Position numbers and translations under genes: made by a program. From Candidatus Coatesiibacteriota bacterium (lineage in GTDB: Bacteria; RBG-13-66-14; B26-G2; JAUVZD01), in the NCBI GenBank assembly GCA_030602715.1, contig JAUVZD010000001.1, positions 124,001 through 188,000 of the forward strand: a stretch of 64,000 nucleotides of DNA, written 5' to 3'. Within the stretch, counting starts at the first letter, position 1, and every line of letters starts with the position of its first letter. Shown here piece by piece: positions 1-64,000 of this stretch. The notes beneath the pieces are model-generated. The model did no database searches and was not told where the DNA came from. It saw nothing but the letters and a program-made list of their open reading frames with translations.

Positions 1-1302
1 TTCGGCGGATACGAGAATTCCGCCAAGGTAATCTCCCTTGCAGGGGGGATATACCTGCTTCTGGTCAGCTATCTTCTAAGCAGAAAATATTTGGGCAGAA
101 AGTGGGCACATGGGGTGCTCTGGGCGGTTGCGGGAAGCGAAGCATTCGTCTTCTGCGCCCCCGGATTGAAGGACTATCTACTCTTCGCCGCTATATTGGT
201 TACCGCCATCATGGTGCTAGAATGGGCTCTCTCCAGGGGTAGATGGTGGACCTTCCTCATCGCCGGTGCGGTGCTGGGAACGGGCTTCCTGGATAGATAT
301 ATCTGCCTCCTGCTTCTACCCGTATTCTTATTGGGGATATTGGTCAAGGCGGAAGGTTGGAGAAGGCGGTTGACTTTTTCAGCCGTGTATTTGGGAGCGT
401 TCATCATCCTTGCCAGCCCCCAGATGGTCATAAACCTCTGGCGAGAGGGAACTCCCTTCTATGCCGGCAACGTCCGAACCGTCTGGTTTGCCCTGCAAGG
501 AACCAGTGACTGGAGCATCCTCTTTGAGCATGAGGGTCAGGAGAGCATAGTCAATTTGCTCTCAGAAAATCCCACAGGGATTGTGATTCTTTGGCTTAAG
601 AACCTGTGCGCCTTACTGATGACTCCGCTTATACAGGTCCCCCTCTTTGTCTTCGGTTGGGCTGGGCTTGTTTATCTCTGGTTCAAGAGAAAGGGATGGC
701 ATCTAGGGCTGGCTTCTGCTATACTTGTGGTATACTGTGTCCTGACCCTTCTCTTCAACTATGGGGGGAAATACTTCCTCGCCTTGAGCCCGTATATGGC
801 TGTCGGAGCCCTGAGCCTGATGCGGGAGGTAATTCCCGGCAGGGTGGGGAAAGGACCGAGACCGCCCCTCTTGGTGCCGGTAGTGGTAATGTTCATCGTA
901 TCTGCTTTGGCGATATCGTTCTACAGCGTTAAGAACGATAGCCATTATCGTTGGGAGAAGGAGGCTATCTTTGAGGTTGCAGACACGCTCAGCGAGGAGG
1001 GCATAACCGACCCCAAGGCGGTGCTCTCCACCAACTACGATCTTTATCTTGTTGAGGCGGATTCCACTGATAAGCAGTTTGCCATGGTCCCCTTTGATAT
1101 TTCTACAGTTGAGGATTTGACCTCATATATCAATAAAGAGGGGTATGGTTATCTTATCGCTTATCACCGTGGCTGGACTGAGGGCTACTGGCGGGGACTG
1201 ACCGCTCAACTGATAGAGCCTAGAAATATGCCGAATAATTACCAACCCATTTACACCAAAGAGGGCGTCCAGAGAATCGTAGTCTATCGTGTAGTCAGGT
1301 GA
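1..1302 (+). CDS. Membrane glycosyltransferase, GT39/ArnT-like (5' end outside window)
   Basis: The frame is open from base 1, so the gene starts upstream of the window and the internal TTG at 91 is not a real start; 433 codons are visible. The protein is polytopic: many hydrophobic segments separated by short Arg/Trp-rich loops fill roughly the first 310 visible residues, followed by a soluble tail of about 110 residues that would lie outside the membrane. This layout is that of the dolichyl-phosphate-mannose mannosyltransferase/ArnT superfamily (GT-C fold), which transfers a sugar from a lipid carrier to lipid or protein on the outer face of the inner membrane. The catalytic acidic loop would lie in the missing N-terminal part, so substrate cannot be inferred. 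Transcribed toward the radical SAM gene 65 bp downstream. Confidence 0.7.
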   Translation, partial: FGGYENSAKVISLAGGIYLLLVSYLLSRKYLGRKWAHGVLWAVAGSEAFVFCAPGLKDYLLFAAILVTAIMVLEWALSRGRWWTFLIAGAVLGTGFLDRYICLLLLPVFLLGILVKAEGWRRRLTFSAVYLGAFIILASPQMVINLWREGTPFYAGNVRTVWFALQGTSDWSILFEHEGQESIVNLLSENPTGIVILWLKNLCALLMTPLIQVPLFVFGWAGLVYLWFKRKGWHLGLASAILVVYCVLTLLFNYGGKYFLALSPYMAVGALSLMREVIPGRVGKGPRPPLLVPVVVMFIVSALAISFYSVKNDSHYRWEKEAIFEVADTLSEEGITDPKAVLSTNYDLYLVEADSTDKQFAMVPFDISTVEDLTSYINKEGYGYLIAYHRGWTEGYWRGLTAQLIEPRNMPNNYQPIYTKEGVQRIVVYRVVR

Positions 1303-1367
1303 AGTTTCGGGCGTATTATATAGGGGGAGCGGAAAATGAATAAACCGGAAAAACAGAGGATTTAAAA

Positions 1368-2429
1368 ATGACATCAAGAGAAAAGCTGACAGAAGAGGTA
1401 CTTCCTCCGGCATTGGTGAGTTTTGGAATAACCAGGGAGTGTGACCTGGACTGCCCGCACTGTTATAGCGACTCTGGAGAGAAAGACCCCCGGGAGCTGA
1501 CAACAGAAGAGGCGAAGAGGGTTATCAATGATATTGCAGATTTGGGAACGAAGATTATTATATTGGACGGTGGAGAACCGACTTTAAGAAAGGACCTGAT
1601 AGAGTTAATTCAACATTCAGGTGATAACGGTCTGGTGACGGTGATGGGGTCACACGGCGGACCACTGACCAAGGAGATGGCGAGAGACCTTAAGTCTGCA
1701 GGATGTAAAGGCGTGGCGATCAGCCTTGACGGGGCGGTGGCAAAAACTCACGATGAATGGAGAGGAATGGAGGGCGCCTGGAAAGGGGCTGTTGAAGGTG
1801 CAAGGAACTGTGCTGAAGTGGGCTTGGAATTCCAGATTGCCCCTCTGCTCCACAGAAAGAATTCAGGGGAGTTGTCCGGTATCATAGATTATGCCAAGGA
1901 GTTAGGTGCGGGAGCGGTTGAAATTTTTGATTATGTCCCTGCGGGAAGAGGAAAGGGACATTTTGAGCATGAGCTGGATACGGAGCAGAGGAAGATGGTG
2001 ATAGATGAAGTTATAAAGTTGCAAAGAGCGGACGACCTGGTCTATAGAGTAATCGCCTTACCGCAATACTGGGTGGTGGTGGAAAAGGAGGTGCGGGAGG
2101 ATGAGATTCTTATGAAATTCACCAGGAGTTGCTGCGCTGCTGGCACAAGGTATATCACCATCCTGCCGAATGGGGATGTAATTCCCTGTATGGTCCTCCA
2201 GATAGTGGTGGGCAATGTGCACCAGGATAGTTTAAAGACCATCTGGTATGAGTCGCCCGTATTGAGAGACTTAAGGAACAGGGACCTTTTGAAGGGTAAG
2301 TGCGGAATATGCAAATATAAGTCGGTGTGCGCTGGGGCAAGGTGTAAGGCTTATGAGAAGACCGGTGATATGCTGGCTGAGGATCCGACATGTTGGTTTA
2401 CAGAGGATGAGATAAGCACAGGAGATTGA
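1368..2429 (+). CDS. Radical SAM/SPASM protein, AhbC/AhbD/NirJ-like (heme biosynthesis type)
   Basis: A 353-aa radical SAM enzyme. The SAM-binding [4Fe-4S] motif CDLDCPHCY is at residues 25-33 (C25, C29, C32), followed by the GGEPTLR motif near residue 67. The C-terminal third is Cys-rich (TRSCCAAGTRYITILPNGD, then a CGIC...C...C series ending near DPTC), as in a SPASM domain carrying auxiliary clusters. The closest remembered architecture is the NirJ/AhbC/AhbD group, which removes propionate side chains in siroheme-dependent heme or heme d1 synthesis; peptide-modifying SPASM enzymes are the main alternative. Supporting context: a PCP_red-domain protein two bases downstream and ResB/CcsA cytochrome c maturation genes nearby. 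The family is clear; the substrate is inferred. Confidence 0.75.
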   Translation: MTSREKLTEEVLPPALVSFGITRECDLDCPHCYSDSGEKDPRELTTEEAKRVINDIADLGTKIIILDGGEPTLRKDLIELIQHSGDNGLVTVMGSHGGPLTKEMARDLKSAGCKGVAISLDGAVAKTHDEWRGMEGAWKGAVEGARNCAEVGLEFQIAPLLHRKNSGELSGIIDYAKELGAGAVEIFDYVPAGRGKGHFEHELDTEQRKMVIDEVIKLQRADDLVYRVIALPQYWVVVEKEVREDEILMKFTRSCCAAGTRYITILPNGDVIPCMVLQIVVGNVHQDSLKTIWYESPVLRDLRNRDLLKGKCGICKYKSVCAGARCKAYEKTGDMLAEDPTCWFTEDEISTGD

Positions 2430-2431
2430 GA

Positions 2432-2692
2432 ATGTCAGGGTTGAGGACGATGAAATGGGATGATACCGCATGGAGTGCCTTGAAGGATGCCATTACGCCG
2501 ATGCCCCCATTGGTAAGGAAGAAGGCGCTATTAAAAATTATAGAGGCAAGCGAGGAGAATGCCAGAGATAGAACTTCCCGGGTGGTTGAAGGGGAGGATC
2601 TGGTCAAGGCGGCAAAGGAGAAAGTGCCAGAGGGTGTGCAAAAGATTTGCTTGCAGTCGTTGGCGGAACATGGAATTGTTGATGAGTCCTGA
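2432..2692 (+). CDS. PCP_red-domain small protein
   Basis: An 86-aa soluble protein matching the pattern of the PCP_red domain (the C-terminal domain of the light-independent protochlorophyllide reductase B subunit): W-x3-A near the N-terminus, a P-x4-R-K segment, then a helical A/E-rich core. Such stand-alone domains are found near or fused to radical SAM heme-type enzymes. ATG 2432 is preferred over the in-frame TTG at 2426 because AGGAG at 2419-2423 is well spaced from it; the gene begins two bases after the radical SAM stop, so the two are almost certainly co-translated. I infer an accessory or substrate-binding role with the radical SAM enzyme. No transmembrane segment or cysteine pair for a cluster is evident. 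Confidence 0.65.
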   Translation: MSGLRTMKWDDTAWSALKDAITPMPPLVRKKALLKIIEASEENARDRTSRVVEGEDLVKAAKEKVPEGVQKICLQSLAEHGIVDES

Positions 2693-2722
2693 GGGTATAA
2701 TTATAGTTCACGAAGATGATTG

Positions 2723-2757
2723 AACGATAAATAACGATATAGTCCGAGAAAACGATA
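2723..2757 (+). repeat. Three AACGATA direct repeats
   Basis: AACGATA occurs at 2723-2729, 2733-2739 and 2751-2757 in the 160-bp gap before the polyprenyl synthase gene. The first two starts are 10 bp apart (same helix face) and the third is 18 bp further. This could be a regulator binding site; no regulator is identified. Confidence 0.35.
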
Positions 2758-2786
2758 ACAGCGGATGAAAGTTAAATCAAGGATTT

Positions 2787-2817
2787 CCGAAAATTGCTTT
2801 CGGCGGCTTCTTTTTTC
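2787..2817 (+). terminator. Possible intrinsic terminator after PCP_red gene
   Basis: CCGAAA (2787-2792) pairs with TTTCGG (2798-2803) across a 5-nt loop, and a T-rich run ends at 2816. The run is several bases displaced from the stem, so this is a weak candidate; it would separate the radical SAM unit from the prenyl synthase unit. Confidence 0.35.
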
Positions 2818-2853
2818 AGTGAACCGGTCAAACGGTAGGGAGGGTGCGCAATC

Positions 2854-3837
2854 TTGACGGGGATGGAGAAATTTGAGCGGATTAAGGAGTATGTGGCTGA
2901 GGACCTGGAGCGGACCGAGAATACCATATTCCAGCTACTCAGGACGGAGAACCGCACCTTAGTCCATAGCACAACTCACCTGGTCAAGGCGGGTGGAAAG
3001 CGCATTCGTCCTCTGTTGGTGCTCCTCTGTGGTCGCATCTATGGCGAACTGGGCGAGCGATTATATAACCTTGCCGCCTGTGTGGAGCTCATCCATCTAG
3101 CGACCCTTATGCACGATGATGTGGTGGACAGCGCCAGCCTGCGGCGAGGCTCACCCTCGGTAAACTCCCTTTGGGGAAACAAGATATCGGTGCTCACCGG
3201 CGATTTTATATATTCCCGGGTCTTTCTCTCTCTGGTAAATTTGGTCGGCAGTATGGAGGCAATGCGCTCTTTATCCAGAGCAACCCAGATAATGAGTGTG
3301 GGGGAGATTATGCAGGTGGAGAACACCGGTAATATTGACCTGAGTGAGCGCGATTATTTCCAGGTGGTGGAGCGAAAGACCGCCGTTTTCCTCTCCGCCT
3401 GCTGTGAGTCGGCTGCCCAACTGGCTGGCGCCGGCAATAAAGATACCGCCAAGTTACGGGACTATGGGACAAATCTGGGCTACGCCTTTCAGATAGTGGA
3501 CGATACATTGGACTTCACGTCCGAAAACGAGCAGTTCGGCAAAGCATCCTTCAAAGACCTTGGAGAGGGCAAGGTGACCCTGCCTATAATCCATCTGCTC
3601 AGCCACTCCGATGGGAATGTGAAAGAAGCGGTTAAAAATGTGATGTATGGGCTGGGGGAGAAGGCAATGGACTCCATCCGTTCTGCCCTTCACCAGGCCG
3701 GTTCTCTCTCCTATGCTCAAAATGTAGCTGAGGATTATAGCCGTCGGGCTGTCGCCAGTTTAGAGGGATTCAAAAACGACGGTGCGGTGAACTCCTTGAT
3801 TGAGCTTTCGCACTGGCTGGTGAAAAGGGAGTGGTGA
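2854..3837 (+). CDS. Polyprenyl diphosphate synthase (long-chain trans-type)
   Basis: A 327-aa all-helical prenyltransferase that condenses isopentenyl diphosphate onto an allylic primer to build the side chain of menaquinone or ubiquinone. Both aspartate-rich motifs are intact: DDVVD at 88-92 followed by LRRG, and DDTLD at 216-220; the KRIRP substrate-binding segment is at 49-53 and a KT dipeptide lies near 175. Length and the small residues before the first motif suit the IspB/HepT long-chain group (C35-C50), although chain length cannot be read reliably. TTG 2854 sits about ten bases after GGGAGG and is taken as the start; ATG 2863 is the alternative. It lies just upstream of cytochrome c maturation genes, in keeping with a respiratory-quinone role. 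Confidence 0.9.
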   Translation: MTGMEKFERIKEYVAEDLERTENTIFQLLRTENRTLVHSTTHLVKAGGKRIRPLLVLLCGRIYGELGERLYNLAACVELIHLATLMHDDVVDSASLRRGSPSVNSLWGNKISVLTGDFIYSRVFLSLVNLVGSMEAMRSLSRATQIMSVGEIMQVENTGNIDLSERDYFQVVERKTAVFLSACCESAAQLAGAGNKDTAKLRDYGTNLGYAFQIVDDTLDFTSENEQFGKASFKDLGEGKVTLPIIHLLSHSDGNVKEAVKNVMYGLGEKAMDSIRSALHQAGSLSYAQNVAEDYSRRAVASLEGFKNDGAVNSLIELSHWLVKREW

Positions 3838-3891
3838 GGTTATCGGCCTGCTCCCTCATCCATCTTGAGGTAGAGGAGGAATAAAAGCCGG

Positions 3892-5544
3892 ATGAAAAGG
3901 GTGATTGACTTTCTTGGCTCAATGTCCTTCGGCTTGATTCTCCTGTTGGTGATAGCTTTTGTCTCCGCAATAGGAGCCTTCATTCCCCAGGAGAGAGGGG
4001 AAAGTTTCTATGTGGAGAAATACGGAACCCAGACCGCAGGATTATTGCATGCTCTGGGTTTTACCAATATCTATAAAAGCTTCTATTTTGTGGGGTTGTT
4101 GATAATCCTATCGCTCAGCTTACTGACCTGTGTCCTCAAGCGAACACGTTTCATTATCAACCTCTTCCGCACACCCCGGGGCTTTCCAAATAAGAAGACT
4201 ATCTCGGCGATGAGCGAGGGGGCAACAATAGAGGGAGTGCACCTGGCTTTCGCCTCCGAGGTGCTTAGAAGACATCGCTATTCGGTAATAATGATGAGGA
4301 AGAAAGATGGCGGACATATCATAGCAAATCGGGGAAGGGTCGGTCGGGTGGGGTCTTTGGTGGTGCACATCTCTTTTGTGGTCATAGTCCTGGGAGGGAT
4401 AATCGGCGGATGCTTGGGGCACAAGCACTTGCTCATAATCTTTGAGGGTGAAGGGGTCTATCTGCCTGAGGAATTGGGGCATGAGCTCATCCTATATGCC
4501 GACAAGGTGGAGGAGATTCGTGACCCCAACAGCGGTATGATAGAGGATTACATCACCACCGCCCGCTTGCTGAGAGGTGGTGAGCTGGCGGCGGAAGCCA
4601 AGATAGAGGTCAACCACCCTATGGAGTATAAGGGGATAAACATATTCCAGGAACATATGGGGGTTGAGACCGGCGTAGCCCTTTTCATTCAGCCGCAAGA
4701 TGAGGGTTTGGAGGAGGGAGAGAGAAGCCCCCTGCTCAATATGGAAGTAATTTTGCGGGATAAAAGCTACCGGGTCGCTCTTTATGAGGGGGAGACGGAG
4801 CCGATAGATGGCGGTTATGAGCTCACCATTGACCGCTACTACAGCCACTTTATCCTGGTTGGGAAGACCCCCAGCAACGACAATCCCCAGCCAAATCCGG
4901 CGGTGAGCTATACCATGATAAGGAATGGGGAGGTATTGGAGAGGGGTTACTCCTTTGAGGCATTTGCGGGCTTTCACATAGACCATGCTGATATGGGAGG
5001 GGATATTCCGGTCCATTTTATCGGAACTTTATCAAGTGAGGAGGCAGCACAAGAGAATCTACACTTTTTCGCTCTGGATACCGAGTTTCCCTTTCCGGGA
5101 AGCGGGGAGCGAGCGGTCTTGCATCTTATTTCCAGGGACAAAGTGGAGATGGAGGAAGGAAACTTACCACCCGGTTCATCCACAAATGCGGAGGAGATGT
5201 TAGTTTTGGAGGTAGGAGGGGAACAGCATCCCCTCCCCCTGAGAGAGGATGTCTTGGTGGAAATTGATGATGAATCTTATCGGGTCTCTTTTGAAGGACC
5301 GAGAGAGGCAATCTTCACCGGTCTGACCGTAGTTTACGACCCCGGTCTATGGTTCTTCTTCGTGGGCGGTGCTCTGCTCAGCTTGGGGACGGTCTTGGTG
5401 GTGCTGGTAAATCATAAGCAGGTGAAGGCGCTTGTGGAGGAAAAACTGTTATATATCGGCGCTGGCTCACACCGCGCCAAGGACCTCTTTTCCGGGGAGT
5501 TTCAGAAGTTATGCAAGGAGATAACCGGGGGTAGAGAATGGTGA
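3892..5544 (+). CDS. resB: Cytochrome c biogenesis protein ResB/Ccs1
   Basis: A 550-aa membrane protein with the ResB/Ccs1 plan: hydrophobic segments near residues 10-30, 62-82 and 145-165, a large extracytoplasmic domain of about 300 residues, then a last membrane segment near 485-505 and a short basic tail. With CcsA it forms the System II heme exporter and cytochrome c synthase. Typical features include the MSFGLILLLVIAF start, the GRVGRVGSLVVHISFVVIVLGG type segment and the NHPMEYKGINIFQ motif. The ATG at 3892 follows GAGGAGG at a rather long spacing. It overlaps ccsA by 7 bp, so the two subunits are translationally coupled. The protein is slightly longer than many ResBs because of a Glu-rich stretch in the soluble domain. 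Confidence 0.9.
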   Translation: MKRVIDFLGSMSFGLILLLVIAFVSAIGAFIPQERGESFYVEKYGTQTAGLLHALGFTNIYKSFYFVGLLIILSLSLLTCVLKRTRFIINLFRTPRGFPNKKTISAMSEGATIEGVHLAFASEVLRRHRYSVIMMRKKDGGHIIANRGRVGRVGSLVVHISFVVIVLGGIIGGCLGHKHLLIIFEGEGVYLPEELGHELILYADKVEEIRDPNSGMIEDYITTARLLRGGELAAEAKIEVNHPMEYKGINIFQEHMGVETGVALFIQPQDEGLEEGERSPLLNMEVILRDKSYRVALYEGETEPIDGGYELTIDRYYSHFILVGKTPSNDNPQPNPAVSYTMIRNGEVLERGYSFEAFAGFHIDHADMGGDIPVHFIGTLSSEEAAQENLHFFALDTEFPFPGSGERAVLHLISRDKVEMEEGNLPPGSSTNAEEMLVLEVGGEQHPLPLREDVLVEIDDESYRVSFEGPREAIFTGLTVVYDPGLWFFFVGGALLSLGTVLVVLVNHKQVKALVEEKLLYIGAGSHRAKDLFSGEFQKLCKEITGGREW

Positions 5545-7064
5545 AACGGAGAGTTGGGTCAATCATTTTGCTATTGTCGGTCCTTTTTTTGATGTTTCCC
5601 TCTTCATCTATGGCTGGTAAGGTGAAGTTTGAGGAGGGTTATGAGTTTATAAAGAATAATGTGGACAAGGATGCGCTTCTCGGCAAACCAATCAAGGTCA
5701 CCCGTGTTGAAACCCTGAGCACCTTTGCCGGTAGTCTTTATCTGCTGTTGAAAGATAAGGGAAACCCCAAAGACGGCGACCTCTTTGAGGACAGAGTTGC
5801 TACTATATTTCTCATCGCCCTGGACGATGAGTATCGCTTGCAGGCGAAGATAGCCTTTCTGAAAAAGGACCTGGAGTTGGGGATTGCCGAGGAGAGGTGG
5901 GTAAGTTACCTTGAGTTTCAAAATGTCATCATCCCCAAAGTCACGGGTAAACTCCAGACCGCTACCTCCAGCAACGCCGGGATGCGGGCGGATGAGATGG
6001 CTTATCGCATTCTGGAGCAGTTGGGTATGTGGGCTCCGCTGGAGAACTGGTTCATAATCCCATCGGATGTTGTGGGGAAGGATGAGTGGTTCTCCATAAG
6101 CGAAAGCGGCGATTCCCAGATAAAAACACTATTCACTCAGGTAAAGGATGCTTATGAGAGCAGAGACGGGCCGGGGCTAAATAAAGCTCTCCTGGCTATA
6201 TTTGACCGCGCCGAGGAGCTTGGCGGCGAAAATTATCCCTCCACAGCTAAGCTGAAACTGGAACTGTTAAACAATCGCTTCCCGGCTATGACCGGTGCTT
6301 TTTATCTGTATCTTGTGGCTTCCCTACTGCTCTTCGTCTGGCTTGTCACCAGGCTGAAGTTGGTGGACCGCATAGCGGTCATCATGGCACTGGCTGGCTT
6401 CTGCTTGCAGACCTGGAGCCTGGTGGTCCGTTCCATCATCAGCGGTCATCTGCCCACCACCGGAATGTATGAATACCTGGCACTGATGTCCTGGACGATA
6501 GTATTGTTATTTCTATTCTTCCAGTTCACTTTCCGCTATACCTTCCTCGGGGCGATAGCACTGCCCATAGCCTTTTTGCTCATCGTTCTAGCCTCCCTAT
6601 TTCCCCGGGACATTCAGACCCAGTTGATTCCCGCTCTGCAAAGCTGGTGGCTTACCATCCATGTAGTACTGGCTTCACTCGGTGAAGCGGCTTTCGCCGT
6701 GGGTTTTGCCGCAGCCTTGCTCTATTTGATAAAGGGGCGTCGCCCGGAGGGCAAACTGCCCAGCCGGGAACGACTGGACCAGATCTCCTATCGGGCTATC
6801 GGCTTGGGCTATCCCTTATTTACCATAGGCGCTCTGGTGGCCGGCGCCATATGGGCTCAGCAAGCCTGGGGCACCTGGTGGAGCTGGGACCCCAAAGAGA
6901 CCTCATCGTTGGTGGTCTGGCTGGTGGCTTCCGCCTATCTTCACGCACGGTTACTGCGGGGTTGGAGGGGAAAGAAAGCCGCCGTCCTAGCCATAGCCAT
7001 ATTTGTACTTTCCCTGTTTACATTGTTCTCCAACCTCATCTTCGGTGGACTTCATTCTTATTGA
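5538..7064 (+). CDS. ccsA: Cytochrome c biogenesis protein CcsA/ResC
   Basis: A 508-aa polytopic protein, the heme-handling half of System II cytochrome c synthase. The N-terminus is a signal-like segment followed by about 220 extracytoplasmic residues, a non-standard extension compared with short CcsA proteins. Membrane helices then run from about residue 250 to the C-terminus. The diagnostic tryptophan-rich heme-binding motif WWSWDPKE is at 447-454, with candidate axial histidines in the preceding helix (TIHVVLASLGEA) and in the C-terminal GGLHSY. Its start lies inside the end of resB. Together with the quinone and Etf-oxidoreductase genes this indicates c-type cytochromes and an electron transport chain. 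Confidence 0.93.
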   Translation: MVKRRVGSIILLLSVLFLMFPSSSMAGKVKFEEGYEFIKNNVDKDALLGKPIKVTRVETLSTFAGSLYLLLKDKGNPKDGDLFEDRVATIFLIALDDEYRLQAKIAFLKKDLELGIAEERWVSYLEFQNVIIPKVTGKLQTATSSNAGMRADEMAYRILEQLGMWAPLENWFIIPSDVVGKDEWFSISESGDSQIKTLFTQVKDAYESRDGPGLNKALLAIFDRAEELGGENYPSTAKLKLELLNNRFPAMTGAFYLYLVASLLLFVWLVTRLKLVDRIAVIMALAGFCLQTWSLVVRSIISGHLPTTGMYEYLALMSWTIVLLFLFFQFTFRYTFLGAIALPIAFLLIVLASLFPRDIQTQLIPALQSWWLTIHVVLASLGEAAFAVGFAAALLYLIKGRRPEGKLPSRERLDQISYRAIGLGYPLFTIGALVAGAIWAQQAWGTWWSWDPKETSSLVVWLVASAYLHARLLRGWRGKKAAVLAIAIFVLSLFTLFSNLIFGGLHSY

Positions 7065-7097
7065 ACTTGACCTTTCATCAAAATATGCGGAGGAATT

Positions 7098-8705
7098 GTG
7101 AGCGAAGAATTTAATAAACTGGTGGATGAATATCTTGAATTTTCCCACAGGGACAGCCCCTTAAGTGCCTCTTTTATGGGGCTTGAAGAATTTGATGGGG
7201 AATGGGGCGATTTCTCCCCCGAAGGCATGAAAGCCAGCTTGGCGAAATACAGGGAGTTTAAGGACCGTTTTCTCGCTATGGAGGACCTATCGGTTGATGA
7301 TGAGATTGACCGCCGTATAATCATCTCCCAGATAAGAAATTCGGAGATATCTCTGGATGATTATGATTTTTTCAGCCGCTTTCCATCGGCGGGAATGCAG
7401 ATTGCCAGCAGTGGTATTTTCATCCTCTTGAGCCGTGCGGAGAAACTGAACGCTCAGAAGTGTGAGGCGATTCTCTCCCGCCTTGATGGTGTCCCGGAGC
7501 TACTATCTTCGGTCTCAAAACATACTAATGTGGTCTGCTCAATTAATCGTGAGGTGGCGTTGGAGGCGGCAGAAGGAACCAGGCAATTTTTTTCCTCTCT
7601 GCCTTCAATAATGGAGAAGGAGGGTTATGATGCAAAGAACCCGGCTAAGGAGGCTCTTACGGCGGTGGAAGGATACATCTCCTTCTTGAAGGACCTGCCT
7701 GAGGTTGGGGATAATTATGCCACCGGCAAGGAGATATTCTCAGCCATGCTCTCTGACGTTCATCTTCTCCCCACGAGCGTGGAGGAGATTGAGGAGATGG
7801 GGATTGAGCTTCTGGATTCGTCTAGAAAACGACAGAAAGAGCTGGCACAGAAGATTGACCCCACCAAAGAGACAAACGAGGTAATAGCTGACTTAAAGAG
7901 CCATCATCCAACTGTTGAGGAGTTATCCAATACTTATAAACGATACATGGAGTCAGCCCGCCAGTTTATAATTGACCATGGACTGATAGATTTGCCCGAC
8001 GGTGAGCGATTGGATATGATTTCCACCCCGCCCTTTCATCGGGGAATAATTCCCTACGCCGCCTATTTACCACCGGTGGTCTACGGCTCCCAACAGGTGG
8101 GAAAGTTCATGGTCACGCCGGTGGAAGAGGAGGATGCGGAAAAGAGGGAGGAGATACTGAGGGGACATTGCACCTATCGCCTTCCCGGCGTCTCCCTCCA
8201 CGAGGGCTACCCCGGTCACCACTTGCAGATGAGCTGGGCCACACGGACGGAGAGGTCAGTGCGTAAGGAGACCTATAATAATATCTTCATTGAGGGTTGG
8301 GCGCTATACTGCGAGCAGATGATGACCGAGGAGGGATTCATCTCCACACCACGGGAGAAACTGTTTCTGGCAAACGACCTAGTATGGAGGGGAGCACGGG
8401 TGATAGTGGATATAGGAATCCATTGTAAAGAAAAGGGGTATGATTGGGCGGTGGAGTTTATGATGAAAGAAGCCGGTCTGGAGAAGCCCCACGCAGAGAC
8501 GGAATGCAAACGCTATATCTCCACTCCAACCCAGCCTTTGAGTTACGCTGTGGGAAGGAGGATAATCCTGCACCTGAGGGAGCAGATAAAGAGGAAGCTG
8601 GGCGAAAAATTCTCACTAAAGGATTTTCACAACCGCCTGATGGGCTATGGCTCTTTACACGCACCGCTTATCGCAGAAGAGGTAGAGAAAAGCTATGCTT
8701 TTTGA
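7098..8705 (+). CDS. DUF885 family putative zinc metallopeptidase
   Basis: A 535-aa protein of the DUF885 family. The zinc-site motif HEGYPGHH is at residues 368-375, with a downstream Glu in FIEGWALYCEQM serving as the likely third ligand, as in gluzincin-like enzymes. No signal peptide is evident, so it probably acts in the cytoplasm, plausibly on small peptides or amino-acid conjugates; the physiological substrate is not known for most members. GTG 7098 is used with AGGA just upstream. The last codons overlap the creatininase-like gene by 11 bp, implying coupled expression and possibly linked degradation of a nitrogenous substrate (inference). Confidence 0.85.
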   Translation: MSEEFNKLVDEYLEFSHRDSPLSASFMGLEEFDGEWGDFSPEGMKASLAKYREFKDRFLAMEDLSVDDEIDRRIIISQIRNSEISLDDYDFFSRFPSAGMQIASSGIFILLSRAEKLNAQKCEAILSRLDGVPELLSSVSKHTNVVCSINREVALEAAEGTRQFFSSLPSIMEKEGYDAKNPAKEALTAVEGYISFLKDLPEVGDNYATGKEIFSAMLSDVHLLPTSVEEIEEMGIELLDSSRKRQKELAQKIDPTKETNEVIADLKSHHPTVEELSNTYKRYMESARQFIIDHGLIDLPDGERLDMISTPPFHRGIIPYAAYLPPVVYGSQQVGKFMVTPVEEEDAEKREEILRGHCTYRLPGVSLHEGYPGHHLQMSWATRTERSVRKETYNNIFIEGWALYCEQMMTEEGFISTPREKLFLANDLVWRGARVIVDIGIHCKEKGYDWAVEFMMKEAGLEKPHAETECKRYISTPTQPLSYAVGRRIILHLREQIKRKLGEKFSLKDFHNRLMGYGSLHAPLIAEEVEKSYAF

Positions 8706-9435
8706 GGAGTTGAGCTGGCAGGAGGTGGCGAAGAAAATTGAGGAGGCGGCACGGATAATTCTACCCATCGGCAGCACCGAACAGCACGGTGAACACCTGC
8801 CGGTGGGAACCGATGCTTGTATCACCGGTGCAATTGCCAAGGAGGTGGGGGAGAGGACCGGAACCTTGGTCGCTCCTGTGTTGAGCTACGGAATTAACCT
8901 GGAGGGTGAAGCCCATTTCCCCGGTGCTATCTCCCTGAGCTTTGAGGCTCTTAGGGGTGTGGTCAATTCCATCAGTAAATCTTTTGTATCCTGGGGGGTC
9001 AAAGATATATTTATAATTACCGCCCACGGCTGTGCCAGCGAAAACACCTCCTTTGCCCATCAGGAGGCAATCAAAGCCGGTCTATTGTCCATTGAGCAAG
9101 AGGGTTCCGCCCGAACCCATATTATCTATCCATACTGGGAGAGTTTTAATGATATACTGGAGAGGGATGAGGGAATGGAACATGGCGGGGAGGGGGAGAC
9201 CTCTCTTATGTTATATTTAGCAGAGGGATTGGTGGATATGGCTTCTACTGTTGACCGACCGGAAGCAGAGCAGTTCACCTTCCGGGCTTTCCCGGAGGGG
9301 GTGTCGCAACCGGGTGACCTTCCCCAAGGTGGAAGTGAGGGTTTTCCCAGCGCTGCAAGTGCTGAGAAAGGGAAACTTTTATTTGAGCGGGTGGTAACAT
9401 CAGCGCAGAGGTATATCCTGAGCTGTTCAAAATAG
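8695..9435 (+). CDS. Creatininase-family amidohydrolase
   Basis: A 246-aa protein with the creatininase metal-binding signature GSTEQHGEHLPVGTD; E29, H31 and D40 match the first metal ligands, and an AHG segment near residue 110 and the EHGGEGETS segment supply later ones. Members hydrolyse cyclic or linear amides (creatinine, FAPy-type intermediates of flavin synthesis) or cleave peptides as in mycofactocin maturation (MftE). No mycofactocin genes are nearby, so that role is not supported. ATG 8695 lies within the end of the DUF885 gene, and the two are presumably one operon. Substrate unassigned. Confidence 0.83.
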   Translation: MLFEELSWQEVAKKIEEAARIILPIGSTEQHGEHLPVGTDACITGAIAKEVGERTGTLVAPVLSYGINLEGEAHFPGAISLSFEALRGVVNSISKSFVSWGVKDIFIITAHGCASENTSFAHQEAIKAGLLSIEQEGSARTHIIYPYWESFNDILERDEGMEHGGEGETSLMLYLAEGLVDMASTVDRPEAEQFTFRAFPEGVSQPGDLPQGGSEGFPSAASAEKGKLLFERVVTSAQRYILSCSK

Positions 9436-9504
9436 AGCATAGAGATGGGATAAAAACTAACCGAGTTTGGCTTGGGTCTGGTTAAAGACTGGGGCGATGT
9501 GGCA

Positions 9505-10452
9505 ATGAGTGAGACGGATGAGAGAGAGATTGAAGCCTTGCTGGCGGATATCGCTTCCCTGAAGGAGAAGCGCCGGGCGGTCTTTTTGGTGCACAACTAT
9601 CAACTGGAGGAGATTCAGGAGATAGCCGACTACCTGGGGGATTCGCTGGGTTTGGGTCAGCAGGCGCAGAAGAGCGATGCCCAGGTAATCGTCCTCTGCG
9701 GTGTGGAGTTTATGGCTGAGACCGCAAAACTGCTCAACCCGGAAAAGACCGTCCTGCTCCCCGAGGAGCACGCCGGGTGTCCTATGGCGGACATGATCAC
9801 CGAGGAGGAGCTGGTGGCTCTGAAGGAGGAACATCCCCGGGCAAAGGTGGTCGCCTATGTCAACACCACCGTCGCCACCAAAGCCCACACCGATATCTGC
9901 TGTACCTCATCTAACGCCACAAAAGTAGTGGGCACACTCGGTGAGGACCAGCAGATAATATTTATTCCGGATAAATACCTGGGGGCTTATGTGGAGAAGG
10001 AGACCGGGCGAAGTATGATTTTATGGAACGGCTTCTGCCCCACTCACGCCAGACTGCTTGTGGAGGATATACTGATAGCAAAAAGGGAGCACCCCCGGGC
10101 GAAGGTGATGGCTCATCCGGAGTGCCGACCGGAGGTTCTGGATATGGCGGATGCTGTCCGCTCCACAGGCGGGATGATTCGCTATGTCTCCGAGGTTGAC
10201 GATAAGGAGTTTATCGTGGGCACGGAGATAGGCATGGTCACCACCTTACGCAGGCGCTACCCGGAGCGAAAGTTCTACTCCGCAGCTTCGGAGAAATTGA
10301 TATGCCCCAATATGAAGATGACCACCCTGCGCAGTGTGAAGCGAGCTCTGGAGGAGATGACCAACGAGATAATAATCCCCGAAAGATATATCGCTCCTGC
10401 AAGGAAGGCTATTGAGAGGATGGTGGCTGTAGGTCGGGGGGAGAGTGGTTGA
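9505..10452 (+). CDS. nadA: Quinolinate synthase NadA
   Basis: A 315-aa enzyme that condenses iminoaspartate with dihydroxyacetone phosphate to quinolinate, the first dedicated ring in de novo NAD synthesis. It shows the NadA triplication and cluster ligands: Cys in VLCGVEFMAE, Cys in NGFCPTH and Cys in LICPNMKMTTL bind one oxygen-sensitive [4Fe-4S] cluster. Other hallmarks are VHNYQ, EHAGCPMADM and AHPECRPEV. ATG 9505 is preferred; an in-frame TTG at 9472 would add 11 poorly conserved residues, and neither has a strong SD. It is followed immediately by nadC. No nadB is in the window, so aspartate oxidation may be done by an aspartate dehydrogenase or by a NadB elsewhere. Confidence 0.95.
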   Translation: MSETDEREIEALLADIASLKEKRRAVFLVHNYQLEEIQEIADYLGDSLGLGQQAQKSDAQVIVLCGVEFMAETAKLLNPEKTVLLPEEHAGCPMADMITEEELVALKEEHPRAKVVAYVNTTVATKAHTDICCTSSNATKVVGTLGEDQQIIFIPDKYLGAYVEKETGRSMILWNGFCPTHARLLVEDILIAKREHPRAKVMAHPECRPEVLDMADAVRSTGGMIRYVSEVDDKEFIVGTEIGMVTTLRRRYPERKFYSAASEKLICPNMKMTTLRSVKRALEEMTNEIIIPERYIAPARKAIERMVAVGRGESG

Positions 10453-10453
10453 T

Positions 10454-11284
10454 ATGCATAAGGAAGAGGTATTGAAGGTAGTCAGGCTTGCTCTGGAAGA
10501 GGATATCGGCGGCGGGGATATCACTACCGAGCTGGTTATAGATGAAGTCGGCAAGAGCAGGGCTGAGATAATGTGCAAGGATGAAGGACGGATAGTCGTA
10601 TGCGGGCATCTACCCGCCCGGCTGACATTTGCCGAGCTGGATGCGGACTGCTCATATGAGGAGCTAATCCCCGATGGGGAAGAGGCGATGAACGGTCAGG
10701 TGGTCGCACGACTTTCGGGGAAGACCAAGGGACTACTTTCTGCAGAGCGTGTGGCGTTGAACTTCATCTGCCATCTGAGTGGAGTTGCCACCCAAGCCGC
10801 CCAGTTTGCGAAAAAGACTGAGCTTGTCATCCGGGATACCCGCAAGACCATCCCCGGGCTCCGTATCCTGCAGAAGTATGCGGTGCGTTGTGGGGGCTTG
10901 GAAAATCACCGTATGGGCTTGTTTGACGGGGTGATGATAAAGGATAATCACATCCGGGCGACCGGCTCCATCGCAGAGGCGGTGCGCCGTGCCCGCAAGG
11001 GAGAACCACCGAAAGTGGAGATAGAGGTGGAAGCCCAAACTATAGATCAGGTGGAGGAGGCATTAGGCGCCGGGGTGGACATAATAATGCTGGATAATAT
11101 GACCGTGGAACAGATTCGTGAAGCTGTAGCCCTAATTGAGGGACGAGCCCAGGTGGAGGTTTCAGGTGGTATAGACCTGGATAATGTAGGGGAATATGAG
11201 GGGCTGGGGATAAATTTTATCTCCATTGGGGCGCTCACCCATTCGGTGCGCGCCGCCAATCTCAGTTTGGAGTTTGTGGAATAA
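10454..11284 (+). CDS. nadC: Nicotinate-nucleotide pyrophosphorylase NadC
   Basis: A 276-aa quinolinate phosphoribosyltransferase that converts quinolinate and PRPP to nicotinate mononucleotide with loss of CO2. The N-terminal domain begins LALEEDIGGGDITTE, and the barrel carries the family segments RDTRKTIPGLR, KYAVRCGGLENHRMGL and IKDNHI, with EIEVE and LDNM in the C-terminal half. ATG 10454 is chosen because a GGGGGAG stretch lies about ten bases upstream; GTG 10445 would overlap nadA but sits too close to that site. It forms a tight nadA-nadC operon that ends at a strong palindrome. Confidence 0.95.
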   Translation: MHKEEVLKVVRLALEEDIGGGDITTELVIDEVGKSRAEIMCKDEGRIVVCGHLPARLTFAELDADCSYEELIPDGEEAMNGQVVARLSGKTKGLLSAERVALNFICHLSGVATQAAQFAKKTELVIRDTRKTIPGLRILQKYAVRCGGLENHRMGLFDGVMIKDNHIRATGSIAEAVRRARKGEPPKVEIEVEAQTIDQVEEALGAGVDIIMLDNMTVEQIREAVALIEGRAQVEVSGGIDLDNVGEYEGLGINFISIGALTHSVRAANLSLEFVE

Positions 11285-11313
11285 GCTTTCCCGGTTTTAT
11301 AAACTAACAATAA

Positions 11314-11340
11314 CCCCCCCCCGCCGATGGCGGGGGGGGG
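11314..11340. terminator. Perfect GC hairpin between convergent units
   Basis: A 12-bp perfect stem (nine C, GCC, loop GAT, GGC, nine G) lies between the converging nadC and Fe-S oxidoreductase genes. T-runs after the stem are weak on both sides, so it is either a strong-stem bidirectional terminator or a member of the CCCCGCC/GGCGGGG palindrome family seen elsewhere in the window. The two 9-base homopolymers are prone to length error. Confidence 0.6.
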
Positions 11341-11365
11341 CTTACTCATCTTTCAACTATTCTCG

Positions 11366-13369
11366 CTACCCCTCTCCCTGCGCCTCCCATAGGAGCTCGG
11401 CGATGTCCTTGACCGCCACCTGACCCACCATATCCTTTGCCTTCAGAGCGTCCTCAAACATAGTCATACAGAAACCGCAGGCGGTAACCACCGTCTGAGG
11501 GTCTTTCCCCATAAGCTCCTCCATGCGCATCTCGTTTATCCGCTTGCCGATTTCCTCCTCCAACCACATGCGCCCCCCGCCACCCCCACAGCAGAAGCTC
11601 TTGCGGTGGTGCTGGAGAGCTTCATCAAGCACTACACCAGGTATTGCTTCTAGTATCTTCCTCGGTTCGGCGTAGATGTCGTTGTAGCGCCCCAGGTAGC
11701 AGGAGTCGTGATAGATGACCCTGCCGGGTTTGCCTCCATTATTGCAGGGGGTCAGCTTTCCATCTAATAGCAAGTCCGCCAGAAGCTCGCTGTGATGGAA
11801 GACCGCATATCTGCCGCCGAAGCGTGGATACTCGTTCTTGATGGTGTTGTAGCCATGGGGGCAGATGGTGACGATTCTGCGAACATCATATGCATTGAAG
11901 GTCTCAATATTCTCCAGCATCAGCATATAGGAGAGATATTCGTTTCCAGCCCGGCGGGCGTTGTCCCCACAGCATTTCTCCTCCCCTCCCAAAATGCCCA
12001 GCTTGATTCCCGCCCGCTGACAGAGGCGAACGAAGTCGCAAGCAACCCTCTTAGCCCTCTCGTCAAAACTACCCATACAACCCACATAGAAGAGATAGTC
12101 CACATCGGCATCCTCGGCAAGGGTCTTGACGCCCAACTCCTCAGCCCACTTGCCACGCTCCGCCCAGCCCAAGCCCCAGGGATTGGAGTTGGTCTCCATA
12201 TTTTTGAAGGTGAGTTGAAGCTCCTTGGGGAAGGCGCTCTGCATAAGCACCTGCTCCCGGCGCACCTCCACAATCTTGGGGAGGTGTTCAATTAGAATAG
12301 GGCACTGCTCCATGCAGGCTCGGCAGGTGGTGCAAGCCCAAAGCTCCTCCGGCTCTATGCTCGTGGGGATAATTAGGGCATCATCTGGAGGTCCCTCATC
12401 CCCCGCCTTGGCTATCTTCGCTCCCCATCTGTGGAGATTATCGCGCAGGTCTATAATAATATTCTTGGGGGAGAGGGGCTTCTCGCTGGCATGAGCCGGG
12501 CAGGCGTCCTCACAGCGCCCACAACGGGTGCATGCCTCCAAATCCAGCAGGTCCTTCCAGGTAAGTTGATTGACGGTCGCCGCCCCGAAGGTCTCCGCCT
12601 GCTCCAGGTCCTCGGTTGGGGGAAGCTCCCCCTTGGGCAAGGAGGAGCGGAAGAAGACGGATGCGGGGGAGGTGAAGATGTGGCGGAGTTTGGAGAAGGG
12701 GATGTAGGCAATGAAGGCGAAGGAGAGAGCCATATGCACCCACCACATTATCTGATGGAGGGTCAGTATAGAGCTTTTTCCCAATCCCTCAAAGATGGGA
12801 GCAATTGTCCAGCCGACTGTGGACCAGACCTCAAAGGGGGGCTTGAGGACGGCTATGCGCAGGGCTTCCACAATGAAGCCGGTGATCACGACCAAAGCGA
12901 TGAGGCTCAAGATGACCCCATCCTCCCACATCCGGTCCAGATATTTTGGACGCAGAATATACCTGCGGACGGCGGCGATGATTATCCCCACCAGGACAGC
13001 GAAGCCTAATATGTCCAGGAGAAATGATAGGATGAGATAGAACCAACCTTTGATTTCAAAGAGGTGGAAGAGAACATGCAGGGCTTCCAGCATGGTGCCC
13101 ACCAGGAGGACCAGGAAGCCGAAGAAGACCATCCCGTGAGCGATGCCGATTAGCGGTGATTTAAACACCCGCCATTGACCAAGAACATAGAGTAGTTTAT
13201 CCTTAAGGCGACTACCTAGATGGTCAAGTCTATTATCCGGCTTGCCGAGGGCTATCAGGCGGAATATGCGGATGAATCCCCAGATAAAGAGCGCTATGGG
13301 GATTATTACCAGAATATAGACCAGGTTGTGATAGGGTATGTTCCAGTAGATGATACGGGTTGGTTCCAT
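11366..13369 (-). CDS. ETF-linked membrane Fe-S oxidoreductase (cytochrome b/HdrD-like, EMO type)
   Basis: A 667-aa fusion. The N-terminal ~240 residues contain about five or six membrane helices of NarI/cytochrome-b type with spaced histidines. Next come two [4Fe-4S] motifs, CTRCGRCEDACP starting at C280 and CTTCRACMEQCP near 340-352. The C-terminal half has two CCG domains (CMGSF...CCGDNARR and SCYLGRYN...CCGGGGGRMW), as in heterodisulfide reductase subunit D. Known proteins with this layout beside etfBA act as ETF:menaquinone oxidoreductases, moving electrons from acyl-CoA or other dehydrogenases via ETF into the quinone pool. It lies 28 bp after etfA in the same direction, with GAGGTG as SD. 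The role is inferred from architecture and linkage. Confidence 0.87.
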   Translation of the reverse strand: MEPTRIIYWNIPYHNLVYILVIIPIALFIWGFIRIFRLIALGKPDNRLDHLGSRLKDKLLYVLGQWRVFKSPLIGIAHGMVFFGFLVLLVGTMLEALHVLFHLFEIKGWFYLILSFLLDILGFAVLVGIIIAAVRRYILRPKYLDRMWEDGVILSLIALVVITGFIVEALRIAVLKPPFEVWSTVGWTIAPIFEGLGKSSILTLHQIMWWVHMALSFAFIAYIPFSKLRHIFTSPASVFFRSSLPKGELPPTEDLEQAETFGAATVNQLTWKDLLDLEACTRCGRCEDACPAHASEKPLSPKNIIIDLRDNLHRWGAKIAKAGDEGPPDDALIIPTSIEPEELWACTTCRACMEQCPILIEHLPKIVEVRREQVLMQSAFPKELQLTFKNMETNSNPWGLGWAERGKWAEELGVKTLAEDADVDYLFYVGCMGSFDERAKRVACDFVRLCQRAGIKLGILGGEEKCCGDNARRAGNEYLSYMLMLENIETFNAYDVRRIVTICPHGYNTIKNEYPRFGGRYAVFHHSELLADLLLDGKLTPCNNGGKPGRVIYHDSCYLGRYNDIYAEPRKILEAIPGVVLDEALQHHRKSFCCGGGGGRMWLEEEIGKRINEMRMEELMGKDPQTVVTACGFCMTMFEDALKAKDMVGQVAVKDIAELLWEAQGEG

Positions 13370-13397
13370 ATCTACACCTCGTAATGGCTGGTTGGGA

Positions 13398-14381
13398 TCA
13401 GCCCATCTCCTTTCTCAATTCCTCGGTGAGGACGGGGACTATTTTAAAGAGGTCGCCCACGACTCCCAGGTCGGCGATCTTGAAGATGTCCGCATCCGGG
13501 TTGTTATTGATAGCCACGATGCACTTGGATGTGGACATGCCGGCGCGGTGCTGGATTGCCCCGGAGATGCCGCAGGCGATATACAGGTTGGGTGAGACGG
13601 TCTTTCCGGTCTGACCTACCTGATGGGGTTGGGAGATAAAATCCTCATCCACTGCGGCTCGGGAGGCTCCGACTGCGGCTCCCAGGACTTTAGCCAGCTC
13701 ACGAATAATCTGAAAATTCTCCGCATTTCTCATACCCCGTCCACCGGAGACGATGATGTCTGCTTCCGTCAAATTGACCTCGGCATCACCAACGATGGTC
13801 TCCAAAATTTTGGTCTTTATCACATCCTCGCCGAAATCCGCAGAAATCCTCTCCACATCTGCCTTCCTGGATTCATCGGGGGTGGGGGAGGGGAAGACAT
13901 TGGGGCGGATGGTGGCAATCTGGGGCTCACCACTGGTCTCCACCTGGGCGATTATCTTGCCGGCATACATCGGTCGGGTGAAGATAATTCTTTGATTATC
14001 GGTCATTTCCAGGCCGGTGCAGTCGCTTGCCGAGCCAACTCCCAGCTTGGCTGCCACTTTGGGGGCGAGGTCCTTTCCTCGGGCTGTAGCTGGGAAGAAG
14101 ATAGCCAGTGGCTTGTATTCACTGGCAAGGTCGGCAATTATTGTGGCGTATACTTCTGTGGAGTAGTCCTTAACTACATCATCGGCGCAGAGGATGATGT
14201 GGTCGGCGCCAGTGTGGCCCAATTTTGCTGTATTACTCTCCTCTATGGGACCGATAGCCAGTGCGGTTACATCACCGCCGGTTTTGTATGCTAATTTTCT
14301 GGCCAAGCCCAGGAGCTCAAAGGCTACTTTTCTGAACTCGGAGCCGGAAAGCTCTGCAAAGACCCAAAAGTTCCTTGCCAT
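13398..14381 (-). CDS. etfA: Electron transfer flavoprotein alpha subunit
   Basis: A 327-aa ETF alpha (FixB) subunit. The C-terminal FAD domain is well conserved: GRGMRNAENF, then AAVDEDFISQ, HQVGQTGKTVSP and IACGISGAIQH. With EtfB it carries electrons between flavin dehydrogenases and a membrane acceptor. ATG 14381 is chosen because GGAGG lies five bases upstream; an ATG four codons earlier overlaps that SD. It is followed by the membrane Fe-S oxidoreductase, its probable electron acceptor. No acyl-CoA dehydrogenase is in the window, so the electron donor is unknown. There is no sign of the additional ferredoxin domain of some bifurcating EtfA proteins. Confidence 0.95.
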   Translation of the reverse strand: MARNFWVFAELSGSEFRKVAFELLGLARKLAYKTGGDVTALAIGPIEESNTAKLGHTGADHIILCADDVVKDYSTEVYATIIADLASEYKPLAIFFPATARGKDLAPKVAAKLGVGSASDCTGLEMTDNQRIIFTRPMYAGKIIAQVETSGEPQIATIRPNVFPSPTPDESRKADVERISADFGEDVIKTKILETIVGDAEVNLTEADIIVSGGRGMRNAENFQIIRELAKVLGAAVGASRAAVDEDFISQPHQVGQTGKTVSPNLYIACGISGAIQHRAGMSTSKCIVAINNNPDADIFKIADLGVVGDLFKIVPVLTEELRKEMG

Positions 14382-14393
14382 GCAAACCTCCAA

Positions 14394-14537
14394 ATCTATA
14401 AATACTTAAGAATCTACTTTTAATGTAAAGCTTTGCAAAACACAAAATTTGCAGACCTTTAATATTTTACTTTGAATGTAAAACTTCAATAATATTTTGG
14501 TTGAAATTATTTATAATATTATAGCTAGAATTAACTC
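14394..14537. promoter_or_regulatory. AT-rich spacer between etfB and etfA with imperfect direct repeats
   Basis: This 144-bp gap is strikingly AT-rich compared with its GC-balanced neighbours, and it separates two genes that usually abut. It carries two similar blocks on the plus strand, ACTTTTAATGTAAAGCTT (14416-14433) and ACTTTGAATGTAAAACTT (about 14469-14486). It could hold an internal promoter for etfA on the minus strand, an RNA-processing site or a regulator site; no single promoter is convincing. Confidence 0.4.
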
Positions 14538-15332
14538 CTAAAGTAATTTCCTGGACTTTAACTCTTCAACTAACACTTTAACTACATCATCTACCTCGCC
14601 CTCCAGCTTCTTTCCCGCCTCTCTGGACGGGGGAAGTCCAAGCGATCTGACTTTTACCTTGGGGCTGGCGAGACCAGCGCTTTCCACATCCAGACCGATG
14701 TCAGCCAGGCTTTTTCGTGGGATTTCAGCCTTTTTTGCCTGCATCTTACCACGAATTGAGGGATAGCGAGGCTCGTTTAAGCCCCTGGAGCAGGTTATCA
14801 CCGCCGGAAGAACCATCTCTACAACCTCATGGGAGCCGTCAACCTCTCTTCTGGCTTTGCACTTCATATCCTGAGAATCTATCTCCAGACCAACGACGAA
14901 CATCGCCTGGGGAAGTCCCAGCAACTCCGCCAAAATGGCTGGAACCTGGGCGAAATCATCGTCAACCGCCTGGCGACCGCAGAGGATGAGGTCGTGAGGT
15001 AGGGAGGAGATGAATTTGGAGAGGATTGTAGCCACCGCAAAGGGGTCGGCGCTCTCAATACCCTCATCAGTTATGTGCACCGCGGTATCTACGCCCAGAG
15101 CTAAGGCGTCCCGCAGAGCGGATTCAGACCTAGAGGGACCGACTGTGACCGCGGTGACCTTTCCCTCTCCCAGCCGTTCTCTGATGAGCAGTCCCTCCTC
15201 AACTGCGTATTCGTCGTAGGGATTGAGGATGAAGGTGATTCCCTCCTCCAATATTCTGGAGTTATCCACGGAATCCACCTGGATGATAGCCTCGGTATCC
15301 GGCACTTGCTTGACACAGACGATTATGTTCAT
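14538..15332 (-). CDS. etfB: Electron transfer flavoprotein beta subunit
   Basis: A 264-aa ETF beta (FixA) subunit that binds AMP or a second FAD and docks with EtfA. It begins MNIIVCVKQVPDTEAIIQVD, a typical start, and has NPYDEYAVEEGL, the CGRQAVDDDFAQVPAILAELLG segment and the PRYPSIRGKMQAKK region. The CGRQAVDDD segment resembles the group whose beta subunit participates in nucleotide or second FAD binding, but bifurcation cannot be decided here. It is separated from etfA by an unusually long AT-rich gap and is preceded at 23 bp by the M20 peptidase gene. Confidence 0.95.
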   Translation of the reverse strand: MNIIVCVKQVPDTEAIIQVDSVDNSRILEEGITFILNPYDEYAVEEGLLIRERLGEGKVTAVTVGPSRSESALRDALALGVDTAVHITDEGIESADPFAVATILSKFISSLPHDLILCGRQAVDDDFAQVPAILAELLGLPQAMFVVGLEIDSQDMKCKARREVDGSHEVVEMVLPAVITCSRGLNEPRYPSIRGKMQAKKAEIPRKSLADIGLDVESAGLASPKVKVRSLGLPPSREAGKKLEGEVDDVVKVLVEELKSRKLL

Positions 15333-15355
15333 TCGCTCACCTCTTGTTCTCTTGA

Positions 15356-16471
15356 CTAAATTATCTGAATGACATCCCGGAGAATGTCGTAAAGAATGGA
15401 GATGTCCTCTAACATTATATATTCATCCTTTGAGTGGGGATTGTGGAAGGCGACTCCCAGATTCAGGCAGGGGATCCCCCGGCTGTTCAGTATGCTGGCA
15501 TCACTCCCTCCGCCGGAACTCCGGCAGGAGGGCGCAAGTCCGTGGTCGGAGATTACCCTGCTCATCAGTTTAACCAAAGGAGTATCTTCGGATATTTGAT
15601 ATCCGGGAAATGACTCCTCAACCTGGATATGGGCTACTCCTCCCATCTGGTCGGCGGCATCCCTGAAGGAGGCTTTTATCTCCCCGACTGTCCTATCCAG
15701 CTCCGCCTTCTCCAGGGAGCGGGCTTCGCCCTCTATCTCCACCTCCTCCATTACTATATTGGTGGCATGACCCCCCGCTATCCTCCCAAAGTTGGAGGTG
15801 GTGATAGGGGAGAGGCGACCCAAGGGCGCCTTCAACACCCCTTTGGCGGCGATGGTCAGGGCACTTATGCCCTTCTCCGGCTCTATTCCGGCGTGTGCCG
15901 GTCGTCCTTTCAATTTTAACTTTAGATTTACTGCGTAAGGTGCGGAGGTTATCATTGAACCTATCGGTCCGTTGCTGTCCAGAACCAGACCATATTTTGC
16001 CCTAAGGCGGGATATGTCCAAAGCTTTTGAGCCGAGCAGATTCTTCTCCTCCCCGACGGTGAAGACGAACTCAATGTTTCCGAAGTCCTGCGGTCTTTTT
16101 TCCACCTCGGAAAGGAGAAGCAACATCATAGCCACGCCGGCCTTATCATCAGCTCCCAAAACGGTGTCGCTTTGGGAATAGATTCGTCCATCGTCGTCTA
16201 TTTTGGGGATTATGCCGTGGCAGGGTTGCGCCGTATCCATGTGGCTTAGGAGCGCCAACGGTGCATGGGCGTCGTTATTTACGGAAAATGTAACTATCAG
16301 ATTGCCACATTCCCCCCCGAAGCTCTCTCCCGCATCGTCAATCATAATGGATACATTTGACAGTCCGCTGATGTAGGTGGTTATGTAATCGGCAACCCCA
16401 CCTTCTTTCCCGGTGGGGGAATATATTTGCACCAATTCAAAAAAGAGCTTCAGCAACCTATCCCTGTCCAT
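15356..16471 (-). CDS. M20 family metallopeptidase (PepT-like)
   Basis: A 371-aa cytosolic two-zinc peptidase resembling tripeptide aminopeptidase. Metal and catalytic positions are visible: SHMDT (His and Asp), GADDKAGVA (bridging Asp), GEEKNLLGS (catalytic Glu plus ligand Glu), VLDSNG (Asp ligand) and the C-terminal FHNPHSKDEYI (His ligand). A dimerisation domain lies between about residues 190 and 290. It releases amino acids from short peptides. It heads the etfB-etfA-oxidoreductase transcription unit, and a good promoter sits just upstream. The linkage suggests amino-acid catabolism feeding ETF, but this is inference. Confidence 0.88.
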   Translation of the reverse strand: MDRDRLLKLFFELVQIYSPTGKEGGVADYITTYISGLSNVSIMIDDAGESFGGECGNLIVTFSVNNDAHAPLALLSHMDTAQPCHGIIPKIDDDGRIYSQSDTVLGADDKAGVAMMLLLLSEVEKRPQDFGNIEFVFTVGEEKNLLGSKALDISRLRAKYGLVLDSNGPIGSMITSAPYAVNLKLKLKGRPAHAGIEPEKGISALTIAAKGVLKAPLGRLSPITTSNFGRIAGGHATNIVMEEVEIEGEARSLEKAELDRTVGEIKASFRDAADQMGGVAHIQVEESFPGYQISEDTPLVKLMSRVISDHGLAPSCRSSGGGSDASILNSRGIPCLNLGVAFHNPHSKDEYIMLEDISILYDILRDVIQII

Positions 16472-16490
16472 ATCTCATCCTGATTTGATA

Positions 16491-16519
16491 ACTGTAACAT
16501 TTCTCCCATCTAAAGTCAA
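16491..16519 (-). promoter_or_regulatory. Sigma-70-type promoter for M20 peptidase/etf unit
   Basis: On the minus strand TTGACT (16514-16519) and TACAGT (16491-16496) are separated by 17 bp, placing the transcript start about 15 bp upstream of the peptidase start codon. Confidence 0.6.
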
Positions 16520-16547
16520 TTCAGAAAGTGTTTGGAACCCATGTGTG

Positions 16548-16576
16548 TTGACTATCTGGGGAGGAAATGCTAGAAT
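16548..16576 (+). promoter_or_regulatory. Sigma-70-type promoter for zinc-ribbon gene
   Basis: TTGACT (16548-16553), a 17-bp spacer and TAGAAT (16571-16576) lie about 40 bp upstream of the start codon at 16617. It is divergent from the etf-unit promoter. Confidence 0.7.
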
Positions 16577-16616
16577 AACTAAAGATGGGATTTTTCTTTC
16601 AGGGTAGGGGGGAGCG

Positions 16617-17390
16617 ATGAAAACGACCATTGTATCGTTTATACTGGGGCTGTTCTTTCTTTCAGCGCTCGGTTCAGTTCCTCTTGCCCAAGAGACCGAA
16701 GGGACGGTTGGAGGTGGCGAGACGAACGGGGATAATGATGGGGCTGTCGCAGAGGAGCTTTCGGAAGGTGAGGCGTCCGCCGTTCGCAGGACATTAGCAC
16801 AGGAGATAGGCTCAGAAGCAGAGGAGCAGGGTTATGAGGAAGGGGTGGTCTATTGCCCCATCTGTGGTCGTGTTAATGGTATCTACTCCCGATACTGCAG
16901 TTATTGCGGTGCCATGCTTCTTGGTCAGGACAGTGAGGATAAGTTCTTTCGTTATTGCATATACTGCGGCACCAAGAACTCTCCGGAGGCAAAAAAGTGC
17001 CAGGTATGTGGTTTCTCCTTCGTTAAACCGCACGAGCTGACCGCCATCGCTGAAATTGTCTGGCGGAGAAGCTACGAATATGCTGTGAAAGGTAAGACCG
17101 GGGAGAAGCAGGCTATCGTCTTCAGTCCCGTATTTATAGCTGGGGGTCTGGCGGTCACTCTGGCGATACAGCCGCAACCAGAAGCCCATATTCTGGGCAT
17201 ATTCCGATTTATGGGAATGTGTGCTACCATGGTGGGGACGGTTCGCATGGTGGTAGCCGGAATGCAATATCGCAATTATTCAAAGTATCTGAAGGAGTTG
17301 GAGGAGGAGGGAATTGAGCAGGGGTATATAGACCGCTCCACACAGGAGGTCAGAGCTAGCGCCCCACCCGCAGAGGCAATCCTTGAGTAA
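16617..17390 (+). CDS. Exported double zinc-ribbon membrane protein
   Basis: A 257-aa protein I cannot assign to a named family. The N-terminus is a clear signal peptide ending near LAQE, followed by a Gly/Glu-rich linker. Two zinc ribbons come next: CPICG...CSYCG near residues 81-100 and CIYCG...CQVCG near 118-137. After a helical stretch there are two likely membrane segments (about 165-185 and 195-220) and a short charged C-terminus. Zinc ribbons of this double-CxxC kind usually occur in cytoplasmic proteins, so the signal peptide is unusual. GGGGGAG precedes the ATG at good spacing. It has its own promoter and a terminator downstream, and it appears to be monocistronic. Confidence 0.75.
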   Translation: MKTTIVSFILGLFFLSALGSVPLAQETEGTVGGGETNGDNDGAVAEELSEGEASAVRRTLAQEIGSEAEEQGYEEGVVYCPICGRVNGIYSRYCSYCGAMLLGQDSEDKFFRYCIYCGTKNSPEAKKCQVCGFSFVKPHELTAIAEIVWRRSYEYAVKGKTGEKQAIVFSPVFIAGGLAVTLAIQPQPEAHILGIFRFMGMCATMVGTVRMVVAGMQYRNYSKYLKELEEEGIEQGYIDRSTQEVRASAPPAEAILE

Positions 17391-17438
17391 CGCCCTCACA
17401 GCGGTAAACGAGGTATTCCAACTGCAGGCGGGCGTCCT

Positions 17439-17466
17439 CCCTGCCTTTGTTGGGCAGGGGCTTTTG
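17439..17466 (+). terminator. Intrinsic terminator after zinc-ribbon gene
   Basis: CCCTGCC (17439-17445) pairs with GGCAGGG (17453-17459), followed by GCTTTTG. It separates the zinc-ribbon gene from rsmA. Confidence 0.6.
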
Positions 17467-17522
17467 CTTATGCGATCCAATTCTTTAAATAGACTTGATG
17501 TAAACCTGGACTAGCGGTGGTG

Positions 17523-18320
17523 ATGGGAGCCAGATACGGACAGCATTTTTTAAGAAGCGCCAAGAAGCTGCACTGGATTATTTCCCGGGTAGAACCCTCG
17601 GGCGGTGATGATATTATTGAGGTCGGTTGTGGGCGTGGAGAAATGACCTCTTATCTGGTAAAAGAGGCGGGAACGGTATTGGGGGTGGAGATTGAACCGG
17701 TTCTATTTGCATCCCTGAATGAGAGGTTCGGCTCTCTGGAAAATGTGCGCTTGGTGAATGCTGACTTCTTGAAGTGGCAGGGACCGAACGATGATAAGAC
17801 CTACCGCCTGGTGGGGAACCTGCCCTTTTATGCCGCAACGGCGATAATAGACCAGGTGGTGGGGGACAAGGTGGCTTGGAGCGACGCCCATTTCCTCATC
17901 CAGCGAGAGGTGGCTTTGCGCATCTGTTCCCCGCCGGGAAGAAGACAGCGGGGATGGTTCAGCCTGTGGGTGCAGTCCAAAGCCGATGCTACAATCCTGG
18001 GTGATATTTCTCCCAAAGCCTTCTGGCCTAGACCCAGAGTCAACTCATCACTGCTTCGCCTGGAAAGGTTTGAAGAGCCGATGATTGCGATGGAGGACAG
18101 GGAGGGATGGAGGCGATTCTTACATGCCTGCTTCGCCCAGAAGCGGAAGACCCTGCTCAATAACTTATGTAGTGCCTTCGGAGAGAAGTTCACCAAGGAG
18201 CAGTTGAAGGGGATGATTGGCAATTTAGCGATTGATGAGCTGGTCAGGGCTGAGGCTCTGGAGCTGGGTCTTATGTTGGATCTGTTTAATGGATTCGTTC
18301 GGGAGGGAGCGTGGTTATGA
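17523..18320 (+). CDS. rsmA: 16S rRNA dimethyladenosine transferase RsmA/KsgA
   Basis: A 265-aa SAM-dependent methyltransferase that dimethylates two adjacent adenines in the 3' hairpin of 16S rRNA late in 30S assembly. It begins [11 protein letters not shown], then has the SAM motif [18 protein letters not shown] for ribose binding and the catalytic NLPF in place of the commoner NLPY. The [11 protein letters not shown] and [12 protein letters not shown] segments mark the C-terminal domain. ATG 17523 is used; GTG codons at 17517 and 17520 are in frame and there is no strong SD. Its stop overlaps the nrdR start as ATGA. Confidence 0.93.
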
Positions 18321-18778
18321 AGTGTCCTTTCTGCGGTGATGATAACGACCGGGTGATAGATACCCGACCCAGTGAGGGAGGGGAGGCGGTGCGCAGGCGG
18401 AGGGAGTGTCTTAATTGTGGTCGGCGCTTCACCACCTACGAACGGTTGGAGACCCTGCCGATAATGGTGCGCAAAAGGGATGGGAGCGTCCAGCCCTTTG
18501 ACCGCCAGAAGATTTTGGCTGGAATACTGAAGGCTTGCGAGAAGCGCCCGGTCAGCCTGGAGGACATGGAGAAGCTGGTAAACGACATTGAGCAGGACCT
18601 TTACGGAAAACTGGAGCGGGAGGTGGATTCCACATACATCGGTGAGAAGGTGATAATGGCCCTGGAGAAGCTGGATGAGGTGGCTTATGTGCGCTTTGCA
18701 TCGGTCTATCGCCAGTTCAAGGACATTAACCAGTTTATGAGAGAGCTGAAAAATATCCTTGATAAGCAGGAGAAATAG
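18317..18778 (+). CDS. nrdR: Transcriptional repressor NrdR
   Basis: A 153-aa repressor of ribonucleotide reductase genes. The N-terminal zinc ribbon has CPFC at 3-6 and CLNC near 31-34 followed by GRRFTTYE. An ATP-cone domain follows ([15 protein letters not shown]...). In known systems it senses ATP/dATP and binds NrdR boxes upstream of nrd genes; no nrd gene or NrdR box is in this window. ATG 18317 overlaps the rsmA stop (ATGA) and follows GGGAGG, so it is preferred to GTG 18311. Full length for the family. Confidence 0.95.
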
Positions 18779-18896
18779 GGCACAAAAATAAGAGGTGTTT
18801 TTAAATAATTTGCACTTGACCGGGAACGATATGTATGTTACTTAATGTTCATAAATTATCCGAAGTCATTAACCTTGGAAAAGAAAGGAGAGAATT

Positions 18897-19361
18897 ATGA
18901 GGAAGTTACTCTTCGTACTCTTGGCATTATCGCTCATACTGCCTGCAAGCGCAACAGCGATGAAGATTCATCCCGGAGTCGGTCTGGGATTTAGCGCTGA
19001 CGGTGGGACCGTATTTTTAGTGGGGGGAAGCATGGGCTTTGAGGTTCATCCCATGTTCAGAATGGTATTTGAGGGTGGATACGGTCGGGGTGGAAATGCT
19101 AATCATTTCTGGGCGGGTGGAGGAACCGATATATTCTTCCTCCCCAACAAGAAGTTGATCGCTCAACCCTATGCTTATGGTTCCGGTGGTTATAGGCATT
19201 CCCCCAATCAGAATGGTGGTTATGTCCGTTTTGGAGGCGGTGTTGAGTTTAACCTGAAAGCCCCGGTTATACCATACGCCGAAATTGGAGGGATAATCTA
19301 TTTTGGTGGTGGAACACAAGGTGCATTCAACCTCATGGGCGGAATTCGTTTTAACATGTAA
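18897..19361 (+). CDS. Small outer-membrane beta-barrel protein
   Basis: A 154-aa exported protein. A typical signal peptide (residues 1 to about 20, ending ASATA) is followed by alternating hydrophobic and polar strands rich in Gly, Tyr and Phe, and the chain ends GGIRFNM with an aromatic two residues from the C-terminus. This is the pattern of small eight-stranded outer-membrane barrels (OmpX/OmpA-like), but no specific family is recognised. GAAAGGAGAG precedes the ATG. It is flanked by a strong terminator and appears to be a single-gene unit; the 118-bp upstream region contains only weak promoter-like hexamers (TTGACC near 18819). Confidence 0.7.
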   Translation: MRKLLFVLLALSLILPASATAMKIHPGVGLGFSADGGTVFLVGGSMGFEVHPMFRMVFEGGYGRGGNANHFWAGGGTDIFFLPNKKLIAQPYAYGSGGYRHSPNQNGGYVRFGGGVEFNLKAPVIPYAEIGGIIYFGGGTQGAFNLMGGIRFNM

Positions 19362-19378
19362 TTGTCTTTAAATCGTAT

Positions 19379-19410
19379 AAAAAACGCTGCCCTTCCAGGC
19401 AGCGTTTTTT
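19379..19410. terminator. Bidirectional intrinsic terminator
   Basis: AACGCTGCC pairs with GGCAGCGTT across loop CTTCCA, with an A-run before and six T after. It serves the beta-barrel gene on the plus strand and the UbiB gene on the minus strand. Confidence 0.9.
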
Positions 19411-19435
19411 ATTGTTGGTTGGCTTTAATCTACCA

Positions 19436-21121
19436 TCATATCCTCCCGGACCTTATTATATTTATCACCAGCCATATCCCCAAAACGCCGGCGAAGAGGA
19501 AGCCCAATATCCCAATAATGGGATAACCGAAAAGCAGGGGCTTTATCTTGGTGGTCATAATCATGGAGGAGCCGATGATGAGGGCGGCGATGATGAAGGA
19601 GAAGGAGATGCGCCGACTGGCTGTGTCCAGGACCCGGATCAATCCCTCCAGGTTGCGATGCTCAAACTCTATCCTCATCTTTCCCTGCTGAACCTTCCGC
19701 AATATGTTTCCCAGAGTCTCCGGCAGATTTACCATCAGTCTGCTGAAATCCTGGATGGAATAGATGGTTCGTTTGAGGATGTTTTTTGGGGAGAAGCGTT
19801 TGCGGAAGAGCTCCCGGGCATAGGGCTTGGCAAGCTCTATTATGTCCACATCGGGATAGATTTTGCGGGTGATGGATTCTATGTTGGCGACGGACTTGAT
19901 AAGCAGGACAAGCTCTGGGGGAAGGATGACATTGTTCCTGCGGGCGACGGTGTTGACTTCGTTGGCTATATCAGCCATATTGATGAAGCGTAAGGGAACA
20001 CCATAATACCGACCTACCAGCATGTTGAGGTCTCTCTTGAATTTACGCATGTCCAGCTCATCGGAGAAGGTGCCTATGGAGATATACTCCTGAGCAGCCC
20101 GGTTGAAATCCTGGTGGGTAAGTGCCAGCAGGATATTGACCAGCTGGTCCACCAACCCCTCATCAAGCCTTCCCATCTGCCCCCAGTCAATTATTGCTAC
20201 CTCTCCTGCTGGTGTGACGAGGATATTTCCCGGATGGGGGTCGGAGTGGAAGAAGCCGTGTTCAAATATCTGCTTCATGAAACATTTAATAATGGTGGTG
20301 GCGATTTTCTCCCGGTCTATCTCCTCATCGGGATTTTCAATAAAATATTTGATGCTCTTACCACTGATGAATTCCACCACCAATATTCTCTTGGTGGTGT
20401 AATCCCAGAAGATGCGGGGAACGATTAACCCCTCAAATTCAGCCAACATCTCCGCCAATCTGGTGGTATTGCTCGCCTCCAGAGAGAAGTCCAGCTCTCT
20501 GGATACAGAGAAGGATAGCTCCTCAATCAGACCCACCGGGTTATACATGCGCAGTTCGGGTATTCGCCGCTCAACCATCCGGGCAAGGTCAAGCAGGATT
20601 TCCAGGTCGGCACGAACCTGAGGCTCTATCTTCGGTCTCTGCACCTTAACCACAACTTCCTCTCCCGACTTCAACCTCGCTTTATGCACCTGAGCCAGGG
20701 AAGCGCTGGAGAAGGGCTTATCGGTGAAAGAGGCGAAGATTTCCTGCGGAGGTTGACCCAATTCGGTTTTGATTATCTCAAGAACTTGATGGTAGGGGAA
20801 GGGAGCGGCTTCATCCAGTAACTTGGTGAACTCCTGGGTGAACTCTGCAGGAATGAGGTCGGGTCGGGTGCTCAGCAGTTGTCCGAACTTGACGAAGGTG
20901 GGACCGAGGTCCTCCAAAACCATCCGCAATCTTCGGGGAAGGGTAATCGGTTCCGGAGGAGTGGGCTCATGAACGGTCTTGATGCGTCCGCCTAAAGTTA
21001 TAAAGTATTTCAACCCCAAAGCTTCCAGGAGATGACCGAAACCATGTTTTGCCAGGATGTTTGCAATCTCCCGGAAGCGATGCATATGGCGGAATCGTTG
21101 TTTGAGTTTGATGATACGCAT
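19436..21121 (-). CDS. ubiB: UbiB/ABC1/ADCK family atypical kinase-like ATPase
   Basis: A 561-aa protein of the UbiB family. The family hallmark KxGQ appears as FVKFGQLLSTRPDLIP near residue 75, followed by the A-rich nucleotide loop SSASLAQVHKARL and VVKVQRP. The catalytic region has HGFFHSDPHPGNI and IDWGQMG. Two hydrophobic segments at the C-terminus anchor it in the inner membrane. UbiB proteins have ATPase activity and support prenyl-quinone biosynthesis or lipid trafficking; in a menaquinone organism the exact role is unknown. It stands alone between two terminators. Confidence 0.92.
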   Translation of the reverse strand: MRIIKLKQRFRHMHRFREIANILAKHGFGHLLEALGLKYFITLGGRIKTVHEPTPPEPITLPRRLRMVLEDLGPTFVKFGQLLSTRPDLIPAEFTQEFTKLLDEAAPFPYHQVLEIIKTELGQPPQEIFASFTDKPFSSASLAQVHKARLKSGEEVVVKVQRPKIEPQVRADLEILLDLARMVERRIPELRMYNPVGLIEELSFSVSRELDFSLEASNTTRLAEMLAEFEGLIVPRIFWDYTTKRILVVEFISGKSIKYFIENPDEEIDREKIATTIIKCFMKQIFEHGFFHSDPHPGNILVTPAGEVAIIDWGQMGRLDEGLVDQLVNILLALTHQDFNRAAQEYISIGTFSDELDMRKFKRDLNMLVGRYYGVPLRFINMADIANEVNTVARRNNVILPPELVLLIKSVANIESITRKIYPDVDIIELAKPYARELFRKRFSPKNILKRTIYSIQDFSRLMVNLPETLGNILRKVQQGKMRIEFEHRNLEGLIRVLDTASRRISFSFIIAALIIGSSMIMTTKIKPLLFGYPIIGILGFLFAGVLGIWLVINIIRSGRI

Positions 21122-21161
21122 ATTTCTAACTATAGCGGAATCTCAGTTTAAGGTGAGCAAA

Positions 21162-21186
21162 TCAAAAGGGGGCAGACACCCCCCAA
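21162..21186 (-). terminator. Intrinsic terminator of HU operon
   Basis: On the minus strand GGGGG (21183-21179) pairs with CCCCC (21172-21168) across a 6-nt loop and is followed by TTTTGATTTG. It lies just after the 51-aa ORF. Confidence 0.65.
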
Positions 21187-21212
21187 GCGTTTTGACAGAC
21201 TGTAACCAAGAG

Positions 21213-21368
21213 CTATTTGTTTTTCTCTTCATCAACCTTAAATTCAACCAACACTTTACCTTTCTCTACCACCTGAAAACCATTCGCCGAAGAGACCACC
21301 CTGCGGTCCTTCCCCGGGTTTCGCTTTAGCCATTTTGCCGCCTGGCTATATGCCTCATCGTAATCCAT
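21213..21368 (-). CDS. 51-aa hypothetical protein downstream of HU
   Basis: A short ORF beginning MDYDEAYSQAAKWLKRN and ending VEFKVDEEKNK. AGAGG lies six to seven bases before the ATG, and the start is only 4 bp after the HU stop; a terminator follows, so operon structure supports translation. The predicted form is a charged helix followed by two or three short strands (RRVVSSANGFQVVEKGKVLVEFKV). No cysteine, signal peptide or membrane segment is present. No family is recognised; it may be an HU-linked accessory protein. Confidence 0.55.
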   Translation of the reverse strand: MDYDEAYSQAAKWLKRNPGKDRRVVSSANGFQVVEKGKVLVEFKVDEEKNK

Positions 21369-21372
21369 ATCG

Positions 21373-21657
21373 CTACCTCTGTTTTGAGTTGACCATCTCT
21401 TTGAGTCTCTTGCTGGGGGTGAATTTTACACGAAAGCAATCAGGAAGCGCGATCTGCTTATTTTTTTTAATGTCCCTGGCAATCTTTGCCTCAGCTCGTA
21501 TTCTTTTAAATGTGCCGAAGCCACGAACCTCAATCTTCTCCTTATTGAGCAGACCTTTCTTAATCTCATCAAGCAGGAGATTTAACATATTCAATGCTTC
21601 CTTCTGGGAAATGCCGACCTTTAAGGCTACTTTACTGGCGATCTCCCTCTTGGTCAT
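21373..21657 (-). CDS. HU/IHF-family DNA-binding protein
   Basis: A 94-aa nucleoid protein of normal length. The N-terminal helices start MTKREIASKVALKVG, followed by the VRGFGTFKRI strand turn and a basic arm (ARDIKKNKQIALPDCFRVKFTPSKRLK). The usual arm motif GRNPxT is altered to ARDIKKNKQIALP, so the DNA-bending proline context differs from canonical HU. It binds and bends DNA as a dimer. The gene has its own promoter with an overlapping palindrome and is followed by the 51-aa ORF. A second, quite different HU is at 27529. Confidence 0.92.
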   Translation of the reverse strand: MTKREIASKVALKVGISQKEALNMLNLLLDEIKKGLLNKEKIEVRGFGTFKRIRAEAKIARDIKKNKQIALPDCFRVKFTPSKRLKEMVNSKQR

Positions 21658-21725
21658 ATCAATGCCCTTATGGTGATGGAAATAGAAGATGTGGATTCAA
21701 GAGATACGAATTATATTTGTGGCAC

Positions 21726-21756
21726 ATAATACCATACTTGTTTTCCGAAAACAAGT
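21726..21756 (-). promoter_or_regulatory. HU promoter with overlapping palindrome
   Basis: On the minus strand TTGTTT (21749-21754), 17 bp and TATTAT (21726-21731) form a plausible promoter about 70 bp upstream of HU. The -35 box lies inside a palindrome, ACTTGTTTT / AAAACAAGT with loop CCG on the plus strand (21736-21756), a candidate operator. The same hairpin could instead terminate the AMMECR1 gene. Confidence 0.45.
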
Positions 21757-21782
21757 AATTTTCCAGAGCCATCCATCTCCTC

Positions 21783-22502
21783 CTACGAGTCGCTGATGAT
21801 CAGAACCCGGAAGCGATATAAATTCGTCCCGGGAGCCCTCCAACCGTTCAGTCCCAGACCCGCCTTCATACTGGCTATGGAGATGAACTCCTCCTTGCTC
21901 ATGGATTCCTCTAACGCCACCTGAGGCAGGAGAATACCCCGATTGTTACCCCGAATGACCAGTATCCCATCTACGCCCAACTCCATATCATCTAAACTGT
22001 AGAGCTCCTCCATCGGGGAGAGGAGGGATATCTCCATAGAAATATCGACAACTTCACTCTTTTCTACCGGGGGAAAACGGTTATCGTGAAAGGCGGCGAG
22101 CAGAGTGCAATCGGTCACCTCCTGGAATAGGTCACCCTGGGGGGTAATGTGCCCGATGCATCCTCGCAACTCCCCCTCCTTCTTGAGGGTCACAAAGACG
22201 CCGTATTTCTGTAGTGGGTTCTCCTCGTTCCCTTCGGGTATTTCCACCTTCTTCTGGGTGAAGGAGGCTTCCAGTGTCTTATGCGCCATCTCCATCAACT
22301 TTTTCTGGTCATTCTTGGAGAGCTGTGGCGTCTGGGGAATGGGGGAGAGAACCTTCTCTTGGAGGGGTTTTCCCTCTTCCTCTTTTGGTTCCGTCTCTCT
22401 GGAGGCACAGGAGAGGAGGAATAACAATACCAGTGAAATCCCCAGAATGATGACAAAAATGTTTGCATTCATACGGATAGCTTTGGACATAGTCTTTCCC
22501 AT
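21783..22502 (-). CDS. AMMECR1-domain lipoprotein
   Basis: A 239-aa protein. The N-terminus is a lipoprotein signal with lipobox-like LLSC near residues 29-32, followed by a Glu/Lys linker. The rest is an AMMECR1 domain carrying the diagnostic LRGCIGHI segment, DNRFPPV and the GILLPQV...GWRAPGTNLYRFR region. AMMECR1 domains occur in all domains of life; in bacteria they are often fused or adjacent to MEMO-type or radical SAM proteins, and their reaction is not established. Lipid anchoring at the envelope is uncommon for this normally cytosolic domain. Starts at 22502, 22490 or 22472 are all possible. It lies downstream of the LarA-like gene. Confidence 0.85.
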   Translation of the reverse strand: MGKTMSKAIRMNANIFVIILGISLVLLFLLSCASRETEPKEEEGKPLQEKVLSPIPQTPQLSKNDQKKLMEMAHKTLEASFTQKKVEIPEGNEENPLQKYGVFVTLKKEGELRGCIGHITPQGDLFQEVTDCTLLAAFHDNRFPPVEKSEVVDISMEISLLSPMEELYSLDDMELGVDGILVIRGNNRGILLPQVALEESMSKEEFISIASMKAGLGLNGWRAPGTNLYRFRVLIISDS

Positions 22503-22523
22503 TCTCCGGTTTTCAAAATTGGT

Positions 22524-23780
22524 CTAACTGTTCAGGACCGGCACCATGGTGGACGCATCGTAGAGCACCGAGACTCGGGCGTCTCCGCCCAGTATCTCCA
22601 GGGCATCGTCCAATGACTTCTGTGCATCCTCAATGGGAGTGATATATATCTTGCGCAGGACCTGTGGCGCAAGCTCGCTCTTCACCCAGAGCGAAGAGCT
22701 CTTATAGAGGTCAAGGAAGCGAGCGGTTTTGTGGAATCCCAACTTGTAGCCATACTTCAGCTCCAGACGGATCTCGTCCAGGGTCTTTCCCGAAGAAAGG
22801 AGCTCGTAGAAGTTGGCCGGTCCTATGCCGTCGTGGCAGGGGGAATAAAGCATCAGGATTCCCCCCGGCTTGAGGATACGTCTGGCGTGCTCCATAGCCT
22901 TCTGCGATTGATAGAGGTCTATGTCTAAAGGGGGGACAGCCACTGCGATCACCAAATCCGCCTTCTGGGAGGCAGGCAGGGAAAAAACCTCGCCTGCCCT
23001 CTCAGCTGCCTCAAGAAGCGATTTACGAATATCGCCGTGGGAGATGTGATAAATAGAGCCGTCCCGATTGAGAACCGCCTGTATAGAATATATCCGCCAG
23101 CGAGAGAACAAATCCAGACAGGAATCCATCTCCTCGTGCACCGGGTTACCGGCGAGCTTCATAGGGGCGGCTTCTCTGCTCATTGCCAGGGAATGGTTGG
23201 CTTCCACCGCATCGTAGTTGGCGATGCCCGGCATCAATCCCTTGCGTCCCCCAGTGAAGCCGGCAAAGTAGTGGGGCTCAACCGAGCCTATCACCAGCAC
23301 CGAATCCACCCGCTCAAGGGCTTTATTAAGGGCTAGTTCTTTACCACTAACGGTTTTGCCCACCGAGAACATGGTATGGTCCTCTTTAGCCTGATGCATT
23401 ATGACTCTGGATTTCACCCTGGGAAGGTTCCTTCCGAAGATAACCTCAAGCTCCTGCGGAGTTGACGCACGATGGGTCCCGGTGGCTATTATGAAAGAGC
23501 TTTTTTCCCAGGGGATATATTTTTCAATGGATTCCAATATGTCTGCGGTGGGTGTGGGGCGCGCATGGTCGTTTACTATGATGAGAACATCATCGGCCGA
23601 AGCTAAAAAGTCGGGCAGTGAGGCGCCCTCTGTGCCATGCTCCCATCCCCAGTCTGCAGGGTCCCGGGGGAAAGGCGAGGGTATGGGCTCTGCCTTGAGC
23701 AGCTCCCCCAGATTCTTCTCCGGAATCTTCAGGGTAATTTTACCCTTATTATAGGGAATTTCTACCACTGTTCTCTTCAT
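22524..23780 (-). CDS. LarA-like nickel-pincer racemase family protein (DUF2088)
   Basis: A 418-aa protein of the lactate racemase LarA family. The N-terminal domain has NDHARPTP and ATGTHR, and the central segment PHYFAGFTGGRKGLMPG contains the histidine and lysine that in LarA anchor the nickel pincer nucleotide cofactor. The ARRILKPGGILMLYSPCHDG region marks the C-terminal domain. Family members racemise or epimerise alpha-hydroxy acids. The cofactor genes larB, larC and larE are not in the window, and family-wide substrate diversity is large, so the substrate is not assigned. No clear SD precedes the ATG at 23780. Confidence 0.85.
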   Translation of the reverse strand: MKRTVVEIPYNKGKITLKIPEKNLGELLKAEPIPSPFPRDPADWGWEHGTEGASLPDFLASADDVLIIVNDHARPTPTADILESIEKYIPWEKSSFIIATGTHRASTPQELEVIFGRNLPRVKSRVIMHQAKEDHTMFSVGKTVSGKELALNKALERVDSVLVIGSVEPHYFAGFTGGRKGLMPGIANYDAVEANHSLAMSREAAPMKLAGNPVHEEMDSCLDLFSRWRIYSIQAVLNRDGSIYHISHGDIRKSLLEAAERAGEVFSLPASQKADLVIAVAVPPLDIDLYQSQKAMEHARRILKPGGILMLYSPCHDGIGPANFYELLSSGKTLDEIRLELKYGYKLGFHKTARFLDLYKSSSLWVKSELAPQVLRKIYITPIEDAQKSLDDALEILGGDARVSVLYDASTMVPVLNS

Positions 23781-23836
23781 GGCGTTGACCGCTGTTGTGA
23801 ACGCTGGCGGTAGAATACCTCCGCTTGTGCAGGGGC

Positions 23837-24229
23837 TTATTCGTCCAAATCCACCTCTCCAGGCGTCTCTTCTGTGGGGATGGGGACCTCATCGGGTGGT
23901 GGTCCGATAAATTGGAATCGCTCAACCACCACCTTCAACTTGGAGCGCCGGTCGCCTTCCGCTGTCTCCCATTGGTCCAGCTTGAGCCGACCCTCTATGA
24001 AAATTGGTCGCCCCTTGTTTAGATATTGGGCTATGGTTTCGGCTTGCTTCGCCCAGGCGTCGCAGTCCACGAAGGTGGTCTCCTCCTGTAGTTCTTCGCC
24101 TGCGCCACGAAAGCGTCGGTTGATGGCTAGACCGAAAGAGGTAACTGCGGTTCCATTGGGGGTATAACGTAACTCTGGTTCTCGGGTAAGCCTTCCCAAT
24201 AACAATACTTTATTGAAATCAGCGGACAT
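23837..24229 (-). CDS. ssb: Single-stranded DNA-binding protein
   Basis: A 130-aa SSB. The OB fold is canonical (NKVLLLGRLTREPELRYTPNG, TSFGLAINRRF, DCDAWAKQAETI, GRPIFIEGRLKLDQWE). The C-terminal linker is very short and the chain ends PGEVDLDE rather than the usual DDDIPF-type tip that recruits RecO, PriA, exonuclease I and other partners. AAGGAGAG precedes the ATG, and a good promoter lies upstream. Either protein partners recognise a different tail, or this is a specialised SSB and another copy exists elsewhere. It is divergent from the HNH nuclease gene. Confidence 0.93.
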   Translation of the reverse strand: MSADFNKVLLLGRLTREPELRYTPNGTAVTSFGLAINRRFRGAGEELQEETTFVDCDAWAKQAETIAQYLNKGRPIFIEGRLKLDQWETAEGDRRSKLKVVVERFQFIGPPPDEVPIPTEETPGEVDLDE

Positions 24230-24278
24230 TAGCTTTATCTCTCCTTCCTGTTTTGAATTATGTTATCTGCGTGGTTTC

Positions 24279-24307
24279 ATAATAATTTAATGGGAGGCTG
24301 AAATCAA
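24279..24307 (-). promoter_or_regulatory. Promoter of ssb
   Basis: Minus strand: TTGATT (24302-24307), 17-bp spacer, TATTAT (24279-24284), about 50 bp upstream of the ssb ATG. Confidence 0.65.
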
Positions 24308-24336
24308 GCGAAAAAGCAATTTGGTAAAGAAATCGG

Positions 24337-24365
24337 TTGACTTTGATATACCCTTCAGTTATAAT
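24337..24365 (+). promoter_or_regulatory. Consensus promoter of HNH-lptE-holA unit
   Basis: TTGACT (24337-24342), 17-bp spacer and a perfect TATAAT (24360-24365), about 40 bp upstream of the ATG at 24407. Confidence 0.85.
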
Positions 24366-24406
24366 TTGAACAAGTTTACTCTCAGGTAGATAGCCGGAAG
24401 AGGACC

Positions 24407-24919
24407 ATGTCGCTGATTAATGACACAGTATTGGTGCTGAACTTCTCATATGAACCGCTCAATGTGACCAGCGTCAAAAGGGCGCTTATTTTGTTATTCC
24501 TGGAGAAGGCAGAACTGGTTGAGAACGGCAGGGGGGAGTATATCTCCAGCCCCACCCGCCGGTTTCCCAAGCCCAGTGTGGTGCGTCTCCTGAGATATAT
24601 CCACCCGCGCCTTAAGTCGGTGCGTTTCACCCGCAGTAATATCATCAAACGCGACAGTGGGATGTGCCAGTATTGTGGGGGGAACGGCAAGGAGCTGACC
24701 ATAGATCATGTGATTCCCCTCTCCATGGGTGGAGAGGACTCCTGGGGCAACTGCGTAGCATGCTGTAAGGAATGTAATAACAAAAAGGGCAACCGAACCC
24801 CGAGAACGGCTAGTATGACTTTGGTGCGCAAGCCCAAAGAACCCACTCCGCTATATTTTCTGTCCGTTCGTTCAAGTAACCGCAAGAGGGAGTGGCGGAA
24901 ATACCTGTTTATGTCCTAA
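24407..24919 (+). CDS. HNH endonuclease family protein
   Basis: A 170-aa protein. The C-terminal half is an HNH domain: CQYCG starts the zinc-ribbon part, LTIDHVIPLSMGG carries the catalytic DH, then WGNCVACCKECNNKKGNR supplies the Asn/His-like and second CxxC. The N-terminal half, starting with the VLNFSYEPLNVTSVKRA segment, is a conserved feature of a chromosomal HNH group found singly in many bacteria, rather than of restriction or homing enzymes. GGAAGAGG precedes the ATG. The stop precedes lptE by 17 bp. Biological role unknown; likely structured DNA or repair substrate. Confidence 0.85.
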   Translation: MSLINDTVLVLNFSYEPLNVTSVKRALILLFLEKAELVENGRGEYISSPTRRFPKPSVVRLLRYIHPRLKSVRFTRSNIIKRDSGMCQYCGGNGKELTIDHVIPLSMGGEDSWGNCVACCKECNNKKGNRTPRTASMTLVRKPKEPTPLYFLSVRSSNRKREWRKYLFMS

Positions 24920-24936
24920 TTCCGTGGAGGGAAAGG

Positions 24937-25455
24937 ATGAGAAGAGCTACTCTAACTATAATTGCCGTGACGGTCGCCGGAATGGTCCTTTTTGCCGGTT
25001 GTCAGCACTACACATTTACCCCCAACCTGCCTGCCTATATCAAGAAGATTGCGGTGCCGATATTTGGCAATTTGACATTTAAGTATGGGCTGGAGAGCGA
25101 CCTTACTCGCATAATCATAGACGAGTTTATCACCGACGGTCACCTGGAGATAGTCAGCGAGGCTGACGCAGATGCCGTCTTGCGGGGAACCATCTCCTAT
25201 TACAAGCTGGAGCCGATCAGCTTTGACGCCAGCGAGGTGGTGACGGAGTATCATTTGACCGTCTCACTCCGGCTGGAGTTTGAAGACATGACCAGCAAGG
25301 AGGTCCTCTGGGAAGAGCCAAATATATATGAATATGTAAACTACTTCCCCCTAGGAACCGGGGGCATACCGGAGACGGAGCAGGATGCCTTTGAGCGTCT
25401 GGCGGAGGTTCTGGCTCAGGATGTGGTTCGCCGCACGGTGGAGGGCTGGTGGTAG
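24937..25455 (+). CDS. lptE: LPS-assembly lipoprotein LptE
   Basis: A 172-aa lipoprotein. After a signal segment with lipobox LFAGC, the mature protein starts CQHYTFTPNLP and contains the LptE-type fold segments IKKIAVPIFGN, TRIIIDEFITDGHLEIV, AVLRGTISYYK and YHLTVSLRLEFED. LptE plugs the LptD barrel and delivers lipopolysaccharide to the outer leaflet, so this supports an LPS-bearing outer membrane. GGAGGGAAAGG precedes ATG 24937; an earlier in-frame start at 24892 would bury the signal peptide. It overlaps holA, a neighbour pairing seen in many Gram-negatives. Confidence 0.9.
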   Translation: MRRATLTIIAVTVAGMVLFAGCQHYTFTPNLPAYIKKIAVPIFGNLTFKYGLESDLTRIIIDEFITDGHLEIVSEADADAVLRGTISYYKLEPISFDASEVVTEYHLTVSLRLEFEDMTSKEVLWEEPNIYEYVNYFPLGTGGIPETEQDAFERLAEVLAQDVVRRTVEGWW

Positions 25456-26495
25456 CGCTCAAGGCTATAGAGGATATAAAGACCGGGAAAATTGCCCCGG
25501 TCTTCCTCCTTAGCGGGGAGGAGACCTATCTCATAGACCAGGCGGTCGCCTATTTCAAGGAACACATATTGAATGGCAGTGAATTTGACCTGCATCAGCT
25601 CTCCGCATCCGAGGTGGAGGTGAGCGAGCTTTCCAGCAACTTGCGCACGCCTCCATTTCTTGCCAAAAAGAGATTGATAATAATCTCTTCAGCCGACAAG
25701 CAAGAAACCGATAAACTGGACGAAGAAGCATGGGGTTTAGTAAGTGAGCAGGCGGACGAGAGGGAGGGTTACTCCTGTCTGCTTCTGGTGGCTCCGTCCT
25801 TTGATAAGCGGCGAAAGGCTATTGCCAAGCTGAGCAAGATGGGCTTGCACATTCATTGCCCCCGTCTCTCACCGCAACAGTTGGAGGATTGGGTGATCAA
25901 GGATGTCAAGCGATATGGAAAGAGGATAGAGCCCAAAGCCAGTCTGCTTTTGATAGATGCCTGTGAAAACAGCCTGGCTAAGATGGCTGGGGAACTTGTC
26001 AAACTCAGCCTGTATGTGGGGGAGAGGGAAGAGATAGGGGAGGAGGACGTGCTTGAGGTGGTGGAAGCCTCCCACCTGGCTTTGTTGGTGTTTGACCTGA
26101 ATAAGTATATTAATCTGCGAAAAATTTCAATGGCCATGAAACTTATAAGGGCTCTCTTTTTTCTGAAAGCTCAATATTTCCGCGGGGACCCGGCACCGCC
26201 AATAATCAGCATAATGGGGCAGCACATCAAAAAGTTGCTTCTGGCGAAGGAATTGGGCAGGGCAACAGCAAAAGGGATTTTAGCATCAAAGCTCGCTGTT
26301 CCTCCATATTATGTTAACGACTATATAAGCGGTGCCGAAAATTACACCCTTGCGGAATTGAAGAGGGCTTTGAGCTTACTGGTGAGGTTGGACTATCTCT
26401 CCAAGATCGGTCGGGTTGAGGCTGAATATGGTTTGATGTTGTGGATAACGGAATTATTCCTGACCGATACTCGGTTAAAAGTGGGTACTTTATAA
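25449..26495 (+). CDS. holA: DNA polymerase III delta subunit
   Basis: A 348-aa clamp-loader subunit that opens the beta sliding clamp. It starts with the VFLLSGEETYLIDQAV segment that leads the N-terminal ATPase-like domain without Walker residues, continues with LRTPPFLAKKRLIIIS, and ends with the helical collar domain. GTG 25449 overlaps the lptE stop by 7 bp and appears translationally coupled to it. The length is usual for HolA. It is co-transcribed with the HNH and lptE genes from the promoter at 24337. Confidence 0.92.
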   Translation: MVALKAIEDIKTGKIAPVFLLSGEETYLIDQAVAYFKEHILNGSEFDLHQLSASEVEVSELSSNLRTPPFLAKKRLIIISSADKQETDKLDEEAWGLVSEQADEREGYSCLLLVAPSFDKRRKAIAKLSKMGLHIHCPRLSPQQLEDWVIKDVKRYGKRIEPKASLLLIDACENSLAKMAGELVKLSLYVGEREEIGEEDVLEVVEASHLALLVFDLNKYINLRKISMAMKLIRALFFLKAQYFRGDPAPPIISIMGQHIKKLLLAKELGRATAKGILASKLAVPPYYVNDYISGAENYTLAELKRALSLLVRLDYLSKIGRVEAEYGLMLWITELFLTDTRLKVGTL

Positions 26496-26534
26496 AAGCT
26501 ATGGAGAAAAACTGTCTATTAAGGAGGGATGAGA

Positions 26535-27524
26535 ATGATTGAGGGAAATATCGGACGAGGTGGCATTCTATTAATACTTATAATTGCGTTATCGTTCTTC
26601 GGCTGTGCCAAGAAGGAGGCGGAGCGGGAGACCGCCGCTGTGGAAGAAGGGTATGCCGAGTATGAGTATGAGGAGGTCATGCCCGCTGAGAAGATGAAAG
26701 AAATTGAAGCCCCCGCTGCTGATTATGCGGATGAAGGTGTAGTCAGTGGGGTAGAGGATGTAACTATTGAAACCTTCGCCGGTGAGGTCACCGACGAGGA
26801 TATCGGAATAGAGCAGATCAAGGTCAGCAGAAAGGTCATCAAGACCGGGAATGTGACCATTGAGGTGGGTAGTGTAGATGAGTCGTTGCAGGAACTGAAC
26901 AAGATATTGGAGAAATACCAGGCTGATATTGACAATCGTATGGTGGTGGGAGCGGGGAAGTATCAGGGAATGTATGCGGTTACATCGGTGCGGGTTGCCC
27001 CGGAACATTTTGAGGAACTGGTTGAGGATGTTAAGGAGTTGGGGGAGCTTAAGGACGAGAACATTTCTGCCCAGGATGTGACCAAACAACATGTGGACTT
27101 GATGGCCCGGCTCAAAAACGCCAGAATGGTGAGGGAACGCTATCAGAGTATGTTGGATAAAGCGGTAACTGTAGGTGAGATGATAACCATAGAACATGAG
27201 CTGGAGCGGGTCAGTGAGAAGATAGAGATGTTGCAGGCGGAGCTGGACAGTCTGATGGATTTGGAGAGGCGCTCCACTCTGACCATAACCCTGCAGGAGC
27301 CGACAAGCTTCTTTGAACCCTTCGCCGGCTTTGGACAGGGAATGATGGAGACATTCAGGTGGGTGGTACAGATATTGATCTACAGCTTACGTGTCTTAAT
27401 TATCTTGATTCCTTTCGTCATAATCTTCATAATTGTCTTCCTGATTATAAAGTTGATAATCAGGCTGGTGCGCTTGCTGGGCAAGCCCAGGGGTAAGCCG
27501 GCGGAGAAGAAGGGAGAGGTCTGA
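26535..27524 (+). CDS. DUF4349 lipoprotein with coiled coil and membrane segment
   Basis: A 329-aa envelope protein. The signal has lipobox SFFGCAK, followed by an acidic Glu/Tyr-rich linker of about 80 residues. The DUF4349 domain begins near SRKVIKTGNVTIEV and includes the coiled coil MLDKAVTVGEMITIEHELERVSEKIEML (split by a hydrophilic turn) and LTITLQEP. A hydrophobic helix near residues 275-305 precedes a basic tail. Family function is unknown; members are usually anchored at both ends in the envelope. ATG 26535 is preferred because AAGGAGG is seven bases upstream, while ATG 26529 touches it. Confidence 0.83.
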   Translation: MIEGNIGRGGILLILIIALSFFGCAKKEAERETAAVEEGYAEYEYEEVMPAEKMKEIEAPAADYADEGVVSGVEDVTIETFAGEVTDEDIGIEQIKVSRKVIKTGNVTIEVGSVDESLQELNKILEKYQADIDNRMVVGAGKYQGMYAVTSVRVAPEHFEELVEDVKELGELKDENISAQDVTKQHVDLMARLKNARMVRERYQSMLDKAVTVGEMITIEHELERVSEKIEMLQAELDSLMDLERRSTLTITLQEPTSFFEPFAGFGQGMMETFRWVVQILIYSLRVLIILIPFVIIFIIVFLIIKLIIRLVRLLGKPRGKPAEKKGEV

Positions 27525-27528
27525 TACA

Positions 27529-27921
27529 ATGGCTAAGGCTGGCACCCCGCCAAGGCGGGGTAGGGATGGCACCCCGCCAAGGCGGGGTAGGGAGAAAAGC
27601 ATAACCAAGGCGATATTGGCAAAGCGCATAGCCGAAAGGTGTGATTTTAGTCAGAGGAGGTCGGCGCAGGCAATTCAAAGTATCCTTGATGAGATTGTTG
27701 AGGCGATGGCGGAAAGTGCTAAGGAAGCTGAACGCAAAGGAAACGATAGGGGCAGGACAAATGTTGAATTCAGGGGTTTCGGTAGCTTTAAGGTAAGGCG
27801 GCGCAGACCACGAATAGCCAAGAATCCACGAACAGCAAAGGATGTATCGGTTCCTGCTAAGTGGATACCTTATTTTAAGGTATCAAAGGAGTTTCGTGAA
27901 TTGATTGCAAAATCAAAATAG
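27529..27921 (+). CDS. HU-family protein with N-terminal palindromic insert
   Basis: A 130-aa HU/IHF-type protein, well above the usual ~90. After MAKA come two tandem 9-residue units, GTPPRRGRD and GTPPRRGRE, encoded by a 27-bp palindromic DNA repeat; ordinary HU sequence resumes at KSITKAILAKRIAER. A second extra stretch, roughly AERKGNDRGRTN, lies before VEFRGFGSFKVRRRR. The DNA-contact region RIAKNPRTAKDVSVPAKW retains the NPRT core and the intercalating-proline context. No other start codon exists before the HU domain, so the insert should be translated. It is 4 bp after the DUF4349 gene and 22 bp before a tiny basic-peptide gene. Confidence 0.88.
   Translation: MAKAGTPPRRGRDGTPPRRGREKSITKAILAKRIAERCDFSQRRSAQAIQSILDEIVEAMAESAKEAERKGNDRGRTNVEFRGFGSFKVRRRRPRIAKNPRTAKDVSVPAKWIPYFKVSKEFRELIAKSK
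27541..27594 (+). repeat. Tandem 27-bp palindromic element inside HU gene
   Basis: Two copies, 27541-27567 and 27568-27594, differ only in the last base. Each contains the hairpin CCCCGCC-AA-GGCGGGG preceded by GGCA and followed by TAGGGA. The unit length is a multiple of three and the reading frame is preserved. Confidence 0.9.
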
Positions 27922-27943
27922 AGCGGAAAGGATAAAATGAAAC

Positions 27944-28036
27944 ATGGGAAGTTCTCGTAAGCAGAAGAGGCGCAAGATAGCAACGCACAAAAGGAAGAAG
28001 CGTTCCCGGGCTAATAGGCACAAGAAGAAGAAATAG
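27944..28036 (+). CDS. 30-aa highly basic peptide, probable ribosome-associated
   Basis: A 30-codon ORF beginning MGSSRKQKRRKIATHKRKKR; more than half of the residues are Lys or Arg, with two His and no acidic residue. GGAAAGGA precedes the ATG by about 11 bases, and a hairpin terminator follows. The sequence resembles the short Lys/Arg-rich peptides with a K-ATHKRKKR-type core that I recall being encoded next to HU genes in Bacteroidota and relatives, and the basic tails of COX24/AURKAIP1-type ribosomal proteins. I infer an rRNA-binding ribosomal peptide co-expressed with HU. Confidence 0.65.
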   Translation: MGSSRKQKRRKIATHKRKKRSRANRHKKKK

Positions 28037-28042
28037 CTGAGG

Positions 28043-28070
28043 GCACCGGTGGGAGGAAGCCGGTGCTTTC
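28043..28070 (+). terminator. Terminator after HU/basic-peptide unit
   Basis: GCACCGG (28043-28049) pairs with CCGGTGC (28060-28066) and is followed by TTTC. The stem is strong but the T-run is short. Confidence 0.55.
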
Positions 28071-28149
28071 AAGTTGAGCAATACTAATTTAACATAATAG
28101 TTCTTATCGGCTATTATCACTTCACTTTCTCACCATTATCTTTCAAATA

Positions 28150-28179
28150 TAAAAGACTCGGGGGCTATTGAAGCCCCCG
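28150..28179 (-). terminator. Terminator of DUF4870/TPR unit
   Basis: CGGGGGCT / AGCCCCCG (28159-28166 with 28172-28179); on the minus strand it is followed by AGTCTTTTA. It lies 28 bp after the DUF4870 gene. Confidence 0.75.
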
Positions 28180-28206
28180 AAATTTACATGCTGGCTTTAG
28201 CTCTCT

Positions 28207-28641
28207 TTAGACCGGATAGCCTTCCTTGTTGACGAAGCGACCTAAGATGGGCATACGCCAGTATTTTCCGCCTGCCGCCTTGATGATGCCTATTATAGCC
28301 ATTATGCCGAAGAAAATCCAACCAATCCACAAGATTAAGATAAAGATCCAGTAGAGTGCGTACCAGATGCCTCCTGGGCCACCACCCATTAAGGCGCTCT
28401 CAAAAGCAGCTCTCCAAGCCATTGATAAGAAGACACCGCTGAGGATTCCGAAGAGAATCCACCAGGCGACCCACACGATGCAAAGTACCATCCCCTGGCG
28501 GGCGTGGAACTGGCTGAACTTGTTGTCCTTGCTGGCAAACATAGGGACAAGGAATAAGATGCCGAGATATGACAACCAAGCCAGTCCCTTCCCTGCTTCA
28601 ATGTCGGCGTCAGTGCCGGCGGGTTTTTTCTCTTCTTCCAT
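28207..28641 (-). CDS. DUF4870-like membrane protein
   Basis: A 144-aa membrane protein with an acidic cytoplasmic N-terminus and three to four hydrophobic segments. The first pair carries the conserved FSQFHARQGMVL motif typical of the DUF4870/Tic20-like family, and the C-terminus has the GGKYWRMPILGRF segment. Members are widespread small integral membrane proteins of unknown function. A shorter homologue is encoded 16 bp upstream, suggesting a gene duplication or a heteromeric pair. The promoter near 29873-29901 probably drives the TPR gene, the homologue and this gene together. Confidence 0.75.
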   Translation of the reverse strand: MEEEKKPAGTDADIEAGKGLAWLSYLGILFLVPMFASKDNKFSQFHARQGMVLCIVWVAWWILFGILSGVFLSMAWRAAFESALMGGGPGGIWYALYWIFILILWIGWIFFGIMAIIGIIKAAGGKYWRMPILGRFVNKEGYPV

Positions 28642-28657
28642 CTACTCTTCCTCCTTT

Positions 28658-29065
28658 TCAGTTATGTTGCTGTTTGGGGGGAATTCTGAATATCATCTTG
28701 TTTTTAACTATCTCATCAAAAACTTCTCGCTCCCAGCCTATAATCGGCACCCGCCACAGGCGCCCTCTGGCGGCGTTAATTGCGGCGATTATGTTTATAG
28801 GCAGAAAGAGAATCATCAATAAATACGGTGCGTGGAGAATATAGGCATTCCCCATCCCGTAATGACCGACTAGTATGTCCACGAGTATAAATATAAGCAC
28901 CTCGGTAACCAATAATGTAACCGCTTGTTCAAAGTGGACTTTTATAAACTCCCTGCGGCGAAGCCCGAGCACCAGCAGACAGAGCGGTCCTAAATAGCAT
29001 ATCGCCGAAAAAAACCTCTCATTCGCTCCCAGATTCTCTCGGTCTTTATATCCCTTAAAACCCAT
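28658..29065 (-). CDS. DUF4870-like membrane protein, second copy
   Basis: A 135-aa integral membrane protein that parallels its neighbour: ANERFFSAICYLGPL opens the first hydrophobic segment, KVHFEQAVTLLV corresponds to the FHARQG motif, and RGRLWRVPIIGWE corresponds to the neighbour's KYWRMPILG. Overall identity is low but the architecture is shared, so the two are likely paralogues. It lacks the acidic N-terminus and has a longer polar C-terminal tail. Function unknown. Confidence 0.68.
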   Translation of the reverse strand: MGFKGYKDRENLGANERFFSAICYLGPLCLLVLGLRRREFIKVHFEQAVTLLVTEVLIFILVDILVGHYGMGNAYILHAPYLLMILFLPINIIAAINAARGRLWRVPIIGWEREVFDEIVKNKMIFRIPPKQQHN

Positions 29066-29074
29066 CTGTTTGCT

Positions 29075-29776
29075 TTATCCCCCGAGATACGTTATTAGCT
29101 CCTCGGCGTCTTCCACAAAAGTCGATTGGGGATATTCTATGGCTATCTGGCTGTAAGTATCCACCGCCTTCTCCGTCTCATCCATTCTAACATAACATTT
29201 AGCCATCTGCATTAGCATTCCGGGAATGAGAGGATGACCGGCGTGCTCCGCACAGGTTTGATTATATATTTCCACCGCCTCTTCCAGCTTCCCCATGGCC
29301 CGATAACAGTCCGCCTGTCCCCACAATGAGACGATGGTTAAAAGTTCCTTATCGGACCTGTGGTGACATTCCTCAAATCTCTCCAGAGCCTTTTTATATT
29401 CTCCCTCTTCAAAATAAGCTACCCCTAAAAAGTAAAGCGCCATAGCGGGATAGACCGTGCCATTATACTTACCATCAAGTAGAGAATACTTCTTCTCCAT
29501 CGCCGAGATGTCCCTCAACTCCACCCCCGCACTACCCTCCGGGGCTTTCCGGGGTTTCATATACTCATCTACAAAGTCGCTGTATTCCAGTGAGGCTTCC
29601 AGTTTTACCTGGTGGCGGTGATAGAAAAACCAGCCCAGAGCGACGCCCACGATTATAACTGATATAACCGATATAATTATGATTTTAGCGTGAGCTTGGA
29701 TGAACTCGCCAATACGCTCAACCAATTCAGATAACTTGCTCTCTTCCCTCTTTCTTTTTCCCTTATCCCTGATCAT
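29075..29776 (-). CDS. Membrane-anchored TPR protein (YfgM-like)
   Basis: A 233-aa protein with a charged N-terminus, one membrane helix at about residues 33-53 (IIIISVISVIIVGVALGWFF), and a periplasmic array of about four tetratricopeptide-like helical pairs. This matches the plan of YfgM-type ancillary translocon proteins or BamD-adjacent TPR proteins, which assist periplasmic folding or scaffold complexes. The motif KALERFEECHH and the KAVDTYSQIAIEYPQS repeat are typical TPR signatures. It is first in a three-gene unit with the DUF4870 pair, and has its own promoter. Confidence 0.75.
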   Translation of the reverse strand: MIRDKGKRKREESKLSELVERIGEFIQAHAKIIIISVISVIIVGVALGWFFYHRHQVKLEASLEYSDFVDEYMKPRKAPEGSAGVELRDISAMEKKYSLLDGKYNGTVYPAMALYFLGVAYFEEGEYKKALERFEECHHRSDKELLTIVSLWGQADCYRAMGKLEEAVEIYNQTCAEHAGHPLIPGMLMQMAKCYVRMDETEKAVDTYSQIAIEYPQSTFVEDAEELITYLGG

Positions 29777-29872
29777 AAGCTGGTCTTATTGCCTGCTCCC
29801 CGGTGAGCAATAATGTATTCTATTTTTAATGCCCTTCTTTATGTAAGACCTAAAGCAATATTATGTGCTAAA

Positions 29873-29919
29873 ATGCTACCACAGGGGTGGGATATTGTCA
29901 AGGAATTATATTTGACAAT
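29873..29919 (-). promoter_or_regulatory. Promoter of TPR unit with inverted-repeat operator candidate
   Basis: Minus strand TTGACA (29896-29901), 17-bp spacer, TAGCAT (29873-29878). Perfect arms ATTGTCAA (29894-29901) and TTGACAAT (29912-29919) are separated by 10 bp and cover the -35 box, so a dimeric regulator could bind there. The remaining part of the 171-bp gap holds nothing else recognisable. Confidence 0.6.
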
Positions 29920-29947
29920 CTTTCCATTTCCCCAACAAAAAAATATA

Positions 29948-31816
29948 TTATCCTTCTTTAGGCTTACCATGAAGATAGTCGTATATTCTCCTTCCCAGAC
30001 TCTTCCCTATTCCCTCCACTGAAGCCAACTCCTTCACGCTTGCCCGCATCAGTTCCTTTCGTCCGGGAAAATTTCTGAGCAGGTTGATGCGCCTTACCTC
30101 TCCGATGCCCGCTATCTCATCCAGAATGGATTGTGCCACCTTGCGACTCTTAATCTGATAACTTCTGGCAAAACGGTGCGCTTCATCCCTCACCCGGGAG
30201 AGCAAGGATAAACCCCTATCCCCTATCTCAATATTCACCACTTCATCTCCGATATAAGCAAAAAACTTATCTCGCTTTCCTTTGGCTAACGAAGCCATGA
30301 GGCAGTCACCGAAATCCACCCCGGCGGAATCTGCCGCCCGCTTAGCCGACCTGAGCTGACCTTTGCCGCCGTCTATTACCAGGAGCTGTGGAGGTTGGTG
30401 GCTTCCCACCCGGAAGCGCCGGGAGACCACCTCGGCTATCATGGCGTAGTCGTCCCGTTTTCTCTCTGTCTGGATTTTATAACGACGATAGAGTTTCTTG
30501 TAGGGCTTCCCCAGGCGGAAGTGGACCACCGAACCCACCGAACCAACCCCGCCCAGAGTGGAGATGTCTATGCCCTCAATATCCGCCACAGTCTCATCCA
30601 GGGAGAGCGCCTGCTGTATCTCCACGAGCGCTGTGTCGGCGCCCTGCTCCTGCTCACGCTTCATCTCCTCGGCGAGGACCAGTTCAGCGTTGCGCTCGGC
30701 AAGAGCCACCAGACGTCTTTTGCGCCCCCTCTGGGGTCGTTTGAGCAGGACTTTGCGACCAGCCCTTCGGGAGATGTGGCTCTGCAGGGCTTGGTGATAC
30801 TCTATCTCCTGGGGGAGGTTTATGACCCGGGGGTATCTCGCCGGGCGGGAATATCTTTCCATCATAAAATGGGAGAGGAGCTCGTCCGGGGAGATTTCGC
30901 CTTCAGCGGATAGAAAATAGCTTTCCCGGTCAATCATCTTCCCCGCCACCATACTGAGCAGAACCACCACCGCATTTTGACCCTTGATGGCACAGCCCAG
31001 GAAATCCTCAAAACCGGTGCCGAACTCAGCCATCTGTTCCTCCAGGATGCGTTCCAATGAGGTGATGGTGTCCCGGATACGAGCAGCGGATTCAAAGTCC
31101 TGGTCGGCGCTGGTCCGCTTCATCTTCTGCTTGAGTTGTTGCAAAAACCTCTTCCCCCCACCCTCCAGGAATTGCCGCAATTTTCTCACATTGCCGGCAT
31201 ACTCTTCCTCGTTTATCCCCCCCTGGCAGGGAGCCATACAGCGATTGATGTGAAAGTTCAGGCAGGGACCCCTCTTTCTTCCTTTGCCGAACCGTTGACG
31301 GCAGGTGCGGATTTTAAAAATTCCCCGAAGCAGATGGAGGGTGCCTCGCAAAGCATCGGCGTCAACATACGGACCTAGATATACGCTTCCATCGGAGACC
31401 AGCTTTCTGGTGAGATATATGCGGGGGAAACTGTCGGAGGTTATCTTGACGAAGGGGTATTTTTTGTCGTCTCGCAGGTTTATGTTATAGCGGGGGCGGT
31501 GTTCCTTGATGAAGTTGTTCTCCAGCACCAGTGCTTCGGCGTCGCTGTTGGTGACGATGAATTCCACATACGCCGTCCGCGCCAGCACCACCCTGGTCTT
31601 AACATCCTTTCCCCCTCTGCGGTAGGAGGCGATGCGCTTGCGCAGTGACTTTGCCTTGCCTATGTACAGGGGTTTTTGGTCTCTATCCCGCATAATATAT
31701 ACCCCGGGCGCATCGGGGATATCAAAGAAGGCGGAATCTCCGGCTCCAATCTGTAAAACCCCGGAGGACTGCCCCGGGTAACGCTTAAAGAATATCCTGC
31801 CCTCCCTATCTTCCAT
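29948..31816 (-). CDS. uvrC: Excinuclease ABC subunit UvrC
   Basis: A 622-aa nucleotide-excision repair nuclease that makes both incisions around UvrB-marked damage. Domains in order: GIY-YIG nuclease (APGVYIMRDRDQKPLYIGKA, residues about 34-53), Cys-rich segment with CLNFHINRCMAPC, UVR motif (FESAARIRDTITSLE) binding UvrB, RNase H-like nuclease domain (DGGKGQL, HRFARSYQ) and C-terminal helix-hairpin-helix pair (IAGIGEVRRINLLRNF). Length and domains are complete. An unusual 30-residue N-terminal extension precedes the GIY domain. The stop of the GCS2 gene lies 2 bp upstream, so the two are co-transcribed. Confidence 0.96.
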   Translation of the reverse strand: MEDREGRIFFKRYPGQSSGVLQIGAGDSAFFDIPDAPGVYIMRDRDQKPLYIGKAKSLRKRIASYRRGGKDVKTRVVLARTAYVEFIVTNSDAEALVLENNFIKEHRPRYNINLRDDKKYPFVKITSDSFPRIYLTRKLVSDGSVYLGPYVDADALRGTLHLLRGIFKIRTCRQRFGKGRKRGPCLNFHINRCMAPCQGGINEEEYAGNVRKLRQFLEGGGKRFLQQLKQKMKRTSADQDFESAARIRDTITSLERILEEQMAEFGTGFEDFLGCAIKGQNAVVVLLSMVAGKMIDRESYFLSAEGEISPDELLSHFMMERYSRPARYPRVINLPQEIEYHQALQSHISRRAGRKVLLKRPQRGRKRRLVALAERNAELVLAEEMKREQEQGADTALVEIQQALSLDETVADIEGIDISTLGGVGSVGSVVHFRLGKPYKKLYRRYKIQTERKRDDYAMIAEVVSRRFRVGSHQPPQLLVIDGGKGQLRSAKRAADSAGVDFGDCLMASLAKGKRDKFFAYIGDEVVNIEIGDRGLSLLSRVRDEAHRFARSYQIKSRKVAQSILDEIAGIGEVRRINLLRNFPGRKELMRASVKELASVEGIGKSLGRRIYDYLHGKPKEG

Positions 31817-31818
31817 AA

Positions 31819-32910
31819 TTATTCTTCAAGAAAGACGGTCCTCAACCAGTTGATAGCCCCCGTCGGGCTTTCTTGCAGTAACTGTTGGTCGGCACCGGTT
31901 ATTCCCCTCTCAACTCTATCAACTATTCTGGATAGCCCCGGAGAAAATTCGCTATTTTGAACATTTTCAATGAGTTCCACAATGCGTTTTTTGGCTGAGA
32001 CTCCCTTTCCCTCAATGGTGAAGATTGCATCCAGTCCGTATCTTTTTGCCTCCTCTCGGTTGGCAACCGCTTCCTCTTCTGTTGGTAGGGAGATGGGAAT
32101 GTCAGCACCAGAAGTGATCGAGCCATCCACCCAGATAAGGATGGAAAGTATCAGTGAGGCGACAGCCAAGGTAGCCGGAAGGTCGGCTTGAGTATCCATC
32201 ACCCTAAACTCAAGGGTGCGCATACCTTTACGATGGCGGACATCCCAATATATGTCCCGCTCCTCCTTTATACCCAGGTGAGCCATCTTTTTGATATATC
32301 GCTCAAGGTCGGTCCATCTTTCCAGGGCAGGGGGAATCCCTACCGTGGGGGTGGGATCGTAGCGGTGCAGGCGGGAGGATTTGTATCCGCTGAAAGCCCC
32401 CTCGTGGAAAGGCGAGTTGACGCTCACCGCCACCACCTCGGGGATGAAAAGCCGAACCAGGTTGACCAGCTTTACCCGTAGTTGATCGTTGGAAACCTGG
32501 TAGTGTACATGCATCCCGAAGTGCACCCCCTCAGCCAGAAGAGCCCCCCCGGAGATCAACCGTCGGTAGCGGGGATTCTCCACCAGGACCGCTTCCTGCC
32601 AGGGGGAGATGGGATGGGTTCCGGATGAGATAAGCCCTAGTCCCAATTTCCCCGCAGAACGGTAAGCGGTGCGGCGCAACTCCCGGAGTTCGTCGTGCAT
32701 CTGCTGGTATCTGGTGCATATTGCCGTGCTTACCTCCAGAATGCACTCGTGCAGGTCGGGCTTCATTCTACCGTCGCGCAGAGGGAGGGGTAAAGTTTGC
32801 AGGACATCGTTTATGGAGTTGTCCATCCTTCCGTCAGGCAGGGTAATGAGACAGAACTCCTCTTCAATGCCGAATTTCATGGGGGGTGGGGTTTGGTTTA
32901 TGCTTGACAT
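31819..32910 (-). CDS. GCS2-family carboxylate-amine ligase (YbdK-like)
   Basis: A 363-aa ATP-dependent ligase of the glutamate-cysteine ligase 2 family. The hallmark FGIEEEFCLI lies near residues 13-22; HVHYQVSN and RTLEFRVMDTQAD are catalytic-core segments. YbdK-type proteins can join glutamate and cysteine weakly, but their natural product is often unknown; no glutathione synthetase is nearby. ATG 32910 and ATG 32880 (MKFGIEEEF) are both possible and neither has a clear SD; the former overlaps the rpsT promoter. The gene is divergent from rpsT. Confidence 0.85.
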   Translation of the reverse strand: MSSINQTPPPMKFGIEEEFCLITLPDGRMDNSINDVLQTLPLPLRDGRMKPDLHECILEVSTAICTRYQQMHDELRELRRTAYRSAGKLGLGLISSGTHPISPWQEAVLVENPRYRRLISGGALLAEGVHFGMHVHYQVSNDQLRVKLVNLVRLFIPEVVAVSVNSPFHEGAFSGYKSSRLHRYDPTPTVGIPPALERWTDLERYIKKMAHLGIKEERDIYWDVRHRKGMRTLEFRVMDTQADLPATLAVASLILSILIWVDGSITSGADIPISLPTEEEAVANREEAKRYGLDAIFTIEGKGVSAKKRIVELIENVQNSEFSPGLSRIVDRVERGITGADQQLLQESPTGAINWLRTVFLEE

Positions 32911-32932
32911 TTTAGTTAGATTTTGTTAGCAT
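32904..32932 (+). promoter_or_regulatory. Promoter of rpsT
   Basis: Perfect TTGACA (32904-32909), 17-bp spacer and TAGCAT (32927-32932), giving a short leader before the TTG start at 32971. It overlaps the 5' end of the divergent GCS2 gene. Confidence 0.75.
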
Positions 32933-32970
32933 CCCATCCAATAAAAAACTAAAACTCAGGAGGAGAGAAC

Positions 32971-33246
32971 TTGCCTATTCTGAAATCTTCCAAGAAGAGG
33001 ATGCGCACCTCTGAGAAGCGGCGTCTGCAAAACCAGATGGTTCGCTCTCGGGTCAAGACATATTTAAAGAAAGCTCGCATCGCCGTTGATTCCGGTGACG
33101 AGAAATCTGCAACAGAAGCACTGCAGGAGGCGTATTCCGCACTGGACGCCGCCGCCCGTAAGGGGGTTATCCATCGCAAAACCGCCGCCCGCAAGAAATC
33201 ACGGCTGGCGCGTCATTTCAACCGTCGTCTGTCCTCCAGAGAGTAG
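32971..33246 (+). CDS. rpsT: 30S ribosomal protein S20
   Basis: A 91-aa basic, helical protein that binds 16S rRNA early in 30S assembly. It begins MPILKSSKKRMRTSEKRRLQ and includes RSRVKTYLKKA and HRKTAARKKSRLARHFN, all typical of S20. The start is TTG at 32971, preceded three bases away by a strong AGGAGGAGAG; a UUG start is also used by rpsT in E. coli, where it supports autoregulation. It is monocistronic, with a consensus promoter and a terminator, and is isolated on the plus strand among minus-strand genes. Confidence 0.96.
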   Translation: MPILKSSKKRMRTSEKRRLQNQMVRSRVKTYLKKARIAVDSGDEKSATEALQEAYSALDAAARKGVIHRKTAARKKSRLARHFNRRLSSRE

Positions 33247-33271
33247 AGAAGAGAGAGAATGTCCTTGGCAA

Positions 33272-33296
33272 GCCCAGCTTCAAGCTGGGTTTTTTT
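33272..33296 (+). terminator. Intrinsic terminator of rpsT
   Basis: CCCAGC / GCTGGG with loop TTCAA, followed by seven T. The T-run overlaps the stop codon of the converging sppA gene. Confidence 0.9.
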
Positions 33297-34245
33297 ATCT
33301 CCAAACATATTGAATCGTGGGGTTGTCGTCAAAGATGCGGATGCTATCCTTACCGAATATGCCCTCAAGTATGCTTTTGGGTTCCTCAAACCGTATCACA
33401 CTGGGCTCCCCTTTTATGCCTATTTCATCCGCCACCGCCCAGATGACATCCTCCAGAGTTCCCAGTTCGTCTACCAATCCGTAATCCAGCGCCTGCCTGC
33501 CGGAGAAGACCCGTCCGTCAGCAAGCTCGTAGACCTTTTCAGTGACCAGAGCCTTCTTATTCTCCGCATCCTTTGGGAGAGAGAGTATTTCACCTATCGC
33601 CTCCAACCGTCCATCAACTACCGCCTCCACAAACTGGTCAAAGACATCGTCTATCATATCCTGCAGGATAGTCTTCTCCTCCTCGGTCATCTCCCGAAAT
33701 GAGGAGCCGATGTCCTTATACTCTCCTGTCTTTATCACCGTGAAGCGAAGTCCGATTTTGGAGAATAGTTCCTCCATATTCGGGAAGTTTAGGATAACCC
33801 CGATACTGCCGGTAATCGTGCCCGGATTGGCGTAGATTTTTTCACAAGCGGAAGCGATGTAGTAACCACCGGAGGCAGCAATTCCACCCAGGGAGGCAAA
33901 GACGGGCAGGTCATATTCCTCCCGGGTGCGCAGTATCTCCTGATATATCTCCTGGGAAGCGCCTACGGTTCCGCCGGGACTTTCAATGTGCAAGATTATC
34001 GCCCCCACGCTTCCATTTTTACGATGGCGTTTGAGCTGGCTGATTATGTCATCGGATTCATACAAGGTTCCTATTACATCAATGACCGCAATTTTCTTAG
34101 CCGAGACAAAGGGAATGTAGACCCCCTCTCCAATTCCGAAGAACCCCAGTGCCAGTAGCACCAGGATAGTTCCCACAGCTATCATCACGCATACCACTGA
34201 GATGATTAATATCGGCAGTATGCCGGTCTTTTTCCTCTGGCTCAT
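33295..34245 (-). CDS. sppA: Signal peptide peptidase SppA (S49)
   Basis: A 316-aa membrane-anchored serine protease that degrades leftover signal peptides. An N-terminal membrane helix (residues about 10-35) is followed by the S49 core: LHIESPGGTVGAS, IAASGGYYIAS with the catalytic Ser, ANPGTITGSIGVI, and the GEYKDIGSS segment with the candidate catalytic Lys. It is the short, single-domain form that assembles as an octamer. The start codon lies inside the stop of the upstream DUF4352-like gene. Confidence 0.93.
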   Translation of the reverse strand: MSQRKKTGILPILIISVVCVMIAVGTILVLLALGFFGIGEGVYIPFVSAKKIAVIDVIGTLYESDDIISQLKRHRKNGSVGAIILHIESPGGTVGASQEIYQEILRTREEYDLPVFASLGGIAASGGYYIASACEKIYANPGTITGSIGVILNFPNMEELFSKIGLRFTVIKTGEYKDIGSSFREMTEEEKTILQDMIDDVFDQFVEAVVDGRLEAIGEILSLPKDAENKKALVTEKVYELADGRVFSGRQALDYGLVDELGTLEDVIWAVADEIGIKGEPSVIRFEEPKSILEGIFGKDSIRIFDDNPTIQYVWR

Positions 34246-34733
34246 ATCTCTCCTTCCACCTCTAATCTTTTGTGAATCTCCCGGTTAAAAGTCTTGAATA
34301 CCAATTCATAGTATGGCGCCTTTTGAATATCAAATACGAGGATGCCCTCCATGTTCTCGCCGGCGTGCAGGTCCATAGTCCCCAAAAAATCATTCTGGGC
34401 GGAGCTTACCTCCTCATTACATAAAAATATCCGTTCGTCTTCTGTGTGGATGCTGAAATACTCGGGCTCAATGTGGATACTGTGTGAGCTCTTGTTCTTA
34501 ATAACCGTCCGGCAAACGAGATAGGCAAAGCCTGCAGAGGGTTTATAATCTAATCCCTTGCCGGCGGGAAGGCTTTTATAGATCTTTGCCTTGCTGACGG
34601 CGACACCCAGATAACGATTGTACTCCATCTCGGTCATCTTCTTGCTTTCGCAAGAGAAGGCGAGGGTTGAAGTTGTCAGGATGATTATAACCATCCTACA
34701 AATGGAGATATTTATCCTCCTTCCCTCATCCAC
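34242..34733 (-). CDS. DUF4352-like immunoglobulin-fold lipoprotein
   Basis: About 163 aa from GTG 34733, or 150 aa from ATG 34694; both give a signal segment ending at a lipobox-like LAFSC. A GGAAGGAGG stretch lies between them, so the true start is uncertain. The mature part (YLGVAVSKAKIYKS, then LVCRTVIKNKSSHSIHIEPEYFSIHTEDE in part, and HAGENMEGILVFDI) has the strand pattern of DUF4352/telomeric-repeat-factor-like beta sandwiches found in bacterial lipoproteins. It begins shortly after the TPR gene stop and overlaps sppA. Function unknown. Confidence 0.6.
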   Translation of the reverse strand: MDEGRRINISICRMVIIILTTSTLAFSCESKKMTEMEYNRYLGVAVSKAKIYKSLPAGKGLDYKPSAGFAYLVCRTVIKNKSSHSIHIEPEYFSIHTEDERIFLCNEEVSSAQNDFLGTMDLHAGENMEGILVFDIQKAPYYELVFKTFNREIHKRLEVEGEI

Positions 34734-34746
34734 CTTCCAGCGCCGG

Positions 34747-35499
34747 TCAATATCCCCGTATCTCCTGTAATCTGTCTCTGGCATAATCAGCCCACTTGGC
34801 GTTGGTTTCCCGTATATAAGCTTCCTTCCAGGCATGAATGGCACCTGCAATGTCCCCGCTTCGCTCGCAGATAATCGCCTTTGCCCTCCAGGCGGAGGTG
34901 TAATCCGGGTCTATTTTAATAAGTGTAGAGAGTTTTTCCAACGCCTCTTCTTCCTTTCCCTGCGAGTATAATACCATAGCAACATTGAACAACGCTACCT
35001 TGTGCTGGGGGTCTATCTGGAGAGCCCTCTGGTATTGTTCCTTGGACGCCTCCAGGTAGTCCATCTTCTGGTATAAGACTCCCAGGTTTATGCGGGCGGG
35101 AAGGAAATCCCTTTCCACCTGTAAACAGTTGAGATACTCGCTTATAGCTTCGTTCAAATCTCCGCTATATCGTCCCCCATCCCCCATTTCCCATATCACC
35201 GCAAGGTTGTAATGGACGATTGCCTTGCGCCCAAAATGGAGATTGACCTCATTGAGCTCCTGGCGAGCCCTCTCAAAGTCACCCAGGCGAGCGAGGTCAA
35301 CTGCACCATCCAGCCTCTCCTCAAAGATCAGCTCCTTGAGCTCACCTTCTTCAACGCCTGGAGTGATAGGTTCCCCATCCTCCTCGAGGGATGGGGGTTG
35401 AGTCGCCAATACCTGCTCCTGGCTGAGTGAGGGCTGGGGAAAAATTAAAGGGATGCTTAGAAGCGCTAAGCATCCCCATATCTTTACTCGTTCTATCAT
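34747..35499 (-). CDS. Secreted TPR protein
   Basis: A 250-aa exported protein: signal peptide of about 27 residues ending SLSQE, an acidic linker, then five or six tetratricopeptide repeats (ARQELNEVNLHFGRKAIVHYNLA, EYLNCLQVERDFLPARINLGVLY, QYQRALQIDPQHKVALFNVA, KLSTLIKIDPDYTSAWRAKA; each shown here only in part). TPR arrays bind peptides or scaffold envelope complexes. It sits in a tight run of unknown secreted genes between a GYF-RDD protein and SppA. Its start overlaps the stop of the 153-aa gene upstream by 4 bp. Confidence 0.78.
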   Translation of the reverse strand: MIERVKIWGCLALLSIPLIFPQPSLSQEQVLATQPPSLEEDGEPITPGVEEGELKELIFEERLDGAVDLARLGDFERARQELNEVNLHFGRKAIVHYNLAVIWEMGDGGRYSGDLNEAISEYLNCLQVERDFLPARINLGVLYQKMDYLEASKEQYQRALQIDPQHKVALFNVAMVLYSQGKEEEALEKLSTLIKIDPDYTSAWRAKAIICERSGDIAGAIHAWKEAYIRETNAKWADYARDRLQEIRGY

Positions 35500-35957
35500 T
35501 CGGTCAATCCCAGGAGGCTGTCAATACTACTTGAAATTGAGTATTCCCCTTTTCCGCCTTTTTCACTGCTTTTGACCACACTGCCGTCGCCGTCAAGCCA
35601 GGTCAGGCTCACTGTATAAGTGCTTCCGGATTTGGAGATTGAGCCGTAGATTATATTTACGGTATTTGGAAGCTTCTGACCCATCTTCAGCGCATCCTCA
35701 TGACTCACCTTTTCACCCAGGGATACATCCGCCCACTCCATCACCTTCTTGATATAGGGAATGGGCCAGAGTTTGTATCCCATATAGAGCATAGCGGTGC
35801 GCAGGTAGCTGGTAGATACCTCACTCAGGTTTATCTTATCCTTTCCGGCATAAAGATAGAAGATGGCGGTATCTGCGTCAACATCGGTTTCCTGGGCAAA
35901 TACGGCAAGGGGCAGAACGCTTATCACCAGAAGGAAGAGTAAAGATGTTTTTGCCAT
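35496..35957 (-). CDS. Secreted hypothetical protein, 153 aa
   Basis: An exported protein with a clean signal peptide (MAKTSLLFLLVISVLPLAVFAQ). The mature domain, from about residue 25, has an alternating helix/strand pattern including YLRTAMLYMGYKLWPIPY, the helix EDALKMGQKLPN, then strands VNIIYGSISKSGSTYTVSLTWLDGDGSVV. The strand part resembles the domain of periplasmic proteins that sense or scaffold (for example the FlgT/TolB N-terminal type), but I do not recognise a family. It overlaps the TPR gene by 4 bp. Confidence 0.6.
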   Translation of the reverse strand: MAKTSLLFLLVISVLPLAVFAQETDVDADTAIFYLYAGKDKINLSEVSTSYLRTAMLYMGYKLWPIPYIKKVMEWADVSLGEKVSHEDALKMGQKLPNTVNIIYGSISKSGSTYTVSLTWLDGDGSVVKSSEKGGKGEYSISSSIDSLLGLTE

Positions 35958-35973
35958 ACGACCCCCTTTTCGG

Positions 35974-36516
35974 CTACCGCGAGATAAACTCGTGATAGGT
36001 TTTTATTCTGTTTTGCATATTTTTCAGATTGTTGAGAATCAAACTGCTGTCAGTTTTCTGAATCCCCTTAATATAAAGTAGTAAGCGGTCATCCAAATCC
36101 TCATTAGAGTGGGCGAACTGGGATAGGGTTACCTCGTGGCGGAACATTCTGCGGATACTTCGGGAGTATGAATACATGGTCTCCACTAAATCAACATAAG
36201 CCCTCTCCTCAACACTTATATCAGGGGGAAGGGAGACATTGCTCCCACCCAACGACAGGCGGGCATAGAAGCGGGCGTTCTCCAGGGTCAATACCAGCAT
36301 CTCTATCTCTTTATAAAGTTTGCCCTGGTTTTCGGAGACCTCCTTGGGGAAGATGGCTACGATACGGTCCAGGAGTTTGCAGGCGTGCTCAAAATGGGCG
36401 TCCCGCTCTAAGATAAAGAGTTCCCGGTTCCTGAGAATCTTGGAGCTTTCTTCATGACCGGAATCTTTGGTTTTGCGAGCAGGTGGTTTAGAGCGTTTCT
36501 TGATACTCTGGCTCAT
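35974..36516 (-). CDS. Cytoplasmic helical hypothetical protein, 180 aa
   Basis: No family recognised. The N-terminus is strongly basic (MSQSIKKRSKPPARKTK), followed by a predominantly alpha-helical domain with long amphipathic helices (FILERDAHFEHACKLLDRIV; KLYKEIEMLVLTLENARFYARL) and no signal peptide, membrane helix or cysteine motif. The first 29 bp overlap the end of the GYF-RDD gene, so expression is coupled to it. It is the only apparently cytoplasmic soluble product in this envelope cluster and may be a cytoplasmic partner of the GYF-RDD protein. Confidence 0.55.
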   Translation of the reverse strand: MSQSIKKRSKPPARKTKDSGHEESSKILRNRELFILERDAHFEHACKLLDRIVAIFPKEVSENQGKLYKEIEMLVLTLENARFYARLSLGGSNVSLPPDISVEERAYVDLVETMYSYSRSIRRMFRHEVTLSQFAHSNEDLDDRLLLYIKGIQKTDSSLILNNLKNMQNRIKTYHEFISR

Positions 36517-37903
36517 AGTTGGTGATGATGGTTCCGGCGATAAAATCGCCTATTCTGCGTCCGTTCTTGGAGAAGAATATTATCAGGATATCTAGCAGTG
36601 TTAAAGGGGGCACCAGGAAGAAGATGTTGCGTATGAAGGAACGGAGTACTCCACAGGAACGACCATTTTTTCTGGAGACATAGATACCGCTTATCTTCTT
36701 CCCCAAGGAACCGTTTCGGGTGAACCCATCACGGAACAAGAAGTAAAATAGGAATATCCCCCCACATATTGAAGCCAGAAGTATTTGGTCCTGATATTGT
36801 GTCTGCGATGGATAGAAGGGATGATAGTTTAGGGCGGAAAGCACCAGTAAGACGACCATGAATGTGCCGGCGATGATTAATGTATCCACAAAGATAGCGA
36901 AAAGACGACGGAGTTTGGTGAGTTGGTTATAAACTCCCACCTTTGCATCAATGGTATCCTCGTCAATCATAGCTGTAGGGATCAGGAAGGCTTTGGAGGG
37001 TTTAACGCCGGAGACATCAATCTTATGAGTCTCTTCCTTACTCAACCAAGCCGGCTTTTTTGCTTTGGCTTCCGCCTCTGCCTCCAACTCCTCGGTGCCC
37101 GCCTCCTCCGGAGGGGCGGTCTCCACGGCTGTGATGGGAGGAGTGAGGTCGGATTCGGAGGTTCTCTCCCCCACTTCCAAACCCTCTATGTCTTCAGTCT
37201 CCTCGAGAGTCAGGTCCAGAGGCGGGACGGCAGGCGGAAGGATATCCGCCTCGGTGGTTGGGGGAGTGGAGGACGGTTCAACAACCGTGGCTGGTGGAGG
37301 AAATTCTTCCACGGGGGGAGCTGGGATAGAAGGTTTCTCGGCATCAGGCGGTGTTGGTGGTCGCAATTGCTCAAAGAGCTTGCTAATCTCAGCGGAAGCT
37401 TCAATCAATCTCCATTCACTACCGTCATAAAAATATGTCTTTGGGGAGATCTCGCCCCTTGCCGCCAGCTGTTCCAGCTCCTCCCAGCTCAGCGGTCCTT
37501 TAGCTTCACCCCGAATGCTGACGAAATACTTTTCAGCAATCGGTATTTTAGCGAATATGTCCCTCAGAACGGAAATCTGCTCCGCCCTATCCCAGGCGTT
37601 GCTGGTCATATTCCAGACCATATCATCGGGGGATAATTTTCCCTTGCCGGCTAGGTCCTGCAATTCGTCTAACGAAAGCGGACCGAGAACTCTACCGTCT
37701 ATGTTGAGAATATACCCCGCTTTCTTCTTGTCAACGAATGAGCTCTGGAAGAGGGGAAATTCTTCCAGCTTGACCCACCGATTACTGTCCTCATCCCAGA
37801 CCAGGTCCTCTCCCTTAACCCTGCCCTGGGAGATGAACTGAGCAACTTGCTCCTCGGTATAAGGTCCGTAGCGTTTGGAACCGATGGTTAAGTAATGGCG
37901 CAT
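36488..37903 (-). CDS. Triple GYF_2-RDD membrane protein
   Basis: A 471-aa protein. Three tandem GYF_2 (DUF4339) domains occupy about residues 1-185, each with a Y/F-x-GP-(Y/L)-x3-(E/Q)L and W-x5-W type core (YGPYTEEQVAQFI, LGPLSLDELQDL, KGPLSWEELEQL). A Pro/Glu-rich disordered linker of about 120 residues follows, then an RDD domain with at least three membrane helices at 340-460, containing FLFRDGFTRNGSLGKKISGIYV. GYF domains bind proline-rich peptides, so this is probably a membrane receptor or scaffold. It heads the cluster through to sppA and is preceded by a palindrome-bearing promoter. Confidence 0.85.
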   Translation of the reverse strand: MRHYLTIGSKRYGPYTEEQVAQFISQGRVKGEDLVWDEDSNRWVKLEEFPLFQSSFVDKKKAGYILNIDGRVLGPLSLDELQDLAGKGKLSPDDMVWNMTSNAWDRAEQISVLRDIFAKIPIAEKYFVSIRGEAKGPLSWEELEQLAARGEISPKTYFYDGSEWRLIEASAEISKLFEQLRPPTPPDAEKPSIPAPPVEEFPPPATVVEPSSTPPTTEADILPPAVPPLDLTLEETEDIEGLEVGERTSESDLTPPITAVETAPPEEAGTEELEAEAEAKAKKPAWLSKEETHKIDVSGVKPSKAFLIPTAMIDEDTIDAKVGVYNQLTKLRRLFAIFVDTLIIAGTFMVVLLVLSALNYHPFYPSQTQYQDQILLASICGGIFLFYFLFRDGFTRNGSLGKKISGIYVSRKNGRSCGVLRSFIRNIFFLVPPLTLLDILIIFFSKNGRRIGDFIAGTIITNYEPEYQETL

Positions 37904-37960
37904 ATTTTCCTCTCTTGTAATACAATCAGGCTTGGAATAAACGTCTATTCTAGTTAATAT

Positions 37961-37990
37961 ATTTTACCACATTTTGGTAAAAAAATTCAA
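37961..37990 (-). promoter_or_regulatory. Promoter of GYF-RDD unit with palindrome
   Basis: Minus strand TTGAAT (37985-37990), 18-bp spacer, TAAAAT (37961-37966). The inverted repeat TTTTACC / GGTAAAA (37962-37968, 37976-37982, 7-bp centre) covers the spacer and the -10 box and is a candidate repressor site. Confidence 0.5.
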
Positions 37991-38030
37991 GTAATTCTTT
38001 GAATAATGGGCTCACTCTCCGTTTGTTTAG

Positions 38031-38056
38031 AGCCCCCCAATACAATTTGGGGGGCT
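38031..38056 (-). terminator. Hairpin after tRNA-Arg
   Basis: Ten-bp perfect stem AGCCCCCCAA / TTGGGGGGCT (38031-38040 with 38047-38056), 7 bp after the tRNA 3' end on the minus strand. No long T-run follows, but stem strength supports termination. Confidence 0.65.
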
Positions 38057-38062
38057 TGGGTC

Positions 38063-38137
38063 TGCGCCCGAGTGGACTCGAACCACCGGCACGCGGCTTA
38101 GGAAACCGCTGCTCTATCCTAACTGAGCTACGGGCGC
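38063..38137 (-). tRNA. tRNA-Arg (anticodon CCU)
   Basis: Full cloverleaf on the minus strand: acceptor GCGCCCG/CGGGCGC, D-stem GCTC/GAGC, anticodon stem GCGGT/GCCGC with loop TTCCTAA, T-loop TTCGAGT, discriminator A. CCA is not encoded. It begins 8 bp after the apt stop and so may be transcribed with it. Confidence 0.96.
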
Positions 38138-38144
38138 TCTGTCT

Positions 38145-38666
38145 TTACTCATATTTGATAAGGCTTATGATTTCGTAATCCTCTATCTTCTTGCGTCCCT
38201 CCAGGAATGCCAGCTCAATGACGAAGGCGATGGCTGAGACCACTCCGCCGGCTTTCTCAACCAGGCGGGCGGTAGCCTGTGCGGTTCCTCCGGTAGCCAG
38301 CAGGTCATCAATGATTAAAACCCGTTCCCCCTCATTTATTGCGTCAATGTGCATCTCCACGGAATCTGTGCCGTACTCCAGCTCGTAGCTCTCGGTTATA
38401 ATTTTGTGTGGTAGTTTACCCTGTTTGCGCACAATAGCATGGCCACAGCCCAGCTTATGAGCCAATGCCCCACCGAAGATGAACCCCCGGGATTCTATGG
38501 AGGCAATCTTATCAATCTTTTTCCCGCTCAGCGCCTTCGCAAAATCGTCAATAGATTTGCGGAAAGCCCGGCTGTCAAGCAGGAGGGGGGTGATATCTTT
38601 GAAGCCGATTCCCGGTTTAGGAAAATCCATCACCTCACGAATGTAACTCTCAAGATTGATGCTCAT
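38145..38666 (-). CDS. apt: Adenine phosphoribosyltransferase
   Basis: A 173-aa purine-salvage enzyme that makes AMP from adenine and PRPP. It begins MSINLESYIREVMDFPKPGI with FKDITPLL, has the adenine-pocket segment IESRGFIFGGALA, the RKQGKLPH flexible loop and the PRPP motif VLIIDDLLATGGTA. ATG 38666 overlaps the sigma-factor stop as TAATG, so the two are translationally coupled; an upstream in-frame start at 38693 would extend into sigma coding sequence. The length is normal for Apt. Confidence 0.95.
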   Translation of the reverse strand: MSINLESYIREVMDFPKPGIGFKDITPLLLDSRAFRKSIDDFAKALSGKKIDKIASIESRGFIFGGALAHKLGCGHAIVRKQGKLPHKIITESYELEYGTDSVEMHIDAINEGERVLIIDDLLATGGTAQATARLVEKAGGVVSAIAFVIELAFLEGRKKIEDYEIISLIKYE

Positions 38667-39703
38667 TATGTGGTATCTCCTTCCTCCAACCAATCTACCA
38701 GTTTCTGTCTCTCCAGGGCAAGTTCACGCATCTTGCGAATGGCTTTCTCCTCCAATTGGCGCACCCGTTCTCGGGTAATTCCCAGCCTCATTCCAATCTC
38801 CTTCAATGTCAGGGTTTCACCTTCAAAGAGCCCGAAGCGCAACTCAATAACACGTTGTTCCTTGGGGGTCAGTTTTTTCAGCAGTTCCAGGAGATATTCG
38901 TTGCGGAGGATCTGGAAGACCGCATCCGAGGGGATCTTGCTGGATTTGTCTTCCACAATATCCATCAGCCTCAACTCGTTGTCGGGGTCCAAGTAGGTGT
39001 CCAAGCTCTGGGTCTGCTTTTCTACGGCAATAACCTGCTTGGCTTTATCAAGGGAAATACCCATCTCCTTGGCTATCTCCTCCAGGGTTGGATTGCGTCC
39101 GGGGATATTGGAGAGTTTCTTTTTGGTGTTGAAGTAGCGATTTATCAGCTCCACCATATGCACCGGTAGGCGGATGGTTCGGGCTTTGCTCGCCAGAGCT
39201 CGGGAAATGGATTGGCGAATCCACCATGAGGCATAGGTGGAGAACATAAACCCCTTACGATAGTCAAACCTTTCCACCGCCTTTATCAATCCCAGATTCC
39301 CCTCCTCAATCAGGTCCATGAAGGAGAGCCCCCGATTCAGATAATTTTTGGCGATGTTTATCACCAGCCGAAGGTTGGAAAGTATCATCGCCTTCTGGGC
39401 TTCAATGTCCCCCTCAAAAGCCTTCTTTGCCAGGATGCGAGCGTCATCCGGTGAAAGAACCGGTATCTGGGACAATTCCTTCAAATATATTCCTAAAGTG
39501 GAATACCCCCTAATATCACCGTCATCGGCTTTCTTTCTTTCCTTCTTCCGCCTCTTCATCTCCACCCCGCCTATGGCGGGGGAGGATTCCCGTGTCTCTT
39601 TTGTCTCCTTCTTCTCGGTTCTTTTCAGGGTCTGTTTGCTGGTTCCCTTTTTGGCATTGTCTTTGCTTGAGGAGGGTTTCTTTTCTTTCCTCTTCTTGGA
39701 CAT
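38666..39703 (-). CDS. Sigma-70 family RNA polymerase sigma factor (RpoD/RpoS type)
   Basis: A 345-aa group 1/2 sigma factor lacking region 1.1. The first ~70 residues are Lys/Glu-rich and low complexity, and contain a CCCCGCC-TAT-GGCGGGG palindrome that encodes SPAIGGVE. Region 1.2/2 follows (STLGIYLKELSQIPVLSPDDA, LRLVINIAKNYLNRGLSFMDLIEEGNLGLIKAVERFDY, FSTYASWWIRQSI), then region 3 (LPVHMVELINR) and region 4 (LTPKEQRVIELRFGL, LTLKEIGMRLGITRERVRQLE; each within 20-residue blocks). Region 2.4/4.2 would read TATAAT/TTGACA-type promoters, matching those seen here. Whether it is the primary sigma is not certain. Confidence 0.93.
   Translation of the reverse strand: MSKKRKEKKPSSSKDNAKKGTSKQTLKRTEKKETKETRESSPAIGGVEMKRRKKERKKADDGDIRGYSTLGIYLKELSQIPVLSPDDARILAKKAFEGDIEAQKAMILSNLRLVINIAKNYLNRGLSFMDLIEEGNLGLIKAVERFDYRKGFMFSTYASWWIRQSISRALASKARTIRLPVHMVELINRYFNTKKKLSNIPGRNPTLEEIAKEMGISLDKAKQVIAVEKQTQSLDTYLDPDNELRLMDIVEDKSSKIPSDAVFQILRNEYLLELLKKLTPKEQRVIELRFGLFEGETLTLKEIGMRLGITRERVRQLEEKAIRKMRELALERQKLVDWLEEGDTT
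39563..39583. repeat. CCCCGCC-TAT-GGCGGGG palindrome in sigma gene
   Basis: Seven-bp arms at 39565-39571 and 39575-39581. The left flank CACCCCGCC is identical to the core of the element in the HU gene at 27541, and the sequence lies in frame in the disordered N-terminal region of the sigma factor. Confidence 0.65.
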
Positions 39704-39724
39704 CTATAGTTTTTTCACTCTCCG

Positions 39725-40003
39725 TTAAACGCTGGGGTGGACATCAAAATATCTGAACTCACCGATATATTTCCGTTCGTCAACAATCACATCGCTGATT
39801 CTGGCACCGCCGGGTCCTTGGCGGATTTTCTCAATGAAAATGGAGATGTTCTCATCCTCCCCCTCAGCCATTATCTCCACATCACCGCTTCTGCAATTGC
39901 GCACCCATCCCAACACTCCAAAAGCATCCGCCTGGCGGACGACAAAATACCTGAACCCGACCCCCTGAACCATTCCCTTGATCAACAGATGCACCCTGCG
40001 CAT
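39725..40003 (-). CDS. acyP: Acylphosphatase
   Basis: A 92-aa acylphosphatase that hydrolyses carboxyl-phosphate bonds such as acetyl or carbamoyl phosphate. The phosphate-binding loop GMVQGVGFRYFV (Arg as the catalytic residue) and the NCRSGDVEIMAEG segment with the conserved Asn are intact. GGGGGAG lies upstream of the ATG at 40003. It is 22 bp upstream of the sigma gene and 3 bp after the LOG-family gene, so the order LOG-acyP-sigma-apt-tRNA-Arg forms one directional run. Confidence 0.93.
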   Translation of the reverse strand: MRRVHLLIKGMVQGVGFRYFVVRQADAFGVLGWVRNCRSGDVEIMAEGEDENISIFIEKIRQGPGGARISDVIVDERKYIGEFRYFDVHPSV

Positions 40004-40006
40004 ACC

Positions 40007-40483
40007 CTACTCCCCCGGTTGGGCACCGCCGATGGTTGTGAATGCCCAGTCAACCGCCTCTTTAGGGTTTTCTGCTATGTAGACGCCGGGGATTTCCCAA
40101 TCCAGAAGCAGACCGGCGACGGGTCTGCCGATATTCAGCGCCAGGGCAATCTCCGAGAGGGTACCGTATGAGCCGTCAACCGCTATGACCGCCTGACCAC
40201 AGGCTACCACCAGAACATTACGAGCCCGATTGAGACCGGTGGGGATGATGATGTTCACATAGGGATTGGCATGATGGTGTTCATAGGTGGGCAGAATACC
40301 CACCACCATTCCACCGGCTTCCTTTGCGCCGCGGCTGGCTTCCTCCATCACCCCTCCCAGACCACCGCTGAACAACACTCCCCCTCCTTCGGCTATCAGA
40401 CGCCCCACCTCAAAGGCTGTTTCCCGGGCGTTCTTCCTAGGCGATGAAGCTCCAACAACGCTTATCTGGGGAGGAGAGGACAT
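40007..40483 (-). CDS. LOG/TIGR00725-type nucleotide-binding Rossmann protein
   Basis: A 158-aa single-domain protein of the TIGR00725/lysine-decarboxylase-like (LOG) superfamily. It starts with SVVGASSP and a glycine-rich GGVLFSGGLGGVMEEASRGA segment; the latter corresponds to the GGGxxGxMG nucleotide loop of cytokinin-activating LOG proteins. YGTLSEIALALN corresponds to the PGGxGTxxE motif. LOG proteins cleave nucleotide 5'-monophosphates to the free base and ribose phosphate; the exact substrate of this subgroup is not known. ATG 40483 is used; an in-frame TTG lies three codons earlier. Confidence 0.8.
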   Translation of the reverse strand: MSSPPQISVVGASSPRKNARETAFEVGRLIAEGGGVLFSGGLGGVMEEASRGAKEAGGMVVGILPTYEHHHANPYVNIIIPTGLNRARNVLVVACGQAVIAVDGSYGTLSEIALALNIGRPVAGLLLDWEIPGVYIAENPKEAVDWAFTTIGGAQPGE

Positions 40484-40544
40484 ATTTCTCAAGATAAAAC
40501 CCTGCTTACCAGAATTGCCTGGCTAGCAGGGGGTGACCAAGGCT

Positions 40545-40619
<75 letters not shown>

Positions 40620-40647
40620 ATGATAAAATGTTTAACGAGTAATTCAA

Positions 40648-40676
40648 AACATAATATCCTGAATCAACTTTATCAA
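40648..40676 (-). promoter_or_regulatory. Promoter of tRNA-Pro(GGG)
   Basis: Minus strand TTGATA (40671-40676), 17-bp spacer, TATGTT (40648-40653), about 30 bp upstream of the tRNA. Confidence 0.6.
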
Positions 40677-40687
40677 GCTCAAAAGAA

Positions 40688-40762
<75 letters not shown>

Positions 40763-40772
40763 CCGGAGGATG

Positions 40773-40801
40773 ATGCTATCATATTGATGGTGCAAAGGCA
40801 A
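40773..40801 (-). promoter_or_regulatory. Promoter of tRNA-Pro(CGG)
   Basis: Minus strand TTGCCT (40796-40801), 17-bp spacer, TAGCAT (40773-40778), about 10 bp upstream of the tRNA 5' end. Confidence 0.6.
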
Positions 40802-40816
40802 GTAGTTTTCGTTCCG

Positions 40817-41158
40817 TTAATCCAACATAGATAATATATCCTCCAGCTCCCGCTTCAGCTCCTTGAGGTCGGTCATCAGTTTTGGCTTCGTTTTCGGTGA
40901 CTTCCCCCTCGCCAACACCTGCCGGGCTCCTTTTATGGTGAATTTTTCCACATATAATAATCTATTTATTTTCCTGAGCAGTGCGATATCCTCGGCGACA
41001 TATTTGCGCCTTCCTCCACGCCCCTTGCGGGGGCTGAGTTGGGGAAACTCCTGCTCCCAATAACGCAGGACATAGTCCCGCACCCCCAGAAGGTCGCTTA
41101 CCTCACGGATGGAGAAGAACATCCGCCCATTCTTCGGATTTTTCCCTTTCTCAGCCAG
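40817..41158 (-). CDS. MerR-family transcriptional regulator
   Basis: About 113 aa if translation starts at CTG 41158, or 101 aa from ATG 41122. AAGGAG lies ten bases before the CTG, while the ATG lacks an SD; an upstream TTG at 41185 is also open. The winged helix-turn-helix is clear: FFSIREVSDLLGVRDYVLRY, WEQEFPQLSPRKGRGGRRKY and the second helix set EKFTIKGARQVLA. After this there is only a short charged coil (LKELKRELEDILSML), with no ligand or metal-binding domain. It overlaps the gpsA stop. Similar stand-alone MerR proteins are widespread and unassigned in function. Confidence 0.82.
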   Translation of the reverse strand: MAEKGKNPKNGRMFFSIREVSDLLGVRDYVLRYWEQEFPQLSPRKGRGGRRKYVAEDIALLRKINRLLYVEKFTIKGARQVLARGKSPKTKPKLMTDLKELKRELEDILSMLD

Positions 41159-42182
41159 TATTATAAATCTCCTTATGAGAATCAAACTCCGGCTTGGCTT
41201 CCCGGGTCATCAGGTCCCGGATGACCTGTCGGGCGTCCTTGTCCTCGTATAGGGCTTTATAAACTTCATTGGTTATGGGCAGGTCCACTTCATATTTCTG
41301 CGCCAGTAGATAGCCCGCCTTGGTGGTATTAACTCCCTCTGCGACCATGGTCAAGTTTGCCAGTATCTCCGGCAGTTTCATCCCCCGACCCAGACACTCC
41401 CCCACATAGCGATTGCGAGAATGTTTGGACATGCAGGTGGTAACCAGGTCGCCCAGGCCGGATATGCCCATAAAGGTGGACTGCTCGGCTCCCATCTTGA
41501 CGCCCAACCGCATCATCTCCATCAAGCCCCGAGCCAGAAGGGCGCCTTTGGTGTTATCCCCGTAGCCCAGCCCATCCACTCCCCCGGCAGCGATGGCGAT
41601 GATATTCTTCAACGAGCCCCCCAACTCCACTCCTATGACATCGGGATTGGTGTAGACCCGCATGTAATGCACCATAAAAGTGTTTTGCACCTCTTTTGCC
41701 ACCTGGTGATTACTTGAGGCGGCAACTATAACCGTGGGAATTCGGCGGGAGACCTCCTCGGCGTGTGAGGGTCCATAGAAGGTGCAGATGCGGTCGCTGT
41801 TACCCAGAACCTCGGAGACTACCTCGGACATACGCTTTAAGGTGGTGGTCTCTATTCCCTTTGACGCTATGGTGATTATCCTGTCCTGCGGGATATACGG
41901 TTTTGCCATCTCCAGGGTCTGGCGAACGGTATGCGAGGGCACCACAACCAGGACCATGTCCACATCCTCTGTGGCTTCAGCGATGTCGTTGGTCACCAGT
42001 ATCTCATCATCCAGAGTTACACCCGGAAGCACCTTGGAGTGTTCCCTTATGGCAAGAATCTCCTGCACCACTTCAGGAGAATATTCCCAGATTTTTACCT
42101 GGTAACCATTTTCGTGGAGCAAGCGACTTAAAGTAATTCCCCAACTACCTGCACCGTAAACGGCAATTTTAGAGATGGACAT
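41151..42182 (-). CDS. gpsA: Glycerol-3-phosphate dehydrogenase [NAD(P)+]
   Basis: A 343-aa enzyme that reduces dihydroxyacetone phosphate to sn-glycerol 3-phosphate for phospholipid synthesis. The N-terminal Rossmann motif is AVYGAGSWGITLS, and the catalytic domain has GVELGGSLKNIIAIAAG with the active lysine, followed by LGYGDNTKGALLARGL. The C-terminus is slightly extended and acidic/polar. The product is the substrate of PlsY, encoded next upstream on the same strand. A promoter with perfect -35 sits just upstream. Confidence 0.95.
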   Translation of the reverse strand: MSISKIAVYGAGSWGITLSRLLHENGYQVKIWEYSPEVVQEILAIREHSKVLPGVTLDDEILVTNDIAEATEDVDMVLVVVPSHTVRQTLEMAKPYIPQDRIITIASKGIETTTLKRMSEVVSEVLGNSDRICTFYGPSHAEEVSRRIPTVIVAASSNHQVAKEVQNTFMVHYMRVYTNPDVIGVELGGSLKNIIAIAAGGVDGLGYGDNTKGALLARGLMEMMRLGVKMGAEQSTFMGISGLGDLVTTCMSKHSRNRYVGECLGRGMKLPEILANLTMVAEGVNTTKAGYLLAQKYEVDLPITNEVYKALYEDKDARQVIRDLMTREAKPEFDSHKEIYNTG

Positions 42183-42218
42183 AGAACTCTCCCAAACATA
42201 AAGTAAAACTTTAAGGGA

Positions 42219-42247
42219 ATTTTGTGATAATTCCGGCAGGCTGTCAA
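42219..42247 (-). promoter_or_regulatory. Promoter of gpsA
   Basis: Minus strand TTGACA (42242-42247), 17-bp spacer, CAAAAT (42219-42224), about 35 bp upstream of the start codon. Confidence 0.6.
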
Positions 42248-42298
42248 TATAAAATGGTGGTTCTCAGAATATATTTTTTACAATGCAGTTTGTCCGCT

Positions 42299-42937
42299 CT
42301 ATTCACCGGTTGATATTTTCCTTTTAAAGCTGAATCTATTCTCCTCACCTCGCACAAGTCTCTTTATGTTTGACCGATGAGCGATTATCACCAATATTGT
42401 CAGTAGAATTGTGAACCCCAGAAGCCAAAAATTCAATCCGCCTTCAAAGTAGTAGCTATACAGAGAGGAAAAGAGGAGGAAGCTTGAGGTGGCGATCATT
42501 GAGGAAAGGGAGATATATCGCCATATGATGAAGACGATAGCAAACAACATAATAGAGGCTAATGCAGACCAGGGTGAGAGCATCAGACAGGCTCCGAAAG
42601 CCACTGCCACGCCTTTTCCGCCCTTGAACAGAAGATATACGGGGAATATATGTCCAATAATTACCATGACTGCGGATACTATCTCCGCCAGGTTGATGTC
42701 GCCGGTGATGAAGAAGATTGGCAGAATGGCTACGGAGAGCGAGCCCTTGAGCACATCCATGATGTAGGCGATGGTGCCGGGTAGGGGTCCCGCCACCCGA
42801 TAGAGGTTGGTGGAACCGATATTTCCCGAGCCGTGCTTACGTATATCCACCCGACAGAATATGAGCCCTATCAAGAATGAGAAGGGGATAGCCCCAAATA
42901 GATAGGCGATTAGGGCAATAATTATGAAGTTACTCAT
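42299..42937 (-). CDS. plsY: Glycerol-3-phosphate acyltransferase PlsY
   Basis: A 212-aa integral membrane enzyme that transfers the acyl group of acyl-phosphate to glycerol 3-phosphate. Hydrophobic segments cover most of the chain, and the three conserved loops are visible: GAIPFSFLIGL, HGSGNIGSTNLYRV and GGKGVAVAFGA. The C-terminus is basic. Its start overlaps the der stop. GpsA, PlsY and PlsC (at 48109) together make phosphatidic acid. Confidence 0.95.
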   Translation of the reverse strand: MSNFIIIALIAYLFGAIPFSFLIGLIFCRVDIRKHGSGNIGSTNLYRVAGPLPGTIAYIMDVLKGSLSVAILPIFFITGDINLAEIVSAVMVIIGHIFPVYLLFKGGKGVAVAFGACLMLSPWSALASIMLFAIVFIIWRYISLSSMIATSSFLLFSSLYSYYFEGGLNFWLLGFTILLTILVIIAHRSNIKRLVRGEENRFSFKRKISTGE

Positions 42938-44261
42938 CTTTCTTTCGCCCCCTGAAGTGCATTCTTATGGGAGTACCGATAAAATCAAACTGCTTGCGGA
43001 TTCTATTTTCCAGAAATCTCTGGAAGGAGAAATGTGCCGTTTTGGGGTCGTTGACGAAAAAGGTGAAGGTAGGCGGTTTGATGTTCGTCTGGGAACAATA
43101 ATAAATCTTCAGTTCCTTTCCTCGTAGCGCAAATCCGGCGAACTGGCCGATAAAACGGTTTAGCTGGGGGGTGGGGATCTTACTCTTGCGCTGTTCTTGT
43201 ACTTTGACAGCCACCTGGAGGATATTTCCAACCCGCTGACCGCTCTTTGCCGAGGTGAATACGATCGGTGCATAACTGAGGAACTTCAGGCGATGGTATA
43301 TCTCACGTTCATACTGCACCGTGCTCATGGTGTCCTTCTCCACCAGATCCCACTTGTTGACGCAGATGACACAGCCCTTACCCTCCTGCTCTATATAACC
43401 GGCGATCTTGGTGTCCTGGGAGATTATCAGCTGTTGGGCATCAATGACCAATATCGCCACATCACACCGTCTGACGACGGCTAACGCCCCCTTCACTGAG
43501 TCCCGCTCCACCCCTTCCTTATCCTTTGCCACCTTCTTCTTCTTGCGCAGTCCGGCGGTATCCACCAAGAGCAGTCTCTGACCGTGCCACTTGATAACTT
43601 CATCTATTGGGTCTCGAGTGGTTCCCGGGGCTTCGTGCACCACCGCCCGTTCAGAACCGAGGATATAATTTAATAGCGATGACTTTCCCACATTCGGGCG
43701 TCCGACGATGGCGATTGCGGTGATTTTCTCCTTCTCATCCCTCTCCTCAACTAACTTTGGTTGGGGGAGCATATCCGCCATCGCCCGCCGTAGTTCCCCT
43801 GTTCCACTACGATTCAGGGCGGATATGGGCATCATGGGCGAGAATCCCAGGCTATAGAATTCATCCGCAAGATATAGTTGCCTGGAGGTGTCTATCTTGT
43901 TGACCACCAATATAGTGGGTATGTTCTGTTTGCGAGTCCACTCCGCCAGCTCCTTATCGGCGCCGGTCAGCCCCTCCTTTCCATCGGTGATGAGCAAAAG
44001 AAGATCCCCTTCAGCGGCGGCTACCTCTAACTGTTTCTGAGCCGCCTCCAATACCCCTTGACCATCCGCCATCCAGCCCCCCACATCCACCATTGTAGCT
44101 TCTCCATCTCCCAGCCTGAAGGTGCCATACAGTCGGTCGCGGGTGGTGTGAGGTGTGGGGCTCACAATACTTTTCTTGCGAGTGAAATGGTTGAAGATGG
44201 TGGATTTGCCCACATTGGGACGACCAATAAGGACTACAATGGGATTTTTGGTGGGGTTCAT
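42930..44261 (-). CDS. der: Ribosome-assembly GTPase Der (EngA)
   Basis: A 443-aa double GTPase acting in 50S maturation. First G domain: GRPNVGKSTIFNH, then DVGGWM (G3; the usual DTxG is DVGG) and NKID. Second G domain: GRPNVGKSSLLNYI, DTAGLRKKKK and NKWDLVEK. The C-terminal KH-like domain ends GTPIRMHFRGRKK. ATG 44261 is chosen because it starts the conserved part; a TTG at 44306 would read through a hairpin. No SD is obvious. It overlaps plsY by 8 bp. Confidence 0.95.
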   Translation of the reverse strand: MNPTKNPIVVLIGRPNVGKSTIFNHFTRKKSIVSPTPHTTRDRLYGTFRLGDGEATMVDVGGWMADGQGVLEAAQKQLEVAAAEGDLLLLITDGKEGLTGADKELAEWTRKQNIPTILVVNKIDTSRQLYLADEFYSLGFSPMMPISALNRSGTGELRRAMADMLPQPKLVEERDEKEKITAIAIVGRPNVGKSSLLNYILGSERAVVHEAPGTTRDPIDEVIKWHGQRLLLVDTAGLRKKKKVAKDKEGVERDSVKGALAVVRRCDVAILVIDAQQLIISQDTKIAGYIEQEGKGCVICVNKWDLVEKDTMSTVQYEREIYHRLKFLSYAPIVFTSAKSGQRVGNILQVAVKVQEQRKSKIPTPQLNRFIGQFAGFALRGKELKIYYCSQTNIKPPTFTFFVNDPKTAHFSFQRFLENRIRKQFDFIGTPIRMHFRGRKKDE

Positions 44262-44270
44262 GGCGAAAAA

Positions 44271-44294
44271 TTTTGGGCGGGGATGGCACCGCCC
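44271..44294 (-). terminator. Hairpin between rpsA and der
   Basis: GGGCGG / CCGCCC arms (44275-44280 with 44289-44294) on an 8-nt loop, followed on the minus strand by AAAATTTTT. It could be a terminator or attenuator between rpsA and der; its GGATGGCACC centre also resembles the palindromic repeat unit in HU. Confidence 0.5.
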
Positions 44295-44346
44295 AGATCT
44301 TATCAATTTATGCCTTGGTATCGTTGTTAAAGCGGCATCCTAAGAG

Positions 44347-47139
44347 CTATTTATCCTCGCTCTCATCTTCATCTTTTTCTTGAGGCGGCTCCTCTTTCTC
44401 CGCCTCCCCTTCAGCTTCTTTCTCTTCGGATTTCTCTGCTTCTACATCTTCAGCTTTGGGTTTCTCAGCCTTATCTTCCTTAACCACAGGTTTCTCAGCT
44501 TTAAATGGCTCCTCTTTCTCTGGCGAGGGCTCTTCGGCTTTAGCCGGTTCCTCCTCCTCAGCGTCGGGCTTCTCCGTCTCAGCCAGCTCTTCTTTCTCTG
44601 GTGCGGGTTCTTCGGTTTTAGCCGGCTCCTCCTTCTCTGGCGAGGCCTCTTCGGTTTTAGCCGGCTCCTCCTTCTCTGGCGAGGGCTCTTCGGTTTTAGC
44701 CGGTTCCTCCTCCTCAGTGTCGGGCTTCTCCGTCTCAGCCGGCTCCTCTTTCTCTGGCGAGGGCTCTTCGGCTTTAGCCGGTTCCTCCTCCTCAGCGTCG
44801 GGCTTCTCCTTCTTAGCCGGCTCCTCCTCCTCAGCGTCGGGCTTCTCCGTCTCAGCCGGTTCCTCTTTCTCGGGCGAGGGCTCTTCGGTTTTAGCCGGTT
44901 CCTCTTTCTCGGGCGAGGGCTCTTCGGTTTTAGCCGGCTCCTCTTTCTCTGGCGAGGGCTCTTCAGCTTTAGCCGGCTCCTCTTTCTCAGCGTCGGGCTC
45001 TTCGGCTTTAGCCGGTTCCTCCTCCTCAGCGTCGGGCTTCTCCGTCTCAGCCGGTTCCTCTTTCTCTGGCGAAGGTTCTTCGGCTTTAGCCAGCTCCTCT
45101 TTCTCTGGCGAGGGCTCTTCGGCTTTAGCCGGTTCCTCCTCCTCAGCGTCGGGCTCCTCAGCTTTAGCCGGTTCCTCCTCCTCAGCGTCGGGCTTCTCCG
45201 TCTCAGCCGGTTCCTCCTTCTCAGCGTCGGGCTTCTCCGTCTCAGCTGGCTCTTCCTCCTCAGCGTCGGTGTCCTCTGCTTTTACCTCCTCCTTCACGGC
45301 TTCGTCCGAAATTTCCTCCGCTACGGGTGCGGCCTCTTCCTGCTGTGGCTCTTCCTCCATTAGAAGTAAATCGATATCCTCACCCTTCTCCTTCTTCTCC
45401 CGTTCAAATTCCCGGATGGAGAGGCTAATCTTACGCTCTTCGGTGGAGATAGAGATTATCTTCAGGTTTATCCGTTGGTTGACCTTTAAAACCTCGGCAA
45501 TATTATCTATGTGCCGTTCTTCTATCTCCGAGACATGGAGCAGACCCTCTATGCCGAAGGGAATGCGGACGATAGCTCCATAGTTTGCTATCTTGACCAC
45601 ATCTCCCTCCACATTCACACCCACCTTCAGATGCTCTTGGACTCTGCTCCAGGGGTCCTCGCTCAACTGCTTCATCCCCAGAGAGACCCGACGGTTTATC
45701 TTGTCTATTCCCAAAACCACCACTTCTACGAGCTGCCCTTTTTTGAATATCTCGGCGGGGTTCTGAACTCTGCTGGTCCAGGAGATATCCGAGATGTGCA
45801 CCAAGCCGTCTATTCCCTCCTCCACCTCCACAAAGATTCCAAAATCGGTGATGTTGCGAACCTTACCCTCGAACCGCTTTCCGACCGGATATCTCTCCTC
45901 CAATGAATCCCAGGGATTGGGCTCCAATTGGCGTAGACCCAGGGAGATTCGTTCATTCTCTTTATCAATGTTGAGAATCATGGCTTCAACGGTGTCGCCT
46001 ATCTCCAATATGTCATTGGGGTGCTTGATACGCTTGGTCCAGGACATCTCCGAGATATGGATTAAACCCTCTATGCCCTTTTCCAGCTCCATAAAAGCCC
46101 CGTAGTCGGTTATGCTGACGATCTTCCCTCTCGCTACATCCCCCACATTAAACTTCTCTCCTATCTTATCCCAGGGATGGGGTGTCAGTTGCTTCAATCC
46201 CAGGGATACCCTTTCCCTCTCATGGTCAAAGCTGAGCACCTTGACTTCAATCTTGTCCCCAATGTTGACCACCTCTGAGGGGTGATTGATTCGTCCCCAG
46301 GATAGGTCGGTTAAGTGGAGTAAACCATCAAGCCCCCCTATGTCAACGAAGGCACCGAAATCGGTGATGTTCTTGACCTCCCCCTCAACCACCTGCCCTT
46401 CTTTTAAGGTCTCCACCAACTTCTTCTTCATCTCTTCCCGGGCTTCGGCAAGGATGACCTTGTGGGAGAGGACGATATTGCGGCGGCGCTTGTTCAGCTT
46501 AACCACCTTGAAGTCCATGCTCTTACCGATATGTTGTTCCAGATCTTTGGTGGGGCGCAGAGACACCTGGCTTGCAGGCAGAAACGCCCGCACCCCGATG
46601 TCCACGGCGAGTCCGCCTTTGACCACATCCAGTATCTTGCCGGTGATTACCTGGTCGTTCTCGTAGTAATCCTTTATCTGCTCCCACTTACCGAAGAAAT
46701 CCGCCTTCTCCTTGGAAAGCACCACCACACCGTCCTGGTCCTCCTTTTTGTCCAGGTATACTTCCACCTCCTGCCCTACCTCTAAAGCGGATGGGTCGGG
46801 AAATTCATTGATGTTGATGCTTCCCTCGGACTTGTAGCCCACATCAACAAGGACTTCATCCTCGGTTACAGCCACAATGAAGCCTTTTACAATCTCTCCC
46901 TCCTCTATATCCTTGAGGACATTCTCGTAGTCTGCCATCATAGCTGCGAAGTCCTCCTCGTCCCCTTCGGGCTTTGGGGAGGTCCGGGATGGGTCTAAAT
47001 CATCGGCAGATGGCGGGCTCTTCTCCTCCTGTTCTTTCTCATCTGATCGGTTAATAGACACCTGGTTAGCAGTGTTGCCAGCACTCACCTCCTCTTTGCT
47101 TTCTTCTACTTCTCTTTGCTTCTTTTCTTTTTCAACCAT
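44347..47139 (-). CDS. rpsA: 30S ribosomal protein S1 with giant acidic repeat tail
   Basis: A 930-aa protein. Six S1 OB-fold domains span about residues 75-590: the first two are divergent (ribosome-binding type), and domains 3-5 are the classical RNA-binding ones (TDFGAFVDIGGLDGLLHL, TDYGAFMELEKGIEGLIHIS, TDFGIFVEVEEGIDGLVHIS). S1 binds mRNA leaders and aids initiation. The remaining ~340 residues are disordered and strongly acidic, with twenty 13-residue units of the type EEPAKAEEPSPEK or EEPAETEKPDAEE. The N-terminal ~60 residues are also acidic. E. coli S1 is about 560 aa, so the tail is a large addition. A consensus promoter and a leader hairpin lie upstream. Confidence 0.93.
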   Translation of the reverse strand: MVEKEKKQREVEESKEEVSAGNTANQVSINRSDEKEQEEKSPPSADDLDPSRTSPKPEGDEEDFAAMMADYENVLKDIEEGEIVKGFIVAVTEDEVLVDVGYKSEGSININEFPDPSALEVGQEVEVYLDKKEDQDGVVVLSKEKADFFGKWEQIKDYYENDQVITGKILDVVKGGLAVDIGVRAFLPASQVSLRPTKDLEQHIGKSMDFKVVKLNKRRRNIVLSHKVILAEAREEMKKKLVETLKEGQVVEGEVKNITDFGAFVDIGGLDGLLHLTDLSWGRINHPSEVVNIGDKIEVKVLSFDHERERVSLGLKQLTPHPWDKIGEKFNVGDVARGKIVSITDYGAFMELEKGIEGLIHISEMSWTKRIKHPNDILEIGDTVEAMILNIDKENERISLGLRQLEPNPWDSLEERYPVGKRFEGKVRNITDFGIFVEVEEGIDGLVHISDISWTSRVQNPAEIFKKGQLVEVVVLGIDKINRRVSLGMKQLSEDPWSRVQEHLKVGVNVEGDVVKIANYGAIVRIPFGIEGLLHVSEIEERHIDNIAEVLKVNQRINLKIISISTEERKISLSIREFEREKKEKGEDIDLLLMEEEPQQEEAAPVAEEISDEAVKEEVKAEDTDAEEEEPAETEKPDAEKEEPAETEKPDAEEEEPAKAEEPDAEEEEPAKAEEPSPEKEELAKAEEPSPEKEEPAETEKPDAEEEEPAKAEEPDAEKEEPAKAEEPSPEKEEPAKTEEPSPEKEEPAKTEEPSPEKEEPAETEKPDAEEEEPAKKEKPDAEEEEPAKAEEPSPEKEEPAETEKPDTEEEEPAKTEEPSPEKEEPAKTEEASPEKEEPAKTEEPAPEKEELAETEKPDAEEEEPAKAEEPSPEKEEPFKAEKPVVKEDKAEKPKAEDVEAEKSEEKEAEGEAEKEEPPQEKDEDESEDK
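44476..45255 (-). repeat. 39-bp minisatellite, about 20 tandem units
   Basis: Twenty tandem 39-bp units (19 full plus one degenerate) encode 13-residue repeats in the S1 tail. Two main unit types alternate irregularly, consistent with duplication by unequal recombination or slippage. Frame is preserved throughout. Confidence 0.9.
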
Positions 47140-47168
47140 TGAATTTCGCTTAGCCTCCTTATTTCAAA

Positions 47169-47188
47169 TTTCGGGGAAAGCCCCGAAA
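47169..47188 (-). promoter_or_regulatory. Hairpin in rpsA leader
   Basis: TTTCGGGG / CCCCGAAA arms with a 4-nt loop lie in the transcribed leader of rpsA, about 10 nt upstream of AAGGAGG. Candidate site of translational control; it could also block read-through from ispH. Confidence 0.5.
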
Positions 47189-47201
47189 AACACAATAAAA
47201 G

Positions 47202-47230
47202 ATTGTATCACAAATAATTGTTTAAGGCAA
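47202..47230 (-). promoter_or_regulatory. Promoter of rpsA
   Basis: Minus strand TTGCCT (47225-47230), 17-bp spacer, TACAAT (47202-47207), about 60 bp upstream of the start codon. Confidence 0.7.
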
Positions 47231-47254
47231 GAAAAAAAAATTACTTCAACGCTA

Positions 47255-48112
47255 CTACCCTTTTTCCTCGCCTTCAGTCATCTTTTTCAATCTCTCCACG
47301 GCCTCATTGAGCACCCAACTGGGGGTAGAAGCGCCGGCGGTTACCCCTACTACCTTGCAGTTCTTGAACCAATCCTCGGAGAGCTCACTAGCCTCCTCAA
47401 TATGATAGGTAATACTGCCGGCACTGCGGCAGATTTCCGCTAAATGGGTGGTATTTGCGCTATTGTGCCCCCCGACCACAATCATCATGTCCACTTTTCT
47501 TGCCATCTCCAGAGCCTCTTGCTGTCTTTTGAAGGTGGCATCGCAGAGGGTGTTGAATACCTTGAGTTCCCGAGCCTTGGGCAAAAGAAGAGAGACGATA
47601 TGCTGACACAAATCTAACTGCAGTGTAGTCTGGAGTATTACTCCCAACCGGTTCATTTCCGGCAGCTTTTTCACCATAGACTCATCGTTAATTACTATCG
47701 CCTCATGCTCAGTATAGCCTGTTACCGACTTTATCTCCGGATGGTTGGGGTCACCGATAACTACAACCGAATAACCCTGGTCGTGAAGAAGCTGAGCATA
47801 TTCCTGGGCATTCTTCACCAGGGGGCAGGTGGCGTCAACTATATTCAAACCTCTTCGTCGGGCTTCTTCCACCACTTCCGGAGCCAGACCGTGGGAACGG
47901 ATGACCAGAGTCCCGCCGGCGGGGATATCCTCTATGGATTCTGCAACTGCTATGCCCTCCTCAGCCAGCCTCTTCACCTCCTGGGGATTGTGGATAAGGG
48001 GTCCCAGGGAGAAGACCGGCTGAGTGTCCTGCTCGGTAGCCTTCACCGCCTCCTGAAGCGCTCTCTTTACTCCAAAACAGAAACCAGCATATTTGGGCAG
48101 GATGACTTTCAT
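47255..48112 (-). CDS. ispH: 4-hydroxy-3-methylbut-2-enyl diphosphate reductase
   Basis: A 285-aa iron-sulfur enzyme for the last step of the MEP isoprenoid pathway, giving IPP and DMAPP. The three cluster cysteines are in YAGFCFGVKRA (C12), VDATCPLV and NTLCDATFKRQ; IRSHGLAP and VVGGHNSANT are substrate-binding segments. The products feed the polyprenyl synthase at 2854. The length is normal. It overlaps plsC by 4 bp at the end of a long co-directional run from trpS. Confidence 0.95.
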   Translation of the reverse strand: MKVILPKYAGFCFGVKRALQEAVKATEQDTQPVFSLGPLIHNPQEVKRLAEEGIAVAESIEDIPAGGTLVIRSHGLAPEVVEEARRRGLNIVDATCPLVKNAQEYAQLLHDQGYSVVVIGDPNHPEIKSVTGYTEHEAIVINDESMVKKLPEMNRLGVILQTTLQLDLCQHIVSLLLPKARELKVFNTLCDATFKRQQEALEMARKVDMMIVVGGHNSANTTHLAEICRSAGSITYHIEEASELSEDWFKNCKVVGVTAGASTPSWVLNEAVERLKKMTEGEEKG

Positions 48113-48744
48113 AATTTATTAAGCTCCGCAATTCCAGCCATCATCCTGTCGGCGACCTCCTGATATATCTCTTTACTGGGTGGGGAATTGTATAAGTCAT
48201 CAAGTCTTAGCGGCTTCCCGAAGGTAACATGAATGCTCGGCGTCTGGAGAGTCTTGGAACCCCTGGGCAGAATCTCCGTGGCTCCTTCCAGCAGGCAGGG
48301 CACCACTTTGGATTTTGATTTGTAAGCGATCATTCCCGCCCCCGTCTGTCCTTCCCTTAACTTACCCGGCTTGCCCCGGGTTCCCTCTGGGAAGATGAGA
48401 AGGCACTTATTTCGTTTGAGCAGGGTTAGGGTGTATTTCAAAGCCCACACATCTCCCATCCCCCGCCGCACCGGGAAAGCCCCATAAGCGACGATCAAGG
48501 TGCGGAAGATGGGGTTATAGAATAGTTCCTCCTTTGCCAGAAAGTGCATTGCCCTGGGTTGTGCGTTGGCAATCAAAGGGGGGTCAAAAGTGCTGATATG
48601 ATTGGAGGCTATGATAACCGGTCCGGAGAGAGGGACCTTTCTCCACCCCCGGGACTGGAAATCCAGAAACAGCCAGGTGAAGGGGTAGAAAAAGATGTGG
48701 GAGACATTAAATAGTATTAATCGCAGGATGTGATGGAGTTTCAT
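48109..48744 (-). CDS. plsC: 1-acyl-sn-glycerol-3-phosphate acyltransferase
   Basis: A 211-aa acyltransferase that makes phosphatidic acid from lysophosphatidic acid. An N-terminal hydrophobic segment anchors it; the HX4D catalytic motif is NHISTFD, followed by FLAKEELF, FPVRRG and FPEGTRGK (glycerol-phosphate binding). The C-terminal helix is short. It is encoded between cmk and ispH with 4-bp overlaps on both sides, an arrangement common in bacteria. Confidence 0.94.
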   Translation of the reverse strand: MKLHHILRLILFNVSHIFFYPFTWLFLDFQSRGWRKVPLSGPVIIASNHISTFDPPLIANAQPRAMHFLAKEELFYNPIFRTLIVAYGAFPVRRGMGDVWALKYTLTLLKRNKCLLIFPEGTRGKPGKLREGQTGAGMIAYKSKSKVVPCLLEGATEILPRGSKTLQTPSIHVTFGKPLRLDDLYNSPPSKEIYQEVADRMMAGIAELNKL

Positions 48745-49397
48745 CTACCTTTTACCGCCTTCAAAATTTCTTCCACTACTTCCTCTATGCTCAGGTCTGT
48801 GGAATCAATTATCCGGGCGCCCCGGGGAATGACCAATGGAGCGATCTGGCGAGAGGAATCTCGCCGGTCACGTTCTTGAATGTCATCAATGGTGGAAGCC
48901 AACGATTTCGTAGTGGGCTTGATGTTGTATTGCATTAGGCGCCGTCTAGCCCTCTCCTCAATACCCGCATCCAGGTAAAATTTGAAATCCGCATCCGGGA
49001 ATACAAAACTTCCTATATCCCGCCCCTCCATCACCAGGTCGTATTTTCGCCCCAGTTCCCTCTGTATGGATACCATATGTTTGCGCACCCGGGGATGGAC
49101 CGCCACCGCAGATGAGCCGGCGGTTACCTCAGCCAATCGCAGTCGCTTGCTCACCTCCTCGCCGTTCAAAAAAAGCTCAAAGCCCGAGGGCAGGGGAATA
49201 TAGATTATCTCAATCTTTGAAAGTAGCTCGGCTACCTTCCGTGAATCGGATGGGTCCACACTTTTGTCCAGCGCCGCCAGGGCTACCGCACGATACATAG
49301 CCCCGGAATCTATGTGATGTGCACCCAACCTTTTGGCGACCAGCTTGGCGATGGTCGTCTTTCCCGCACCAGCCGGACCGTCAATGGTTATTATCAT
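48741..49397 (-). CDS. cmk: Cytidylate kinase
   Basis: A 218-aa (d)CMP kinase. The P-loop GPAGAGKTTIAK is at the N-terminus (family form GPxGxGKS/T), DSGAMYRAVALAAL is the CMP-binding segment, and VMEGRDIGSFVFPDADFK in part marks the NMP/LID region; RDRRDSSRQIAPL is close to the C-terminus. ATG 49397 is used, with an upstream in-frame GTG at 49412; the coding region overlaps rluB by 17 bp. No strong SD is visible, so translation coupling to rluB is likely. Confidence 0.94.
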   Translation of the reverse strand: MIITIDGPAGAGKTTIAKLVAKRLGAHHIDSGAMYRAVALAALDKSVDPSDSRKVAELLSKIEIIYIPLPSGFELFLNGEEVSKRLRLAEVTAGSSAVAVHPRVRKHMVSIQRELGRKYDLVMEGRDIGSFVFPDADFKFYLDAGIEERARRRLMQYNIKPTTKSLASTIDDIQERDRRDSSRQIAPLVIPRGARIIDSTDLSIEEVVEEILKAVKGR

Positions 49398-50136
49398 CCC
49401 AGACCTGGTCACTTTCCAATGCCAGTCGGGCTTCCTCCCGGCTTAGCTCTCTGAACTCCCCCTCGGCAAAATTTTTTAGCTTTAACTTTCCGATGGCGAT
49501 TCTCTGCAGGTCCAGGACTTCATATCCCAGGGTGGAGAAGATGCGCCGGACTAAACGCTTCCGCCCCTCAACGACGGCAACCTCCACCAGCCAACCTTCG
49601 GATGTAGCTTTGGAAGCCCTTATCTTTGCCCGGGCGCCCCTGCCATCACCCAGCTCCACCCCCCGCTCAATCGTCTCCTTATCCTGGGCGGTCAACCTCT
49701 TGGATAACAATACCCGATAAACCTTCACCACCTTCTTGCCGGGGTGGAGCAGTTCCTGAGCGAAGTCTCCGTCGTTGGTCAGCAGTAAGAGACCACGGCT
49801 GTCCTTATCCAGCCGACCCACCGGAAACAGGCGCAGGTTTCGGGGGATGTCAACCCTCTGGGACTTGAGCAAGTCCATCACCGTGGGACGACCGAAGGGG
49901 TCTTTGACCGTGGTTAGATAATTTGGCGGCTTGTTGAGCATAAAGTAATAATGCCTTTCGTCAATAAAGACCCTCTCTCCGTCAAGGCGAACATCGTCGC
50001 TTGCCTCATCAACCCTTACGCCGGGGCTCTCGGCAACTTTGCCGTTCACCGTAACCCGACCGTCAAATATCAACCGGTCGCATTTTCTGCGGGCGGCGAC
50101 ACCGGCTCGAGCTAGAAAGAGGTTCAGGCGCATCAT
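49381..50136 (-). CDS. rluB: 23S rRNA pseudouridine synthase RluB-type
   Basis: A 251-aa protein of the RluB/RsuA family. An N-terminal S4 RNA-binding domain (RLNLFLARAGVAARRKCDRLI) precedes the catalytic domain with FPVGRLDKDSRGLLLLTNDG, where the Asp in RLDKDSRG is the nucleophile, and later IRASKATSEGWLVEV. It isomerises a uridine in 23S rRNA helix 89 region in RluB-type enzymes; RsuA-like or RluE/F-like specificity cannot be excluded. It is in the conserved order scpB-rluB-cmk. Confidence 0.92.
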   Translation of the reverse strand: MMRLNLFLARAGVAARRKCDRLIFDGRVTVNGKVAESPGVRVDEASDDVRLDGERVFIDERHYYFMLNKPPNYLTTVKDPFGRPTVMDLLKSQRVDIPRNLRLFPVGRLDKDSRGLLLLTNDGDFAQELLHPGKKVVKVYRVLLSKRLTAQDKETIERGVELGDGRGARAKIRASKATSEGWLVEVAVVEGRKRLVRRIFSTLGYEVLDLQRIAIGKLKLKNFAEGEFRELSREEARLALESDQVWDDNNH

Positions 50137-50142
50137 GGAGGC

Positions 50143-50676
50143 TCATCCTTCAGGAAGCTCAAAATCCTCCAACTTGGGAAGTTCCTTGATGCTGGCGAGT
50201 CCAAAATAGTCAAGAAAGCGGGCGGTGGTGCCATACATCAGCGGTCTGCCCAGCACTTTCTTGCGCCCCACAATGCGAATCAGTTTTTTCTCCAGAAGAC
50301 TGCGCACCACGCTGTCGGAAGCCACCCCACGAATCTCCTCTATCTGTGCTTTTATAGCCGGCTGGCGGTAGGCGATGATAGCCAGGGTCTCCAGAGCCGC
50401 TTTAGATAGCGAGGTTTTTTTGGTGGTGTCCTTGAGCTTCTTGATATATTCGGCGAACTGGGGCAGAGTAACCAGCTGGTATCCTCCGGCAATTCTCCTG
50501 ATGGTGAAACTGTGCTTGGAGCCGGCATATTCCCCCTTCAACTCCTCCACCGCTCGCCGGATCTGCCGATTCTCCACCCCCTCTATCGCCCGGGCAAAGT
50601 CATCCAGGGTGAGGGGACCCTCTAGGGCAAAGAGCAATGCCTCTACAACTGTCTTTATCTCCTTTTCGTCTTTCAT
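50143..50676 (-). CDS. scpB: Segregation and condensation protein ScpB
   Basis: A 177-aa kleisin partner with two winged-helix domains. It starts KTVVEALLFALEGPLTLDD and has the conserved TLAIIAYRQPAIKAQIEEIRG segment (here in two blocks) and GRPLMYGTTARFLDYFGL. ScpB dimers bind ScpA and bridge SMC heads in chromosome condensation. No smc gene is in the window. It overlaps the scpA stop by 4 bp. Confidence 0.95.
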   Translation of the reverse strand: MKDEKEIKTVVEALLFALEGPLTLDDFARAIEGVENRQIRRAVEELKGEYAGSKHSFTIRRIAGGYQLVTLPQFAEYIKKLKDTTKKTSLSKAALETLAIIAYRQPAIKAQIEEIRGVASDSVVRSLLEKKLIRIVGRKKVLGRPLMYGTTARFLDYFGLASIKELPKLEDFELPEG

Positions 50677-51395
50677 ATCAGATGAATGCGGACAGTCTTG
50701 AAGTTCTCCTGTTGGTGAATTTTTATGCGGGCTTGCTTGACCAGCTCCAGGATTGCCAGCAGGGTGACGATCAACTCCATCTTATAGTAACTCTTGCTCT
50801 CCAAAAAGAGCTCCACCAACTCGTCCAGCATAAGGTTGCCCTCATTCTTTGCCAGCACCTGAACTATCTCGTCAACCCGTTCGCCCACACTGACCCTGGG
50901 TCGTTCTATCTCCAACGGTTCCAGGTGGCGGTAGCGTGTAAGCAGATTGCGGAAGGTCATAAGCAGACCGTAGATGTCCATAGTTATCTCCAGCCGCTCC
51001 ACCATCTCGCTTTCGCCGTCTGCGTCGGCGGGGCGTCTGTATTCCTCCGCCCGAGCCTGTGCCAGCTCAGAGAGTTGTTCGGAAGCCTCCTTGAAACGTT
51101 GATATTCCAGAAGTTGACCTACCAGGACGGTGCGGGGATCATATTCTTCGTCTGAGTCCATCTCCTTGCGGGGTAGGAGCATCTGCGACTTTATCTTCAG
51201 CAGGTCGGCAGCCATAACAAAGTAGTCAGCGGCAAGCTCTACATCCAGCTCCTCCATCAGGCGCACATAGTCCAGATACTGCCTGGTGATCTCGGCTATG
51301 GGGATATCATAAATATCAATCTCATCCTTGCGGATGAGAAAGAGCAAGAGATCCAAAGGTCCCTCAAATAGCTCCAATCTGACTGCGTATTTCAT
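50673..51395 (-). CDS. scpA: Segregation and condensation protein ScpA
   Basis: A 240-aa kleisin. The N-terminus has the signature LELFEGPLDLLLFLIRKDEI followed by YDIPIAEITRQYLDYV, and the C-terminal winged helix includes VTLLAILELVKQARIKIHQ. ScpA links the two SMC heads. It lies between trpS (4-bp overlap) and scpB (4-bp overlap), so all three are coupled. Length is in the family range. Confidence 0.95.
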   Translation of the reverse strand: MKYAVRLELFEGPLDLLLFLIRKDEIDIYDIPIAEITRQYLDYVRLMEELDVELAADYFVMAADLLKIKSQMLLPRKEMDSDEEYDPRTVLVGQLLEYQRFKEASEQLSELAQARAEEYRRPADADGESEMVERLEITMDIYGLLMTFRNLLTRYRHLEPLEIERPRVSVGERVDEIVQVLAKNEGNLMLDELVELFLESKSYYKMELIVTLLAILELVKQARIKIHQQENFKTVRIHLI

Positions 51396-52369
51396 AGCCT
51401 CATTGCCGTCATTACCCGCTTCAGGGTAGCGGAAGCTACTTGGCGAGCACGGGCGTCGCCGGTTGCCAGAACATCTTTTACATAATCATGGTCTTCCTCA
51501 AGCTTGGAGCGCTTTGCCTTGATGGGCGCCAGCTCCTCTATTATGGCATCTGCAAGCTCTCCTTTGCACTCCTTGCACCCCAGTTTTGCGGTCTTGCAAT
51601 CCGCAGCTATCCCCTCGTTCCTGGCGGAATTGTATATCCGGTGATAGGAGAAGACATTACACTCCTCGGGGTGCCCCACGTCCTCCTTTCGGGGTCGTTT
51701 GGGGTCGGTTATCATCGTAGCCACCATATTGCGAATCTGCTGAGGAGAATCCTTCAGGTAGATGGCGTTGCCATAAGACTTGCTCATCTTGCGGCGGTCG
51801 GTGCCCAACAAGCGTTTGACCGGGGTAAGCAGTGCCTGCGGTTCAATCAACACCGCTCCGTATGTATTATTAAACCGCCTGACTATCTCCCGGGCCATCT
51901 CCAGATGAGGAAGTTGGTCCTCGCCGATGGGCACATAATCGGCGTCATGGATGACGATGTCGGTTGCCATCAGCACCGGATAACCCAACATTCCGTAGCC
52001 CACAGTCTCCCCCAGACCCAACTCCTTCACCTGCTCCTTATAAATGGGACAGCGCTCCAGCCAACTGACCGATGTAATCATGGAGAGGAGCAGGTGGAGC
52101 TGATAGTGTTCGGGAATGTGGGATTGCACAAAGAGTGTGGAGCGCTGGGGGTCAATTCCCACGGAGAGCAAGTCAATGGCTACATCCCGGATATAGTCCT
52201 GCAACCGCCCGGTGTCGGAGCGGTCGGTTAGATAGTGCAGGTCGGCGATGAAATATGAGCAGTCATACTCATCCTGCAGTTCAGCCCAGTTGCGCAGTAT
52301 CCCCTCCAGATGACCCAGATGCAGGGGACCGGTTGGTCGAGTTCCAGATAGGACTTTCTTCTTAGCCAT
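51392..52369 (-). CDS. trpS: Tryptophanyl-tRNA synthetase
   Basis: A 325-aa class I synthetase charging tRNA-Trp. The HIGH-type motif is RPTGPLHLGHLEG near residues 11-23, and the KMSKS loop is DRRKMSKSYGNA. YPVLMATDIVIHDADYVPIGEDQ contains the Trp/ATP pocket (shown in part). Length is typical of the compact bacterial form. It heads the scpA-scpB-rluB-cmk-plsC-ispH run, a neighbourhood often kept in bacteria. Confidence 0.95.
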   Translation of the reverse strand: MAKKKVLSGTRPTGPLHLGHLEGILRNWAELQDEYDCSYFIADLHYLTDRSDTGRLQDYIRDVAIDLLSVGIDPQRSTLFVQSHIPEHYQLHLLLSMITSVSWLERCPIYKEQVKELGLGETVGYGMLGYPVLMATDIVIHDADYVPIGEDQLPHLEMAREIVRRFNNTYGAVLIEPQALLTPVKRLLGTDRRKMSKSYGNAIYLKDSPQQIRNMVATMITDPKRPRKEDVGHPEECNVFSYHRIYNSARNEGIAADCKTAKLGCKECKGELADAIIEELAPIKAKRSKLEEDHDYVKDVLATGDARARQVASATLKRVMTAMRL

Positions 52370-52423
52370 AGGTCTCCCTTATACACCGGTCCGATAATGG
52401 ACGCTCCGTCTTCCGGGATGTGG

Positions 52424-52984
52424 TCAATTGACAATAATGCTATTCATCATGGAGTGGAAATCTTGCAGGGTTATCTCAAAGTCCCGCTCCATAACGTCTA
52501 TACCGCAGAAGAAATAATAGCGTTGTGTGGAGAATACCACCACAATGCCGTGTTTATCAATGTCACCTTCTGTGCAAGTATATTCCAGCCAGATACCCTT
52601 CTTTCCAGCCACGGTATACTCCGTCATCTCCACCCGTTCATAGTTCTCTTTGGTGGCATAGTAGTTATTCTGCTCCGTCTTCTCCACCAGCTTCTTTATG
52701 TCCCCATAACTCGGTGCTTCGTCCTCGGTATTCTCGTAGAAGGTTATCGCCAGATGAGCCCTGGTGATTCGGTTGTAACCTCCGAATACCATCGGACCGG
52801 GCATGTCTATATATATCTCCCAATCGTAGCTGGGAACGGAAAAGGTGAATCCCAGGCGCTTATTGACATAGAGGAGCTCGTCAATTCCCTGAGCGTAAGC
52901 CCAGGCGGAGAATATGAAAAGCAAAGAAAGAGAAAGAATTAGAATCCGCACCGGTCTTTCAGCTCTATTATCCGTCGTTTTCAA
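52424..52984 (-). CDS. Secreted hypothetical protein, 186 aa
   Basis: An exported protein: signal segment at about residues 12-31 ending AYAQ, then a single alpha/beta domain starting GFTFSVPSYDWEIYI and including ARLAITF-like and KKLVEKTEQNNYYATKENYE segments. The domain resembles the broad group of small secreted proteins with the FSVP-x-W start (PsbP/DUF1795-like), but assignment is only tentative. No catalytic motif is evident. It is 55 bp upstream of trpS on the same strand. Confidence 0.6.
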   Translation of the reverse strand: MKTTDNRAERPVRILILSLSLLFIFSAWAYAQGIDELLYVNKRLGFTFSVPSYDWEIYIDMPGPMVFGGYNRITRAHLAITFYENTEDEAPSYGDIKKLVEKTEQNNYYATKENYERVEMTEYTVAGKKGIWLEYTCTEGDIDKHGIVVVFSTQRYYFFCGIDVMERDFEITLQDFHSMMNSIIVN

Positions 52985-53026
52985 AAATTACCCCTTTCTT
53001 GAACCGTAGCTCGGTGAGAGAGTTGC

Positions 53027-53767
53027 TTAAAAAGTCCCGCCAAGAAAGATATTGACTAAGGCGAACAAAATGTTGATATTGAAACCGCTGAAGATATAAC
53101 TCCCCAAACTGACCGGAGGAATGATGATATATGCAAAGACGCTTACGCCGGTCATCATCCCGATGACGATAAGCCCGATGAGAATCATCGGTCCATAACG
53201 ATACAGCCAGGAAAACTTCGCCGCCTTATCCGCAGGAAGCATGCCGAATAGTATGTGTGCGCCGTCCAACGGTGGTATGGGCAGTAGGTTGAAGACCGCC
53301 AGTATCAGGTTGAAGAACATGCCATAGACAAGGAGCATAAAAATTATTCTTATAGCCATAGAAGGCATAACCCAAGACGAAGAGAAGAACGCTTGTTGAG
53401 CCCATTCGTTCACCGGGAAAGCCATCCTGATTATTATGCCGAATATGAGGGCGCAGATGATATTCGCTCCCGCCCCGGCGGCGCTGGTTAAGATGATGCC
53501 TTTGCGGGGCTCCCGGAAGTTGGCGGCGTTTATAGGCACCGGCTTAGCCCACCCGAAGTGGGCGATGAAAAGCAGGATGGTGCCGACGGGGTCAAGATGA
53601 ACCAAGGGGTTGAGCGTCAGCCTCCCGGCCAGGCGGGCGGTGGGGTCCCCCATCTTGTTCGCCATCCAGGCGTGGGCGAACTCATGAATGGTCAAACCGA
53701 AGAGTATCCCCGGTGTTAAGACCAACAATTGCTTGAGGATGGAGGCAAAATCCAGGTTCCCAAACAA
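53027..53767 (-). CDS. Site-2 protease family M50 metallopeptidase
   Basis: A 246-aa intramembrane zinc protease. Zinc-binding HEFAHAW is near residue 28 in the first helix region, and the third ligand lies in NLLPIPPLDGAHILFG further along. This is the short, PDZ-lacking form (rhomboid-like size, group similar to B. subtilis YwhC/YdjN relatives) with six predicted membrane segments. Such proteins cleave membrane-spanning peptides; the substrate is unknown. It has its own promoter just upstream. Confidence 0.88.
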   Translation of the reverse strand: MFGNLDFASILKQLLVLTPGILFGLTIHEFAHAWMANKMGDPTARLAGRLTLNPLVHLDPVGTILLFIAHFGWAKPVPINAANFREPRKGIILTSAAGAGANIICALIFGIIIRMAFPVNEWAQQAFFSSSWVMPSMAIRIIFMLLVYGMFFNLILAVFNLLPIPPLDGAHILFGMLPADKAAKFSWLYRYGPMILIGLIVIGMMTGVSVFAYIIIPPVSLGSYIFSGFNINILFALVNIFLGGTF

Positions 53768-53803
53768 AGATACCCCTTTCCGGTCATAGAGTGATTGAGG
53801 ATA

Positions 53804-53832
53804 ATAATAACTTAACTTAAACCAAAATCCAA
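53804..53832 (-). promoter_or_regulatory. Promoter of M50 protease gene
   Basis: Minus strand TTGGAT (53827-53832), 17-bp spacer, TATTAT (53804-53809), about 40 bp upstream of the start codon. Confidence 0.55.
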
Positions 53833-53851
53833 GTGAAAGTTAGCTTGAAAT

Positions 53852-54790
53852 CTATGCCCCCGGATGGTGTTTGTCTATAATCTCTTTCAACCGCTTGTCC
53901 TTTATCCTGGTGTATATCTGGGTTGTTGATGGCTTAACATGTCCCAAAAGCGCCTGCACCGTCTTCAGGTCGGCTCCGCCCTCCATAAGATGGGTGGCGA
54001 AGGAGTGGCGAATCATGTGGGGGTGTATATCTAGATTCAAACTCTGAGCGTATCGCTTGACCATCTGCCAGAAGGCAACCCTGGTGATAGCTCCGCCCTT
54101 CTTACTCAGAAATAGCGGTGCCTGGGGATTGAGGGCATCTTTGGGTCGCAGGCGCAGATAGCTGTTCAGCTTCTTTAACGCCAGCTCCCCCAGAGGCACC
54201 ACCCTCTCCCGTCCCCCTTTTCCGCTCACCCGGATGAAACCTATGCGCATATCCACCTGTCCTATAGTCGCCCCGGTAAGCTCGCTTGCACGCAGTCCCC
54301 CGCTGTAGCAAAGCTCCAGCGCTGCTCCGTCACGATTCAGTTTCATCTCTTTATAAAGGGTAAGCCTATCCGTCTCTTTTAATTCCTCAATTTGTTTATA
54401 TGGGGCTTCCAGTAAGGCTTCAATTATCTCCTGTTCCTGGGATTTGGGCAGGCTGGAGGGGAGTTTTATGCTCTCAATTAATTCGCTGGGGTCGTGGTCT
54501 ATTATCCCTTCCCTTTGCAGGAAGCGAAAGAGGATGCGCAGGGAGGAGAGCCTGCGAGCCAGCGTCCTGGGGCTGTCCCCCTCACCGCTTCGCCCCAGGA
54601 GAAATTTGCTGATGTGCTTGCGGGTGATCTCTGCGGGTTTAGTAATCCCCTTCTGGGCACAGTAGTCGGTGAAATATGCCAGGTCTCTTGTATAGGCTTC
54701 AACAGTCAGTTCGGAGAGTCCCCTCTCCGCCCGCAGATATACGAAAAGTTCAGCAATGGAGCGCTCCAGAGGCGTTTTCAGGGGGGACAT
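53852..54790 (-). CDS. Tyrosine recombinase XerC/XerD type
   Basis: A 312-aa recombinase that resolves chromosome dimers at dif, or a related integrase. The N-terminal SAM-like core-binding domain starts SIAELFVYLRAERGLSELTV in part. The catalytic set is intact: first Arg in YSGGLRASELTG, Lys in GKGGRERVVPLG, HMIRHSFATHL with H and R, GHVKPSTTQIYTRI with the His and the nucleophilic Tyr. Length and gene context (chromosomal, no phage genes) favour a Xer protein. Overlaps neither neighbour but is only 2 bp from deoA, so they form one unit. Confidence 0.9.
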   Translation of the reverse strand: MSPLKTPLERSIAELFVYLRAERGLSELTVEAYTRDLAYFTDYCAQKGITKPAEITRKHISKFLLGRSGEGDSPRTLARRLSSLRILFRFLQREGIIDHDPSELIESIKLPSSLPKSQEQEIIEALLEAPYKQIEELKETDRLTLYKEMKLNRDGAALELCYSGGLRASELTGATIGQVDMRIGFIRVSGKGGRERVVPLGELALKKLNSYLRLRPKDALNPQAPLFLSKKGGAITRVAFWQMVKRYAQSLNLDIHPHMIRHSFATHLMEGGADLKTVQALLGHVKPSTTQIYTRIKDKRLKEIIDKHHPGA

Positions 54791-54792
54791 TG

Positions 54793-56121
54793 CTATTTCA
54801 GCACCTCCAATATTAGCGGAAGTTCCTCCGGCGGCTCATCACCTATCAAGACCGCTTTCTCTACTCTCGTTAAATAGTCGCTTTCACTGCCCCGATTAAA
54901 GTGCAGTTCCACCAATTCCTCGCCGACCTCAACCTCATCGCCTACCTTGGCGCTGAAGACCAAGCCCGCGCTGTGGTCAATCTCATCCTCCATACTCTCC
55001 CGCCCGGCACCCATGCTCCGGGCAAGTTCGCCAATCTGGTAGGCGTCCATCGCTATGATGTAACCGTCTCTTGGTGCCTTAAATGCGGTCTTTTTGCTTG
55101 CTTCTGTAAATTTTTCCGTATCCTCAATAAAGCTCACATCTCCGCCCTGGGCGGAGACCAGAGAGAACAGGCGCTCGTAGCCCCATCCTTTTACCCAAGC
55201 CTCCTCCAATCTCTCTCTGCCCTCAGGCTCCCCCTCAACTATACCGGCAAGTATCAACATCTGGGCGCCGAGGGCTAGGGTAACCTCCACCACATCCGAT
55301 GGGCTACCCGGCAGAGCTCTGAGCAGTTTCACCGCCTCACCAAGCTCAAGGGAGTTGCCCACCGCAAAGCCCAGGGGCTGGTCCATATTGGTCAGTAGCG
55401 CCCGGCAGGAGCGACCGGCTCCCTCGGCGATTGCCACCATTGCCTTACCCAATTCCCTTGCCCTTTCCACCTGAGCCATGAAAGCGCCCCTGCCGAATTT
55501 GACATCCAGCACCAGGGCGTCGTTTTCCACCGCCAGCTTCTTGCCCATAATGGAGGAGGCGATGAGCGGAAGGGAAGCCACGGTGCCGGTAGCGTCCCGC
55601 AGGCGGTAGAGAACCCCGTCGGCGGGGGCAAGCTCCGGTCCCTGGGCGGCGATTAGCCAACCTGCCTGCGCCAGCACCCTCTCCATCTCCTCTACACTCA
55701 GTTGGGTCTTTATCCCGGGTATAGATTCCAGCTTGTCTATGGTTCCGCCGGTGTGACCGAGACCTCTGCCTGCGGTCAGCGGCACAGCCACCCCGCAGGC
55801 GGCTACCAACGGACCCACCAGAAAGCTGACCTTATCCCCCACTCCGCCTGTGCTGTGTTTGTCCACCAAAGGAAGCTTTATATTGGGAAAGGCAATCCTT
55901 TTTCCTGAATCGACTATACCCTCGGTTAGAGCCAACATTTCCCCCTCGCTCAAGCCCCGAAGATAAACCGCCATGAGAAAGGCGCTCACCTGATAGTCCG
56001 GCACAACCCCTTCGCCAATGCTGTGGATGAAGCGGGAGTAAAATTGCTCCGAAAGTTCCTCGCCGTCCCGCTTGGCGATTATGCCCTCAAGGAATGTCTG
56101 TGGGTTTTGGGGCGTAGCCAT
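54793..56121 (-). CDS. deoA: Pyrimidine-nucleoside (thymidine) phosphorylase
   Basis: A 442-aa nucleoside phosphorylase converting thymidine, uridine or deoxyuridine plus phosphate into base and (deoxy)ribose 1-phosphate. It has the family signature segment KHSTGGVGDKVSF and GRGLGHTGGTIDKLESI, plus DATGTVASLPLIASSIMGKK in the second domain, with the C-terminal domain KAPRDGYI. It appears to be the Gram-positive-like/Pdp branch, but the branch cannot be decided by eye. Its ATG overlaps the stop of the upstream TonB-type receptor (TGATG), implying coupling. Confidence 0.94.
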   Translation of the reverse strand: MATPQNPQTFLEGIIAKRDGEELSEQFYSRFIHSIGEGVVPDYQVSAFLMAVYLRGLSEGEMLALTEGIVDSGKRIAFPNIKLPLVDKHSTGGVGDKVSFLVGPLVAACGVAVPLTAGRGLGHTGGTIDKLESIPGIKTQLSVEEMERVLAQAGWLIAAQGPELAPADGVLYRLRDATGTVASLPLIASSIMGKKLAVENDALVLDVKFGRGAFMAQVERARELGKAMVAIAEGAGRSCRALLTNMDQPLGFAVGNSLELGEAVKLLRALPGSPSDVVEVTLALGAQMLILAGIVEGEPEGRERLEEAWVKGWGYERLFSLVSAQGGDVSFIEDTEKFTEASKKTAFKAPRDGYIIAMDAYQIGELARSMGAGRESMEDEIDHSAGLVFSAKVGDEVEVGEELVELHFNRGSESDYLTRVEKAVLIGDEPPEELPLILEVLK

Positions 56122-57797
56122 CAGTTGAGGAAACTCCAGGAGAAGCCCACCCGATAGAGACGGGGATAGCCGGGTAGTTGACCGTAAGGGGTGATTATGC
56201 GTTTATCCAGCAGGTTTTCAATCAGCATAAAGACCTCCACGGAGAGCACCCGCACCGAGAAACGCAGGTCCCAGAGATGGTAGTCGGGAAGGTCCCCATC
56301 GCTCACAGGACTATATTGATGAAACGGATTTGCGCCTGATGAGTTGTAGGTATGCTCCACGCCACCGTAAAGGCTGAATTTGCCCTTTTTGAAGGAGGGA
56401 TTGAAAGCGAACATAGAGTATAGGGCGAATTTGGGCTTTTGGGGGGTGGGATTACTCTGGATGGAGAAGGAATTTGCCAGAAGGAAGTTCGCCGGCAGGC
56501 GAAACTGAAGGAAGCCCAAGCCTCCAACGCTATCACTAGCCTCATCGGTATCGTAGAAGCAAGCCAGATAAAACTGACCGCGATTGAGGAAATATAATTT
56601 CCCGCCGGCGAGCAGAGAATAGCCCTTCCGGCTCTCCCCGTCCGATGGGTGGTGATAATTGAAGCCCAGGTTGGTGAAGAGGTTGATATTCTCCGCGGCG
56701 AGAAGCGAGAGACCGGCGGTGGGCGTAATCCGGTAGTTCTTTTGCTCATCAACTTCCAGTTGGAGCCCGGTCAATAGGTTAAACTTCCGGGTCAGGGATA
56801 CCCCCAGACTTGAGAGCGCCCTCCCCTCCCAATCGCCGGAGGGGGAGCTGACAGATTGAAGCGAGCTATACCAACCCAACTTTCCGCCTTCAGGGGAATA
56901 TAGTCCATCCAGGCGGATAAAGGGGCTGGAGGTTATCTTATTGTCCACGCTCTCCCGATGGTAGGAGAATTCCCCTCCCAGGAGCCAGGACCCCACCTCC
57001 CATCTGGGCGCCAGCCACAGACGGGTAAGCCCCAACTCCTCCTTGAGCGGTAGATTTCCCCCCCCACCCCTGCTCACACCGGACCAACTGAATCCCCCGA
57101 GTGAGGAGAAGCGGTCAAAATTGAGGTTGCTGGAGAGGGTCATGTTTCCGCCAGAGTAACTGCGATTGGTTTCGTATCCGCGGAACAGGAGCCGGTTTCC
57201 GCTTACGGTGAAGTCGTAGTGCGGAAGGCTGTAGCTGAAGGCGAATTTGTAGCGCTCCAGGTCAAAACTACCGTCGGCTGCCATAATATAAGCGTCAGCC
57301 TGCTCCACTCTCTGGTGGCGGGTTACTATGTTGACCACCTCAGTGCAGTCGGCGTATAGACCGACCAGCGGTCCCTGATAGACCTCCACATAAGCGATAT
57401 TCTCCAGAGGGATGGAGTTGAGTTCATACAAGCCTCCTGAGGACGGCTGCAGGTAAAAGCCGTCAATCATAATGACCGGCTGTTTACCACTATAGCCCTC
57501 AAGCTTTCCGTCACATCCGGGAATCTCCTCGGCCCGGATGCCCGGCAAGGTGTCCAGAAAATCCCCCAGGTTGACATATCCGGAGCGGCGAATCCAATCC
57601 CCTTCTATGCGAAAGCAAGGGAAGGGGAGGGTTCGCTCCATGATCCCAGCGGGGTTTAAGCCGGGTATAGCGGGATACCATTCCCCGAAAAAATCCCGGG
57701 GTGGCTTGGGTTCCAGTTGAGGAGAGATGTAGTCCTGACTTAAGGCGGAACCACAGAGCGCCAGGAAAATGATGAGGATGTTTACCGCTTTATTCAA
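56121..57797 (-). CDS. TonB-dependent receptor-like outer-membrane protein
   Basis: A 558-aa exported protein. A signal peptide ending ALSQD is followed by a plug domain (SGYVNLGDFLDTLPGIRAEE, MIDGFYLQPS, IAYVEVYQGPLVGLYADC; typical plug strand pattern DG...PxExIxxVEVxxGP) and a 22-strand-like barrel of about 400 residues ending YRVGFSWSFLN. The plug lacks a recognisable TonB box, though one can be cryptic. It is shorter than the BtuB below. It is translationally coupled to deoA, so nucleoside or nucleobase import is one hypothesis; it has its own promoter overlapping the btuB terminator. Confidence 0.8.
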   Translation of the reverse strand: MNKAVNILIIFLALCGSALSQDYISPQLEPKPPRDFFGEWYPAIPGLNPAGIMERTLPFPCFRIEGDWIRRSGYVNLGDFLDTLPGIRAEEIPGCDGKLEGYSGKQPVIMIDGFYLQPSSGGLYELNSIPLENIAYVEVYQGPLVGLYADCTEVVNIVTRHQRVEQADAYIMAADGSFDLERYKFAFSYSLPHYDFTVSGNRLLFRGYETNRSYSGGNMTLSSNLNFDRFSSLGGFSWSGVSRGGGGNLPLKEELGLTRLWLAPRWEVGSWLLGGEFSYHRESVDNKITSSPFIRLDGLYSPEGGKLGWYSSLQSVSSPSGDWEGRALSSLGVSLTRKFNLLTGLQLEVDEQKNYRITPTAGLSLLAAENINLFTNLGFNYHHPSDGESRKGYSLLAGGKLYFLNRGQFYLACFYDTDEASDSVGGLGFLQFRLPANFLLANSFSIQSNPTPQKPKFALYSMFAFNPSFKKGKFSLYGGVEHTYNSSGANPFHQYSPVSDGDLPDYHLWDLRFSVRVLSVEVFMLIENLLDKRIITPYGQLPGYPRLYRVGFSWSFLN

Positions 57798-57826
57798 CTT
57801 TTATGTCAGCTCCCTAAATTTGTGCA

Positions 57827-57855
57827 AATATAGCACGCAGGCTTATCCATGTCAA
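57827..57855 (-). promoter_or_regulatory. Consensus promoter of receptor-deoA-xer unit
   Basis: Minus strand TTGACA (57850-57855), 17-bp spacer, TATATT (57827-57832). It starts within the T-run of the btuB terminator, about 30-50 bp upstream of the receptor gene. Confidence 0.8.
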
Positions 57856-57884
57856 AAAGAAAAAGCCCGGCAATGTGCCGAGCT
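57852..57884 (-). terminator. Intrinsic terminator of btu operon
   Basis: Minus strand stem AGCTCGGC / GCCGGGCT (57884-57877 with 57871-57864), followed by TTTTTCTTTTT. It overlaps the -35 box of the next promoter. Confidence 0.85.
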
Positions 57885-57929
57885 TTGTCCAAGGTGGAAG
57901 ATGCACCGATTTTGTTTTGAGGTAGGAAT

Positions 57930-59789
57930 CTAAAATTTGAAACCTCCAGAAATGTAAAACTGTCTTCCGGGCATAGGATAGTCATAGACCTGCTGATACT
58001 GCTGTTCGGTCAGGTTCTCCACCCGAAGCTCACCGAAGAAGGGCGAGAAGTCAACCCGTAGTTTGGCGGAAAGTAAGGTATTTTGGGGAAGCTCAGTGGT
58101 CACATATTGGAAACTGCTCATATCAAAATATGTGGCGTTCTGTGCAGAGGTGTAGTCCGCCCCCAATCCGATGGTGAGCTGAGACCCTCGTAAGGGTCTG
58201 CTCGTCCACTCAATCTGCGCCCGAATTAGATGGCGGGGATGGTAGTCCAGCCATTCGCCCTCCCCATCGGTCATATCGTTATACGAGTAACTCCCCTCAA
58301 ATGAGAGACCGTATCCCATCTCCCACCAGGTGGATAGTTCTCCGCCCAACGACCTGGCCTCGGCAATATTCTCCGGTGGCCAAGGCCAACCGCTGATCAG
58401 GTCTTCATAGCGCTGATAGTAACCGGTCATGCTCATACCCACTGTGGTCAGAGGACGCAGTTCCACCCCTCCTTCCAACGCCCAGGAGTGCTCCGGGGTC
58501 AGGTTGGGGTTTCCTCCCCCTCCAAAATAGGGGTCCACGGGCCAGTAGAGCTCGGTCATAGTCGGGGCGCGGAAACCCCGGGCATACGCCCCCCGCAGGG
58601 AGAGCCACTCGCTGAGGGCATACCTCGCGCCGATTCGGGGGCTGACCTCTCCCCCCCACTGCTTATGCTTGTCATAGCGCACCCCACCGACCAGTTCCAG
58701 GGGACCATACTTGAACAGGTCCTGAATCAGCAGGGCATAGTTTCTCCCCCACTGTTCTCCGATGTCGGTGCTTATCAGGTAATCGTCGCAAAATTCGCCA
58801 CTAAGAAGAACCTGTTGGTAATAAGGTAGGCTGATGTGAAAGTCGGCTATTGCCCCGGTGGTGGTCAGTTGGTGATCGCTCTCCGTCATCCACATTTCGC
58901 TCTTATAGAGGCGCTCACTTTGGCGGCGATAGACGGTAACATCGGCTTGGGCATGGGACCAAAGGGGGAGGCTTGCTCCGCAGTAGAACATCTGCGCCCA
59001 ATCCCATTGCCGGGCGGTTGCATCCTCCATAGAGAGCGGACCGATGACCCCCAACTCGCCGATACCCTTAGTGGTGGCGGCGAAAATCCGCCCGTCTCTC
59101 GGCAGGTGAAAGTCAATCCTGAATGAGCCCCCCATTTTTTCAAGGTCGCTGTTCCCCCTGAAACCGTCATCGTGGTGGGTGGTAAAGGCGCCATTTAAGG
59201 ATAGATATTCCCCGAACCACTTGACATTTGCGGAGGTGGAGTAGTGGTTGTCGCTTCCCAGGGTGGTGGAGAAAGTTCCGTGAGGCAGCCCGTCGCCGTA
59301 TATGTCCAGCGGTAGATTGACCAGATTTATTACTCCCCCCAGAGCGTTGGCACCATAGAGGGCGCTCGCCGGTCCCCTCAGAAGCTCCACCTGGCGAATC
59401 CCTCCCAGGACAACGGTGTTGAGGTCAACATCCCCGCCGAAGGCTGAATTTATGGGGATACCGTCATAAAGCACCAATACCTGATTGGCGGATGAGCCCC
59501 GCACCGCCAGACTGCCCACCGTGCCGGCGCCGCCGTATCTGCGCAGGTCTATGCCGGTCTCATCCCCCACCACATCGGCTAAGTCCTGGTTGTCCGCTAT
59601 CTCCTCCCCGGGGATGATAGCTACATCAAAAGGACTGTCCTGCGGATGGCTGGGCAGACGGGTGTCTATGACGATTAGGGGCTCCATCTGATAGATAATT
59701 TCCTCCTGGTCATACTCGTCGGCATACGACCAACCTGGAATGAGGGACATCATCATTATGAACAAAAGAGCTGAAGTAAGCGACTTCAT
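57930..59789 (-). CDS. btuB: TonB-dependent vitamin B12-type receptor
   Basis: A 619-aa outer-membrane receptor. A signal peptide ending SYAD precedes the plug domain (residues about 30-170): MEPLIVIDTRLP near the N-terminus holds a plausible TonB box area, then LADVVGDETGIDLRRYGG, LAVRGSSANQVLVLYDGIP, RQVELLRGPASALYGANALG and INLVN. The remaining ~450 residues form the barrel and end FYISGGFKF with a C-terminal Phe. It is last in the btuF-C-D-B operon under the cobalamin riboswitch, so cobalamin (or a related corrinoid) is the inferred substrate. Confidence 0.92.
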   Translation of the reverse strand: MKSLTSALLFIMMMSLIPGWSYADEYDQEEIIYQMEPLIVIDTRLPSHPQDSPFDVAIIPGEEIADNQDLADVVGDETGIDLRRYGGAGTVGSLAVRGSSANQVLVLYDGIPINSAFGGDVDLNTVVLGGIRQVELLRGPASALYGANALGGVINLVNLPLDIYGDGLPHGTFSTTLGSDNHYSTSANVKWFGEYLSLNGAFTTHHDDGFRGNSDLEKMGGSFRIDFHLPRDGRIFAATTKGIGELGVIGPLSMEDATARQWDWAQMFYCGASLPLWSHAQADVTVYRRQSERLYKSEMWMTESDHQLTTTGAIADFHISLPYYQQVLLSGEFCDDYLISTDIGEQWGRNYALLIQDLFKYGPLELVGGVRYDKHKQWGGEVSPRIGARYALSEWLSLRGAYARGFRAPTMTELYWPVDPYFGGGGNPNLTPEHSWALEGGVELRPLTTVGMSMTGYYQRYEDLISGWPWPPENIAEARSLGGELSTWWEMGYGLSFEGSYSYNDMTDGEGEWLDYHPRHLIRAQIEWTSRPLRGSQLTIGLGADYTSAQNATYFDMSSFQYVTTELPQNTLLSAKLRVDFSPFFGELRVENLTEQQYQQVYDYPMPGRQFYISGGFKF

Positions 59790-60568
59790 ATCCTCCCCTT
59801 TCCCTTTGGAATTAGAACCAACTGTCCTCTATGCCAATCAACATCAACTTCCAATCCGTAAGCTCTGCGGATGTTTTCCGAAGTTATCACCTCCTCCACC
59901 GCACCGTCGGCATATACCCGTCCGTCGGAGAGGATGATTATGCGGGAGAAGTGGCGAGTGGCGAGCACCAAGTCGTGCATCACCGCTAAAAGACAGCGGG
60001 AACCGCTTGCCCTCTCCTTCACCAGATGAAGAATCTCCTCCTGATAGCGCAGGTCCAGGTCGGTGGTGGGCTCATCCATCAGTATCAACGGTGCCTGCTG
60101 AGCCAGCGCCCGGGCAAGAAGCGTCCGCTTAAACTCCCCCCCGGAAAGCTCATTCAACCTCCGCTGAGCTAAATCCCCCAGACCACAGCTCTCCATCACC
60201 TGATGGACTATGCGACGGTCTCGAGCCTCATATCCCCAGAAACCACTCTGAGAGTAACGACCGGATAACACCAGCTCCTCCACACTGAACTCGGCATTCC
60301 TGGGGTTCTGCTGGGGCACCATAGCAACCAGACGGGCGGCTGTCTTGCGGGAGAGCCTGTGCGGTTGGCAGACCCTCCCGTTGAAGGTGAGCTTGATGTT
60401 CCCGCTATCTGGTTTGAGTAGACCGCTGACCAACTTCAGCAGGGTGGATTTCCCGGCACCGTTGGGACCGACGATAGCCACCATTTCGCCCTCGCCGACA
60501 TCAAAGGTCACACCGTCTAACACCGGAGAACCGTTATAGCTGAAGCTGACTTTATTCAGTTCTATCAT
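59786..60568 (-). CDS. btuD: Cobalamin ABC transporter ATP-binding protein
   Basis: A 260-aa ATPase of the FecE/BtuD class. Walker A is GPNGAGKSTLLKL, the Q-loop is in MVPQQNPR, the signature is LNELSGGEFKRTLLARAL and Walker B is PLILMDEPTTDLD followed by the H-loop in VMHDLVLATRH. It energises import through BtuC. Its start overlaps the btuC stop by 4 bp, and its stop overlaps btuB by 4 bp. Similar proteins transport heme or siderophores; the riboswitch points to corrinoid. Confidence 0.94.
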   Translation of the reverse strand: MIELNKVSFSYNGSPVLDGVTFDVGEGEMVAIVGPNGAGKSTLLKLVSGLLKPDSGNIKLTFNGRVCQPHRLSRKTAARLVAMVPQQNPRNAEFSVEELVLSGRYSQSGFWGYEARDRRIVHQVMESCGLGDLAQRRLNELSGGEFKRTLLARALAQQAPLILMDEPTTDLDLRYQEEILHLVKERASGSRCLLAVMHDLVLATRHFSRIIILSDGRVYADGAVEEVITSENIRRAYGLEVDVDWHRGQLVLIPKGKGRI

Positions 60569-61617
60569 CCCCGCATCCTCCGAAAATAGATGAAGAGGAA
60601 ATACGGTGCTCCGATGAAGGCGGTGATGACACCCACCGGCACGATGGGTATCGCCAACCGTTCAAGCAGTAGCCGGCTCACTCCGTCTGCGGAAAGGATG
60701 ATAACCGCACCCATGAGCGCTGATAGTGGAAGCAGGCGACGAGCCCCACTTCCCACCAGCCTGCGGGCGGCATGGGGCACCACGATGCCCACGAAGCCGA
60801 TCAGACCGCTTACCGCCACCACCATGGCGCAGGAGAGGGATACGATGGTGAAAATTGCCAGGCGAACCTTCCCCACATCCACCCCGAGGTTCAAGGCTTC
60901 CTCCTCGCCCAGGGATAGAATATCCAGCTCCCGCCCTAAAAAGAGCAGGGCGAAAAAACCCAGCAGGCTGACCAGAAAGATTGCCAGAAGATGTGGGAAG
61001 GAGATGCTGGGATTGGAGATGTCCCCTAAGAGCCAGAGCAGGACCTGATGCTGGTCCCGCAGGGGAGCCAACGCTAGAAGAAATATTATACCTGCGGAGA
61101 GAAAGGAGCTTACGATTATCCCCCCGATAATCAGCGACACGGTGGATGTATTTCCCCGCCGTCTGGCCAAGCTATATACGATGGTCACCGCCCCCATAGC
61201 TCCCAGGAAGGCAAAGACGGAGACCGCGGATACACCCCAGAAACCCTTCCCCAACTGGAGATAGCTTGCCAGGGTGGCACCGAATCCCGCTCCTGCCGAT
61301 ACCCCCAACACATATGGGTCTGCTAAGGGGTTCTGGAGCATGTTTTGCAGGGCGGCGCCGCTGAAGCTGAGGGTGAAACCGACGACTAGAGCGATGCCCA
61401 GACGGAGGGCGCGGTAAGCAAGAATTGACGGCAGAAGCTGTGGATAATCGCCCGCCGGCAAGCCGAGTATAGATAGTAAGGCATTCCACCCCTGGGCGAG
61501 GTTTCCGGTAGGTCCCATAAGCAGATAGAGGACCGCCAGGGGCAGAAGCACCAATATGACGCCCAGATAGGAGACGACCTTCCCCCTATCTCTTAATTGT
61601 TCTCTTCGTCTCTCCAT
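60565..61617 (-). CDS. btuC: Cobalamin ABC transporter permease (FecCD family)
   Basis: A 350-aa permease with about ten membrane helices. It carries the FecCD signatures LSFSGAALQNMLQNPLADPYVLGVSAGAGFG (in part), SLIIGGIIVSSFLSA and GFVGIVVPHAARRLVGS, the coupling-helix region LAIFTIVSLS, and ends VGVITAFIGAPYFLFIYFRR in part. It sits between btuF (25-bp overlap) and btuD (4-bp overlap). Dimeric BtuC with two BtuD forms the B12 importer. Confidence 0.94.
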   Translation of the reverse strand: MERRREQLRDRGKVVSYLGVILVLLPLAVLYLLMGPTGNLAQGWNALLSILGLPAGDYPQLLPSILAYRALRLGIALVVGFTLSFSGAALQNMLQNPLADPYVLGVSAGAGFGATLASYLQLGKGFWGVSAVSVFAFLGAMGAVTIVYSLARRRGNTSTVSLIIGGIIVSSFLSAGIIFLLALAPLRDQHQVLLWLLGDISNPSISFPHLLAIFLVSLLGFFALLFLGRELDILSLGEEEALNLGVDVGKVRLAIFTIVSLSCAMVVAVSGLIGFVGIVVPHAARRLVGSGARRLLPLSALMGAVIILSADGVSRLLLERLAIPIVPVGVITAFIGAPYFLFIYFRRMRG

Positions 61618-62525
61618 TCTGGATATATAGCCTCAAAAAGTGCCCAACCGCCGTCAATGAGGCGGGGGCTCGCCCTTAGGATAATGTCCGGGTCCAGGTC
61701 GGTTATTATGCGCCGGTTAACCACCGCCGAGATTTCCCCAAAGCCACTACGGGCGGAGACCGTTTGGGCGTCCGCCATCTGGTGCAGGACGATTATCACC
61801 TGGGGGTCGGCGGAGATGACCATCTCCGGGTCAATGCGGGAGTATTCCCGGGGCATATCCTCGGCTATGTTTACCGCACCGACCAGCTCAACCAGCTCGT
61901 GGACGAAGGAGCCCTCGGCGACGGTCATAATCGGGTCCGGCGAAATCTCCACGAACACCCGCCGCCTTCCATATTTGAGAGCCGCTTCCTCTCCGGCACG
62001 CTTAAGTTCGGCGAAACGAGCTTTGAGCTCTCTAGTAAGACCTCCTGCCTCCTCCTGGGTGCCCAGAAGCACTCCCAGCCTTTCTATGTTGGCATAAAGG
62101 TCGGCGATGCTTCGGGCATAGAAACTTGCCGAGGGTATGTTCCAGGAGGTTAGGCGCTCACCGAAGCTCTTCTGCTCCAAGCCGGTGAGAACGGTGAGGT
62201 CCGGCTCAAGAGATGCGATAGATTCAATGCTGGGATTGGAGAAACTACCCACCAGAGGGAGTTGGGAGAGCTGGGGGGGATAGTCACACTCCCGCACCAC
62301 TCCCACCAGCACATCCTGTTTGCCCAGGGCGCAGATTATCTCCCCAGCTTCAGGCGAGAGGCAAACCACCCGTTTTGCCGGTTCCTGCAAGCTGACTGAA
62401 ATCCCCCGGTCATCGGTTATGGTGAGAGGAGAGGCTTCCCCCTCAGCCTCTCTCGCTTCTTTTCCGCATGCGACGGCGAGAGCAAGGCAGACAGCAATCA
62501 TAAAGGTCTGCAAGTTCCGCTTCAA
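61593..62525 (-). CDS. btuF: Cobalamin-binding periplasmic (lipo)protein
   Basis: A 310-aa substrate-binding protein. The signal peptide ends ALAVACGKE, a relaxed lipobox, so it is probably lipid-anchored. The class III binding fold is recognised by KRVVCLSPEAGEIICAL, LVGVVRECDYP, SIESIASLEPDL, DRRGISVSL-like start and RRIITDLDPDIILRASPR. Translation starts at TTG 62525, six bases after AGGAG; no ATG is available. That SD lies immediately after the riboswitch terminator. It overlaps btuC by 25 bp. Confidence 0.92.
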   Translation of the reverse strand: MKRNLQTFMIAVCLALAVACGKEAREAEGEASPLTITDDRGISVSLQEPAKRVVCLSPEAGEIICALGKQDVLVGVVRECDYPPQLSQLPLVGSFSNPSIESIASLEPDLTVLTGLEQKSFGERLTSWNIPSASFYARSIADLYANIERLGVLLGTQEEAGGLTRELKARFAELKRAGEEAALKYGRRRVFVEISPDPIMTVAEGSFVHELVELVGAVNIAEDMPREYSRIDPEMVISADPQVIIVLHQMADAQTVSARSGFGEISAVVNRRIITDLDPDIILRASPRLIDGGWALFEAIYPEWRDEENN

Positions 62526-62536
62526 TTGTAGCTCCT

Positions 62537-62566
62537 GGAAAAAGCTCCACCCTCATGGGTGGAGCC
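62537..62566 (-). terminator. Riboswitch-controlled intrinsic terminator
   Basis: Minus strand GCTCCACCC / GGGTGGAGC on an ATGA loop, followed by TTTTT, placed about 10 bases before the btuF SD. A second, weaker hairpin with GGCA/TGCC arms and TTTTT lies about 30 bases upstream. This is the expression platform of the cobalamin riboswitch. Confidence 0.85.
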
Positions 62567-62621
62567 CGCTCGGCAAAGCAAAAAGGCAGAATCCTTGCCC
62601 ACGAAGGACCTTCCTTCTAAA

Positions 62622-62776
62622 CCCATCGTCCGGTCTCCTGACTTGGGGGCTACCTACTATCCCATCCTTCCCAGGGTCTTGACCCCAGTGGAGTTTTTGG
62701 GATTTCGCTCCCCTTCACAGTGGCGGGGCCGTGACGGAATCTCACCGCACTTCCCGGCACCGACGGGTAAAGAAAT
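62622..62776 (-). promoter_or_regulatory. Cobalamin riboswitch (AdoCbl-type)
   Basis: Minus-strand leader with the conserved cobalamin aptamer: a 5' segment with GGTGCCGGGAAG, the core GCGGTGAGATTCC and CACGGCCCCGCCACTGT, a middle CCACTG / GGGAAGG segment, and the 3' B12 box AAGTCAGGAGACC (62630-62644 region). It lies between a consensus promoter and the terminator before btuF, so cobalamin would repress the uptake operon by termination. Confidence 0.93.
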
Positions 62777-62784
62777 TTTTCCAA

Positions 62785-62813
62785 CTTATATGATAATATC
62801 AGACGCTTGTCAA
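62785..62813 (-). promoter_or_regulatory. Promoter of btu operon
   Basis: Minus strand TTGACA (62808-62813), 17-bp spacer, TATAAG (62785-62790), giving a transcript start about 62778, just upstream of the aptamer. It follows the glgA stop with no obvious terminator between. Confidence 0.85.
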
Positions 62814-62824
62814 GGGAAAACCGC

Positions 62825-64000
62825 TCACATTTTTCGGGCGGCTATTTCATATAATTCAACATATCTTTTTGCCGACTCGTCCCAGGAAAAATCCTGGGCG
62901 AAGCAGTTGTCCGAAAGCTTTTGCCAAAGCTCCCGATTCTGGTGAGCTTTCAGGCATCTGCGCAATGCGGAGAGGAGGGCTTCCCCACTGTATTCGGTGA
63001 AGGTGAAACCGGTGGCTTCCACCTTCGCAATCTCCTCCACATCGGCATCTTCCAGGTTGATGACGGTGTCGGCTAATCCACCTACAGCTCGCACCACCGG
63101 CACGGTGCCGTAAGCCATGGAGATCATCTGGGAGAGCCCGCAGGGTTCGTAGCGAGAGGGCATGAGGAAGGCATCACAGCCGGCGTAGATGCGGTGGGCT
63201 AAGTCTCTGTCGTAGGAGATGGTGGCTGAACATTGCTTTGGATATTTCCCTGCCAACTTTCGGAATATATCCTCGTAGCGGTCCACTCCGCTCCCCAGCA
63301 CCACCAACTGCGCCCCGGATTCAATGAACTGGGAGGCGATATCGGAGAATATATCAAAGCCCTTCTGCTTGCTGAGGCGAGAGACTACGCCGACCAGAAG
63401 TGGATCATCCCTCTGGGGTAGTGCCACCTCTTCCTGCAGGGCGCGGCGACACTCCGTTTTACCGGCGATATCCTCCCTGCTGAAGTTTTTGGCGATGAAA
63501 CGGTCGGTTGCGGGATTCCAGACGCTGTAGTCTATGCCGTTTATCACCCCGTAGAGTTTTTCCGAGATTCGCCGCAAGTCCTTATCCAACCCGAAGCCGA
63601 ACTCCTCGGTCTGAATCTCCTCGGCGTACCGGGGAGAGACGGTGTTTACCACCGGAGCGAGAAAACCCCCCTTTATCATCGCCCAACCATCCCCATCGCC
63701 CAGGAGGTGGTGCTGAAGATATTCCTGTGGAAGACCGGTAGTGGGAAACTTGTCCTTCGGTTGATAACCCTTGTAGCCCAGATTGTGGATGGTAAAGACG
63801 GTGGCGATTCTCCGATAGAAATCCTGACCGCGGTAAAACTCCTGCAGATAGGGCTGAACCAGCCCGGTATGCCAATCGTTTAGGTGCAGTATATCCGGCT
63901 GAAAGCCCCAGTGGGGCAGTCCCTCCAGGAGGGCACGGTTGAACAGGGCGAACCGCTCCAGGTTGTCGGGATACTCCCGGTCGTCCTGGCTGTAGAGTTC
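62825..64000 (-). CDS. glgA: Glycogen synthase GlgA (5' end outside window)
   Basis: Partial: the frame is open to base 64000 on the minus strand, with 391 codons visible, so the internal ATG at 63679 is not the start. It is an ADP-glucose-type GT5 glycogen/starch synthase. The visible part begins in the N-terminal domain and has ILHLNDWHTGLVQPYL, TVFTIHNLGYKGYQ, NTVSPRYAEEI, GVVSRLSKQKGFDI (catalytic Lys/Arg pocket), then YDRDLAHRIYAGCDAFLMPSRYEPCGL and QMISMAYGTVPVVR. It makes linear alpha-1,4-glucan for storage. Its stop is 12 bp upstream of the btu promoter -35. Confidence 0.95.
   Translation of the reverse strand, partial: ELYSQDDREYPDNLERFALFNRALLEGLPHWGFQPDILHLNDWHTGLVQPYLQEFYRGQDFYRRIATVFTIHNLGYKGYQPKDKFPTTGLPQEYLQHHLLGDGDGWAMIKGGFLAPVVNTVSPRYAEEIQTEEFGFGLDKDLRRISEKLYGVINGIDYSVWNPATDRFIAKNFSREDIAGKTECRRALQEEVALPQRDDPLLVGVVSRLSKQKGFDIFSDIASQFIESGAQLVVLGSGVDRYEDIFRKLAGKYPKQCSATISYDRDLAHRIYAGCDAFLMPSRYEPCGLSQMISMAYGTVPVVRAVGGLADTVINLEDADVEEIAKVEATGFTFTEYSGEALLSALRRCLKAHQNRELWQKLSDNCFAQDFSWDESAKRYVELYEIAARKM

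Follow-up and report, generated by a model that had tools for sequence, protein, structure and literature searches.

A repeat-built acidic C-terminal tail on a bacterial ribosomal protein S1, and acidic S1 tails in other lineages

INTRODUCTION

Ribosomal protein S1 is the chief mRNA-binding protein in many bacterial ribosomes and, to our knowledge, its C-terminus has commonly been treated as an afterthought. Escherichia coli can grow without the last two domains of its S1 (PMC3858243), and domain 6 was found by one predictor to be the most disordered in six-domain S1 proteins (PMC6566611); the text of that S1 disorder survey uses neither the word 'acidic' nor the word 'tail'. Two described systems resemble the protein reported here: (i) the A/E-rich C-terminal low-complexity regions (LCRs) known on many bacterial ribosomal proteins, with S2, S16, and L25 named along with S3, S6, L3, L10, L17, L19, L21, and L31 (PMC6821194); and (ii) the acidic C-terminal domain of Hfq, a nucleic-acid mimic that keeps DNA from aggregating and is a competitor of non-specific RNA (PMC5606850). 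S1 is not listed among the ribosomal proteins with 20 or more LCR cases, and an A + E content of at least 70%, while present in about half of bacterial ribosomal LCRs, is not defining (PMC6821194). Searches confined to an open-access library turned up no publication about acidic tails on S1.

We analyzed an S1 gene in a 64,000-nucleotide stretch of bacterial DNA (the window). Its product shares with E. coli-type bS1 the six S1/OB domains, the helix ahead of domain 1, and the Pfam, NCBIfam, and PDB family, but is 930 residues long instead of 557 and adds a 344-residue acidic tail built from repeats. Like the ribosomal LCRs (PMC6821194), this tail is C-terminal, of low complexity (a run of 343 residues), and rich in A and E, yet it differs in its E/P/A/K composition, its length, and its minisatellite units; A + E account for 54% (131 E and 48 A of 330 residues), below the 70% level. 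Both the window S1 and Hfq (PMC5606850) carry an acidic, predicted-disordered tail at the C-terminus of an RNA-binding core. In contrast to the Hfq acidic tip, which acts on basic Sm residues, the S1 tail is attached to a core of unrelated fold, on which a basic target surface would be hypothetical.

RESULTS

S1 gene and its neighborhood

The features of the region, all on the minus strand, are as follows.

44347..47139, minus: rpsA, ribosomal protein bS1, 930 aa (ORF, Pfam, NCBIfam, best solved match)
46915..47139, minus: acidic N-terminal extension, aa 1-75 (mostly low confidence in the model; a helix at aa 62-75 precedes domain 1)
45382..46914, minus: six S1/OB domains, aa 76-586, borders approximate (Pfam, PDB match, AlphaFold)
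45256..45381, minus: helix end and acidic linker, aa 587-628 (sequence; AlphaFold helix 576-592, unstructured after)
44515..45255, minus: 19 uninterrupted 39-bp units of 13 aa each, two types and mosaics, aa 629-875 (TRF, sequence)
44476..44514, minus: degenerate 20th unit EEPFKAEKPVVKE, aa 876-888 (sequence)
44350..44475, minus: non-repeated acidic end, aa 889-930, closing in EKDEDESEDK (sequence)
44274..44295, minus: terminator-like hairpin with a T run, past the S1 stop and ahead of the likely der ATG at 44261 (weak)

The core was found to be ordinary, as the first-pass annotation had described it. Pfam S1 matched six stretches of the protein (E-value 1e-101), and NCBIfam NF004952 (30S ribosomal protein S1) scored 756 bits, above its curated cut-off of 524, with TIGR00717 at 634 bits. 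The closest solved structure was E. coli bS1 (6h4n_y, E-value 3.7e-143), and the AlphaFold model contains six OB domains and a helix at 576-592. When core charge was compared domain by domain, domain 2 alone was clearly basic (+7). A single full-length S1 match was detected in the genome, the remaining hits being short S1-domain stretches in other frames.

Downstream lies the der ORF (window 42930-44306), whose listed start is a TTG at 44306. Translation more likely begins at the ATG at 44261, given the terminator-like hairpin at 44295-44274, itself weak evidence since chance alone would yield such sites in the region. Outside the window, the same contig carries a 181-aa ORF, DUF1844-like by eye (L128:9312-9857; G000:C3:29312-29857), with a long E/A/P/K-rich C-terminal tail and a basic end.

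Architecture of the tail

The residues past the S1 core number 344 and comprise a linker of 42 (aa 587-628), the repeat array, and an end of 42 (aa 889-930). This agrees with the initial estimate of about 340 residues and some 20 units of 39 bp, the latter refined here to 19 exact units and one degenerate 20th. The proposed shuffling of two unit types was likewise borne out: both types, EEPAETEKPDAEE and EEPAKAEEPSPEK, are present along with mosaic units that combine them (e.g., EEPAKAEEPDAEE). At a TRF score threshold of 50, the array scored 658 at a period of 39, 855 at 117, and 972 at 156 bp, the best period thus corresponding to four units. Because this period is accompanied by identical units far apart within the array, blocks of several units were duplicated. 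The array may be in active expansion. No frame break or stop was detected across the 19 units, and the regular 13-aa units preserve the spacing of the prolines. Two long plus-strand ORFs across the array (44380-45363 and 44456-45583) were rejected as genes, being by-products of a period divisible by three.

The assembly of tandem repeats is error-prone, and the tail was therefore weighed as an assembly or binning artefact. The longest exact repeat within the tail DNA is 69 bp, below common short-read length, and the array sits inside a 438-kb contig; misassembly is thus unlikely. With the frame open throughout and relatives carrying tails of their own, an artefact of either kind is extremely improbable. 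The minisatellite occurs once, with no second copy found elsewhere in the genome. Across 369 ORFs from 400 kb of the same contig, no other 60-residue stretch was as acidic as that of the tail, and no other low-complexity run was as long (343 residues).

Charge, disorder, and coding constraint

The tail was confirmed to be polyanionic, with 154 D/E against 46 K/R over 344 residues (net charge about -108; FCR 0.59; NCPR -0.31) and 15% Pro. A charge-hydropathy plot places it well within the disordered region, and AlphaFold assigned aa 593-930 a pLDDT mostly of 34-54 with no secondary structure. Since the other rows of the AlphaFold alignment are mostly gaps over the tail, the predicted disorder also rests on composition. 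As an extended polyanion the tail has an estimated Rg of about 5-6 nm. A halophilic, salt-in acidic proteome was ruled out as its source by the median pI of 5.55 among 333 sampled ORFs (30% below 5 and 25% above 8).

Differences among same-type units were examined for their coding effect. Twelve variants were synonymous and seven non-synonymous (24% synonymous expected; p = 2.8e-4), and one of the seven amino-acid variants altered charge (52% expected; p = 0.048). Both tests assume that each distinct variant arose independently, an assumption that homogenisation between units could breach. This bias toward synonymous and charge-neutral variants argues for a constrained coding sequence as opposed to an assembly error, and the tail appears to behave like translated, charge-constrained sequence.

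S1 tails within the phylum

S1 was recovered from 12 of the 14 genomes sampled in the window's phylum, and 11 of the 12 genes encode an acidic C-terminal tail of about 107-344 residues. Most of these tails have their own unrelated repeats, with units of 35 residues in L004, 53 in L005, 28 in L003, and 24 in L007. The first-pass annotation had raised the possibility that the tail would be missing from close relatives. This holds for G001, the sole relative of the same order, whose S1 ends in the short basic sequence SASKGGKNKRREK and lacks a tail; it does not hold for the rest of the class or for the other family of the phylum, each of which yielded five S1 genes, every one with its own long acidic tail. 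Loss of frame in G001 was excluded, as its gene closes with a clean stop and a tRNA-Leu-like sequence comes next. We also observed that in G004 (S1 at L005:1459-3744) the acidic repeat tail closes with the strongly basic KGKGRAKARGGKRKTEKE, unlike its congeners.

The congeners L007 and L010 have cores that are 95% identical, and L007 has about 40 extra repeat residues. For this pair the core dN/dS was 0.11 and the tail dN/dS 0.34; other same-genus pairs, where computable, gave 0.06-0.13 and 0.24-0.28, respectively, values that are rough since dS is high in several. The higher dN/dS in the tail indicates purifying selection that is looser there than in the core and accompanied by turnover in length. 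Thus, the repeat content of the S1 gene family differs among relatives.

Wider survey of bacterial S1 tails

A search of 386 genomes provided 135 S1 genes with both ends complete, whose tails were measured. The sample consists of the best matches of one query and is not a random bacterial draw; therefore, the survey leans toward six-domain S1 proteins. Within this set the median tail was 49 residues, 30 of the 135 tails reached at least 100 residues, and that of the window S1 (344) was the longest. Among the 30 long tails, 26 were strongly acidic (NCPR < -0.15) and none was basic, a count that covers S1 tails only; 15 of the 26 lie outside the window's phylum. Acidity was found to increase with tail length (rho -0.52). 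On a FastTree phylogeny of the cores, the long-acidic label required 16 changes, at least 15 of these on well-supported branches, compared with 24.1 in shuffles; gains and losses are counted together in these changes and are not separable. S1 tails of named relatives (Syntrophobacteraceae, Myxococcota, and Verrucomicrobiota) were mostly short. Acidic S1 tails thus recur within the phylum and beyond it, with repeated independent changes across bacteria, and the window S1 is not a local oddity.

Tandem arrays were detected in 33 of the 57 tails of at least 60 residues, and in 32 of these 33 the period is divisible by three. Tail units of different lineages showed no obvious homology. Individual arrays included a KKEEDSV array of about 9 copies in L179 (G246), a 12-residue ATEEVAADADVE-like unit of about 6 copies in L218 (G338), a DEPVEEA-like array in L017 (G048), and a 6-residue unit of about 14 copies in L196 (G373).

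A separate motif similar to [ST]xLG[DE]LL was observed directly past domain 6 in 33 of 216 S1 tails (shuffled mean 0.6, maximum 4). It is common to several groups, including Syntrophobacteraceae and Myxococcota (carriers are L031-L041, L058, L065, L074, L090, L092, L097, L110, L147, L169, and L209, among others), and is absent from the window S1. It resembles a conserved helix or docking motif at the S1 C-terminus.

DISCUSSION

Our preferred reading, to which we assign a probability of roughly 0.4, is that the tail may serve as a disordered polyanionic bristle that limits the non-specific RNA contacts of S1 and in which composition, not exact sequence, is selected. According to this proposal, (i) tail length would shift as 39-bp units, singly or in blocks of several, are duplicated in frame; (ii) selection would keep the composition (a net charge of about -108 per 344 residues, with regular prolines); and (iii) the tail, tethered beside the RNA-binding domains, may repel or compete with loosely bound RNA. 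S1 would then release non-specific RNA without aggregation or tangling of mRNAs, longer arrays would have a stronger or farther-reaching effect, and the tail would act much as the Hfq acidic C-terminal tip does. The one-sided charge of the long tails argues that at least composition is selected. A prediction of self-competition, that long-tail lineages have more basic cores, was not borne out: the median core NCPR is -0.052 in these lineages versus -0.032, a slight acidic shift that is not significant under phylogenetic pairing, and self-competition is therefore unproven. Also weighing against the bristle are the single clearly basic domain of the window core (domain 2), the tail-less G001, and the dispensable C-terminal domains of E. 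coli S1 (PMC3858243). The effects on RNA competition, phase separation, or ribosome hibernation raised in the first-pass annotation are hypothetical. A broader version, in which polyanionic minisatellite tails grown independently in many lineages mimic nucleic acid and their copy number is a fast evolutionary dial on the tightness and selectivity with which the ribosome holds mRNA, is doubtful in our estimation.

A strong rival, with a real chance of being correct, is that growth of the repeats is simply tolerated. In this explanation slippage or unequal exchange extends a disordered C-terminal end that the protein can bear, the extension has no function of its own, and selection merely purges what would harm S1 or the ribosome, namely broken frames, stops, and hydrophobic or basic stretches. 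Fast turnover of sequence and length between congeners, a tail dN/dS about three times that of the core or more, the tail-less G001, and the frequent gain or loss of tails are all in its favor, and the dispensable C-terminal domains of E. coli S1 (PMC3858243) suggest that this end may simply bear additions. However, free growth sits poorly with 26 strongly acidic and no basic tails among the 30 long ones, with the climb of acidity with length, with retention of a tail in 11 of the 12 phylum genes, and with the cost of 344 added residues on a normally abundant protein. Unlikely, in our view, is a general shield for solubility or crowding, in which the tail separates S1 and 30S particles and leaves the RNA-binding surface untouched; the estimated Rg of an extended polyanion would suit such a role, as would the slightly more acidic long-tail cores expected from a general acidic shift, but strong acidity is not a feature of the sampled proteome, so salt-in adaptation does not apply.

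Two further explanations invoke the units themselves. As a docking platform, the units would bind a basic partner recruited to the 30S (an initiation factor, a helicase, or a nascent ribosomal protein) with avidity set by copy number; the 13-aa units are regular in proline spacing and an interaction role has been proposed for ribosomal-protein C-terminal LCRs (PMC6821194), yet the units are unrelated across lineages, so that no motif is shared, and G001 manages without a tail, making this quite improbable. Less probable still is translational self-control, in which acidic runs and prolines slow or destabilise the ribosome and the array meters S1 synthesis. No EttA-type ABC-F protein was found over the family cut-off in the whole genome despite the encoded consecutive acidic residues, which is in line with such stalling and removes EttA as a candidate aid in translating them; however, a ribosome would reach the array only at the far 3' end, past the complete S1 core, where abortion would just shorten the tail.

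The acidic repeat-built tail appears, from sequence, to extend the known ribosomal C-terminal LCRs to S1. Repeated and convergent, charge-constrained, in-frame minisatellite growth would make the S1 tail a natural experiment on the tuning of RNA binding by disordered acidic tails. If the tail is functionless, it would instead be a clean example of the additions that a core ribosomal protein tolerates. Congeneric pairs, in which one genus holds differing repeat blocks, make the question of the tail directly testable.
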